Positions 1 through 37,200 of a stretch of DNA of 37,200 bases are shown piece by piece (within the stretch, counting starts at the first letter, position 1; every line of letters starts with the position of its first letter). This DNA is from a virus. Where the stretch lies: positions 1 to 37,200 of the IMG/VR virus record IMGVR_UViG_3300027692_000006. One strand, 5' to 3'. The translations under genes and the position numbers were made by a program. Under the pieces are notes generated by a model that searched no databases, was not told the DNA's origin, and saw only the letters and a program-made list of their open reading frames with translations.

Positions 1-275
1 ATCGGCACGGGACCGAATGTCGGCACACCGTTATGCTGCGGATTGGGCGGAGGCGGGATCGGCGCCGCTGCCTGTGCCGGTTCCTTATGCGGCGGAGATG
101 GATGCTGCGATTTCATTGCGTCAATGAGGTAACAATCATTGCGATGCTTGCCGCCGATCATCCCGCAGGAGACGCACTGCCAATTCGGACAATGGCGCGC
201 GTGCCCGTTGATACGTCGGCACAGCGAGCATACCTCATCTTTTGACTTGGGAGGCTTACGCATTTTCATCGGCAT
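1..275 (-). CDS. Small Cys/His-rich protein, C-terminus cut by window edge
   Basis: This frame starts at ATG 275, overlapping the TGA of the upstream gene as TGATG, and runs off the left edge without a stop, so only the first 91 residues are visible. The N-terminal half has CSLC, a C..H/C-rich stretch, CVSC and a further HRNDC, the spacing expected of one or two zinc-binding knuckles. The visible C-terminal part is rich in proline and alanine and looks disordered. No enzyme family is recognised. It is the last visible gene of a leftward operon of tiny proteins. A nucleic-acid or protein-binding accessory role is inference from the metal-ligand pattern only. Confidence 0.6.
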   Translation of the reverse strand, partial: MPMKMRKPPKSKDEVCSLCRRINGHARHCPNWQCVSCGMIGGKHRNDCYLIDAMKSQHPSPPHKEPAQAAAPIPPPPNPQHNGVPTFGPVP

Positions 276-499
276 CAGGCACTTTTCTCCTCAACGTATC
301 CGATAGCATGACGAACCTTTGTAATCGCGTCGTTGTATCCGGCGGCGTACGCCTGAAACTCTTTCCCGATAACATATTTCACGCTCAAGGCACGAATGAG
401 CGCATCACGCAAACTACTCGCGCATCGTTCCGTTGCGTATGATTTTCCGACCAGCTTTGCGAGGTCAATTATCCCTCCATGCCCGTCGATAATCGTCAC
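275..499 (-). CDS. Small early protein, fifth member of the IDL/VEE paralogue family
   Basis: A 74-residue product read from GTG 499, which overlaps the TGA of the gene upstream and has a GGAG sequence about 8 bases before it. A longer upstream reading frame has no better start. Residues near 9-14 read GGIIDLA and the end reads YNDAITKVRHAIGYVEE. This matches the plus-strand gene at 7875-8114 (EIIDLA near the start, YNDAISDVRIAIGYVEE at the end), so the two are paralogues on opposite early operons. The function is unknown. The family is small, acidic and partly helical, and its early position suggests a host-takeover or regulatory role, which is inference. Confidence 0.68.
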   Translation of the reverse strand: MTIIDGHGGIIDLAKLVGKSYATERCASSLRDALIRALSVKYVIGKEFQAYAAGYNDAITKVRHAIGYVEEKSA

Positions 500-669
500 G
501 GTTGCTTCTCCGTACGAAAGCGCACGATCTTTCCGCGCCGTATCAACCCGGCATGCGTACGGCAAAGACGATGCCCGTCAACCTCCCGGATCGCCGTTAA
601 CTCACAGGGTTTCTCCGTGCGCGTTACCGCTGCGCAAACTTTTAGCGCGGACTTGAGCGAGGGGATCAT
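496..669 (-). CDS. Small basic Cys-containing protein
   Basis: A 57-residue frame from ATG 669, just after the TAA of the previous gene (672-674), with its TGA overlapping the GTG of the next gene. Three cysteines (C12, C22, C36) and H39 could form a small metal site, for instance CR.H near residues 36-39. The C-terminal third is strongly basic (GLIRRGKIVRF). Support comes from tight coupling on both sides. No family is recognised. Confidence 0.55.
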   Translation of the reverse strand: MIPSLKSALKVCAAVTRTEKPCELTAIREVDGHRLCRTHAGLIRRGKIVRFRTEKQP

Positions 670-671
670 AG

Positions 672-989
672 TTATATAACCCCCAAAACGTCAAGGTCGG
701 CATGCAATTCCCTAACATGCTTTGCAACGTCGCGACAGTCTTGCGTTCTCTCCGGTGTATCCAGTTGTTCGACTAGAGCGAACAACTCCGCAACCCGCTG
801 CCGACACCGGATACGTAACTTCTCCACAATTGCGTCATTCGGGTTCACGGGAGCATGGCGCGCATGGATCGCCTTGTGCCGGCCCATCCCGCGCTTCGTG
901 AGGACCTTGCCGCATACGTCGCATTTGCCTTCGCCGACTTCGGGAAGATCGCGGTCGTTTGGGAGCGGAACGAGCGTGTTGGATTCCAC
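672..989 (-). CDS. C2H2-type zinc-finger protein
   Basis: A 105-residue protein starting at GTG 989, directly after the TAG of the previous gene (TAGGTG). Residues 23-42 form a classical C2H2 pattern: C23-x2-C26-x11-H38-x3-H42, within CDVCGKVL and GRHKAIHARH. The rest is predicted helical and ends with an acidic stretch. C2H2 fingers are uncommon in bacteria and phages; the known bacterial ones (Ros/MucR) are transcription regulators, but this protein is not otherwise similar to Ros. A DNA- or protein-binding role is inference. Confidence 0.7.
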   Translation of the reverse strand: MESNTLVPLPNDRDLPEVGEGKCDVCGKVLTKRGMGRHKAIHARHAPVNPNDAIVEKLRIRCRQRVAELFALVEQLDTPERTQDCRDVAKHVRELHADLDVLGVI

Positions 990-1130
990 CTACGCGCCGT
1001 CTTCCTGCGCAAGGAGATACTCAACGACAAGCTCGCCTGGCTCCATCTCGCGTATTTGCTCCTCGGACATGCCTCGCTCGCAACGTGCCCACATCTCGGC
1101 GTCCAGCATATCTTGTGCGTGCTCACCCAT
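990..1130 (-). CDS. Tiny acidic protein
   Basis: A 46-residue frame from ATG 1130 to TAG 990-992, whose stop directly abuts the GTG of the zinc-finger gene. The composition is acidic and helical (EEQIREMEPGELVVEYLL). An in-frame TAA lies only a few codons upstream, so the start is well limited. The ribosome-binding site is weak (GGCGGC). No family is recognised; coding is supported by natural composition and gene packing. Confidence 0.55.
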   Translation of the reverse strand: MGEHAQDMLDAEMWARCERGMSEEQIREMEPGELVVEYLLAQEDGA

Positions 1131-1407
1131 GCCGCCGAGGTTTGCTCTCCAGCCTTAGCCTTCCTCCTCTTGCCTCATGCGAACGACGCAAGCGTGAAGC
1201 GATTCGCATCAAAATCTCGGCGTAGGTTCGGTAAACAAGCACGAAAAGTTCGGTGCTGCTTCGGCGCGCAAGCCAGAATAGCAGCACCGTTGCTTTCGGG
1301 TTCGGCGGATATATCGGAATTGGCCACGCATTTGCCCTAGGAGCGATCCGAGCCGTCGCCCTTAGTGCAACTAAGGCCCCCTCCCGTTGCGCGCCTCTGG
1401 GGCGGTT
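1131..1407 (-). other. Gap with two competing small reading frames
   Basis: This 277-base gap lies between the helicase loader and the 46-residue gene. Two overlapping frames are possible on the minus strand. One runs 1175-1327 (GTG start, 50 residues, begins MANSDISAEPESNGAA). The other runs 1123-1287 (GTG start, 54 residues, hydrophobic then basic), and its TGA overlaps the ATG at 1130. Neither has a good ribosome-binding site and I cannot choose between them. A perfect 6-bp inverted repeat (CCTTAG, 5-base loop, CTAAGG) lies at 1360-1376 without a T-run. Confidence 0.35.
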
Positions 1408-2175
1408 CTAGCCCTTGTTTCGGGTACGATGCGACTCCCCGCCGACCTCAACCCAATCCGAAACCATCTCGTTGAGACGGTCAAGCATCGAGGGGAGTGT
1501 ATGCACGTCGAGCCCTGCGATCGGCGTCGAATAGTGCTGCGTGAACGCCTCAAGGGACATATTGCATGTCCCGATGATCGGCAAGTTCTGCTCGTAGCGC
1601 GCGTTGATAAGCGACCAGAGAAACGTCGCACTCCACTCCGAGATGCGCTCCTTGCCGAGATCGTCCAGGATAAGCACCTTCACGCTCGCTAGGCGAACAA
1701 GAAACTGCTCCTCGGTGAGTTTCGATCCGACGGTGAACGTGCCGCGCGCCTGGAGCAGCACGGAGGCAAGCGTATTCATGATTGCCGGAATGCCGCGCGC
1801 GATGAACGCATGCGCAATTGCCGCTGCGATATGCGTCTTGGCGACGCCGTACGGTCCGTAAAAGATCACCCCGCGCATCGGGTTGGCGACGATCTCATGG
1901 GCAATCTTGATGGCTTTCTCGTTTTTCTTGGTGGCGATGAGATTCGCGAACGTCCGGTCGGCAAAGCGCCTGCCGACGAAACTCATTGAGCGGCATTGAT
2001 CGAGTTTGATCTGCCGATCCATCGCTTCGCGTCGCGCATCGGCTTGCTCGCCTTCACGCGCCCGCCGTTGCACCTCCGGGTCGTTACGCATTGCCATGAT
2101 ACGAGCGCGAATCTCCGTGATCGTTGTGGAGACGGGAGCCGGCAATGAGGAGTGATGCTCAGGCTTGTTCTGCAT
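1408..2175 (-). CDS. DnaC/IstB-like AAA+ helicase loader
   Basis: A 255-residue P-loop ATPase. Residues 107-114 read GPYGVAKT (Walker A), residues 167-172 read VLILDD (Walker B), and GTCN near 202-205 fits sensor I. The N-terminal 60 residues are charged and helical, as expected for the helicase-interacting part of DnaC-type loaders, which place the replicative helicase on DNA. ATG 2175 is preceded by GGAGGG and overlaps the end of the replication-protein gene by 17 bases, matching the common initiator-plus-loader pair. The Walker A has Ala where Gly usually precedes Lys. The IstB transposition helper is an alternative family name, but the phage context favours a loader. Confidence 0.88.
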   Translation of the reverse strand: MQNKPEHHSSLPAPVSTTITEIRARIMAMRNDPEVQRRAREGEQADARREAMDRQIKLDQCRSMSFVGRRFADRTFANLIATKKNEKAIKIAHEIVANPMRGVIFYGPYGVAKTHIAAAIAHAFIARGIPAIMNTLASVLLQARGTFTVGSKLTEEQFLVRLASVKVLILDDLGKERISEWSATFLWSLINARYEQNLPIIGTCNMSLEAFTQHYSTPIAGLDVHTLPSMLDRLNEMVSDWVEVGGESHRTRNKG

Positions 2176-2830
2176 TATCGCCCTCCGCGCTGCGTTGCCG
2201 TGATCGCTTCATCGTGCGACGTATGCCGGGGAGAACATGAATCATGTTGGGGTTCTGCCGGAGGATTTTTGCTTCCCATGCGTCGTCTGCTGAAGTTTGC
2301 GCAGCGTAAGCGTCGGCTAGGTCGTTTGCTTTGTCGTCGCTTTTTTCGTTCGCGCGCGCACGCGTCGTCGTAAATTCTGTTAAAGACCTCTCTTCACGAG
2401 GTCTGTTATGGTGGGCCGTTTCGGCCAGGGGGGTCTTGGCCGTTTCGGCCAGGGGGGTCTTGGCCGTTTCGGCCAGGGGTTGACCCTTGGCTAAGACGGC
2501 CAGGGGTGGCTGGAAAGAAACCTGATACCGTGAAGGTCTTCCAATAGCGGGGAAGGTTTTCACGGCTTCGATGCTTTCGAGGAATCGTATTGCTCGTGAA
2601 GCATGGCGAATATCAATTTGGGCCTCTCGTGCGATGGTTGATCGCATGAGGCAACAATCGCCGTTCATATCCGCATGAGAAAGTAATACCAAGAAGACGA
2701 CCAACGGTCTCCATGTCGGAATGAGCGGAATCCACGCCGGGTAAAACTTCGCGAAACGCACGCCTTGGTTAGCAATACGTTCAACCACCGGGGTCGTAGG
2801 TGGATTTTCGGGCTTTGTGGTATCGTTCAT
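2159..2830 (-). CDS. Replication initiation protein (O-like, winged-helix N-terminus)
   Basis: A 223-residue protein upstream of, and overlapping, the DnaC-like gene. Residues about 25-105 look like a helix-turn-helix domain of the type in phage O and DnaD-like initiators (FAKFYPAWI, RSTIAREAQIDIRHASRAIRFLE). Residues about 110-140 carry three PLAETAKT repeats encoded by 24-bp DNA repeats. The C-terminus is charged and low in complexity. Known lambdoid O proteins have origin iterons inside their own gene, and the same layout is seen here. The start is ATG 2830. The function is inferred from the domain, the neighbour and the internal repeats. Confidence 0.72.
   Translation of the reverse strand: MNDTTKPENPPTTPVVERIANQGVRFAKFYPAWIPLIPTWRPLVVFLVLLSHADMNGDCCLMRSTIAREAQIDIRHASRAIRFLESIEAVKTFPAIGRPSRYQVSFQPPLAVLAKGQPLAETAKTPLAETAKTPLAETAHHNRPREERSLTEFTTTRARANEKSDDKANDLADAYAAQTSADDAWEAKILRQNPNMIHVLPGIRRTMKRSRQRSAEGDNAEQA
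2414..2508 (+). repeat. 24-bp direct repeats, candidate replication origin iterons
   Basis: Two exact 24-bp units (2414-2437 and 2438-2461) are followed by a third that matches over its first 18 bases (2462-2479) and a diverged fourth around 2490-2508. Each unit holds an inverted repeat, GGCC-GTTTC-GGCC. They lie inside the replication-protein gene and encode PLAETAKT. Iterons within an initiator gene are established for lambda ori, so an origin is a reasonable inference. Confidence 0.6.
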
Positions 2831-2860
2831 GTGCAGGTCCTTAACCGAGGATGCATGGAG

Positions 2861-2887
2861 AAAAACGGCGTTTGCGCGCCGTTTTTT
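2861..2887. terminator. Bidirectional intrinsic terminator
   Basis: A perfect stem of about 10 bp (AAAAACGGCG at 2861-2870 against its complement at 2877-2886), a 6-base loop, A5 on one side and T6 on the other. It fits a rho-independent terminator on either strand. On the minus strand it sits only about 30 bases before the replication-protein ATG, inside what otherwise looks like one operon. Confidence 0.8.
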
Positions 2888-2921
2888 ATCTTCCCCCGTC
2901 GTCGTAAGAACTCCCCGTGAG

Positions 2922-2957
2922 GATCGGCTAACTATGCCCTAGGATAGTTACGTATCC
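2922..2957. promoter_or_regulatory. Dyad, possible operator or antitermination element
   Basis: A perfect 7-bp inverted repeat, TAACTAT (2929-2935) and ATAGTTA (2944-2950), has an 8-base centre and a looser outer GGAT/ATCC pair. It lies in the only non-coding gap of the leftward operon, just upstream of the terminator. A regulator site or an RNA hairpin is possible; the sequence does not decide. Confidence 0.4.
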
Positions 2958-2970
2958 TTCCCAAATAGCG

Positions 2971-3294
2971 TTATCGCAGCTTCGCTAAGGCCGCAGAGGA
3001 ACAGGTTGCGCAGACGATAGCCTTCCCGTCGCCAAGCCATCCGTAGGCGCTTTCCGGGCGCATCCGAGCCCCGCACATGAAACACTTGGGCAGGACGGCT
3101 CCTGGTGGCGGCAACGGGGCCGTAACGACCTGCGCACGCGCTCGATCACCCGCTTCAAGTTCGGCGATCTCCGCGATCACCCGCCGCCCGAATGCCTCAA
3201 GTTCAATCGACTTCTTGACCTCGCGCAGCCAACGGCCATGCTCGCGCATCCAAGCGAGAACCATGAAGATGAGGAGCGCGAACGTAAGGATCAT
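2971..3294 (-). CDS. Membrane-anchored protein with C-terminal zinc ribbon
   Basis: A 107-residue protein. The first 15 or so residues form a hydrophobic segment (ILTFALLIFMVLAW), followed by a charged helical stretch. Residues about 71-100 hold CFMC and CATC, a two-knuckle zinc ribbon. ATG 3294 overlaps the TGA of the previous gene. The likely topology is an inner-membrane anchor with a cytoplasmic ribbon. The function is unknown. Confidence 0.62.
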   Translation of the reverse strand: MILTFALLIFMVLAWMREHGRWLREVKKSIELEAFGRRVIAEIAELEAGDRARAQVVTAPLPPPGAVLPKCFMCGARMRPESAYGWLGDGKAIVCATCSSAALAKLR

Positions 3295-3497
3295 CGCAAA
3301 TCTTCAACCTCCAAGAGTGTGAAGCGCCCGTCTTCCATTTCAGTAGCTCGGCGCACATGAATCTTATGCGTGCGCTCCGAGGTGTAGCCGTATGCCGGTT
3401 CGCGCGTTTCTTCCAGCGTACAAACATCAGGCGTCAAAATTATTGTATAGACGCCGCCCTTGCGATGCGTGAGAACTTGACCGGAATGAAATTTCAC
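3291..3497 (-). CDS. Small beta-rich protein, weakly DUF1653-like
   Basis: A 68-residue product starting at GTG 3497, overlapping the preceding TGA, with AAGGA well placed upstream. The pattern (G.VLTHRKGGVYTII, then TSERTHKIHVRR, then a short strand ending) resembles the small beta-barrel DUF1653 family, but the match is by eye and weak. It sits between two zinc-ribbon genes in the early operon. Confidence 0.6.
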   Translation of the reverse strand: MKFHSGQVLTHRKGGVYTIILTPDVCTLEETREPAYGYTSERTHKIHVRRATEMEDGRFTLLEVEDLR

Positions 3498-3772
3498 GAC
3501 TTATTCCTTGCTAATGCCCTTGCATCGCGTACCGTCGTGAGTGCCGCACCGGGTAAGCCGGATTCCAATTCAGTAACGGCACGCTGAAAAAGTTCCCGTT
3601 GACTTGGATACTCTTCGGCATGTCCCTCTATGGAATCGCGAAGTTCCGCATCTTTACGCGAATCAAACTCCATGCATTTCATATCGTGAGCAAGTACCGC
3701 GTTTTTCTTAAAACACGGTATGCAGCGATCTTGCATAGAAAATTTATTGCCTTTGCAAACGCTACACTTCAT
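3494..3772 (-). CDS. Small zinc-knuckle protein
   Basis: A 92-residue protein whose N-terminus has C3-x2-C6 and, ten residues later, C17-x2-C20, a typical four-cysteine zinc knuckle. A helical acidic region with RELFQRAV follows. ATG 3772 overlaps the TGA of the nuclease gene, implying co-translation. Its position directly after the exonuclease suggests an accessory of recombination, which is inference only. Confidence 0.68.
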   Translation of the reverse strand: MKCSVCKGNKFSMQDRCIPCFKKNAVLAHDMKCMEFDSRKDAELRDSIEGHAEEYPSQRELFQRAVTELESGLPGAALTTVRDARALARNKS

Positions 3773-4716
3773 GACTTCTTCTCCTTGAGAATCCGCATGA
3801 TGCGCGTATGCCCCTCAACGGCGTACTTGGAGAATATCTCCGGCTCGTCATTCTTGAAGCTGCTCGGCAAACGCTTCCCGGTACTTTGCCCCTTGAATGA
3901 AATCCGGTCAACGCCGTTGACCTTGAGGATTTCATTCTCGCCCATGAAGTCCCCGATCTTCGCGGCAAGGTTCTCCTTGCGCTCCTCTACCTCGCGTAAC
4001 GCCTTTACCTGTTCGTCGAGAAAGAGATACTCCTCAACCAATTCGCGCGTGTACTCGTCCGCTTCGACGCTTGTCTTTGGACGGTGATCGGGAAACTTAC
4101 GCCGCGTGTCGGCAATCGTCTGCGCGGTCGGCGGTTGCCCTGTCTGCACGAGGTTCCAGAATGCGGACTCTGATTCGATCAGGCGCGCGATGAAGGGTTC
4201 ATTACGGCGCACGGTGTACACGCGAAATTCAGCCCCCAAGAAAAGCACCGGAACGTCGAATGCCTCTAGCCCTGTGATAGCCATGTAGTGCATACACTGA
4301 AAAATATACTGTTGGGGAATTTGGTCAGAGCCTGGTTTTCCCCAAAGATCATCATTCTTCGCCTGCAAAGGGGATGCTGTTTTACATTCTACCCCGCGCG
4401 GTTTTCCTACAACGCGCCGGTCGAGATTTGCGAGCATGAACGTATGCTCCGGGTGTACGAGCATTTCAGGAACGTGTTCAATCTCGTTGCCCGTTTCCTT
4501 CATATATTTTCTCGCTACGAAGTCCTCAAGTTCTATACCGCATTGCACTGCGAGATTATCGCTAAGGTCTTCTGGTTCAATCTCTCCTCTCTTCTCTAAG
4601 TACACGTCATACGGCGTGCGATAGGGGCTCAGCCCAATAGCAGCAGCGGCATCGCTTCCGCCGATCCCCTGGCGTCTGCGCTCCAACCAATTAGCGCGTT
4701 CTTCTGTAGTAGTCAT
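3769..4716 (-). CDS. YqaJ/lambda-exonuclease family recombination nuclease
   Basis: A 315-residue PD-(D/E)XK nuclease. IGGSDAAA at 18-25 (conserved Ser-Asp), an acidic GIELE at 60-64, LDRR with D99, VECKT with E110 and K112, and a QQYIFQ segment near 135-140 follow the order seen in YqaJ and lambda exo proteins. These enzymes digest one strand of double-stranded DNA ends and pass the single strand to an annealing protein. The C-terminal third is a charged coiled-coil extension. I chose ATG 4716 because GAGGAG lies 6 bases before it; a longer frame from 4746 lacks such a site. The probable partner is the 5350-6645 protein. Confidence 0.9.
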   Translation of the reverse strand: MTTTEERANWLERRRQGIGGSDAAAAIGLSPYRTPYDVYLEKRGEIEPEDLSDNLAVQCGIELEDFVARKYMKETGNEIEHVPEMLVHPEHTFMLANLDRRVVGKPRGVECKTASPLQAKNDDLWGKPGSDQIPQQYIFQCMHYMAITGLEAFDVPVLFLGAEFRVYTVRRNEPFIARLIESESAFWNLVQTGQPPTAQTIADTRRKFPDHRPKTSVEADEYTRELVEEYLFLDEQVKALREVEERKENLAAKIGDFMGENEILKVNGVDRISFKGQSTGKRLPSSFKNDEPEIFSKYAVEGHTRIMRILKEKKS

Positions 4717-4726
4717 TATTTTCTCC

Positions 4727-5083
4727 TCACTTGATGTAGTGCCCAACGAGTCCCCCGAGCGCGGATGCTATGGCGCAGGCAAGTGCCATTAAGGTGTACA
4801 CCTCGCTTCTTGAGATATAGGTTGCTTGTTGTGTGGATAGAGCAGCCCTAAACTCGTTTACGCTGTCGAATCTTCGTTCGGCTGCGAATTCCGCTTTTTC
4901 TGTTGCAGTTTTTGCCGAAGACAACGCAGCTTCGACTGCTTTTTCCTGCGCGATGAATCGCTGTTCATTGCGTAGTTGATCGGACACTCGATTGGACGTA
5001 TAAAGCGAAAGATCAGCATCGCGTAAGCTCAGGCAATGTTGGAGAACTGTGTCGATCGTCCATTGGCTTCCCGTGTTCGCCAT
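4727..5083 (-). CDS. Tail-anchored membrane protein with coiled coil
   Basis: A 118-residue protein. Residues about 30-85 are charged and helical (coiled coil likely), with the stretch RRFDSVNEFRAALS. Residues about 94-115 form one transmembrane segment (VYTLMALACAIASALGGLVG) close to the C-terminus. This is the shape of small phage membrane proteins, sometimes annotated as holin-like, but nothing here proves a lysis role, and the place between annealing protein and nuclease argues against it. The ribosome-binding site is weak. Confidence 0.65.
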   Translation of the reverse strand: MANTGSQWTIDTVLQHCLSLRDADLSLYTSNRVSDQLRNEQRFIAQEKAVEAALSSAKTATEKAEFAAERRFDSVNEFRAALSTQQATYISRSEVYTLMALACAIASALGGLVGHYIK

Positions 5084-5185
5084 GACGCTTTATTCTATCG
5101 CGAATAAACTCGTGTTTCCCGTTCGCCTGTTGGGGACAGGAGGTAAGCGCCGCGACAACCCACGGCGCGCGGCAATGTTTACAGA

Positions 5186-5353
5186 TCAGGTTTTCTTCTC
5201 CTCATGTTCGTCGATGATTTCCAGGATGTCGAGTACGGCGTCGCAGTAGGCGCGATACTGCTCGGCGGTATAGCCCTTGCGCCCTTTCAAGCCGTTATCG
5301 AATCGCAAGGCGGCAACGGCGTTACGGACGGCGAGCATTTGTTCGGATATCAT
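5186..5353 (-). CDS. Small acidic protein
   Basis: A 55-residue frame from ATG 5353, overlapping the TGA of the annealing-protein gene (CAATGA), to TGA 5186-5188. The helical sequence includes RNAVAALRF, GYTAEQYRAYCDAVLDILEII and an acidic HEEKK end. The motif Y-x-A-E-Q-Y-x-A-Y looks like a compact helical bundle. No family is named. Coding is supported by tight coupling and natural composition. Confidence 0.65.
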   Translation of the reverse strand: MISEQMLAVRNAVAALRFDNGLKGRKGYTAEQYRAYCDAVLDILEIIDEHEEKKT

Positions 5354-6645
5354 TGCGATGCAACCCGTGCGTCGAGTTCGCCGAGAACGTCCTTGTATGT
5401 ATCCGATGTCACAACGTCCTTCCCCGTGCGCTCAAGGATTAGCGCGCCTAACTCCTTAGCATCCATGCCGCATTTGTTCGCCGCAAGCGCGAGTGCGTGT
5501 GCATCGACAAGCGGTAATCCTCGGCTGAAAGGTTCGAGTTCCTCATCGGTTATCATCGGCAGCGGCAGCGCGTTGATTGCGGCGAGGACCTTCGGCATGG
5601 CATCCTGTGTGAGTTTAGGCGATCCGGCCGCTTGCACAACGAGCGCCTTAAATGCTTCCTTATCGACGACGCCCTTACGCTTGGCCTTCCGCATTAAAAC
5701 GTCAACGCTAAGAAGTGTGTTGACCGGCGCAGATTCTTGCGCGGGTTTCTCTTCTGACTTCACGGGCTCGGCATCTTGCGCCGTCTCTTCCGGGGGCTTC
5801 GTTGCGCCCTGCATCTTCGCGAGCAAGGAATCCGTGCGCGACTCTTCTTTCTTGCCGTTGCCGTTTGTTTGCGCCGGTGATTCTTCCATATCAAACCAAT
5901 CGGCGACGACGCTCATGCCGTCTGAGATGGAGTTGTACACTTTCCCTAAGCGCACGACGAGCGCGGGTGTGATCGAATCAAGGCGGCGTTGAATATACGC
6001 TTCCAGCATCTCGCGCGAAACTTTAATTGACTCGAACTTCTCGCGTAATGATTTGATTGTCTCCGGCGTGATCTCAAGTTTGCTGCGTAGCGTCATCTCC
6101 GCCTGATGCATCGCCGACTCAACCACGTCGCCGGGGATGACGGCAAGAATGCAGGCGCGCTTACGCCGCGATCCTTGATTCGCAATATGCTCGTAAATAT
6201 CGCGCGCATCGGTAAGCAGGACGCGCCCCTTCTTGGTCTCACGCACATGCGGCACAGTGAATACCTTCACATCGCGCGTATTGGTTTCAACGTCCCAGGC
6301 GAACGCCTCCACGGTGCTTTCCCCTTGCCGCTGCTCTAGCTCGCGTACACCGACATGCAAATTTCCCCAATTCTGCGCCAGCACTTCCGCCGCGCGAATC
6401 GACGGGCCGGTGATGTCGCTACCGCCACGCGCGTACGTGTACATCGCCTTCTCGGCGAGAGCGGGGCGCGTGAACGCCTGCATAATGCGTTCGATCGCTG
6501 TACGCTCGTCGCGCGGGAATTGCTTGGCGATCGTGAGCGCGGACTGCGCCTCGGCAACGGCACGGCTTACTTCGGCTTGCGCGAGTACGGCGGCGCGCTG
6601 CTGCTGGTGCGGAGCGATCTCCGTCGTTTTGTTATTATACTGCAT
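5350..6645 (-). CDS. Probable single-strand annealing/recombination protein
   Basis: A 431-residue protein from ATG 6645, with AAGGAG 4 bases upstream; a longer frame from 6789 has no such site. Residues about 1-240 form a globular domain (FPRDERTAIERIMQAF, ARGGSDITGPSIRAAEVLAQ, NWGNLHVGV, ETKKGRVLLTDARDIYEHIANQGSRRKR, AVIPGDVVE). Residues about 285-340 are a low-complexity linker rich in E, P and K, and the end is a second helical region. It sits beside a YqaJ-type nuclease, as annealases normally do. I know this domain from phage recombination loci but cannot assign it firmly to RecT, Erf or Rad52 type, so the role rests mainly on context. Confidence 0.72.
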   Translation of the reverse strand: MQYNNKTTEIAPHQQQRAAVLAQAEVSRAVAEAQSALTIAKQFPRDERTAIERIMQAFTRPALAEKAMYTYARGGSDITGPSIRAAEVLAQNWGNLHVGVRELEQRQGESTVEAFAWDVETNTRDVKVFTVPHVRETKKGRVLLTDARDIYEHIANQGSRRKRACILAVIPGDVVESAMHQAEMTLRSKLEITPETIKSLREKFESIKVSREMLEAYIQRRLDSITPALVVRLGKVYNSISDGMSVVADWFDMEESPAQTNGNGKKEESRTDSLLAKMQGATKPPEETAQDAEPVKSEEKPAQESAPVNTLLSVDVLMRKAKRKGVVDKEAFKALVVQAAGSPKLTQDAMPKVLAAINALPLPMITDEELEPFSRGLPLVDAHALALAANKCGMDAKELGALILERTGKDVVTSDTYKDVLGELDARVASQ

Positions 6646-6916
6646 GAGACTCCTTACGTTTGGGTGCTTTGCGTTTGGGGGTTCGCTTCTTGGCATCGCG
6701 GCGAGCCTGGGCGCGATCGACATGATCTTGACCGACAGCGGCGGCAATCTCATTGATAGGGATGAGGCATACCTTGGATATCTGCTCATAGTGCGCCGGG
6801 GCCGGAAGCGAGCGCGCGGTCTTCCACTGCGAGATCGCCGTCGGACTTATATTGAGGTCCAAGGCAAGCTGCATCGTGGGAAACGGCGAGATGAGAACGG
6901 CAAATCGTGCGTTCAT
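6635..6916 (-). CDS. Cro/YdaS-like helix-turn-helix regulator
   Basis: A 93-residue protein with a helix-turn-helix around residues 17-33 (LALDLNISPTAISQWK) followed by RSLPAPAHYEQIS. This is typical of Cro/YdaS-type phage regulators. The C-terminal 25 residues are very basic (RRDAKKRTPKRKAPKRK). The TATAAT element ends 6 bases before ATG 6916, so the transcript is probably leaderless. It overlaps the annealing-protein gene and is the first gene of the leftward operon, a Cro-like rather than a separate cI-like position. Its targets are probably the divergent promoters at 6917-7008. Confidence 0.85.
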   Translation of the reverse strand: MNARFAVLISPFPTMQLALDLNISPTAISQWKTARSLPAPAHYEQISKVCLIPINEIAAAVGQDHVDRAQARRDAKKRTPKRKAPKRKESHAV

Positions 6917-6922
6917 ACAAAG

Positions 6923-6928
6923 ATTATA
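6923..6928 (-). promoter_or_regulatory. Leftward promoter -10 (TATAAT)
   Basis: A perfect TATAAT on the minus strand, 6 bases from ATG 6916, which places the transcript start at or next to the A of the start codon. No clear -35 is visible. No Shine-Dalgarno can fit, consistent with leaderless translation of the regulator. Confidence 0.65.
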
Positions 6929-6953
6929 CCTTATTGCATGGGGACTTGGAAGC

Positions 6954-6970
6954 AGATAATGGCTTTATCT
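6954..6970. promoter_or_regulatory. 17-bp perfect dyad, candidate operator
   Basis: AGATAA, 5-base centre TGGCT, TTATCT. It lies 14 bases upstream of the rightward TATAAT, where bound protein would overlap the -35 region. The Cro-like regulator next to it is the obvious candidate ligand; this is inference. Confidence 0.6.
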
Positions 6971-6983
6971 AGGCAATATGATG

Positions 6984-6989
6984 TATAAT
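6984..6989 (+). promoter_or_regulatory. Rightward promoter -10 (TATAAT)
   Basis: A perfect TATAAT about 20 bases before ATG 7009, with AAGGAG 7 bases from the ATG. The -35 region is poor and overlaps the 17-bp dyad, so activation or tight repression is plausible. It would drive the plus-strand operon of small genes. Confidence 0.65.
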
Positions 6990-7008
6990 ATAAGTAAGGA
7001 GAAAGATC

Positions 7009-7203
7009 ATGCAGAGCAAGCAAGCTAAGAGTACGTGGTTTGAAAACTTACAAAACGAGATCAAAAAAATCGAAGATGATCGTGCAAAGCGCCCGTACTC
7101 TCCCTATTGCAGTTGTGGGAACATGAATACCCTTGATGTTCCCGACTACGAGAAGCGCATCATCCGCACGCATGCGCCGGATTGTCTAAGGAACGCGAAG
7201 TGA
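7009..7203 (+). CDS. Small early protein with Cys motif
   Basis: A 64-residue first gene of the rightward operon, with a strong AAGGAG site and an upstream TATAAT. The N-terminal half is charged and helical (NLQNEIKKIEDDRAKR). Then come CSCGNMNTLDVPDYEKRIIRTHAPDC, where three cysteines and one histidine may bind zinc. Its TGA overlaps the GTG of the next gene. The function is unknown. Confidence 0.75.
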   Translation: MQSKQAKSTWFENLQNEIKKIEDDRAKRPYSPYCSCGNMNTLDVPDYEKRIIRTHAPDCLRNAK

Positions 7204-7400
7204 AGACGATAGATGAAGGGGTGGAGGCCGTGAGCGACACAATCCAACTGCCCCGCGCCGAGGAGATGATTCTGCGCTTGGGCGAAGTGATCGGCCTTGC
7301 AGGCGTTACCGCTGAGGCGCGCAACGATGAAACGGCAAAGGCATCCGTGCTGTTCGTTCACCAGGCTATTCGCGACGCGATTGATCGGAGCGCGCAATGA
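7200..7400 (+). CDS. Small helical acidic protein
   Basis: A 66-residue protein from GTG 7200, overlapping the previous TGA, with AAGGA 7 bases upstream. An alternative TTG at 7182 lacks a site. It is helical and acidic (PRAEEMILRLGEVIGLAGVTAEARNDETAKASVLFVHQAIRDAI). No family is recognised. The stop overlaps the next ATG. Confidence 0.7.
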   Translation: MKTIDEGVEAVSDTIQLPRAEEMILRLGEVIGLAGVTAEARNDETAKASVLFVHQAIRDAIDRSAQ

Positions 7401-7564
7401 CGCACGAGCAAGCGACGCTGCTCATAGACGAGCGCAAGAAAGCTGCTGCCACGTATCAAGCCTATCGCTCAATTATGCGCTACGTGAACGAATTGGAACG
7501 CCGCTACGGGCTTACAGAAACGCCGGTTAACAGCGTCGATTCGTACATTGAGGCGACGCCGTGA
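7397..7564 (+). CDS. Small helical protein
   Basis: A 55-residue frame from ATG 7397 (ATGA overlap) to TGA 7562-7564, which overlaps the GTG of the following gene. The sequence is a single long amphipathic helix (LLIDERKKAAATYQAYRSIMRYVNELERRYGL) with a short tail. Coding is supported by coupling on both sides. Confidence 0.65.
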   Translation: MTHEQATLLIDERKKAAATYQAYRSIMRYVNELERRYGLTETPVNSVDSYIEATP

Positions 7565-7878
7565 AAATCCGAACCGCATCGGGCGGGGTAATCGACCTCG
7601 CGGAAGTCCGCACGTATATCGACAACGTGCGGCAACTAGCGAAAAAGGCCCGCGAAACCTATATCGTTGACGTGAATACGTTCGAGCCGACAGAAGGAAT
7701 GATGACAGTGCAAGAGGCCGCGCAAGCTGCACAACGAGACTTCATAGGCGTCGCTACGCATCACATCGAGCCGATTCTCGACGCCCTGGAATCCGCCTTG
7801 AGCCTGCCGGAGGACGAGAATTGCCTCACAATGTACGACGTGCGTAAAGCTGCGGGCGTGGTGGAGGATGAGCCGTGA
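7561..7878 (+). CDS. IDL/VEE family protein, copy A
   Basis: A 105-residue protein from GTG 7561. The N-terminus is MKIRTASGGVIDLAEVR, then comes a variable middle, then ILDALESALSL, and it ends YDVRKAAGVVEDEP. It is the longest of four consecutive paralogues that share the start, the LDALE helix and the VR.A.GVVE end. An insertion of about 30 residues after residue 20 distinguishes it. The function is unknown; tandem divergence of tiny early proteins fits counter-defence or regulatory roles, which is inference. Confidence 0.72.
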   Translation: MKIRTASGGVIDLAEVRTYIDNVRQLAKKARETYIVDVNTFEPTEGMMTVQEAAQAAQRDFIGVATHHIEPILDALESALSLPEDENCLTMYDVRKAAGVVEDEP

Positions 7879-8114
7879 AGATACGCAGTAAGAACGGCGA
7901 AATCATCGACCTCGCGATCCTACGCGCCAATCTAGACGGCGGCGTTCCGTGGGCGAGCACAATCCTCGACGCGCTCGAAGGGGCATTTAGAATAGAACCG
8001 CTCAAGGGCATTACAGCCAGCTCATATGGTGAACCAATGGAATGCACCGCGTATAACGATGCAATATCCGATGTGCGTATTGCCATTGGGTACGTGGAGG
8101 AGAATCCCGCATGA
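7875..8114 (+). CDS. IDL/VEE family protein, copy B
   Basis: A 79-residue protein from GTG 7875 (overlap with previous TGA). It begins MKIRSKNGEIIDLAILR, has ILDALEGAF in the middle and ends YNDAISDVRIAIGYVEE. This copy is closest to the minus-strand gene at 275-499, which shares its last 15 residues almost exactly. That suggests transfer or duplication between the two early operons. Confidence 0.72.
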   Translation: MKIRSKNGEIIDLAILRANLDGGVPWASTILDALEGAFRIEPLKGITASSYGEPMECTAYNDAISDVRIAIGYVEENPA

Positions 8115-8329
8115 AGATACGGAGCAAAGACGGCAGCGTTATCGACCTTGAGAATATACGCAAGGAGCAAGTGTTTATCGGCAATCCGTATGCGGTCGAT
8201 CATGCGATATTGATTAAGCATAACATTGCGCTTTTGGATGCCCTCGAAGCCGCGTTGAGTGCATTTGTGCCGCAATCGTGGGCGTATGGTGCCGTGCGCC
8301 AAGCCGCAGGCGTGGTGGAAGAATCATGA
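8111..8329 (+). CDS. IDL/VEE family protein, copy C
   Basis: A 72-residue protein from ATG 8111, overlapping the preceding TGA. It begins MKIRSKDGSVIDLENIR, carries ALLDALEAALS and ends VRQAAGVVEES. The region between the conserved N-terminal strand and the LDALE helix is unrelated in sequence to the other copies. No metal-binding residues are seen. Confidence 0.72.
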   Translation: MKIRSKDGSVIDLENIRKEQVFIGNPYAVDHAILIKHNIALLDALEAALSAFVPQSWAYGAVRQAAGVVEES

Positions 8330-8565
8330 AGATACGCACCAAGCACGGCGAAGAGATCGACCTGGCGACAGTCGTGAAAGTTCACGAGGATTGCTTGCCT
8401 GTAAACTGTTTTGTGGGCGAGGTTGCGGCGGCGCTGGACGCTGTGCTGTGCATCGGGTTCCCTATCCCGGAGCAAAACAATATGAACTCCTGCCTCATTC
8501 GGGATGGAGAGTATGCTATGTGGCGCAAAGTGCGCGAAGCCGCGGGCGTGGTCGAGGACGCATGA
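8326..8565 (+). CDS. IDL/VEE family protein, copy D
   Basis: A 79-residue protein from ATG 8326 (overlap with previous TGA); a longer in-frame start at 8278 lies inside copy C and is not used. It begins MKIRTKHGEEIDLATVV and ends VREAAGVVEDA, but the central helix is degenerate (AAALDAVLCI) and contains cysteines that other copies lack. It is the most diverged of the four plus-strand copies. Confidence 0.72.
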   Translation: MKIRTKHGEEIDLATVVKVHEDCLPVNCFVGEVAAALDAVLCIGFPIPEQNNMNSCLIRDGEYAMWRKVREAAGVVEDA

Positions 8566-8999
8566 GCACGCTGCGCGAGGAGATCGCAGCGTTGCCTCGG
8601 ATGCAAGCAGAACTGATCGGGCATCCGTTTGCGGATTATGTTCCTCTTCTCGACGTGCTCGCCCGCGTGGACAAGCACGAGGCGGTTGCGTGTCATCCCG
8701 AAAACGCCATCTTACCGGGATGCGCCGAATGCGGGAGGACGTATTGCGAGTGGTTCATCGCGAGCGACGTATGGGAAGCATCGCACGCCCAGGGACAGAT
8801 TTGCGTCGAGTGCTTCGGGAAGTGCGTTCGAGACTTCTTGATGCGTCCGAATCCGCCCGAGCAACGCCCCGCGCGGGAGGCGCTGCGAGAAGGCTACGAA
8901 CACATGGATTTCACGCAAACGATCATGGCGCAACACGGCCTAGCGATCGTCGAAGCCATCGACGCGTTGACGGCGGCGATTCGGGAAGGCAAGCAATGA
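8562..8999 (+). CDS. Zinc-ribbon early protein
   Basis: A 145-residue protein from ATG 8562, overlapping the TGA of copy D. Residues about 54-85 hold CAECGRTYC, then CVECFGKC, a treble-clef or zinc-ribbon arrangement with five to six candidate ligands. The C-terminus is helical (HGLAIVEAIDALTAAIREGKQ) and its last residues (AAIREG) recur at the end of the next protein. The function is unknown. Confidence 0.7.
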   Translation: MSTLREEIAALPRMQAELIGHPFADYVPLLDVLARVDKHEAVACHPENAILPGCAECGRTYCEWFIASDVWEASHAQGQICVECFGKCVRDFLMRPNPPEQRPAREALREGYEHMDFTQTIMAQHGLAIVEAIDALTAAIREGKQ

Positions 9000-9163
9000 G
9001 CGTCGATATTGCGATGCTTGAACGCGCGGAATGGCTCATTGCCACTCTCCAAACTACCGTGCGGAAAAATGAAGTCCACCCCGGAGACATTCTGGAGCTA
9101 TGTGCCATTGCCAAGGAACTCATCGACGCGGACACGGCGGCGATACGGGAGGGGCGCGCGTGA
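8996..9163 (+). CDS. Small helical protein
   Basis: A 55-residue frame from ATG 8996 (overlap with previous TGA) to TGA 9161-9163, overlapping the GTG of the next gene. It is helical, with LERAEWLIATLQTTVRK and an end DTAAIREGRA that matches the end of the preceding protein (TAAIREGKQ). This suggests a shared C-terminal peptide or partial duplication. The function is unknown. Confidence 0.65.
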   Translation: MSVDIAMLERAEWLIATLQTTVRKNEVHPGDILELCAIAKELIDADTAAIREGRA

Positions 9164-9378
9164 GTAAATCCCAGGAGTTCGAGGCGCTCATTCATGGCAA
9201 GAATACGACCTTGGACGTTATCGCATGGACACAACGCAACGTGTCTCTCGTCGCCCGCGCCCTGCGAAGAGACGAGCCCTTTGCCCCCGAAGTCGTTGCA
9301 CGGATCGCCGCTTTTACCGGGCGCAGTTCCGGCCAAGTGCTCGACGTGCTCGCCGCTTACCGTGAGTACGTGCAATGA
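9160..9378 (+). CDS. Small helical protein
   Basis: A 72-residue protein from GTG 9160 (GTGA overlap). The sequence is mainly helical, with SLVARALRRDEPFAPEVVARIAAFTGRSSGQVLDVLAAYREYV, which resembles a small helix-turn-helix or a DNA-binding three-helix bundle, but no family is certain. Its TGA overlaps the ATG of a truncated gene at 9375. Confidence 0.68.
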   Translation: MSKSQEFEALIHGKNTTLDVIAWTQRNVSLVARALRRDEPFAPEVVARIAAFTGRSSGQVLDVLAAYREYVQ

Positions 9379-9428
9379 GCAGCGTCCGCGAGCAGTTCGA
9401 GATGCTAAGCCGTGATCGTCACCAATGA
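9375..9428 (+). pseudogene. 5' remnant of an interrupted early gene
   Basis: ATG 9375 overlaps the previous TGA exactly as in the rest of the operon, but the frame closes after 17 residues (MSSVREQFEMLSRDRHQ). The first residues resemble the start of the 8562 gene (MSTLREEIAAL). From 9405 the DNA belongs to the convergent glycoside hydrolase gene. I read this as the beginning of a gene broken by insertion of that gene. A real 17-residue peptide cannot be excluded. Confidence 0.5.
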
Positions 9429-10619
9429 CACCGCGTCGGTTACGGATAGCGAGTAGGATGTACCAGATCCGCTTATCGTCTGCGATGCTAAGGCCCCTGT
9501 GCTCGTGAACTGCTGCGCGGCGACCGATGATGGCGCAATCCCGAAGGTGATCGTGACTGTCTGCGCGGGCACGGGGACCTCTACGCTTGTCCCGACGTTC
9601 CAGCTCGGCACTTCACTCCAGATCGCCAAGGTGTAAACGCCCGTGCGCTTCTGCAATAGCGTATACTGCAATGTGCTCGGCCCGGAAAGGCTCAAGGACA
9701 ACGGCGTCGGAGTGAATGCCGCGCCCGGATCGGCAAGGGCCGCAATGAGGTTCTTGATCGCCGTATACGCGGGTTTCGGCTGCGCGCTCGCGTTGACGAT
9801 ACCGTATGTATCGCCTGCGCCTTCATCGGCAAACTCATAGATGTACGTTCTCATGACGCCCGCATTCCACGTCAAAAGCAACGTACGCATGAGGTACTTC
9901 GCCGTACTTACGTCGTCAACCCAACCCGGAACGGACGGGGAATCTTGATAGCCGGTTTCGGTAATGATGATCGGCTGCGTGCCGCTATTGCTCTTAACGA
10001 GATTGAGCCAAAATGCGAGCGTGCCGTACGTTCCGTACGGCGGGAAGGTGTCTCCATACCCGGCGTTCCCCGGATTGTAGCTGCTGAAGTAGAGATGCAA
10101 ATTGCCGTAGTTCTGCACGCTCGTCGTCGAGCCGAGAAGCGGATAGCTCGCCGAGGATGCAAGCGACGGGCCGAGCACGGGAACCGTCCCGGCGACCGCG
10201 TTCCATACGGTCTTCTGCCATGCTTGATCGGTTGCGACCCATCCGGTTCCGCCGTTGGCATCCCACTCGTTCGCGCCCTCAACCGATCCCAGGCTCGGGA
10301 CAAGCGCGGAGAATCCGGAGATCCACGCCGCCGTCTGCCCCGGCGTGCTCACGCAATTGGGGACCATACCGCCCGCCGCGAGCGCATTGATGCGCGTGTA
10401 GTACCACGACGGATCGTCGTTGAGCCCGCAACGGATGTGCCGGATGCCCGACGCGAGCGCGAGCGCCTCAATCGCAGGCCAGTTCGTGTAGTACACGGTA
10501 TCCGTGTAATCAATCTGCATGTTCACGCCGATCGAAGAGACGAAGGCATCGCTCTGCCCCGGCGTGATACTGCCTACGGGCGAGGTCGGCGGAGTCGGCG
10601 TTTTATGGTGGCGGCTCAT
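9405..10619 (-). CDS. Clan GH-A-like glycoside hydrolase (TIM barrel)
   Basis: A 404-residue protein. Asn117-Glu118 in GANEWD fits the clan A acid/base motif at the end of strand 4, and Glu221 in ITETGY fits the nucleophile at the end of strand 7. His175 in LHLYF is placed like the conserved strand-6 residue. After about residue 305 there is a beta-rich C-terminal domain. No signal peptide is seen, so release by lysis or attachment to the virion is likely. A role in degrading capsule or exopolysaccharide during adsorption is inference. I chose ATG 10619 (MSRHHK); an upstream start at 10667 would add 16 basic residues. It lies at the distal end of the late operon, inside the plus-strand early operon. 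Confidence 0.75.
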   Translation of the reverse strand: MSRHHKTPTPPTSPVGSITPGQSDAFVSSIGVNMQIDYTDTVYYTNWPAIEALALASGIRHIRCGLNDDPSWYYTRINALAAGGMVPNCVSTPGQTAAWISGFSALVPSLGSVEGANEWDANGGTGWVATDQAWQKTVWNAVAGTVPVLGPSLASSASYPLLGSTTSVQNYGNLHLYFSSYNPGNAGYGDTFPPYGTYGTLAFWLNLVKSNSGTQPIIITETGYQDSPSVPGWVDDVSTAKYLMRTLLLTWNAGVMRTYIYEFADEGAGDTYGIVNASAQPKPAYTAIKNLIAALADPGAAFTPTPLSLSLSGPSTLQYTLLQKRTGVYTLAIWSEVPSWNVGTSVEVPVPAQTVTITFGIAPSSVAAQQFTSTGALASQTISGSGTSYSLSVTDAVSLVTITA

Positions 10620-10676
10620 GGAGTCTCGCGTTCGCAGGCGACCCGTGCGCGCCTGCACAACGCGCAAGAGGGATGA
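10620..10676 (+). pseudogene. 3' remnant of the interrupted early gene
   Basis: On the plus strand, the frame ending at TGA 10674-10676 reads as a natural C-terminus (SQATRARLHNAQEG), and its stop overlaps ATG 10673 of the next gene in the operon's usual style. Upstream of about 10620 this frame only mirrors the glycoside hydrolase gene. Together with 9375-9428 it fits one gene split by a 1.2-kb insertion. This is inference. Confidence 0.4.
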
Positions 10677-10861
10677 GCGCCGTCGATCCGCAGATCGTTG
10701 CTCATATCCACGCAGCCATGACCAAGGACGAGCTTTTCGCTATCGCCGATGAACTTGTGAAGCACAACGCGCTTTCCGGTGAAGCGGTCAACCTATTTAT
10801 CGCGCGGCGTAACGAGATTCTCGGCTACCATCCGCCTAACAAGGGACTGTCCCCGAACTAA
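10673..10861 (+). CDS. Small helical early protein
   Basis: A 62-residue protein, probably the last gene of the rightward early operon, now separated from it by the glycoside hydrolase gene. The sequence is helical (IVAHIHAAMTKDELFAIADELVKHNALSGEAVNLFIARRNEILGY) with a short proline-containing tail. AGAGG lies directly before the ATG, which is closer than ideal. It converges on the distal fibre gene; no terminator is evident at 10862-10935. Confidence 0.55.
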   Translation: MSAVDPQIVAHIHAAMTKDELFAIADELVKHNALSGEAVNLFIARRNEILGYHPPNKGLSPN

Positions 10862-10935
10862 TTGCCTCTGCGCAAGGACCCTCTACCGGCAACCCGCTAT
10901 AGATGTTTTCAGGCTTGGGTTCCCATACCATGATA

Positions 10936-12120
10936 TTATGTCGCCCTCGTCCCTCGTACCGTCCACGGTTGATTTGACGGATCGATCGGCCCGCCTGACA
11001 CCGTAAGCGTGAACGTGAGCGTCTGATTGTTGACCGTCGTGTATCCTTTGCCGTAGAGCAAAAGCCACGCTATGGCGTTATACGCCGTTGTGCCGTTGGC
11101 GTTACTGATGAATCCGCTGGTCATCGTCCCTCCGGTTTGCGCAAGACGAACCGTGAGATTGGAATTCGTTGTCTGGGATATGCCGTACATGACCTCAATA
11201 AACCATGTGCCGTACGACGGGAGCACGATGGTCGCAGGACCGCCGTTGCCGTTGCCGTTGATCATCGCGCCGACGACAAGTTCAGCTATTTCGATGTCGT
11301 AACTCGACCCGCTTCGCGTTACGGCTAACGTCCCGGATGTAATCGTGCTGACAACCTGCGTGCCGTTTTGTACGATGGTCGGCGCGATCACGGATCCGCT
11401 CAGGGAGACAAGATTATTATTTGCGACAACCTCCCCTGCGACGCCGAGATTCAGATTATGATCAACGCAGAGCGCATAGCCGATTGCGCCGACGGAAAGA
11501 ACGACTGCATCGCCGGGAATACCCGCTGCGGATGTCGCGGAATTTGACCCGAACCCGACGGTCCCGTTCCCATACGCGGGGTTACTCTTCCAGAGTAACG
11601 CAACGCCCGATGCGTATGGGAGGGATGCAGTAAAGTCTAACGCCGTTACTGCACCGCTAAATGTCCCTGTCGTTGCGTTTGTTACCGCCCCCCCGACCGA
11701 GGCGCCTGCGAAATTTCCTTGACCGCCTGCGGTGATTGCCCCCGAGACATTGATGAATCCACTCTGTTGCGTCGCCGGATTTAATTGTACGAGCCCTGCG
11801 GCCTGCGCTGTGGTCTCGAAGCTACTGAGAATCCCGGCAGTGTCGGCAGCGAAGGCTTTATCATTGGCAAGCCATGCCTGCGCGGGTGTGCCTTCTTGAC
11901 CACGCAAGCATCCTTGGAGATTCGCGCCGCTCGTTGAGGTCACATAGACGATCTCGAAGATTTGCCCTGTCGCCGCATCATTCAATGTGACCGCCCAGAC
12001 GTATCCGGCGGGGATGGTCGGGAAACGCGCAGCCGAGGAGAGCGTGATCGTCGTCGCGGTTGAGGTAATGGATGAAGCTATCGTACTACTTACATTGTTG
12101 GCGAAGACAAAGGACGGCAT
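10936..12120 (-). CDS. Distal tail fibre / receptor-binding protein
   Basis: A 394-residue protein at the end of the baseplate gene run. Residues about 1-85 form the N-terminal domain seen in many phage fibres (TTITLSSAARFP, EIVYVTSTSGANLQGCLRGQEGT.AQAW). The centre is rich in G, A, N and T, as in beta-helical shafts. The C-terminal half looks like a globular beta sandwich (TWFIEVMYGISQTTNSNLTVRL). ATG 12120 overlaps the previous TAA (TAATG). A host-recognition role follows from position and composition. Confidence 0.7.
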   Translation of the reverse strand: MPSFVFANNVSSTIASSITSTATTITLSSAARFPTIPAGYVWAVTLNDAATGQIFEIVYVTSTSGANLQGCLRGQEGTPAQAWLANDKAFAADTAGILSSFETTAQAAGLVQLNPATQQSGFINVSGAITAGGQGNFAGASVGGAVTNATTGTFSGAVTALDFTASLPYASGVALLWKSNPAYGNGTVGFGSNSATSAAGIPGDAVVLSVGAIGYALCVDHNLNLGVAGEVVANNNLVSLSGSVIAPTIVQNGTQVVSTITSGTLAVTRSGSSYDIEIAELVVGAMINGNGNGGPATIVLPSYGTWFIEVMYGISQTTNSNLTVRLAQTGGTMTSGFISNANGTTAYNAIAWLLLYGKGYTTVNNQTLTFTLTVSGGPIDPSNQPWTVRGTRAT

Positions 12121-12326
12121 TACGTTACCTCGCCTTGCGGCTCTTTATCCATCTCGGCTTTCACCTCTTCAAGCGCCGCTAACCGGCCCTCCTCACGCGT
12201 ATATGTGGCGAGAAGCACGTTATACCGCTGCTGCAATCCTGCGGACTCCTCCGCAATCGCCTTGATTTGTTTGGCGAGCGTATCCCTGTACGCCGTTGCG
12301 ACCTGTATTTTCTCGTCGATAGTCAT
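12120..12326 (-). CDS. Small coiled-coil protein
   Basis: A 68-residue, highly charged helical protein (AYRDTLAKQIKAIAEESAGLQQRYNVLL) between the gpI-like and fibre genes, overlapping both. Such small proteins may be fibre-assembly chaperones or linkers, which is inference from position. Confidence 0.68.
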   Translation of the reverse strand: MTIDEKIQVATAYRDTLAKQIKAIAEESAGLQQRYNVLLATYTREEGRLAALEEVKAEMDKEPQGEVT

Positions 12327-12970
12327 ACGACACTCACCGTTCCAGTCAACATGAAGGGAAACGAAAGCGTTCCCTGATTGAATAACTCTTGAAAGTACGT
12401 CGAAGCCGGATTCGCTGCGGAAGGCACGATGATCGTGTACGTCGTCGCCCCCGTGCTCGCAACGCTCACGGCCTGCGCCTGTGACGCCGTGATATCCGTT
12501 CCGTTCGCACCGTACAGAAAGCGCGCGATCCGCTTCCGCAGGACCATCGCATTGAAGGTGCGCCCGTCGCCGATGTACGTTTGCCAGGTTATCACGCGCT
12601 TGTAGAAGTCATCATTCGCGGGAAACGCCGAGCCGGTTGAAGAGGACGAACTCCCGTCAATCGCGATCGTATCAAGCGGAACCGCATCGAGCGCGGCAAA
12701 CACTGACGACGTAGAAAGCGTCGAGATTACCGGGCGCGTGATGCCGTAAATTCCCTGGCCGATCCAGTCAAGCAGCGGGCCGGATATGTTCGGCGACGTG
12801 TAGAGCGCGAGGGGGGTGGAATTCTGCCAGTTAAGGTAGGATTGGGCAATTTGATTGTAGGCAGTGAAAAACGCGCAGATATTCGTGTCATCCGCGCACC
12901 ACTGGTAAGGAAATGCAGGCAATATCGTCTGCAATGGAAGCGTGGGCGCAGCGATTGAATCAATGCTCAT
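12323..12970 (-). CDS. Baseplate gpI-like protein (tail-fibre connector)
   Basis: A 215-residue protein directly downstream of gpJ. It contains LLDWIGQGIYGI and NDDFYKRVITWQTYIGDGRTFNAMVLRKRIARFLYG, a pattern I know from baseplate proteins that follow gpJ and connect fibres to the wedge. It ends in a beta-rich region. Position (J, then this gene, then fibre) agrees with the P2-like gene order; exact family membership is not certain. Confidence 0.68.
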   Translation of the reverse strand: MSIDSIAAPTLPLQTILPAFPYQWCADDTNICAFFTAYNQIAQSYLNWQNSTPLALYTSPNISGPLLDWIGQGIYGITRPVISTLSTSSVFAALDAVPLDTIAIDGSSSSSTGSAFPANDDFYKRVITWQTYIGDGRTFNAMVLRKRIARFLYGANGTDITASQAQAVSVASTGATTYTIIVPSAANPASTYFQELFNQGTLSFPFMLTGTVSVV

Positions 12971-12973
12971 ATT

Positions 12974-14179
12974 CTAACCTTGCACGCTTGTGCATCCGGT
13001 TGCAGACATATAAAGTGCCGTCTCAAAATCCACACTCGGAATAATGCTGGTCCCCGCAGTTGGAGAAACAGACGAACTATTGATCTCAAACGCGAACGTA
13101 AGCGTTGTAAGATTCGATGCTGAAAGCACGGGCGATATTGCCTGTTGAATAAGCTCCGTCAAAACCAAAAGATTTATTGGTTGTCCAACGACTATTCCAT
13201 TGATATACGATTGCACGGCTGGAATGATAAGAGCATTCACCAAAGCGGAAGAGGTAAAGTTCGCTAAGGTCGTATTCCACGTCACCGCGCATGTGCAAGT
13301 CGCATTCTGTGCTGCTACAAAAACAACTGAGTACGTGTTCGGCGCGTCATAGATTGAAGCGGAAACGTTTCTTCCCGAATTGACGTACGATCCTGCAAGG
13401 AATCCGATATTGCTTACGGCTTGATAAATTGCGTATGCCGTTGCATAAGGATCGCCACCGCCGCAGATAATTTCAAAGTTCGTACTGTTCGGGATAATGG
13501 AAATTAGACGAGCATTGACTCCTGGAACTGCCTGGAGCAACGTCTTTAGATAGGTTTGCCAGCCGGAAAGAGGTGAATTCCATGCCTGTAAGAGCCTCGA
13601 TTGATAGCTTTCCACGGTTTCAGCCGCCGATGCCGGCACGCCGGCGAGCGGGTTTGTCACGGTGAGCGAATAGCCGCCTGGGACCGCAGTTACGACCTGC
13701 GTCACCGATGCAGCCCCGATAGCGAATGTTCCCGCATTCGTGGCGACGGCATAGATCGGGCTAGAAGTGCCGCCAGAGCCGATAACTCCGCCGTCCTGGA
13801 CTTGGTATTGATATGTTCCGTCCGAGACCAGGAAGCCCGGCACAATCACGTATCCGGGGGAGCCCGTAAACACGACGTAAACCGAACCGTTCGCGGGCAA
13901 GCCCTGGGGAATACCAAACTGCTGCCCTAAAAAATTCAGGATATACGGATTTGCAGTCCCAGGAGAGACGTTATTGATCGCGTCCACGCGCGCGGCGTCG
14001 ATGACCGTAAGCGCGCCGACGGCGGTGCTGGACATATCTTCTATAAGGATACCTGGAAGTTGAACCGTGTAACCAGGCACCAGCGCCGCGACGAGCGCGA
14101 TAAGGTTCGCGTTCAAGGTCGCCGGAGGCGTCACTTGCGGTCCTGCGGACGTGAAAAGCAACGGAGGAAGGCCGCTCAT
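12974..14179 (-). CDS. Baseplate wedge protein gpJ-like
   Basis: A 401-residue baseplate J protein. Features include the N-terminal PGYTVQLPGILIEDMSSTAVGALTVIDAARVDAINNV, NFLGQQFGIP near 85, GSVYVVFTGSPGYVIVPGFLVSDG, the ESYQSRLLQAW segment near 190, and a C-terminal domain. The family forms the inner wedge of contractile-tail baseplates. Its first six residues (MSGLPP) are the same as those of the 16452-17186 protein. It starts at ATG 14179, just after the TAG of the preceding gene. Confidence 0.9.
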   Translation of the reverse strand: MSGLPPLLFTSAGPQVTPPATLNANLIALVAALVPGYTVQLPGILIEDMSSTAVGALTVIDAARVDAINNVSPGTANPYILNFLGQQFGIPQGLPANGSVYVVFTGSPGYVIVPGFLVSDGTYQYQVQDGGVIGSGGTSSPIYAVATNAGTFAIGAASVTQVVTAVPGGYSLTVTNPLAGVPASAAETVESYQSRLLQAWNSPLSGWQTYLKTLLQAVPGVNARLISIIPNSTNFEIICGGGDPYATAYAIYQAVSNIGFLAGSYVNSGRNVSASIYDAPNTYSVVFVAAQNATCTCAVTWNTTLANFTSSALVNALIIPAVQSYINGIVVGQPINLLVLTELIQQAISPVLSASNLTTLTFAFEINSSSVSPTAGTSIIPSVDFETALYMSATGCTSVQG

Positions 14180-14180
14180 G

Positions 14181-14534
14181 CTATTGGGCTACGACGCTCG
14201 GCGCTACTGCGCCTGGATGAAACTTCGGATTAACCTGATAGGTCGGTGGAGTTGTCCCGGTTCTCGTGATCGTCAAACTCGAAAAGAACTGAGCGTATTG
14301 CTGCTGAATGAGCGCAACGTAAAAATCCGGGAAGCACTGTGTAATGACGCTCTGAATTGCAGGCACACCTGAAAGGCCGAACATGGGCGATTCTCCCAAG
14401 TTGAGTTTCAAGATTTGGCAAAGCGCCGTTGCGTATACAGAATCGTTGTATCCCGCTGAATCTGTCTCAACGACTACCCACTGCCCACCTATTCCGTTAG
14501 GTCCAGTCCCATTTATTCGACCGTAAACGCGCAT
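14181..14534 (-). CDS. Baseplate gp25/gpW-position protein
   Basis: A 117-residue protein between spike and gpJ, where gp25/W wedge proteins (sheath-initiator side) normally lie. It contains DSVYATALCQILKLNLGESPMFGLSGVPAIQSVI, close to the E-P-M..P.yG segment expected of gp25-like folds. ATG 14534 has AAGGG upstream. The assignment rests on size, position and this weak pattern. Confidence 0.65.
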   Translation of the reverse strand: MRVYGRINGTGPNGIGGQWVVVETDSAGYNDSVYATALCQILKLNLGESPMFGLSGVPAIQSVITQCFPDFYVALIQQQYAQFFSSLTITRTGTTPPTYQVNPKFHPGAVAPSVVAQ

Positions 14535-14549
14535 CTCAATCCCTTCCGT

Positions 14550-15185
14550 TCATGCGACCGGAGGTCCCGTATCGCTGCTTCCGCCCGTAACCCCGGTATG
14601 AAGGTGGCTTTCCAATACGATGCTATTGCTCATTGTCAGTCCGGCGCTCGTAAACGTCCAGCTTTTTCCGCCTGCCGTAATCGTTACTGTTCCCGTATCG
14701 GGATCGCAGTCTATATACGTTGTGTTCGCACTATCGCCGATGCGCCCACCATGCGGAGCATTCGGCCATGCGATGTTTGCGCGCGGAGGCGTGGGAAAGT
14801 TCGTTGTGCCTATTGGCAAAAATACAAGCGCTGAGAGATTGCCGGGATTGATTCCCTCGATAGCAATACCGCCGCCTTGTCCCGTTATTCCGGTCAAAAA
14901 CACGTCGCTTGGCACGGATAATCCGACATCATTTATTTGTGTGGGATTTGGAAACCATTGCGAAGTGGCACACGGCATTTCGACAGGCGGAAGCGTGTAG
15001 TACTGCGTCACGCCGTTCACGTCGTAAGGGACTTGTACCTCAAACGAAACGGTGACAAACGCGCCGCTAACTGCCGTCACGGTGCAGGGAAGCGCCTTCC
15101 CTGTTTGCGCTATCGCTTGCAGGGCTGCGTTCGTCGCGACCTGATTGACTTTCTTCTGTAGCCAAAGCGTGCTGTAATCAGACAC
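14550..15185 (-). CDS. Baseplate central spike protein with iron-binding tip
   Basis: A 211-residue protein. The N-terminal 130 residues are an OB-like fold region (ALPCTVTAVSGAFVTVSFEV). The following part has repeated short beta strands, and the end reads ESHLHTGVTGGSSDTGPP. H-x-H plus the GSS.TGPP tail is the mark of membrane-piercing spikes (P2 gpV, phi92 gp138), in which histidines from three chains hold an iron ion at the tip. I prefer GTG 15185, which overlaps the previous stop and has GGAG upstream; TTG 15200 is an alternative. Confidence 0.85.
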   Translation of the reverse strand: MSDYSTLWLQKKVNQVATNAALQAIAQTGKALPCTVTAVSGAFVTVSFEVQVPYDVNGVTQYYTLPPVEMPCATSQWFPNPTQINDVGLSVPSDVFLTGITGQGGGIAIEGINPGNLSALVFLPIGTTNFPTPPRANIAWPNAPHGGRIGDSANTTYIDCDPDTGTVTITAGGKSWTFTSAGLTMSNSIVLESHLHTGVTGGSSDTGPPVA

Positions 15186-16179
15186 CGACGGGAACTCCAA
15201 CGGCAGGAAGCGTTAGGGGATGCGCCTCGAAGATTGATGCCCATGAAGCGCCGTCAGGATCGCGGAAGTTGCCGACGTGACGCCCGGCGATGATCTGAAA
15301 ATTTCCCTGGAACGCCGTTTTGTATTTGAACTGCGAGGGATTTGAAGCGGGCGTCGTCGTCACGAATCCCGGCGCTGCGGGAACGCTCGGCATAGCGACC
15401 GTGCTTCCGACCTGAATATCTCCTCGCATGACCGTCATAAATTGCATGGTCGCATTATCGACCCATTTCGGCTGTCCGATAAAATCGGTGAATGCGAGTT
15501 GCTTGATTGCCGACGGCTTCACGGAACCGTCAAAAACGATGATCGTGTTATTGTTCTGAAGAGCTATTTGCACTTGCCCTTTCGTGAGCGAATAGATAAA
15601 GCTGCAAAACATTTTCATGGTCGGAACGTTGTGCGTAATCGTTGAGGGCGTTGCGTAGTTACTTCCTATTTGCGGAAGGATCGTGAAGTTCTGATACACG
15701 ACTTGCAGGCAGGTTTGTATCGCCGTTGCAAGTGCTTCGTTTGGTTGCCATACGAAATTAAAATTAGCCGGAATCATGAGCGTGTTTCCGTTTGGGCTAA
15801 TGACGAAATTGAGGTTCATTTCCGTGCCGATCCAATTCGCGTACGATTGCACGATGAGGCCGTGCATAAGCAATCCGGCTTGCTGCGGAACTGCAAGCGG
15901 AAGCCCTTTCGACATGCCTCCGCTTACCGCGATGCTCGAATAGGCAAAGTTCTGCGCCGACTGCAATTCCGCGAGCGAGATGCCGTGAACGGTGAGCGTA
16001 CCGGGTCCTTGGTTTTGGTTTGGGTCGCCCTGCGCCGTTGCGGGAAAATCAAACTCGACATTGAGAGCACCGGGATCATTCACGCCATTCGGAAGGCTCG
16101 TCCACCTGGGATTGGGCTGCGGACTCGGATTCGACGGCTTCGCAAGCGGCGTTATCGCGATTGAATAAAACCGCGCCAT
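15178..16179 (-). CDS. Baseplate hub protein (gp27/gpD-like)
   Basis: A 333-residue protein between plug and spike. It starts MARFYSIAITPLAKP, has a clear beta strand/turn with GALNVEFDFPA and a hub-like central part (GTLTVHGISLAELQSAQNF, GLPLAVPQQAGLLMHGLIVQSYANWIGTEMNLNF). The C-terminus contains FQIIAGRHVGNFRDPDGASWASIFEA. Hub proteins form the ring between tail tube and spike. The assignment is by position and general pattern. Confidence 0.75.
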   Translation of the reverse strand: MARFYSIAITPLAKPSNPSPQPNPRWTSLPNGVNDPGALNVEFDFPATAQGDPNQNQGPGTLTVHGISLAELQSAQNFAYSSIAVSGGMSKGLPLAVPQQAGLLMHGLIVQSYANWIGTEMNLNFVISPNGNTLMIPANFNFVWQPNEALATAIQTCLQVVYQNFTILPQIGSNYATPSTITHNVPTMKMFCSFIYSLTKGQVQIALQNNNTIIVFDGSVKPSAIKQLAFTDFIGQPKWVDNATMQFMTVMRGDIQVGSTVAMPSVPAAPGFVTTTPASNPSQFKYKTAFQGNFQIIAGRHVGNFRDPDGASWASIFEAHPLTLPAVGVPVGV

Positions 16180-16455
16180 TTACGGCGTTATCTCGAAATT
16201 CGAGGTGGAAGGTCGATAAAGCGCCGTTGACGATGTGAAAATTCCGGGAAAAAGGTAAATGTTCGCATTCGGGGGGGAGCCGATTAGCGGCTGGTTTATG
16301 GTGAGGTTTCCGAATTGATCGGTTAAAGAAACGTACCATCTCGCACTGTATATATTCCAAAAAACCAAGAGGGTATAACTTGCGCCGTCTAGCGTCACGT
16401 TCGCGGAAAACGGCGGTGCTGCCGTGAGGCTCGGCGTGAACGCAATTATCGTCAT
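16180..16455 (-). CDS. Baseplate plug-family protein
   Basis: A 91-residue beta protein with NVTLDGASYTLLVFWNIYSARWYVSLTDQFGNL. This closely follows the pattern of the small phage baseplate plug family known from the Pam3 baseplate (L.G..Y.L...WN....W...L.D..G). ATG 16455 overlaps the preceding TGA. The plug fills the hub lumen above the spike. Confidence 0.78.
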   Translation of the reverse strand: MTIIAFTPSLTAAPPFSANVTLDGASYTLLVFWNIYSARWYVSLTDQFGNLTINQPLIGSPPNANIYLFPGIFTSSTALYRPSTSNFEITP

Positions 16456-17186
16456 AGCGTTCCGCCGAACACTGAAACGGCGGCTTCGACGTTCGCAAGC
16501 ATGCCGGTAATACCGGGATTCGCTGCCGGAGACGATGCTTGATTACCGGACCAGCTTATCGCGTTCGGCTGCTGCTGGTTGCCGTTCGTCTGCTTTTGCA
16601 TTTGCGCGTTTAGTGCTTGCTGAGCGCCCTGCGCCGTGAGGATCGGCTGAATAAAATCTAGCTGAAAACTTGTCTGAGATTGCTTATTTCCATCAGCCGA
16701 AATCTCAGGCGTTACATCCGTCATGGCGGTCATCAAGAGGTAATTGTATATGTATGCGGGGGTGCAAACAATATAGGTTCCACCGATGGAATTGTGCAAT
16801 GCGAGTTGCCGGGCGAGATTACTGAAGATTGACAGCTTCGATTGATAGCCGTCCGGCTGGTTTACCGGCGCTATCATAAGCAACGAAATTGTAAGCGGCT
16901 GTTGAATCGTCGCGTTCGCGGCCACACTTTGGTTTGCAAAAGGGTACATTCCAATCGTCTGCGAGATAAGCGTTGAGCCTGGAAGCGGAAGATAATGAGC
17001 GAAAGCATCATCGAGCGAATCAAGAGAACCACCCGTATAATCGGTAATCGGCGCGAGACTTCCTTGGGATGAACCAACGATTCCCCCTTGCAAAACCAAT
17101 GGCGAAATTTGGAAGGCCAAATTATACGCCGAGCGATAGGACTGCGCTTGAGAACCGGGAGGGAGGGTCGGAGGAAGACCGCTCAT
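16452..17186 (-). CDS. Baseplate/tail protein upstream of plug
   Basis: A 244-residue protein between tape measure and plug. It has a beta-rich core (LAFQISPLVLQGGIVGSSQGSLAPITDYT, TIQQPLTISLLMIAP), a segment IFSNLARQLALHNSIGGTYIVCTPAYIYNYLL, and a Q/N-rich region near 195-215. The place fits the tube-initiator or upper baseplate ring of contractile tails. It begins MSGLPPTLPPG, sharing MSGLPP with gpJ. I do not recognise the family with certainty. Confidence 0.65.
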   Translation of the reverse strand: MSGLPPTLPPGSQAQSYRSAYNLAFQISPLVLQGGIVGSSQGSLAPITDYTGGSLDSLDDAFAHYLPLPGSTLISQTIGMYPFANQSVAANATIQQPLTISLLMIAPVNQPDGYQSKLSIFSNLARQLALHNSIGGTYIVCTPAYIYNYLLMTAMTDVTPEISADGNKQSQTSFQLDFIQPILTAQGAQQALNAQMQKQTNGNQQQPNAISWSGNQASSPAANPGITGMLANVEAAVSVFGGTL

Positions 17187-19096
17187 GCGATAGCCGCCGC
17201 GTTCATTGAGACCGCTACGCGCGCGGAGGTTTGATTTGTAATCGTTATCATCGCCGTCTTTTGTATAACGGTAGGCTTCTTTTGTATGGGCTTCGCGGCT
17301 TGGCGAGAAGCATGCTGCGCCAATGCTTTTAGATTATTGTTTATGCCGATGGCATAATCATACGGATCGCCGGGACGCTGCGAAAGGGCCGAACGTACGC
17401 CTCCCGATCCGAAAAGAGCCATGATGTCATTGTGGGATACGGTCGGTCCGAATTGCTTTCCCTTATCATCGTAGTGCGTCATTGCGTATCGCACGGCTTC
17501 TGAGAAACGATTGAGCTGTTTCTCCTTGCTCCATTTTCCAACAATTGCGAATTCGCTTAATGCCCTTCTCGTATTGATTCCAACGTCATAGGCTTGTTTG
17601 GGCGTGAGGTTTCCAAGTTCTCCGCCTTGATGTAACTGGAACAGGCCGAACGAAGTTCCATTGTCGCCCTTCGCAAATGGATTAAGCTTAAGGCTGTGCG
17701 TTGATTCCCACCCTGCCGTTGCAAGGGCCAACTCAGGAGCTACGCCCATCCTAGTCGCAATATCCATGAGCTTCTGAACAGTCTCTTTTTGATTATGCCC
17801 AAAAACATTCTCGAAGGTCCGCGTTCCCGCGCCTTTTAATCCCGAAACGAACTCAGCGGCCTTCGCCCCGACGTTCCCGAGAATATTGGCGTTGAAAGGT
17901 GAGTATTTCGGCTGTTCGACCGCATCGAGAAGTTTATCTGTAGGTCCTCCGGTTCCCGGAAGATACTTGAACTTATCGGCAGCCCAGGCGAAAACGCCGA
18001 CAACCCTTTCCACATTTTCCGCAAAACCCTTCGATGCGAGCGTATTGCCGAGCATGTCAAAGTCTTTCGCAAGCGCATCTATGGCGTTCTTCGCGTTTGG
18101 ACTTTCGAGAACATTTGTTACGAATCCCGAAAACGAATTTGCCAGACGTGTTATCTCAGGCGTAAGCCCGGCAAGTCCGGTAACAAATACCGTTTTGATT
18201 TTTTCGCTTGCGAGTTCTAAAACAGGTGTTAGCTTATCCCATGCTTCTTCGTTTCTCTTGCCGAATTCAAGCGATGCTCTGCTACTATGATAGTTCGATT
18301 TTACAGCCGCGAGCGCACCGGGATGCGATGCGGCGTTTGCAATTTCTCCCAGAGAGAAGCCGAATGTGCCCATCGCAAGCTTGAGCATCCAATCACTGTT
18401 TTGCTTCAAGCCCGTTTTTTGGTCCTGATTGTATCGCGCGGCGGATTTTTGCAATGCCTCTATCGCGAGATCGCCCGTATCCTGCGCTTGCGCTTTTCGT
18501 ACATCGAAGCCGAGCGAGGCAAGTGCCGGAATGGCATTGTAATCGTGCTGCGCGATGAACGTGGATTGCAGCGCGTCCGTGCCGAGAAACCGTTGCGCGT
18601 TGATTTGGAAGCTCGCAAGCGAGCCCGGTGACATGCCAAGTTGCCCCGCCGCCTTGGAGCGCCCAAGTGCATAGCCCGCGAGGTCGGCAACTCCAATCCC
18701 CGAGAGAATGCCTCCCAATCCGCCGAACGCCGCGATCTTTACAAGCCAGCCTCCGATGCTCGCGATTGCCCCGCCGACGCCCTTCGCTGCCGTATGGAGC
18801 TTGCCCATATGCTCGCCGCTGCGCTTGGTCGCCCCGCCTAGGTCATTCTGTGCCCGCACGGCATCCCGGAGAGCCTCGGAGATGACGCCCGCCTGGGCTG
18901 CAGCTACCGCGAGGGACTCCTTCGCATTGATAGCCCCGCCTGCGAGCGCCTCGCCCGAGAGCCCCATCGCCTGCCCGGCCTTCTCCCACTTTTCTTGCTG
19001 CTCGTCTAGCTCGCCGAGGTATGCGGAAAATTTCTCGTGGAATTTCGAGAAAGATTCGTCCTGAACTTCGACACTGATAACCGATTTTACGGGCAC
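17183..19096 (-). CDS. Tape measure protein with lytic transglycosylase domain
   Basis: A 637-residue protein. The N-terminal 100 residues are helical and coiled-coil-like. Residues about 105-140 are hydrophobic and Gly-rich (IASIGGWLVKIAAFGGLGGILSGIGVADLAGYALG), typical of tape measures. Residues about 440-540 form an SLT-like domain: catalytic Glu464 in TAGWES, then GTSFGLFQLHQGG at 480-492. The protein sets tail length, and the enzyme domain would open peptidoglycan during injection. It starts at GTG 19096. It is unusual that about 1 kb separates it from the chaperone gene, which normally abuts. Confidence 0.88.
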   Translation of the reverse strand: MPVKSVISVEVQDESFSKFHEKFSAYLGELDEQQEKWEKAGQAMGLSGEALAGGAINAKESLAVAAAQAGVISEALRDAVRAQNDLGGATKRSGEHMGKLHTAAKGVGGAIASIGGWLVKIAAFGGLGGILSGIGVADLAGYALGRSKAAGQLGMSPGSLASFQINAQRFLGTDALQSTFIAQHDYNAIPALASLGFDVRKAQAQDTGDLAIEALQKSAARYNQDQKTGLKQNSDWMLKLAMGTFGFSLGEIANAASHPGALAAVKSNYHSSRASLEFGKRNEEAWDKLTPVLELASEKIKTVFVTGLAGLTPEITRLANSFSGFVTNVLESPNAKNAIDALAKDFDMLGNTLASKGFAENVERVVGVFAWAADKFKYLPGTGGPTDKLLDAVEQPKYSPFNANILGNVGAKAAEFVSGLKGAGTRTFENVFGHNQKETVQKLMDIATRMGVAPELALATAGWESTHSLKLNPFAKGDNGTSFGLFQLHQGGELGNLTPKQAYDVGINTRRALSEFAIVGKWSKEKQLNRFSEAVRYAMTHYDDKGKQFGPTVSHNDIMALFGSGGVRSALSQRPGDPYDYAIGINNNLKALAQHASRQAAKPIQKKPTVIQKTAMITITNQTSARVAVSMNAAAIA

Positions 19097-19325
19097 ATGC
19101 TACCGTTTCGTGCGGGCTCGCCAGGTATCCGGTAGGAAATTCTCTGCTTAGGAGGGTACCAAAAAAGTCAGGGGCACCTTGCCCAACCCCCCACCCACCC
19201 ACCGCAACAGCGTGGAACTTGGTATAGAGATTGGGTGCATGGGGATCTTTTCAGATCCTCGGGGTTCGGCCAATTGGTCAAGGCCGATCAACGTTTCAGC
19301 AGTTCTTGCCGTATGCTCACTCTAG

Positions 19326-19565
19326 TTAGAGCGATCCGCCGTACGCGGAAACCGGAAGGACAGGAATAAGCCTTGGCGTGATGCTCGTAATGAGCGTTTC
19401 ACTGCTTCTTATTTTTTGTATCGTTCCCTTTACCGGGTTTGTTATCTTGTGACGTTTCTCGCTCTGTTCCAAGAGAACGTTCAAGATCGTTGTACTCATC
19501 ATAGGAGGTACCCGCATACGACGGCCTATCCGAGCGCTCTCGGCCGAGAAACCTATCTGTTGCAT
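19326..19565 (-). CDS. Doubtful small reading frame
   Basis: A 79-codon frame (or 63 codons from ATG 19517) with no good ribosome-binding site and no recognisable domain. Its C-terminal half (ETLITSITPRLIPVLPVSAYGGSL) has a natural look. It is not coupled to a neighbour, unlike nearly every other gene here. It may be part of the same acquired segment as the plus-strand exported protein, or not a gene. Confidence 0.25.
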   Translation of the reverse strand: MQQIGFSAESARIGRRMRVPPMMSTTILNVLLEQSEKRHKITNPVKGTIQKIRSSETLITSITPRLIPVLPVSAYGGSL

Positions 19566-19600
19566 TTTTCATAGCAGCGCGTTTCGTTCTAAAGCGCGGC

Positions 19601-19636
19601 GTTAATTTCCGTTAATTTCCGTTAATTTCCGTTAAC
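19601..19636. repeat. Tandem 10-bp repeats (GTTAATTTCC)
   Basis: Three exact, contiguous copies of GTTAATTTCC, followed by a partial copy that becomes GTTAAC. They lie about 120 bases upstream of the exported-protein gene. They could be binding sites for a regulator or a replication slippage product; no flanking gene overlaps them. Confidence 0.7.
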
Positions 19637-19753
19637 GGTAACATTGTAAGACAGTGCAACCGTAAGGCGTGTAAAGAGTGCGCTTCCTATCAGCGGTTCT
19701 AAGGATTATTGGCATATACTACCAGAGCAAACTCTCTCTATAAGGCAACCTAA

Positions 19754-20122
19754 ATGAAGAAGATGATCCTTGTTTTGATCCTCGCGGCAACGTGCACAGT
19801 CCCGGCGCTCGCGGATGAAAAAGAGTATTACTCCGCGCTTGCCGCCTTTCAGATGACTAGCGCCAGTAGCGATTACTGGTGCCAGCAGATGATTGGTTTC
19901 GCGAATTCTCCGGTGCAAGCCGACTATATGGCCGTAGCATTTAGTTCATTGAAGTGCTATCACCAAGTACAGGCAGAAGCCGGAGGCGAGCTTCCCGAAG
20001 CAATTCCAAGAGCAGTTTTCATTTCAACTTGTCCGCATCTTCGCGCTCGCCTAGCCTATATCAAGGGACCTTTCCTTGAAACTATGGAGGGGCAAGTTCA
20101 CCACGCATGCCAGGTAATGTAA
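19754..20122 (+). CDS. Exported small protein, probable moron
   Basis: A 122-residue protein with a clear signal peptide: MKK, a hydrophobic core (MILVLILAATCTVPA) and a likely cut after ALA at residue 20. The mature part is helical with several cysteines (YWCQQM, LKCYHQ, STCPHL, HHACQ) that could form two disulphides in the periplasm. It lies on the plus strand between two minus-strand late genes, which fits a moron expressed separately from the lytic genes. An effect on host envelope or superinfection is inference. No family is recognised. Confidence 0.75.
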   Translation: MKKMILVLILAATCTVPALADEKEYYSALAAFQMTSASSDYWCQQMIGFANSPVQADYMAVAFSSLKCYHQVQAEAGGELPEAIPRAVFISTCPHLRARLAYIKGPFLETMEGQVHHACQVM

Positions 20123-20126
20123 TCGC

Positions 20127-20854
20127 CTAACTGCCGCCCGTTAATCCCTTGAGCCCGCGCGTTAGCTCTAGGATATGCCGATTCCGGTACGCATGCGCGG
20201 AATTGAATTGATCGACGCCATGACGAGAGAATGTCTCGTGAAAGCCTTCTTCCGCCACCCATCCTAAGACGGCTCCGATGATAGTATTTCGATTGAATCT
20301 TTGGCCTGTGTCGATTGCCGCAAGGAGGCGAGCCATTCCAAAGGCGGTAACGACGTTGTCGATCCATTGAGCGCCGACGCGATTCGGGTGCAACGGTCCC
20401 GTCGTGCAGCCCTCGGTAGAGCAAAGAACCCCAACGTAAAAAAACACAGAAACGCTTCCGCTTCTGACCAATCATCTTTACTGATAACGTTTTTGCCGAG
20501 AGCGATGTCTACGGGAAGTTGCTCGTATCCGTTGTCTCCTGGGGAAAGAATGTACGTAAGGCGCTTGAGTTCCGCGAGAAACGAAGGACCGAGGCTTTCC
20601 GTTCCGCGTAATTCTGCTTCTGCTTTCGCTGCATCCAAAAGCGCAATGTTCGCCGTCGTCGCGGAGGCCGCTGCGAAGTCTCCTCCACGTTGCCATGTCT
20701 TCGCATTCGCGGCAACCAAAATAGTGTAGTTTGCCGTCAACACTTCCGGCGATATGGATATGTGATACGCATAGATGAGGGGCTCGCCTTGATCGTCATA
20801 CCGAATCGGGAAACCGATGTTTAGAGCGGAATTGATTATCAGAGTGACGACCAC
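20127..20854 (-). CDS. Tail assembly chaperone, -1 frameshift product
   Basis: Reading from GTG 20854 to the slippery site (20438-20444), then slipping back one base and continuing to 20127, gives a 242-residue fusion: 139 residues shared with the short form plus 103 new ones (YVGVLCSTEGCTTG, then QWIDNVVTAFGMARLL, AVLGWVAEEGFHETF). Tail assembly chaperones between tube and tape measure classically make such a pair (lambda G/GT), and the ratio guides tape measure assembly. Open reading in both frames around a perfect T7 run, at the right place in the gene order, supports it. Confidence 0.82.
20264..20854 (-). CDS. Tail assembly chaperone, short (unshifted) form
   Basis: A 196-residue zero-frame product starting at GTG 20854, overlapping the tube gene by 16 bases. 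The N-terminal domain (NIGFPIRYDDQGEPLIYAYHISI, LTANYTILVAANAKTW, ANIALLDAAKAEAELRG) is shared with the frameshift form. The last 57 residues after the slippery site (LGFFALPRAARRDRC and so on) are out of the chaperone's extension frame and look less protein-like. There is no strong ribosome-binding site, so translational coupling from the tube gene is likely. Confidence 0.78.
   Translation of the reverse strand: MVVTLIINSALNIGFPIRYDDQGEPLIYAYHISISPEVLTANYTILVAANAKTWQRGGDFAAASATTANIALLDAAKAEAELRGTESLGPSFLAELKRLTYILSPGDNGYEQLPVDIALGKNVISKDDWSEAEAFLCFFTLGFFALPRAARRDRCTRIASALNGSTTSLPPLEWLASLRQSTQAKDSIEILSSEPS
20438..20444 (-). promoter_or_regulatory. Programmed -1 frameshift slippery site
   Basis: Seven T on the minus strand, positioned as T-TTT-TTT in the zero frame between TG(T) and ACG. 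After a -1 slip the next codon is TAC, which opens the 103-codon extension. Known slippery heptamers follow X-XXY-YYZ, and this one fits. Confidence 0.82.
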
Positions 20855-21285
20855 ATTATGGCATTGGTATAAAAAACACCCTTAATTGTCGCCTTGACGG
20901 TAGGATCTTGCCCATCGTACGGCCCCGGTGTTGGGCGTAACAGCGAGCAATTCACGAGCGTAATCGGCGGAAACACATGGGAATCAGGGTACACGGTAAC
21001 GGAGCCGAGGATTGCCTGCTGCTGCCATTGCGCGATGTATGCGGCTGCGATTGCTTGGCTCCGAAGCAAGTTGGCGGTCAAAGTTGCTAGTACGTACGGT
21101 TGCGGTGAATTCACGATTCCGGTCGCGGTTCCGATTTGGTCTACGGCGTCTTCGTCGAAATCGAGTTGCGCCATTGACTTCGCCATGAACGGAGCGGTGA
21201 GACTCAGTTGTGGAAAGCTTGTAACAACAACCGAGGTGATAACACGGTTTAAAATTCCCTGAATTGTCTGTGGGTTGAAGCTCAT
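20839..21285 (-). CDS. Tail tube protein
   Basis: A 148-residue protein directly after the sheath gene and before the chaperone. Its features (QTIQGILNRVITSVVV, DFDEDAVDQIGTATGIVNSPQPYVLATLTANLLRSQAIAAAYIAQWQQQ, TVYPDSHVFPPITLVNCSL) match the small tail tube proteins paired with DUF3383-type sheaths. ATG 21285 overlaps the sheath stop. The protein forms the rigid inner tube of the contractile tail. Confidence 0.8.
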   Translation of the reverse strand: MSFNPQTIQGILNRVITSVVVTSFPQLSLTAPFMAKSMAQLDFDEDAVDQIGTATGIVNSPQPYVLATLTANLLRSQAIAAAYIAQWQQQAILGSVTVYPDSHVFPPITLVNCSLLRPTPGPYDGQDPTVKATIKGVFYTNAIMWSSL

Positions 21286-22382
21286 GCGCCGCTCCCAAAA
21301 TCAAGCGCCGACAAATTGAAAGTTATCGACTCAAAGCCATACTGCGGCGTTACCGTCGCGCTCAAGCCGTTGTAAATACCTGCCGGATAATTCCCCGGAT
21401 TCTGCGCGATGTACGTCGCGAACGGCACGGCTGCGAACGTCGCGGCCTGCAAGAGCCCGTACGAAATGCCGGTGTTGCCGATGTCCACGAGAATCGCGAG
21501 CAAACGGTTTATGCCGTTTTGGTTGTAGTACAGCGGCGGGTTCTCGTTACTTCCGTCGATGATCGCGGCTGCGAGCTGCTGCTTCGCCTGGATCTGCACC
21601 CAATCGATCGCCCACCATCCCATCGCCTGCTCGCCGTCCATCGTCGTGCCGCGAAAGGAGGTCGCCGTTGAGATGCCGCCTTCGGCTCCGGTTCCGACGA
21701 TGTTCCCGTACGCGCTGAGAATCGAGGTTATCGTTGCGGCGTTGCCGGTCTGTACCCAGGGCGTGACGCCGTACAGGAAGCGGAATCCCATCGGGGGCTC
21801 CGGCGACGTCGCGGACGGGTTATTCGCCAACCATTGGTAGAAAAACGCTGCTGCCTGAAACTCGGTTCCCGCTGCGGTCTGGCTTGGAACTACGGCGAAG
21901 ATTGCTTTGGTCGTTATCGCGTACGCGCTTATCGTCGAAGATGTCGTCGTGACGAAGAAGTACGTCTTGCCCGTTGGACTTGAGTAGTTTGCTGCAAGCG
22001 TGTTGAGCGCAGCGCCGGAAGCGTCCCATGCTGCGGGGGTCAAATACGCATAAAAGATGCCGGGATTCGCTGCGATCCATGTCCCGAGCGCGGTTATGCC
22101 TGCGGACGATGAGCCTTCGACGCCGAGTTCCAGGACGTACAAGCCGACGGCGTTCCCCTGCGCGAAGAAGGTCGTCGCCATGTTGTCGATCTCTTGGTAG
22201 TTGCCGCTTGAGGACAGGGCCGCGACGACCGCGCCGATCGTCCCGTAGTACGTGTACGTGCCTACGGTCTGCGTCGTCCCGCCGACCGATACCAACGCGC
22301 CGGACTGCTGAAGCTGCGAGGGCGTCGGCGCGACGCTTACGATCGCATTGACTGTGACAATCTGCGATGTGACTACGGCCAC
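21282..22382 (-). CDS. Contractile tail sheath protein
   Basis: A 366-residue protein. The N-terminus (VTVNAIVSVAPTPSQLQQSGALVSVGGTT) and central VYVLELG-like strand (VGLYVLELGVEG), then AWDASGAAL and ISYGLLQAATFAAVPFATYIAQNPGNYPAGIYNG, agree with the compact sheath proteins of small myoviruses (DUF3383-like). It is followed by the tube gene as expected. It starts at GTG 22382. Sheath contraction drives the tube and spike through the host envelope. Confidence 0.8.
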   Translation of the reverse strand: MAVVTSQIVTVNAIVSVAPTPSQLQQSGALVSVGGTTQTVGTYTYYGTIGAVVAALSSSGNYQEIDNMATTFFAQGNAVGLYVLELGVEGSSSAGITALGTWIAANPGIFYAYLTPAAWDASGAALNTLAANYSSPTGKTYFFVTTTSSTISAYAITTKAIFAVVPSQTAAGTEFQAAAFFYQWLANNPSATSPEPPMGFRFLYGVTPWVQTGNAATITSILSAYGNIVGTGAEGGISTATSFRGTTMDGEQAMGWWAIDWVQIQAKQQLAAAIIDGSNENPPLYYNQNGINRLLAILVDIGNTGISYGLLQAATFAAVPFATYIAQNPGNYPAGIYNGLSATVTPQYGFESITFNLSALDFGSGA

Positions 22383-22385
22383 GTA

Positions 22386-22961
22386 TCAGGCCTCAACCCA
22401 TATGTACGAACCAATGAACGACGATGCCGTGCCTGCCGCCGAGCTGGTGAACACAGCGTACCCGCCCGGCGGAAGAATGATGCCGCCTTGAATATCGAGT
22501 GAGAGACCGCCCGTCGTGACGCCGGTCGTGACCGCGCCTGTCTCAGCCACGCCGATGATGCGCGCGAGATAGGGCGCTGCGGGAAGCGTGATGCTCGCCG
22601 ATGAGTAGAGCAGCCCTTGCGCGACGGCGGATGAGCCGGGATTGCCCGGTAATGAGGCGACGGCGGTAAGTGTGCCGGTGAGCGCCGTGGCGGAGAATCC
22701 GATGCCCAAACCGATCACGGAAACATTCGTCTGCGCGACGATGAAAATGGCTTTCACCGTTTGGATGCGCACGTTGACGGTGCTTGTCGGCGGATTCGCC
22801 AACACGAGGCCGCCCGTGTACGTCGTCGGAAGCCCGGCTGATAGCGCCGTTGTCACGACCGCTTGATTGCCGCCCTGGAAAAGCGTTCCGGCGTTGCCGG
22901 CTGCGGCGTTTGCGTACTGGCCGAGGCTGAGATTCGGAGCATAACTGTTTTGGATTGCGAT
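22386..22961 (-). CDS. Virion protein with apparent ATC start
   Basis: Homology-style reading extends this frame 35 codons beyond the first usual start (GTG 22856). The upstream part reads AIQNSYAPNLSLGQYANAAAG, natural and typical for a structural protein. The frame is open back to TAG and offers no ATG, GTG or TTG there. An ATC at 22959-22961 lies 5 bases after GGAGGT. From it the product is 191 residues, beta-rich, Gly/Ala/Thr-rich, with GGIILPPGGYAVFTSS near the end. It lies upstream of the sheath gene; the role is probably a virion or tail accessory protein. Confidence 0.62.
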   Translation of the reverse strand: MAIQNSYAPNLSLGQYANAAAGNAGTLFQGGNQAVVTTALSAGLPTTYTGGLVLANPPTSTVNVRIQTVKAIFIVAQTNVSVIGLGIGFSATALTGTLTAVASLPGNPGSSAVAQGLLYSSASITLPAAPYLARIIGVAETGAVTTGVTTGGLSLDIQGGIILPPGGYAVFTSSAAGTASSFIGSYIWVEA

Positions 22962-23254
22962 GACACACCTCCGGCGTGAAACTACGTCGTACGCGCCCTT
23001 CGTCTTCTATGAAGAGAGGACCCTTGCGCGCATGATGCTAACGATGATTGCCGGCGAGGTGAGCCTTTTCCCGATCGCTCATCGTCGCGGTCGCCGTTTG
23101 CCCGGCTTGATCTTTCTCCGGGCAAGCGGCTTGACCACATGCGATCATCCATCGTAGGATAAGCGCATATACAGAACGTGAGTAGCAAGAATAGCGGGGG
23201 AGCGCACTTGTAGTAGGGTGCGCTCTTTGCTTTTCCGGGCCACGCGATAACGTC
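22962..23254 (-). other. Gap with only doubtful small frames
   Basis: Nothing convincing is seen in these 293 bases. A minus frame of 36 codons (about 23038-23148, begins MIACGQAACPEKDQ) and one of 41 codons (about 23145-23270, begins MLTTMRRYRVARKS) are possible. A perfect 8-bp inverted repeat (TTGCCCGG and CCGGGCAA, 23098-23125, 12-base loop) is present without a T-run. Confidence 0.35.
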
Positions 23255-24142
23255 TCATCGTGGTGAGCATTCGTGCGGCGGCGTAATCGGCAACAGAATC
23301 CGCGTGATCGGGCTGATCGGCAGGCGGATGCAGACGACCTCTCCCATGTTCGCGGTGCCGTTGGCGGTTTGGGGTGCCTGCGTGGACGCACCGACGCCCG
23401 CGAAGGTTTGACCGATGCCGAATCCCGTTTGCGGTGCCTGCGTTGACGTTCCACGGGAAACGTAGGTGAGCGCGCCTGAGCCGCTCGCGGTTTGGGGCGC
23501 CTGCGTGGAAACGCCCACCGCCGCGTAAACGATATAGACATGACCGAGAGCCGTCTGCGGGGCTTGCGTCGATGCGCCCGTGCCCGTTACCGGAGGCCCG
23601 GTAACTACTCCAAAACCGAATCCATTCTGGGGATATTGCGTAGACGCGCCGGTAGCGCCGATTGTGAGTTTCCCGCTGCCCGAAGCCGGCTGAGGGGCCT
23701 GCGTGCTTACCCCGACGGCGACGATCTTGAGAAGGCCGCTGCCCGAAGCCGTCTGAGGGGCCTGCGTCGATGATCCGACGCCGCTTAATGGATGCCATGA
23801 GCCGGCTCCCGAAGACGTCTGCGGCGCTTGCGTTGACGCGCCGGAGGATGTCGGGCCAAAATCTCCGACGCCGGAAGACGTCTGCGCAGCCTGCGTGCTC
23901 GCTCCCGTGCCGGTGATCGTGAGCTTGCCGCTGCCGCTTGCCGTTTGCGGGGCCTGTACGCTCGCGCCCGGTCCCTTGATCGTGAGGAGGCCCGTGCCGG
24001 AAGCGGTCTGTGGCGCTTGCGTTGACGCGCCGACACCGGGGATGGTGAAAAATCCGCGACCGACGCCCATCTGTGGGGCCTGCGTGCTTGTGCCTCTCCC
24101 TGTCGAGGCCCCCGCCCCCGCGTTGAAAAACAGCACCAGCAT
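23255..24142 (-). CDS. Repetitive virion protein with twelve STQAPQT repeats
   Basis: A 295-residue protein made almost wholly of about 20-25-residue units with the core A-S-T-Q-A-P-Q-T-A-S-G-S-G, followed by a short beta-like segment (for example KLTITGTG). I count twelve copies; the eighth (STQYPQNGFG) and the first (STQAPQMG) are most diverged. The last 30 residues (CIRLPISPITRILLPITPP) differ and may anchor it. The pattern suggests an extended beta-solenoid or fibrous shaft. The same peptide occurs once in three other late proteins. No known enzyme domain is present, and the ribosome-binding site is weak. Confidence 0.7.
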   Translation of the reverse strand: MLVLFFNAGAGASTGRGTSTQAPQMGVGRGFFTIPGVGASTQAPQTASGTGLLTIKGPGASVQAPQTASGSGKLTITGTGASTQAAQTSSGVGDFGPTSSGASTQAPQTSSGAGSWHPLSGVGSSTQAPQTASGSGLLKIVAVGVSTQAPQPASGSGKLTIGATGASTQYPQNGFGFGVVTGPPVTGTGASTQAPQTALGHVYIVYAAVGVSTQAPQTASGSGALTYVSRGTSTQAPQTGFGIGQTFAGVGASTQAPQTANGTANMGEVVCIRLPISPITRILLPITPPHECSPR

Positions 24143-24205
24143 ACGTCTAGCTTACAGACTCACGAAGTTGGTTCTTCTCCCATGGAATAAAAGCAGGAGC
24201 AACAT

Positions 24206-25018
24206 TCACTGCGTTACCATTCCCGCTGCTATGATCGACGCGATTGCAGCGTAGCCTGCGGCGTTTGGGTGCCCGCCGCAGTCGCCGACAAATGGCGTAA
24301 GGCATGTCCCGGCGGGGTTGAAATCCGAAGCAGGCGGCAGTGTTGTCGGCGTCGGAAAGCTGCCGAGGTTGATAATGTTTCTCGCCGCGTTGCCGTACTG
24401 TCCGATCATCGAGAGCCACCAGGCGTTGATCGTGGGCGCGTTGGGGTTGCCAAAGCACACGTCTCCCGTGGTCACGGGATTGTTGGAACAATCAAACGGC
24501 TCCACGAGATACAGGTCCGCTTCGGGCGCGGCCTTCTTAATCGCCATGACCATTTGCAAATAGTATCCGGCGACGGCAGTCGGAGTTTCGGCGAACCCTT
24601 GCGGATTATACGCGGAGCTGGTCGTCGCCGTGAGCGAACCGTACTGCGTGATAAGCACCGGCTCGTCGTTAAGCCCGATCATCACGACCACGGCGGTTAC
24701 GGAGGGATCGATGAGCGGAACTGCGTTCATTAGAGCGTCGTAGGTTAGGCCGCCGCCTAACCCCAGATTTTGATACGAGGTGACGATGCCTGGCGGCAAC
24801 GCGGCGATGATCTGCGCGGGCAGGTCTTGGCATCCTGTCAATCCGGTAGCCGAAAGTTGCGATGTAGACATAAGCTGCGCGCGAGGATAACAGCGTGTTG
24901 CCACGCCTATTCCTTCCGTCCATGAGTCGCCGATGAAGGCAATACGCGATGGAATATTTGCCGTTGCTCTATTACTGATAAACGCAACAAGCGCACAGAT
25001 CATCATGAAAATGCGCAT
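24206..25018 (-). CDS. SGNH/GDSL hydrolase, exported or virion-associated esterase
   Basis: A 270-residue protein with a signal-like N-terminus (MRIFMMICALVAFISNRATA). Block I is FIGDSWTEG with Ser32, block II NLGLGGG near 84-90, block III GLND with Asn117, and block V has Asp246 and His250 (GDCGGHPN). The order and spacing fit SGNH esterases, though the last motif is D-x3-H rather than D-x2-H. In phages such enzymes often remove acetyl groups from surface polysaccharide at the tail tip. Its place in the adsorption gene cluster agrees. The signal peptide is odd for a virion part and may simply be a hydrophobic start. Confidence 0.8.
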   Translation of the reverse strand: MRIFMMICALVAFISNRATANIPSRIAFIGDSWTEGIGVATRCYPRAQLMSTSQLSATGLTGCQDLPAQIIAALPPGIVTSYQNLGLGGGLTYDALMNAVPLIDPSVTAVVVMIGLNDEPVLITQYGSLTATTSSAYNPQGFAETPTAVAGYYLQMVMAIKKAAPEADLYLVEPFDCSNNPVTTGDVCFGNPNAPTINAWWLSMIGQYGNAARNIINLGSFPTPTTLPPASDFNPAGTCLTPFVGDCGGHPNAAGYAAIASIIAAGMVTQ

Positions 25019-25389
25019 CAGCTTGCCGACTCGTATGTACCGCCGACGCCGATGCGAAACGTTGACATGAGAACATTTGTTCGCTGTGTTAGCCCTCCTA
25101 TGGCGTAAAACACGATGCCGGATGCAGAACTCACTACTGCTCCAAGCGAGGTACTCGATGTATTAAAACCGACTGCAATCGCTTGATTTATGGAATTATT
25201 ACTTAGAAACGGCAACGATATGGTTGCCGATGCAGTACTTGCCGTGGTTGGATATGTTACATCTATTGCAATGTAGACTAATCTCCCTATTTTCATATAG
25301 ATCGCACCGTTAATCGTTAGAGATAATCCCGCACCTGACGCATCTGCGGGAGTCCATGTTCCGATTAAAGGAGGAATCGTAAGCGGCAT
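25018..25389 (-). CDS. Small fibre-type protein
   Basis: A 123-residue beta-rich protein beginning with GTWTPADASGAGLSLTINGAIYMKIGRLVYIAIDVTYP. This follows the C-terminal receptor-tip pattern found on many phage fibres (GTWTP..SG...L). ATG 25389; its TGA overlaps the esterase ATG. It may form the tip of a fibre or be an accessory adhesion protein. Confidence 0.68.
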   Translation of the reverse strand: MPLTIPPLIGTWTPADASGAGLSLTINGAIYMKIGRLVYIAIDVTYPTTASTASATISLPFLSNNSINQAIAVGFNTSSTSLGAVVSSASGIVFYAIGGLTQRTNVLMSTFRIGVGGTYESAS

Positions 25390-25391
25390 AT

Positions 25392-26057
25392 TTAGTAACG
25401 CTCCGTGACGTTCAGATATGAACCATCTGCGGAAGTCGAAATGTAGTTATACGCTCCGGTATAGACCGTATAAATCTCAAGCGTCGCACCGGGCGGAACC
25501 GCGTAGGTAAATCCGCCGCTTGCGATTGAGGCCGCTGATCCTTCAGCGATATACGCCGTTGCCGTCGTGCTAGAATTATATACGACAAGCGCTTTGCGCG
25601 GCGGGCTTGTACGCGCCGCGCAAAGCGTCGCTGATGTCGCCGATGCCGTCTTCCCGGTCATCACGGTATTCGCGACAGGGCTTGTTGCGTATAGACTCCC
25701 GCCTGCGTCAATCGTTAGGATGCGGCCTTGCGTTACCGGATCGCCAATGCCGACGATCTGTCGATTCACATTCGCGACGACGTTGTATGTCCCGGTATGC
25801 GCATTAGCGAAAAACGCAGTGACTGCCGTTCCGCTTACGACCGCCACCTGCTGCGTTTCGGTAGCGAAACCCGTATCGAATGTGAGCCACATGCCGACAA
25901 CAATCCCCGTTCCCGATGCAACGGTGATCGTCTGTGAGCTTCCCGCCGTGACGTTCGTTGAGCTTGTCGTCGCGATTGCAGCGAAAATAATCGTATCGAC
26001 GATCTGCGCCGTCGATCCGGTGGTTTCGTTGACAGGGGCTCCTCCTTCGACCGCCAT
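25392..26057 (-). CDS. Virion/fibre-associated protein
   Basis: A 221-residue protein with an N-terminal beta domain (TTSSTNVTAGSSQTITVASGTGIVVGMWLTFD), then a middle region containing HTGTYNVVANVN and RILTIDAGGSLYATSPVANTV, and a C-terminal small beta sandwich (KALVVYNSSTTATAYIAEGS, YAVPPGATLEIYTVYTG) like capsid- or fibre-decorating domains. AGAGGG lies before ATG 26057. The function is inferred only from position. Confidence 0.65.
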   Translation of the reverse strand: MAVEGGAPVNETTGSTAQIVDTIIFAAIATTSSTNVTAGSSQTITVASGTGIVVGMWLTFDTGFATETQQVAVVSGTAVTAFFANAHTGTYNVVANVNRQIVGIGDPVTQGRILTIDAGGSLYATSPVANTVMTGKTASATSATLCAARTSPPRKALVVYNSSTTATAYIAEGSAASIASGGFTYAVPPGATLEIYTVYTGAYNYISTSADGSYLNVTERY

Positions 26058-26068
26058 ACGTTATCCCT

Positions 26069-26473
26069 CTAGGTCTCCACAACCGTATGTGCATAGCTCG
26101 TGCAAGATACCAAGCCGCCCGTTACGATTGAGACGGTATTGAGATTGAGCGCCGCACCGGATGTGCCGACTTGCTCGTCGAGCACGACCGTGGTTCCGTT
26201 GCTCTCGTAGAATCGCGCGAAGGTCGCCGTGCCGGTTGCAACCGCTGTCCCAGAGGTGATCGCGTTTGCCGTGATAACGCCCGATGCGGCAGATCCGAAG
26301 GCGGTCGAGCCGAACGTCAGGGTAGCAAGCAGCGTGTTACCGGAGAGCGCGGTGTTCGCGTTTACGGGCTGCGTGCCGGAGAAAATCTGGATTGTTCCGT
26401 TATTGAGCAGCGGCGCGAGCGCGTTCGCTTCGGCATTCGCTGCAACGTCCGAGAGGTTGACTACGGTGCTAAT
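26069..26473 (-). CDS. Small virion protein with apparent ATT start
   Basis: No ATG, GTG or TTG start can be found for this obvious coding stretch. ATT at 26471-26473 lies 6 bases after AAGGAGG and gives a 134-residue protein: STVVNLSDVAANAEANALAPLLNNGTIQIFSG, then TQPVNANTALSGNTLLATLTFGSTAFG and TARFYESNG-like segments. This resembles small phage virion proteins I know by pattern. It lies between the giant fibre and the 221-residue protein. Length, start and context make coding likely despite the rare start. Confidence 0.72.
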   Translation of the reverse strand: MSTVVNLSDVAANAEANALAPLLNNGTIQIFSGTQPVNANTALSGNTLLATLTFGSTAFGSAASGVITANAITSGTAVATGTATFARFYESNGTTVVLDEQVGTSGAALNLNTVSIVTGGLVSCTSYAHTVVET

Positions 26474-26484
26474 GGTATGCCTCC

Positions 26485-29400
26485 TTACTCTTCGTCGAGC
26501 GGGTCGGGTTCTAAAACCGGCGGGAAAAAGACCGAGCCCGGCGGCGACGTGAATATGAGGCCGGTCGGAAGAAGTAGTTCAAGCTGAAGACTCCACTCTC
26601 CGCCGATCGAGAATTCTTCGGCGACCTCGCGGTAGACGGCGGTCAAGCCGTCATTGAAGATAGCAACCGGCGTGAGGCGCAGTTTCTCGCCCTGCGCATC
26701 GAAGGGGCCGGGGACGGCGATGAGCGTAGCTATCGCGCCTGCCGCGTCGTAGCCGCCGAGGTCGATAGTGATCGCGCGTCCGAGGCCAAGGTCCTCAATG
26801 ACGGAAAAACCTATCGCGGTTTGCGGTGCCTGCGTGCTCGCGCCGATCCCGATAATGCGCGGGATGGTTCGGACAAAATCAATCCAGGAAGCAACCGTAT
26901 CCGAGATGCCGCGCGGGAGGCGGAGGATGCGCCCGAGCGCTTCCCCCCATGATCCGAGGATATCAGATGCGCTGCGCGAGGCAGCTACCGTACGCGTGAG
27001 GGATTCTGTGGGAGCCGCGAACGTGTCAGACGCCGAGCGTGAGAAGCCTTGCGTTTTGCTCGCCGAATCAGTCCATCCGGCTGATGTGTCCGAGATCGCG
27101 CGCGACGATCCTGAGCGTTTTGTTAGCGTTTCGGCCCATCCGACAAGCGTATCTGTGCAGAATCGTGCAAAGTTTTGCCCCTTTGAGATCGTTTCGCTCC
27201 AATTCGTGAACGCATCCGCTGCCGTTCGGGAGAATGCCATCGGCGCGCGAGAGATCGAATCGCTCCAAGAAGAGAGCGTATCGGAGGCAGTGAGAAAGTA
27301 TGCCTTCCCAGTTGAAGCGATGTCCGACCAGGCCGTGAACGTATCGGACATCGATCGCGGGAGGCGAACGCTACGCGCGAGCGTATCCAACCATCCCGAG
27401 ACGATATCGCTTGCCGTACGCGCAAAGGCGACGGCGCGAGAGATCGAATCCGACCATGCGGCCGTGGTATCGCTTGCCGTGCGCGTCAATGCCATTGGCG
27501 AGCGAGAGATCGAATCGGAGAAGCTCGCAGTCGTATCCGCCGCAATGCGAGGCAACGAAACGGCTTTCGATACCATATCCAACCATGACGCAGTAGTATC
27601 ACTCGCGGATCGCCCTAGCGCAATAGATCGCGAAGCGGAGTCAGACCATGCTGCCGGTGAATCCGATGCCATCCGCGTAAACGCTTGTGGCGAACGCGCA
27701 AGGGTATCCGACCAAACGGCAGGCACATCTGAAGCGTTGCGCGGCAGAGAGACTATCCTTCCGGCGGAGTCTGTTATCGCCGCTAGGTTATCCGTCGCAG
27801 TGCGCGTGAACGGTATTGCCCCGCGCGTTGCCGTATCGCTCCATCCCACAAGCGTATCGGACGAGGCGCGCGGCAGATTCACAAGGCGCGAGAGAACGTC
27901 CGTAAACACTGCCGTGGTATCGCTTATCGCACGAGGCAGCGAAACCACGCGCGCAAGAGAATCCGACCAGACGGCGGGAGAATCCGACAATGTTCGCGTG
28001 AAGGATTGGACTTTTGAAAGCGTCTCTGCCCACGCGGACGTGGTATCGCTCGCGGTGCGCGACAAAGAGACGTTCGTCGCGACAGAATCGGTGATCGCGG
28101 AGAAACTATCCGAGAATATGCGTGGCAGACTGATAAGGCGCGAGAGGGAGTCCGTAAATGATGACATGCTATCGGATGTCGTCCGCGTGAAAGAGACCGA
28201 TCGCGTTAGGCTGTCGGTGATCGCGCTGAATGAATCGGTCGCCGTGACGACGTTAGCTGTGCCTGTTGAAGGTGCAAGTAGCGCTATAATGCTTAATTTA
28301 CGAGTGCTTGATGTGCCCTTATTCGACGCTGAAATAGCAGTAGCTGTGTCTCCCGTTGGAGATGCCTGATAGACTTCTTGGCAAGAATATGAGGTACTTG
28401 TTGCCGTCGTTCCTATTGTCCACGTAGCAGTTGAAAACTGGCCTGATCCTTGTCCATTGAAGAGATTTGACCAGCTTGTAACAATACCGCTGAATGCGGC
28501 GATTGGCTGCGTTCTAAATACCGTTGGAGTCACGGACCCTGTATTGAGTACTGCGCTTGTGCCCGTCGTTGCGGCACTTCCGTTTATGCCGGATGCTCCC
28601 GTGAGAACGCCGCTGTATTCATAGCCGGTTGCATCTCCGACGGCGACAGACGTTGAAAGCGTCCATGTATACGTGCTAGGTTCTGACCCGCCGGCATCTT
28701 TCCACCATAACTCAAGTGCATCTGTTGAATACTCGCTTTTTGCAAGAGTCCATCCCGTAGGTCCGGTGCTTGCTATGGCATTTGCGCCTTGAGCTACAAA
28801 AGCGATGAGTTTATTTCCGCTTGTCGGCGTCGATCCATACGTGAGAACTAATGACGTAGACGCAGTAGACGTTCCGCTCCCTGTTTGCACTTTTGCAATA
28901 GCCGTAAATGGCGGCTGCAAAAATAACAGATACCAAAGATAATCTGTCCCCGCTTTTAATTTTCCACTTGCGTATGTATAGGTAACTGATACGCTTTGAC
29001 TAAGCGTTGTTAATGGTCCTGATGCAGTTGTTTGCTCTGAACGAAACGTCGTTTGCGAGGAGTCCCCCATCTGACTCCAACTTGTACTGAATGATGCAGG
29101 CGCTCCGGGAGTCGTTTGACTCGTACCGCTTGCATCAAATGCCAATACCGACAATGGAAATAAATTAGCGGATAACGCAGTAAGAGACTGACTAACAACA
29201 GTCGTAGGAGTTCCTGATATGGTTCCTACGGAATTATTAGCCGTTGCAATCGGGTATGTTGTACTCGTCCCTGAAACTTCGATAATCTCGCCAAAAATTG
29301 AAGCCCCAGATCCTACCGGAGCATAGGACCAATTAAAACTCGTTGACGTTGTGCCGGTTCTCCAATAAAAATAACCGAGGATAATATCTCCGTTTGTAGG

Positions 29401-29619
29401 CCCGGCATTCCCTTGCATTCCATAAAATGTCCATCCTGACGGGGGAGTAATTGGAGGCGGGGGAGTTGTACTTCCTCCAAAATCCGTTACCGATATAAGT
29501 GCGATAAGAACGTTCGAGCTTGACGGAGCCGTTCCAAGAGTAGTCGTTAGATTTAACGTCGTATTGGTTGCAGTTGATGCAGAAACACTTGTTCCCGCTT
29601 GAACTAACGCAATCGCCAT
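26485..29619 (-). CDS. Long tail fibre with 21-residue tandem repeats
   Basis: A 1044-residue protein. Residues 1-460 hold two similar beta-sandwich domains (each with SSSNVLIALIS or SGNKLIAFVA, then PSGWTF or TGWTLAKSEYS, then a GEIIEVSG or GYEYSGV strand). Residues 461-905 are about 21 tandem 21-residue repeats (consensus SDTxxxWSDSLSRxVxLPRxA). Then come one GASTQAPQTA peptide near 927 and a C-terminal domain of about 100 residues (ITIDLGGYDAAGAIATLIAVPG, FTSPPGSVFFP) like the separate 31011-31307 protein. It is probably a host-binding side or tail fibre. ATG 29619 has GGTGG upstream. Confidence 0.8.
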   Translation of the reverse strand: MAIALVQAGTSVSASTATNTTLNLTTTLGTAPSSSNVLIALISVTDFGGSTTPPPPITPPSGWTFYGMQGNAGPTNGDIILGYFYWRTGTTSTSFNWSYAPVGSGASIFGEIIEVSGTSTTYPIATANNSVGTISGTPTTVVSQSLTALSANLFPLSVLAFDASGTSQTTPGAPASFSTSWSQMGDSSQTTFRSEQTTASGPLTTLSQSVSVTYTYASGKLKAGTDYLWYLLFLQPPFTAIAKVQTGSGTSTASTSLVLTYGSTPTSGNKLIAFVAQGANAIASTGPTGWTLAKSEYSTDALELWWKDAGGSEPSTYTWTLSTSVAVGDATGYEYSGVLTGASGINGSAATTGTSAVLNTGSVTPTVFRTQPIAAFSGIVTSWSNLFNGQGSGQFSTATWTIGTTATSTSYSCQEVYQASPTGDTATAISASNKGTSSTRKLSIIALLAPSTGTANVVTATDSFSAITDSLTRSVSFTRTTSDSMSSFTDSLSRLISLPRIFSDSFSAITDSVATNVSLSRTASDTTSAWAETLSKVQSFTRTLSDSPAVWSDSLARVVSLPRAISDTTAVFTDVLSRLVNLPRASSDTLVGWSDTATRGAIPFTRTATDNLAAITDSAGRIVSLPRNASDVPAVWSDTLARSPQAFTRMASDSPAAWSDSASRSIALGRSASDTTASWLDMVSKAVSLPRIAADTTASFSDSISRSPMALTRTASDTTAAWSDSISRAVAFARTASDIVSGWLDTLARSVRLPRSMSDTFTAWSDIASTGKAYFLTASDTLSSWSDSISRAPMAFSRTAADAFTNWSETISKGQNFARFCTDTLVGWAETLTKRSGSSRAISDTSAGWTDSASKTQGFSRSASDTFAAPTESLTRTVAASRSASDILGSWGEALGRILRLPRGISDTVASWIDFVRTIPRIIGIGASTQAPQTAIGFSVIEDLGLGRAITIDLGGYDAAGAIATLIAVPGPFDAQGEKLRLTPVAIFNDGLTAVYREVAEEFSIGGEWSLQLELLLPTGLIFTSPPGSVFFPPVLEPDPLDEE
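26905..28239 (-). repeat. 63-bp-period coding repeats of the long fibre
   Basis: The DNA encodes about 21 direct repeats of 21 codons (four units have 22). Conserved positions are Ser/Ala-Asp at the start, an aromatic at position 7 (usually Trp), Asp/Glu at 9, Ser/Thr at 10 and Arg near 13 and 19. DNA identity between units is much lower than the protein pattern, so the array is old and under selection. Confidence 0.85.
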
Positions 29620-29684
29620 TTAAAACCACCGAGAAGGCGCATCGTTCGTCGATGCAACGAGTGCGCCTGTATACATGGGATTGC

Positions 29685-29930
29685 TTAGGCTTGTTTTTCG
29701 ACCGCAGGCGTCACATGCGCGGTAAGCTCGTCCTTGGGCGCATCGTCTCCCTGTTTCCAGGTTTTCGCGCCGCCGCGAAGCGACCCGTGGTCGATGCGGA
29801 TGTTATGCACGGTATGCCCGAGCGCCGCAAAGCGTTCGGCAATCGACGAGAGCAATGTCCGATGCGTTTGGTTGAGATCAGTTTCTTGCGTCGGCGTGGA
29901 TTCGACGGTGATCTTGTAAGGGTCAGGCAT
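29685..29930 (-). CDS. Small virion-cluster protein
   Basis: An 81-residue protein with AGAGGA 5 bases before ATG 29930. It contains QTHRTLLSSIAERFAALGHTVHNIRIDHGSLRGG and a charged C-terminus. No family is recognised. A hairpin (GCATCG, loop, CGATGC at 29639-29655) lies in the gap before the fibre gene. It could be a chaperone for the large fibre; this is inference from position. Confidence 0.6.
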   Translation of the reverse strand: MPDPYKITVESTPTQETDLNQTHRTLLSSIAERFAALGHTVHNIRIDHGSLRGGAKTWKQGDDAPKDELTAHVTPAVEKQA

Positions 29931-29954
29931 ATCGTTCCTCTTTCCTAAATATTT

Positions 29955-30989
29955 CTAAACAGTAATCGTCCATGTGAGAGCGATCGTATCCCCAGACGAA
30001 TTCACCGTCGCAGTCGCGCTCAAAAGCGTTTCGAGAATGAGAAGCGATCCTGCTGCGGCCTTGCTATTGCAGAGCACGGCTTTCGCGATTGCAACGCTCG
30101 ATGATCCCGTATACGTCCATGTATAGGCAAGCGCAGACTGCGTACTACCGGGAAGCGTCGCTTGCACGTATGCGCGCGATAGCCCGTTTGTCGTTTGCTC
30201 CGTGGCCGCTGCGCTCGTCGTTCCGTCCGCGAATAGTCCGTCTGCCGTACGTAGCACGTCGCCCGCTGCCGCTGCGGCGGAATTGGTCGAGAGCCCGATC
30301 CATCCGGCGATCCCCGCACCGGGGCAAATGGAATAGATCGCCGTGCTTGCGGGAGTTGAGCCCGCCGCACCCGTCGCGCTGCTCTGTGAGGTCCACTGAT
30401 CTACGGTTAAAATCGTGGCCGTGTTACTCACAATGACGCCGTACACGCCTGCGGCGGGGCAATACACAACATGCCCCGGAAGTCCCGTATTTACGCCGCC
30501 GGTCGTCGGAAACGCCGCGCCGGAGTTTGTTAGGGTGGTTGCGGAAGTCGCCGTCGCTGTTCCGGTTACACCCGTGTAACTCGTGGAATTCGCCGTAATA
30601 TCGCCAAAGCACAAGCCGCGCAACCACTGATTGATTCCCATCGTGACTTGGAGATTGTGCGTGCGCCGAATCTGCGTGATCGCGGGAGCCCATTTTGGAT
30701 CATCAAAATTTACTCGCTCCCCGCGAAAGCGCCAATGTGCGCGATCGACATTTCCGATATCGTCGAGAATATGATCCTTGAGCATGCGCGCACCGAGCTT
30801 CTCCATTTTCAAGCCCTCGAATACGCGGACCTCAACGGGGTTCTTGACGCGCGTATACCCGCTCCAAAAGCTTTTTCGGTCGAGCACACCGCGCGACATG
30901 AGCGCTACGTCCTCGCGGATATTTTCCATGCCGCTGCGTAGCTGTTTCCCATTCCCGCCCCAGGGCGCAAGCGCGTCGATCATGCTCAT
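29955..30989 (-). CDS. Minor virion protein
   Basis: A 344-residue protein. The N-terminal 120 residues are mixed (RKSFWSGYTRVKNPVEVRVFEGLKMEKLGARMLKDHILDDIGN) and the rest is a Thr/Ala/Gly-rich beta region (GLPGHVVYCPAAGVYGVIVSNTATILTVDQWTS). It ends with a strand set (AYTWTYTGSSSVAIAKAVLC). The composition fits a fibre-base or receptor-side protein. AGGAGG is 12 bases before ATG 30989, longer than optimal. No named family. Confidence 0.65.
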   Translation of the reverse strand: MSMIDALAPWGGNGKQLRSGMENIREDVALMSRGVLDRKSFWSGYTRVKNPVEVRVFEGLKMEKLGARMLKDHILDDIGNVDRAHWRFRGERVNFDDPKWAPAITQIRRTHNLQVTMGINQWLRGLCFGDITANSTSYTGVTGTATATSATTLTNSGAAFPTTGGVNTGLPGHVVYCPAAGVYGVIVSNTATILTVDQWTSQSSATGAAGSTPASTAIYSICPGAGIAGWIGLSTNSAAAAAGDVLRTADGLFADGTTSAAATEQTTNGLSRAYVQATLPGSTQSALAYTWTYTGSSSVAIAKAVLCNSKAAAGSLLILETLLSATATVNSSGDTIALTWTITV

Positions 30990-31010
30990 GTCAGGGTTCT
31001 TCCTCCTAGG

Positions 31011-31307
31011 CTAGGCGATTCGCGGAAACACATACAAATATCCAGGCGGCGAGGTGATCGTTTGGCCGTCTGGAGTCTGTACTTGGAGTTCCAGCGTCCA
31101 AAGCCCGCTCGTCGTGAAGTCGTTCCCGTTCTGCGTGTACGCTCCGCTGAGACCGTCTTCGGAGACGACAACCGGCGAGAATGTGGTTCCCCGGCCCAGG
31201 AGCTTCTTCCATCGGCCAGGCGCCGCGAGAAGGGTGCAGGTTGAGCCGGTCAGGCTGTAGCCTCCGGCGTCAATCTGGAGGACGGGGCCGATATCGAACT
31301 GCGTCAT
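31011..31307 (-). CDS. Stand-alone beta-sandwich domain (BppU N-terminal-like)
   Basis: A 98-residue protein resembling the last 100 residues of the 1044-residue fibre: LQIDAGGY against ITIDLGGY, TLLAAPG against TLIAVPG, VSEDGLSGAY against IFNDGLTAVY, and TITSPPGYLYVFP against FTSPPGSVFFP. The layout recalls baseplate-upper-protein N-terminal (BppU_N) Ig-like domains, tentatively. ATG 31307 overlaps the upstream gene. A docking role for a fibre on the baseplate is inference. Confidence 0.68.
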   Translation of the reverse strand: MTQFDIGPVLQIDAGGYSLTGSTCTLLAAPGRWKKLLGRGTTFSPVVVSEDGLSGAYTQNGNDFTTSGLWTLELQVQTPDGQTITSPPGYLYVFPRIA

Positions 31308-32365
31308 TCGTACACGCTTCCCACTCCCAAAGCCGTCTGCTCCGCCTGCGTGCTCGCCCCTGTCCCGGTCGGCGTCACGCCGCCGATGACCTCGATACTC
31401 GAAAGCATGGCGGAGAGAATGAGCCTGCGGGCTACCGCGTCTGCCGTACCTTGGAGGTAGTTGGCGCTGATATGCAGAGTTTTCTTTTGCGCCAAGAGGG
31501 TCAGTTCCGATTGGGTTTGCTTCTCATCTCGGAGCACGGGAGAATTGGCGAATCCGAACGGTGCGGTCCCGTCCCTGCTGGCCTCGATGAGCGATACCCA
31601 ATACTGCCATGCGGCATCGTTCGAGAAGCCGTAAAGGGTGAGCGTCACCTCGTCCCGACATAATTGCGAAGACGCGAGGTCGTGGAACGGGGATGCGCCG
31701 GAATTCAGGACGATGGTCCCCGGCCACGGCCCGATGACGGGGAACGCCCCGAGCGCCTCCGTCTCGCTTGGTTCGATGTGGACGGCGATATACGGAGGGG
31801 CGAGATTATCAGGAATTGCGAATGAAGGCGCGACAATTACAGATTGCCCATTTAATGAATTCTGCGCGAGCCATATCGGCAGGCTATTGCTTACGATAGG
31901 CCCTGCGGGAAGATCGGCAGGCGAATTCAGTATCTGCGTGCTCATGACGGGCAATAGCGCCACGCCGGAATAATGCCAGGTGTCCGCTTGCCGGAAATAC
32001 GCTGCTTGATGCGAGAAGGCCACGCGCAACGGCGGCGCTCCCTCGATAGGCCACGAACCTATCCACATGGCGTCAGGCGATACTGTGCTTAATTGCGTGA
32101 CTTCAGATTCCGAACTAAAAATCACGTCCGTAATCGCAGTTGTCGCCGTCTCTCCCTGTTCTCTGTCCGTTGCATAGTGCAGAGATCCTTGGGCGACCAT
32201 GACCGCGCCGGTACGCACCCAAAACACGAAGCCGTCCTGCGAAAGAACGAACTTTTTATAGCGAGCAAACTCTACTTTTTGGTATGCCGAGAGTTGATTG
32301 AGACCAGAGAAAAGCGCAGCCTCGATTTGAGACTGTTGGCCGCTTGCCTCAACTGCGCTTGGCAC
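31304..32365 (-). CDS. Virion protein ending in a STQAEQT peptide
   Basis: A 353-residue protein starting at GTG 32365 (TAGTG with the upstream stop). It has a helical N-terminus (QIEAALFSGLNQLSAYQKVEFARYKKFVLS), FVFWVRTGAVMVAQGSLHYATDREQGET, and a beta-rich body. The final 20 residues contain GTGASTQAEQTALGVGS, the same peptide as in the 23255-24142 protein. A body domain near 230-300 (TLTLYGFSNDAAWQYWVSLIEAS) is distinctive. It is probably a capsid- or tail-attached structural protein. Confidence 0.68.
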   Translation of the reverse strand: MPSAVEASGQQSQIEAALFSGLNQLSAYQKVEFARYKKFVLSQDGFVFWVRTGAVMVAQGSLHYATDREQGETATTAITDVIFSSESEVTQLSTVSPDAMWIGSWPIEGAPPLRVAFSHQAAYFRQADTWHYSGVALLPVMSTQILNSPADLPAGPIVSNSLPIWLAQNSLNGQSVIVAPSFAIPDNLAPPYIAVHIEPSETEALGAFPVIGPWPGTIVLNSGASPFHDLASSQLCRDEVTLTLYGFSNDAAWQYWVSLIEASRDGTAPFGFANSPVLRDEKQTQSELTLLAQKKTLHISANYLQGTADAVARRLILSAMLSSIEVIGGVTPTGTGASTQAEQTALGVGSVYE

Positions 32366-32877
32366 TACGTCTTACTTACCCACGAACGCATTGACGCGAC
32401 ATAGAGGCCGGTATCGACAAACGCAACTCTCGCCTTATTCTTCTTCGCATAGGGCCGCTTGAAACGATGATTCACTCCGCTTGCCGCCGCTTGGGAGATC
32501 GGCGCACCCGTAAGCGCGAGACTCAGCTTCTGCATTTCATTGGAGAAGATGAACTTGCGGAAGTCGCGCTCGATCTTTTGATCTGCGCCGTATGTTAGTG
32601 ACGAACGCTCATAGCTCTCGCTGATATTGTGGAACTTATTCGAGAAGTTCGCGACCTTGCTGCCTGCAATGCCTTTGCCCTTAATGATGCGCTCTAGCGA
32701 ACGGGACATATCTTCCGCGAGATAGTCCGCTATCGAATGCTTACGCGAATCATAGAAGATTTCCATTATGTGGTAGCGAGATTCTAATTTTTCGGCAACG
32801 GTCCCCGTATCTGTATTTCCGTTTCCGCTCGCGTCTGAATAATTTACGACTAAGACCCCCAAGTGTAAGGTTGCCAC
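32365..32877 (-). CDS. Head-tail connector or tail completion protein
   Basis: A 170-residue protein from GTG 32877, directly after TAA. It is helical and basic in the middle (RYHIMEIFYDSRKHSIADYLAEDMSRSLERI). The C-terminal half has RKFIFSNEMQKLSLALTGAPISQAA and FVDTGLYVASMRSWV, a pattern like the tail completion or neck proteins of other tailed phages (VDTG..y..s...W). It lies in the neck gene region between capsid and tail genes, which supports the guess. Confidence 0.66.
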   Translation of the reverse strand: MATLHLGVLVVNYSDASGNGNTDTGTVAEKLESRYHIMEIFYDSRKHSIADYLAEDMSRSLERIIKGKGIAGSKVANFSNKFHNISESYERSSLTYGADQKIERDFRKFIFSNEMQKLSLALTGAPISQAAASGVNHRFKRPYAKKNKARVAFVDTGLYVASMRSWVSKT

Positions 32878-33021
32878 TTAGCGCCTCTCTTTCCCCGTGC
32901 AACGCATATTCTCGCAATGATACGAGCGCATGAGATACTCACCATCGCCGCTGTCATTTTGTACCCATTCATTACGCTCGCACATGATGGATACGCAAAA
33001 TGGGCAAAATGGAGGAATCAT
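32878..33021 (-). CDS. Tiny zinc-ribbon protein
   Basis: A 47-residue product from ATG 33021 (TAATG overlap with the upstream gene, AAGGA 9 bases before). CPFC near residue 6 and HCENMRC near residue 36 form a four-cysteine ribbon. A longer frame from 33060 would add an out-of-place N-terminus and is not preferred. Its place among head genes is curious; the function is unknown. Confidence 0.65.
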   Translation of the reverse strand: MIPPFCPFCVSIMCERNEWVQNDSGDGEYLMRSYHCENMRCTGKERR

Positions 33022-33248
33022 TACGATAAATCCTTGAGGGCTTCCAAGCGTTCTATCCATTCTGTTGAGGACTTGAAGATCAATCGCTTTCCGCCGTCGT
33101 ATTCATTTAACAATATGGCGTAGTGTGATTGAATCCTTACAGATTCATCCAACGCCTCACGTAAACGCGCGACCTCAATTTCCGGCTCCTCGTTCGGAGG
33201 ATTGGGAGAGATGCTAGTCCCCGTAATCGTGACACTGCGCTTGCTCAT
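33021..33248 (-). CDS. Small acidic helical protein
   Basis: A 75-residue protein from ATG 33248, overlapping the upstream stop. The N-terminus is polar (SKRSVTITGTSISPNPPNEEPE), then a long helix follows (IEVARLREALDESVRIQSHYAILLNEY). It may be a small head accessory or chaperone; no family. Confidence 0.62.
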   Translation of the reverse strand: MSKRSVTITGTSISPNPPNEEPEIEVARLREALDESVRIQSHYAILLNEYDGGKRLIFKSSTEWIERLEALKDLS

Positions 33249-33370
33249 TACGGCACGCGCCCGCCGCCTATGAGGCGAAAGATCGCGTTTGCAATCCCGA
33301 AGCCAAGCGCGAACGCGAACCCGACGAGCACGTCGTCAAAGAATCCGTGCAGGCTGAAAGCTGATTCCAT
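33248..33370 (-). CDS. Tiny membrane protein
   Basis: A 40-residue frame from ATG 33370, 1 base after the TGA of the upstream gene, ending in TAA that overlaps the next ATG. Residues 10-33 are hydrophobic (FFDDVLVGFAFALGFGIANAIF), one transmembrane segment, followed by Arg and Gly. Small size and coupling resemble small holin-like or accessory membrane peptides, but a lysis role is unproven. Confidence 0.6.
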   Translation of the reverse strand: MESAFSLHGFFDDVLVGFAFALGFGIANAIFRLIGGGRVP

Positions 33371-33371
33371 G

Positions 33372-33965
33372 TCAGGTTAACCCCCAAACGGTCGGCCCGT
33401 ACTTCTGATTGTACGACAAATAATAGCGTCCCCAGGGAGTTTTCATAAAGTCGAGTTGATCGATGGTGAGCCCCTTCGCCCAATCCGGGGAAGCGAGGGT
33501 CGAGCTTGTGGTCACGTCGGACGATGCTGCGACAAGGCCGGTAGATGGATTCACGAGTGAGTAACCGCTATTCGCTCGCGCCGCGGTAAAGAAGTTCTGT
33601 CCCGGCTGATCGGGTGCGATTCCCATAAGAAGATGCGTGGCGCAATTGTACACGGCAAGCGTGTAACTAATACCACCCCATAGGTTACGCGGCAGGGGCG
33701 CGCTGCAATCCGCATATGTCGCCCCGTACGGTAGTCCACGATCGCACAGCACAAGTTCTAGCGCCTGCCAGAGCGCATACTGCGGATAGGGCGAGGAAGC
33801 GGGAAGCGCAGCCTCCGGGATGGAGACGTTGGTTTGCAACCACCAAGTAAAATCTATCAGGTTAGGTCGGTACGGCCATAGGAAGCCGATCGTGGGCGTC
33901 TCTGCACCGATCCCGTTCGCGGTCTGTTCGGCCTGCGTGCTCGCGCCGGTGCCGGTGACGCTCAC
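33372..33965 (-). CDS. Head completion/adaptor protein with N-terminal STQAEQT peptide
   Basis: A 197-residue protein from GTG 33965 (TAAGTG). Residues 4-18 are TGTGASTQAEQTANG, the shared peptide. The rest (FTWWLQTNVSIPEAALPASSPYPQYALWQALELVL, YTLAVYNCATHLLMGIAPDQPGQNFF, LDFMKTPWGRYYLSYNQKYGPTVWGLT) matches by pattern a structural family found next to capsid genes in contractile-tailed phages, probably a head-tail adaptor. The peptide precedes the recognisable domain and looks added. Confidence 0.68.
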   Translation of the reverse strand: MSVTGTGASTQAEQTANGIGAETPTIGFLWPYRPNLIDFTWWLQTNVSIPEAALPASSPYPQYALWQALELVLCDRGLPYGATYADCSAPLPRNLWGGISYTLAVYNCATHLLMGIAPDQPGQNFFTAARANSGYSLVNPSTGLVAASSDVTTSSTLASPDWAKGLTIDQLDFMKTPWGRYYLSYNQKYGPTVWGLT

Positions 33966-34490
33966 TTAGCCGACCTTGCGCTCGCGCGCTCCGGCCTTTT
34001 TCGAGACGGTGACGGTCGTATTCACGCCGCCCTTGATCGTCTGCGGATGCTCGCCTTCCAAGTTACTGATTTGCTCTACATGCAATGTCGAGTTCTGCTG
34101 CGTCTGTTGCATGCGCTGCTGAATAGCCTGGGGAAGCACCGAAGGAATCGTCGCGACGCCTGCGTTCTCGGTCTCCTGGTCGGAGATTTTTTGGCGGATT
34201 TGCTCGTCTTTCTCGCGGGCCGTGTTGAGCTGGTTTTCCGTGATCGGCTTGCGCACGGAGAAGACGAGGCTATGCGCCGTCTTTAGGTTCACGACATCGG
34301 ATTCGGGCACGCCGCCGTAGCGTTCGAGCTGCGGGATGACGGCCTTGATTTGCGCTTCACTCAGATCCATCGGCATGAGATGCACCTGGCTTCCCGGAGG
34401 AATCTCGGCGATGAGCGCACGTTCCACTTCCGGCACGCGGTAATGAAACTGCACGGTCTGGAGCGTGGGGTTGCCGACGAGAAGCTGCAT
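33966..34490 (-). CDS. Capsid-cluster structural protein
   Basis: A 174-residue protein between the capsid and neck genes. I set ATG 34490, which has AAGGAG 4 bases before; the longer frame from 34505 starts inside that site. The N-terminal half (MQLLVGNPTLQTVQFHYRVPEVER.LIAEIPPGSQVHLMP) is beta-rich; the C-terminal half is Q/E/R-rich and helical (LPQAIQQRMQQTQQNST). It may be a head-internal or decoration protein. The stop abuts the GTG of the next gene. Confidence 0.68.
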   Translation of the reverse strand: MQLLVGNPTLQTVQFHYRVPEVERALIAEIPPGSQVHLMPMDLSEAQIKAVIPQLERYGGVPESDVVNLKTAHSLVFSVRKPITENQLNTAREKDEQIRQKISDQETENAGVATIPSVLPQAIQQRMQQTQQNSTLHVEQISNLEGEHPQTIKGGVNTTVTVSKKAGARERKVG

Positions 34491-34508
34491 ACGTCTCCTT
34501 TTCAAGGG

Positions 34509-34532
34509 AAAAGGCCCGGAACCCCCGAGCCT
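34509..34532 (-). terminator. Intrinsic terminator after major capsid gene
   Basis: An 8-bp stem with one G-U pair (34525-34532 against 34512-34519), a 5-base loop and then TTTT on the minus strand, between the capsid gene stop and the next gene's ribosome-binding site. It could reduce expression of downstream genes relative to capsid, a common phage arrangement. Confidence 0.72.
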
Positions 34533-34560
34533 CTGTTGCTACCTGCCAGCTAATCCTAGT

Positions 34561-35577
34561 CTAATACGGCAGCGAAAGTATATTCACGGCGTTGCTTCTC
34601 GGTGCCCAACCGGACGTTATCCGCTGCATGCTCACCACGTCGAGCCCTTCGGGAATCGGCGTTGTGATTTCAATGGGCGCGGCGACGTTCGTGTACTGGA
34701 GAATCATCGCATCCGTCGTCGGCGAAAGCTTCGCGAATTCGTTCGTATTGATGCCCGGAATGCTCGGAACAACGGCTTCCGGAACGAGGAGAAGCACGGC
34801 GTCCGTACCGCCGGCGCCCTTGCCGATCAAGGTATCGTCGTACGCCCAATCAATCGTGACATCGTTTTCATCGCTGATCTTGGAGACGACTTGCCCGGTT
34901 GTCGCCGTACCCGCGCCGGGACGCTGGTAGGACGTAACCTGTACGATATCTTGCCATTGCAGCGTACCGATGATGCGCTGCGGCCCGAGCAGAACCGCGC
35001 GTCCCGGCATGCCCAGGCGGAACATGGACTGGAGCGCGGCCTGAATCTGCGCGTTAAACCATATCGCTAACTGCCCCGCATCGTACGTGCGAAGGGTCGT
35101 ATCGCCGAACGTATCGGGGGGCAGCGTTACCGCCGTCGCATTCGGGGTATTGATGATGCCTTCGCTGTTCGATGCATTCACGCCGTAGATGAATGCCGCG
35201 CGGATGAACTGGTTAATACCCTGCCGCGCCGCAAGCCGATACGCCGCAGGTAAGGCGACGTTATACTCGCCCGCATCGGCAACGTCTAACTCGTTGTAAT
35301 CCTGCCTCGTACGAATGAGGTAGGTGAGCGTTTGAATGTAATCGAGCGTGATCGTCGCGGACGGCAGCACGTTCGCTGCGGCCTGCTGCGCGGCGACGGC
35401 GGTGCGTACGTCTACATGGTTTTGATAGACGACCTTATCGTTATCGCTGAGAAGCTGCCGAAGCTTCTTGCCGCCCAAGCCCTGCGCGAAGCCGGAAGGC
35501 TGCGCGATCGTGATAATAAGGTTCGGCTCGATGCGATTCGGATGAACGAGGACGCGGGCCGGTGCAATTACTGGCAT
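34561..35577 (-). CDS. Major capsid protein (DUF2184 family)
   Basis: A 338-residue HK97-fold capsid protein of the DUF2184 group. It has LIRTRQDYNELDVADAGEYNVALPAAYRLAARQGINQFI near the centre, GRAVLLGPQRIIGTLQW, DVTIDWAYDDTLIGKG, AVLLLVPEAVVPSIPGINTNEFAKLSPTTDAMI, and the usual C-terminal EGLDVVSMQRITSGW. This order agrees with capsid proteins of contractile-tail phages with a separate maturation protein upstream. A terminator follows. The expected start is ATG 35577; AGGAG is 12 bases upstream. Confidence 0.86.
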   Translation of the reverse strand: MPVIAPARVLVHPNRIEPNLIITIAQPSGFAQGLGGKKLRQLLSDNDKVVYQNHVDVRTAVAAQQAAANVLPSATITLDYIQTLTYLIRTRQDYNELDVADAGEYNVALPAAYRLAARQGINQFIRAAFIYGVNASNSEGIINTPNATAVTLPPDTFGDTTLRTYDAGQLAIWFNAQIQAALQSMFRLGMPGRAVLLGPQRIIGTLQWQDIVQVTSYQRPGAGTATTGQVVSKISDENDVTIDWAYDDTLIGKGAGGTDAVLLLVPEAVVPSIPGINTNEFAKLSPTTDAMILQYTNVAAPIEITTPIPEGLDVVSMQRITSGWAPRSNAVNILSLPY

Positions 35578-35591
35578 GTTTTAATGCGCTC

Positions 35592-36197
35592 CTATATCCG
35601 AATGATCGCGGCCGGGCCGGTCGCATTCCAGGTTGCGTTACCGCCGCTGTACGTTACCGTCTTACTCGTCGCGCTTAAGGCGAGCAACTGCGTATTGGAT
35701 GGAAGCGCGTAGTTACTCGATGACGAGTTCGTGATGCACAGGTTCGTCGGGTCCCAATAGAGCGCAACGTTCGCCGCAGCACTCGCGAGAGCATTGAGGA
35801 TCGTCGTGTTTTCCACGGCAACCGCAATGCGAAGGAGCGAACCGTTGCGCGCGAAGTTGATCGACGCACCCGCCGCGTAGAGCGGAACCGTCGAAGACGG
35901 CGTAATGATGCCGGCCATGCCCTGGTTGAACAGCGTCCAGCCGTCAATCGTGCCCGCGCTTGTCGCGGGAACGACGGTCGAGCCCTGCGCATTGGCGCCG
36001 ACCGCCTGCACGTTGAGTGCGACGGCTAACCCGCCCCAGAGAGGCTGAGAAACGCCGCTGCCGACTTGCCCGCCTTCGAGCTGCGTGCGCATCGAGGGAT
36101 CGTCTAAGAAGACGCCTTGGACATACCCCTCGGTCGAGAGGACGAAGCCGCCCGATATGTTCGTTGTCAGGGTCGGATTGAAGGAAATGGTGCTCAT
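35592..36197 (-). CDS. Capsid accessory (cement/decoration-like) protein
   Basis: A 201-residue protein between the maturation protein and the major capsid protein. It has GGFVLSTEGYVQGVFLDDPSMRTQLEGGQV, SQPLWGGLAVALNV, and a C-terminal beta region (NVALYWDPTNLCITN, TKTVTYSGGNATW). The position and the D-D-P.MR..L.GG..... pattern are known from small capsid cement or decoration proteins. ATG 36197 overlaps the previous TAA. Confidence 0.65.
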   Translation of the reverse strand: MSTISFNPTLTTNISGGFVLSTEGYVQGVFLDDPSMRTQLEGGQVGSGVSQPLWGGLAVALNVQAVGANAQGSTVVPATSAGTIDGWTLFNQGMAGIITPSSTVPLYAAGASINFARNGSLLRIAVAVENTTILNALASAAANVALYWDPTNLCITNSSSSNYALPSNTQLLALSATSKTVTYSGGNATWNATGPAAIIRI

Positions 36198-37200
36198 TTA
36201 CGCCGCCTTCGAGGGCTTCTTGAACTTGAACGACATGACCGGAGCCTCGAACGGCGCAAACGCTACGGAGGAATCCCCGTAAAACTCGGTGCGCGTCTTG
36301 CCGTTCTGCACGGTCGTCCGCTCAATGAGCCGACCCGCGTTCGCATCGGTGCGCGTGGGGTTCTTGGCTTCGGCAAGCGCCTCGTCGATAATCGACTGCT
36401 CGATCATGTCGAACGCGGGACCGGCTACGGCGTCGTGCAGGACGTGCTCTTTCCAGGTCTTCGTATGCTTGCGCAGGCCGTCCGCCAACCGGCGGCGATA
36501 TGCGATCGGCGACTCGCCGGGCATATGCTGGGGAACTCGCTCGCCCAACATCTGATAGATCGAATCGTAACGGTGGTACGCCGTTGCTATCGCGTTGGCA
36601 TCATCCATAGTCGGCTGCTTTTTGAGCGCGGCGATCTCCGCTTGGAGGGCCTTGAGGTCGGCATCGTGCCGGCGCTGGGCGTCTTTCAACTCTTCGACGT
36701 TTGCATTAACCGTCTCGGTTGCTGCCCCGGCATCTTTGCGCTTGTCTGCTTCCATCTCTTCGGAATCACACTTCGCACAGTCACTATGCGAACCATCATG
36801 TTTTGCCGCATCGTGCTTGCTCTTCCGGTCTGCCATCTTCTTGTCGGCCTTCTCTTTTTCACTTTTCTCGATAGCAGCACGTTCGGACTCTTCCGCGTCC
36901 TTTTTTGCCTTTTCTTCTGCGTCTCGCTTGGTTTTATCGGCCAACTCTTTACCGGCTAGAGACTCTGCGTCTCGTTTGGCCGCGTCTTCGCGTTCCTTCT
37001 CTTTGGCCTCGGCAGAGTCGGCACGGCGAACAGCTTCGTCTGCTCGCTTGATGGCGTCGTCGCGCTCTTTCTTGAGCTTTTCTATGTCTTCGTCAGCCAC
37101 TGTTTGCTCCTCAAGGCCATCCAAGCGAATCCCGCTCGGCGGGTTCTCCGACGATCCATCCCAGACTCCGCGCTCACATATTGCGACGTGATCCATGATG
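36198..37200 (-). CDS. Capsid maturation protease/scaffold, N-terminus cut by window edge
   Basis: The visible 334 codons start in the edge. The first residues (DHVAICERGVWDGSS.NPPSGIRLDG) match the end of the DUF2213 phage maturation protease domain, where HVA.....RG precedes the scaffold tail, so the catalytic part lies outside the window. After that come about 130 residues of K/E/A/D-rich coiled coil, then a folded C-terminus (EHVLHDAVAGPAFDMIEQSIIDEAL). In this class, protease and internal scaffold are fused and the scaffold is later removed. ATG 37196 is probably internal, not the start. Confidence 0.75.
   Translation of the reverse strand, partial: IMDHVAICERGVWDGSSENPPSGIRLDGLEEQTVADEDIEKLKKERDDAIKRADEAVRRADSAEAKEKEREDAAKRDAESLAGKELADKTKRDAEEKAKKDAEESERAAIEKSEKEKADKKMADRKSKHDAAKHDGSHSDCAKCDSEEMEADKRKDAGAATETVNANVEELKDAQRRHDADLKALQAEIAALKKQPTMDDANAIATAYHRYDSIYQMLGERVPQHMPGESPIAYRRRLADGLRKHTKTWKEHVLHDAVAGPAFDMIEQSIIDEALAEAKNPTRTDANAGRLIERTTVQNGKTRTEFYGDSSVAFAPFEAPVMSFKFKKPSKAA

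Follow-up and report, generated by a model that had tools for sequence, protein, structure and literature searches.

Background

Small modules are often reused by phages as decorations of the particle, and the well-described modules of this kind are whole domains. Decorating modules shared by neck and tail proteins have a precedent in the 936 lactococcal phages, in which one class of CBMs recurs on the neck, the tail and the Dit (PMC6669499). Tandem tail-associated repeats have one in the BACON repeats of crAss-like phages, which have undergone duplication and copy-number change (PMC6949934), and Anabaena phage A-1(L) bears a repetitive bead-chain fibre, gp80-82, at its neck (PMC10966104).

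The locus described here resembles each of these systems. It lies in a 37.2 kb IMG/VR virus record (called the window below, meaning the whole stretch analysed) from an uncultured contractile-tailed phage (myophage). While the 936-phage CBMs are folded domains, two of them with tested binding, the repeated units here have 21 residues. The BACON domain is larger than the unit and the Pfam scan gave no sequence relation between them; indeed, the unit matches no curated CBM, Ig-like or BACON model. The likeness to A-1(L) concerns repetition, which here is due to tandem units but in that phage to a series of about 14 individual trimers of a single protein; its neck fibres are the nearest structural precedent for a possible self-docking.

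A 21-residue unit in four proteins

The unit has the consensus G-T-G-A-S-T-Q-A-P-Q-T-A-S-G-x-G-x5, is rich in Ala, Gly, Ser and Thr, and is nearly invariant at its Q-x-x-Q and G positions. The window contains 12 copies in the gene at 23255-24142 (P0001) and one copy each in the fibre P0002 and in P0003 and P0004. The copies are tandem in P0001, at an internal junction in P0002, C-terminal in P0003 and N-terminal in P0004; all four genes are on the minus strand, and their coordinates agree with those of the original prediction.

The array protein P0001 (295 aa; 23255..24142, minus strand) consists of twelve units and a conserved C-terminal tail. The array (23336..24100, minus strand) has unit spacings of 21, 21, 21, 21, 22, 21, 21, 24, 21, 21 and 20 residues, with an autocorrelation peak at lag 21, and an HMM of the unit, built from a set including these copies, detects 12 domains (E 3.9e-74). 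The tail (23258..23350, minus strand) reads NMGEVVC[IV]RLPI..ITRI.L.ITPPH.C and is retained in both close relatives, G001 and G005, regardless of copy number.

The original prediction had defined a 13-residue core recurring in the four proteins. The recurrence was found again, but the real repeat has 21 residues, and just three of the 12 array units (those with Q at residues 42, 193 and 255) match the strict core ASTQA(P/E)QTAxG exactly, the others deviating as SVQAPQTA, STQAAQTS, STQYPQNG and so on. With the looser core S[TV]Q[AY][PEA]Q, we obtained 12, 1, 1 and 1 matches in the four ORFs and zero in the other ORFs of the window. When all ORFs of the window were shuffled, this pattern gave 0.017 matches per shuffle and was placed in three or more ORFs in none of 300 shuffles; sharing of the unit by chance is excluded. 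No other extended peptide is common to real genes of the window.

Two further features were noticed in the window. A GDSL-type lipase/acylhydrolase gene (24206-25018, minus strand; PF13472, E 1.1e-12) adjoins the array gene, and its product is possibly a virion or host-surface enzyme. Besides, perfect short DNA tandem repeats with 24-bp and 10-bp units are found at 2414-2479 and 19600-19635.

Carrier genes and their context

The minus-strand structural genes of the window comprise those for capsid (34561-35577), head-tail-region, fibre, sheath (21282-22382), tape-measure-sized, baseplate hub and wedge proteins. Judging from synteny with the capsid, sheath and baseplate genes, the unit carriers are probably virion proteins. 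All features in this section are on the minus strand.

P0002 is a long fibre-like protein (1044 aa; 26485..29619), whose shaft (residues 477-921; 26857..28191) is made of 21 repeats of 21 residues with the pattern RTASDTxxxWSDSxSRxxx (SD repeat). The period is identical to that of the unit described above (Q-unit), while profile comparison finds no similarity between the two. The single Q-unit (26788..26850; Q at residue 930) stands at the junction of the SD shaft and the C-terminal domain (26488..26787). This domain, which may be Ig/BppU_N-like, belongs to the same family as the gene 31011-31307, and structure comparison of it yielded weak hints only. The gene downstream of P0002 (26072..26488) is common to G001 and G005, and this shared neighbour shows that P0002, P0007 and P0005 occupy one locus.

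P0003 (31304..32365), a neck/tail-region protein, belongs to phrog_6359, a phrog without assigned function. Its single C-terminal unit (31307..31366) ends with GTGASTQAEQTALGVGSVYE-stop and sits inside an extension of about 26 aa that is missing from Shewanella phage QDWS. The next gene (31011..31307) encodes the C-terminal domain of the fibre on its own and overlaps the P0003 stop (ATGA); RNA structure at this overlap is nothing special (z -1.06). A unit followed by the same domain is thus seen at two places, within P0002 and across the P0003 stop and the 31011-31307 start. P0004 (33372..33965), a head-tail-region protein of phrog_6356, also without assigned function, has its single unit near the N-terminus (33891..33953; residues 5-20), and the orthologues of L048, L050 and QDWS are without it.

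Gain and loss of units among relatives

The comparison covered the window and five related contigs, all uncultured. In G001 (IMGVR_UViG_3300044822_000145), the unit is found in the same four genes with one copy each, and the array gene is reduced to 50 codons, i.e., one unit and the conserved tail NMGEVVCIRLPI. In this genome, P0003 is separated from the gene for the stand-alone domain by an inserted HNH-endonuclease-like gene (L013:2206-2898). G005 (IMGVR_UViG_3300044838_000066) carries the P0004 unit and a degenerate P0003 unit, and its P0001 orthologue (P0006) has 17 units, so that the copy number of the array gene across the close relatives is 1 (G001), 12 (window) and 17 (G005). Three genomes have an almost identical P0004 unit.

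The fibre of G005 (P0005) has 11 Q-units, then the P0002 C-terminal domain, then the same downstream gene. These 11 Q-units stand where the window P0002 has its 21 SD repeats; therefore, two different 21-residue repeats fill the same shaft position. Moreover, a baseplate-region tail protein of G005 (phrog_8212) contains two units in an N-terminal extension that is missing in the orthologues of the window, G001 and Shewanella phage QDWS. A second short peptide, RATQVSAFL, occurs twice at the N-terminus of the G005 baseplate-region protein (L037:11151-12032).

Homologues of P0003 are encoded at 39 IMG/VR loci; of these, only G001, G005 (degenerate), L047 and L050 show C-terminal units, and the other homologues terminate before the unit position. 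N-terminal P0004 units are present in G000, G001, G005 and L047, while L048, L050 and the remaining orthologues have none. The matches in L047 are weak (E 0.014), and the P0004 unit there was read by eye. L048 has a 7-unit array gene, with the unit on neither P0003 nor P0004, and L050 has a 3-unit array gene together with a unit on P0003, not P0004. The three Q-units of a 388-aa L050 protein (L050:10480-11643) are preceded by a long Ala/Ser/Thr/Lys-rich repeat, which is possibly another shaft type.

The description of the unit as a detachable module is supported by these data, since orthologues differ in whether they carry it at a given N- or C-terminal site, and it appears on an extra tail protein in one relative. 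Because units come and go independently at each site, one obligatory docking or plug-and-socket pair is argued against, and this gain and loss site by site favours a general surface or shaft brick.

A wider family of 21-residue repeats

A degenerate DNA pattern for TQAxxTLxAxG, chosen for its likeness to other phage repeats, returned 57 stretches from IMG/VR. About 19 of the 57 encode arrays with 21-residue spacing, corresponding to about 15 distinct arrays after near-duplicates were merged. These arrays reach 26 units with exact 21-residue spacing, come from unrelated phages, and have sheath, tape measure, terminase, portal, scaffold and head genes as neighbours. Profile-profile comparison of this family with the window-clade units gave scores of 40.4 and 35.0, in register, against maxima of 18.6 and 21.0 in two sets of 100 column-permuted controls; an unrelated domain scored 19.7. 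A family HMM built without the window array matches P0005 (E 1e-4 to 6e-4) but not the window array; it was built from units chosen with T-[LVI], which is missing in the window units, and is biased against that array. As there is no direct HMM match, the window array joins the family through the profile-profile comparison and P0005.

By profile, the unit is thus assigned to a wider 21-residue "TQAxxTLxAxG" phage family. The family arrays and the window units are alike in the 21-residue period and in the register of G, Q and xAxG. They differ after the turn, where the family has T-[LVI] and the window clade Q-T-A or Q-R-V, and in distribution: the family arrays mostly occupy a single ORF (one per contig, with two in one case), whereas the window clade spreads its units over several genes.

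Neither the unit nor the repeat is covered by a Pfam or NCBIfam model. A lone 12-residue Pfam motif match in L114 appears to be a repeat artefact. The wider family has a weak match to phrog_38872, which has no assigned function, and our literature search found no paper on a 21-residue repeat of this kind. Novelty had been suggested for the peptide, and it does fall outside the curated models; the repeat of which it is a local variant, however, is present in many other phages.

Searches outside the relatives gave little. When the phage collection was searched with the arrays by tblastn, the only match was a weak one in a Salinibacter phage, and the low-complexity filter makes this result uninformative. 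Unit profiles run on up to 385 genomes of the Xanthobacteraceae class and on 274 genomes of the Paraburkholderia class, both without a positive control, produced only spurious matches in other frames, and the wide profile had no match over 240 genomes, again without such a control. Eleven exact DNA matches in GTDB genomes were rejected, as their surroundings are unrelated and contain no repeat. Foldseek searches of PDB and BFVD returned no significant match, and PDB profile searches with the unit, the C-terminal domain, P0003 and P0004 returned nothing.

Constraint and predicted structure

The 15 copies share 76% identity in amino acids and 67% in nucleotides. At identical residues, the same codon is used at a rate of 0.45, compared with 0.33 expected from codon usage, and Tandem Repeats Finder did not report the P0001 array, whose DNA is too diverged. 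The copies have thus retained the peptide although their synonymous codons are almost random, which places the constraint at the level of the protein rather than the DNA; they are of old origin, and selection acts on the peptide. Between phages, pN/pS of the units is about 0.2-0.3, as in the neighbouring parts (small numbers), i.e., purifying selection on the units is as strong as in the adjoining folded parts.

AlphaFold, run with shallow alignments, predicted that each unit of the window array forms three short strands (pLDDT 56) and each unit of P0005 one 9-residue and one 5-residue strand (pLDDT 64-77 over residues 10-135). At this low to moderate confidence, the unit is likely beta-structured. 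The original prediction of a beta structure is consistent with the regular strands, though the models lend it weak support.

Proposed function of the unit

We regard it as somewhat probable that the unit is a beta-forming brick of 21 residues, bolted onto surfaces or shafts singly or in arrays, which builds or decorates the particle. Each unit would form two or three short beta strands, and the repeats would stack into a rod. The P0001 array would make an appendage or decoration for which the conserved C-terminal tail serves as the anchor on the particle, while single units on neck-region proteins would be displayed in several copies through oligomerisation. Such a brick could be grafted onto exposed protein termini and amplified into arrays, serving as a low-affinity surface, adhesion and reach element with strength tuned by copy number. 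By analogy with the CBM-decorated 936 phages, the BACON repeats and the Ig-like modules on other phages, a role in adhesion or reach is likely. We infer function here throughout from sequence facts, namely a protein-level repeat that belongs to a family, changes in copy number, is independently added to and removed from protein ends, and replaces another shaft.

Other explanations start from the same data. The dispersal of copies among several genes, their varying number between relatives, and the HNH-endonuclease-like gene after the P0003 unit in G001 could be read as traces of a short DNA sequence, recombining or mobile, by which tail genes are spread or shuffled, with the peptide as a by-product; yet nucleotide identity among copies is below amino acid identity, synonymous positions are close to randomised and the array escaped Tandem Repeats Finder, which largely refutes this reading and makes it highly improbable. 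A low-complexity spacer that is neutral or disordered, and kept for nothing more than solubility or flexibility, would fit the Ala/Gly/Ser/Thr-rich composition, the terminal sites and the low AlphaFold confidence for the window array. We consider a spacer quite unlikely, given the strict 21-residue register, the scarcely varying Q-x-x-Q and G positions, purifying selection equal to that of neighbouring folded parts, strands predicted in every unit, and the replacement of another 21-residue shaft by Q-units at the same place.

Like-with-like docking is the remaining alternative: the P0003 and P0004 units, sitting on rings of the neck region, would pair edge-to-edge with array and fibre units, forming a plug that anchors fibres to the neck. 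The placement of the single units, on neck-region proteins and at the junction in the fibre, agrees with it, as do the near identity of the P0004 unit in three genomes and the neck-anchored beaded fibres of Anabaena phage A-1(L) (PMC10966104). It is rather unlikely nonetheless, for L048 has its 7-unit array without units on P0003 or P0004, L050 has the unit on P0003 but not on P0004, the P0003 unit is degenerate in G005 though this genome has the most units, and the wider-family arrays occupy one ORF per contig with one exception. The original proposal that the peptide ties fibres and neck together or binds a single partner is not supported, given the independent variation of sites and the nearly always single-ORF arrays of the wider family. 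A related and likewise unlikely reading is a self-recognising beta "sticker" of neck, fibre and array, in which units of the neck ring would seed or cap a rod of the same units, building both the fibre and its attachment site.

With the bolt-on brick as the preferred reading, the shared element appears to be only 21 residues long, standing alone at a protein end or in long arrays. The unit is small and easily tested, and its family occurs in many uncultured phages. Once the repeat is named, many "hypothetical" phage proteins could be recognised as proteins of appendages or decorations.
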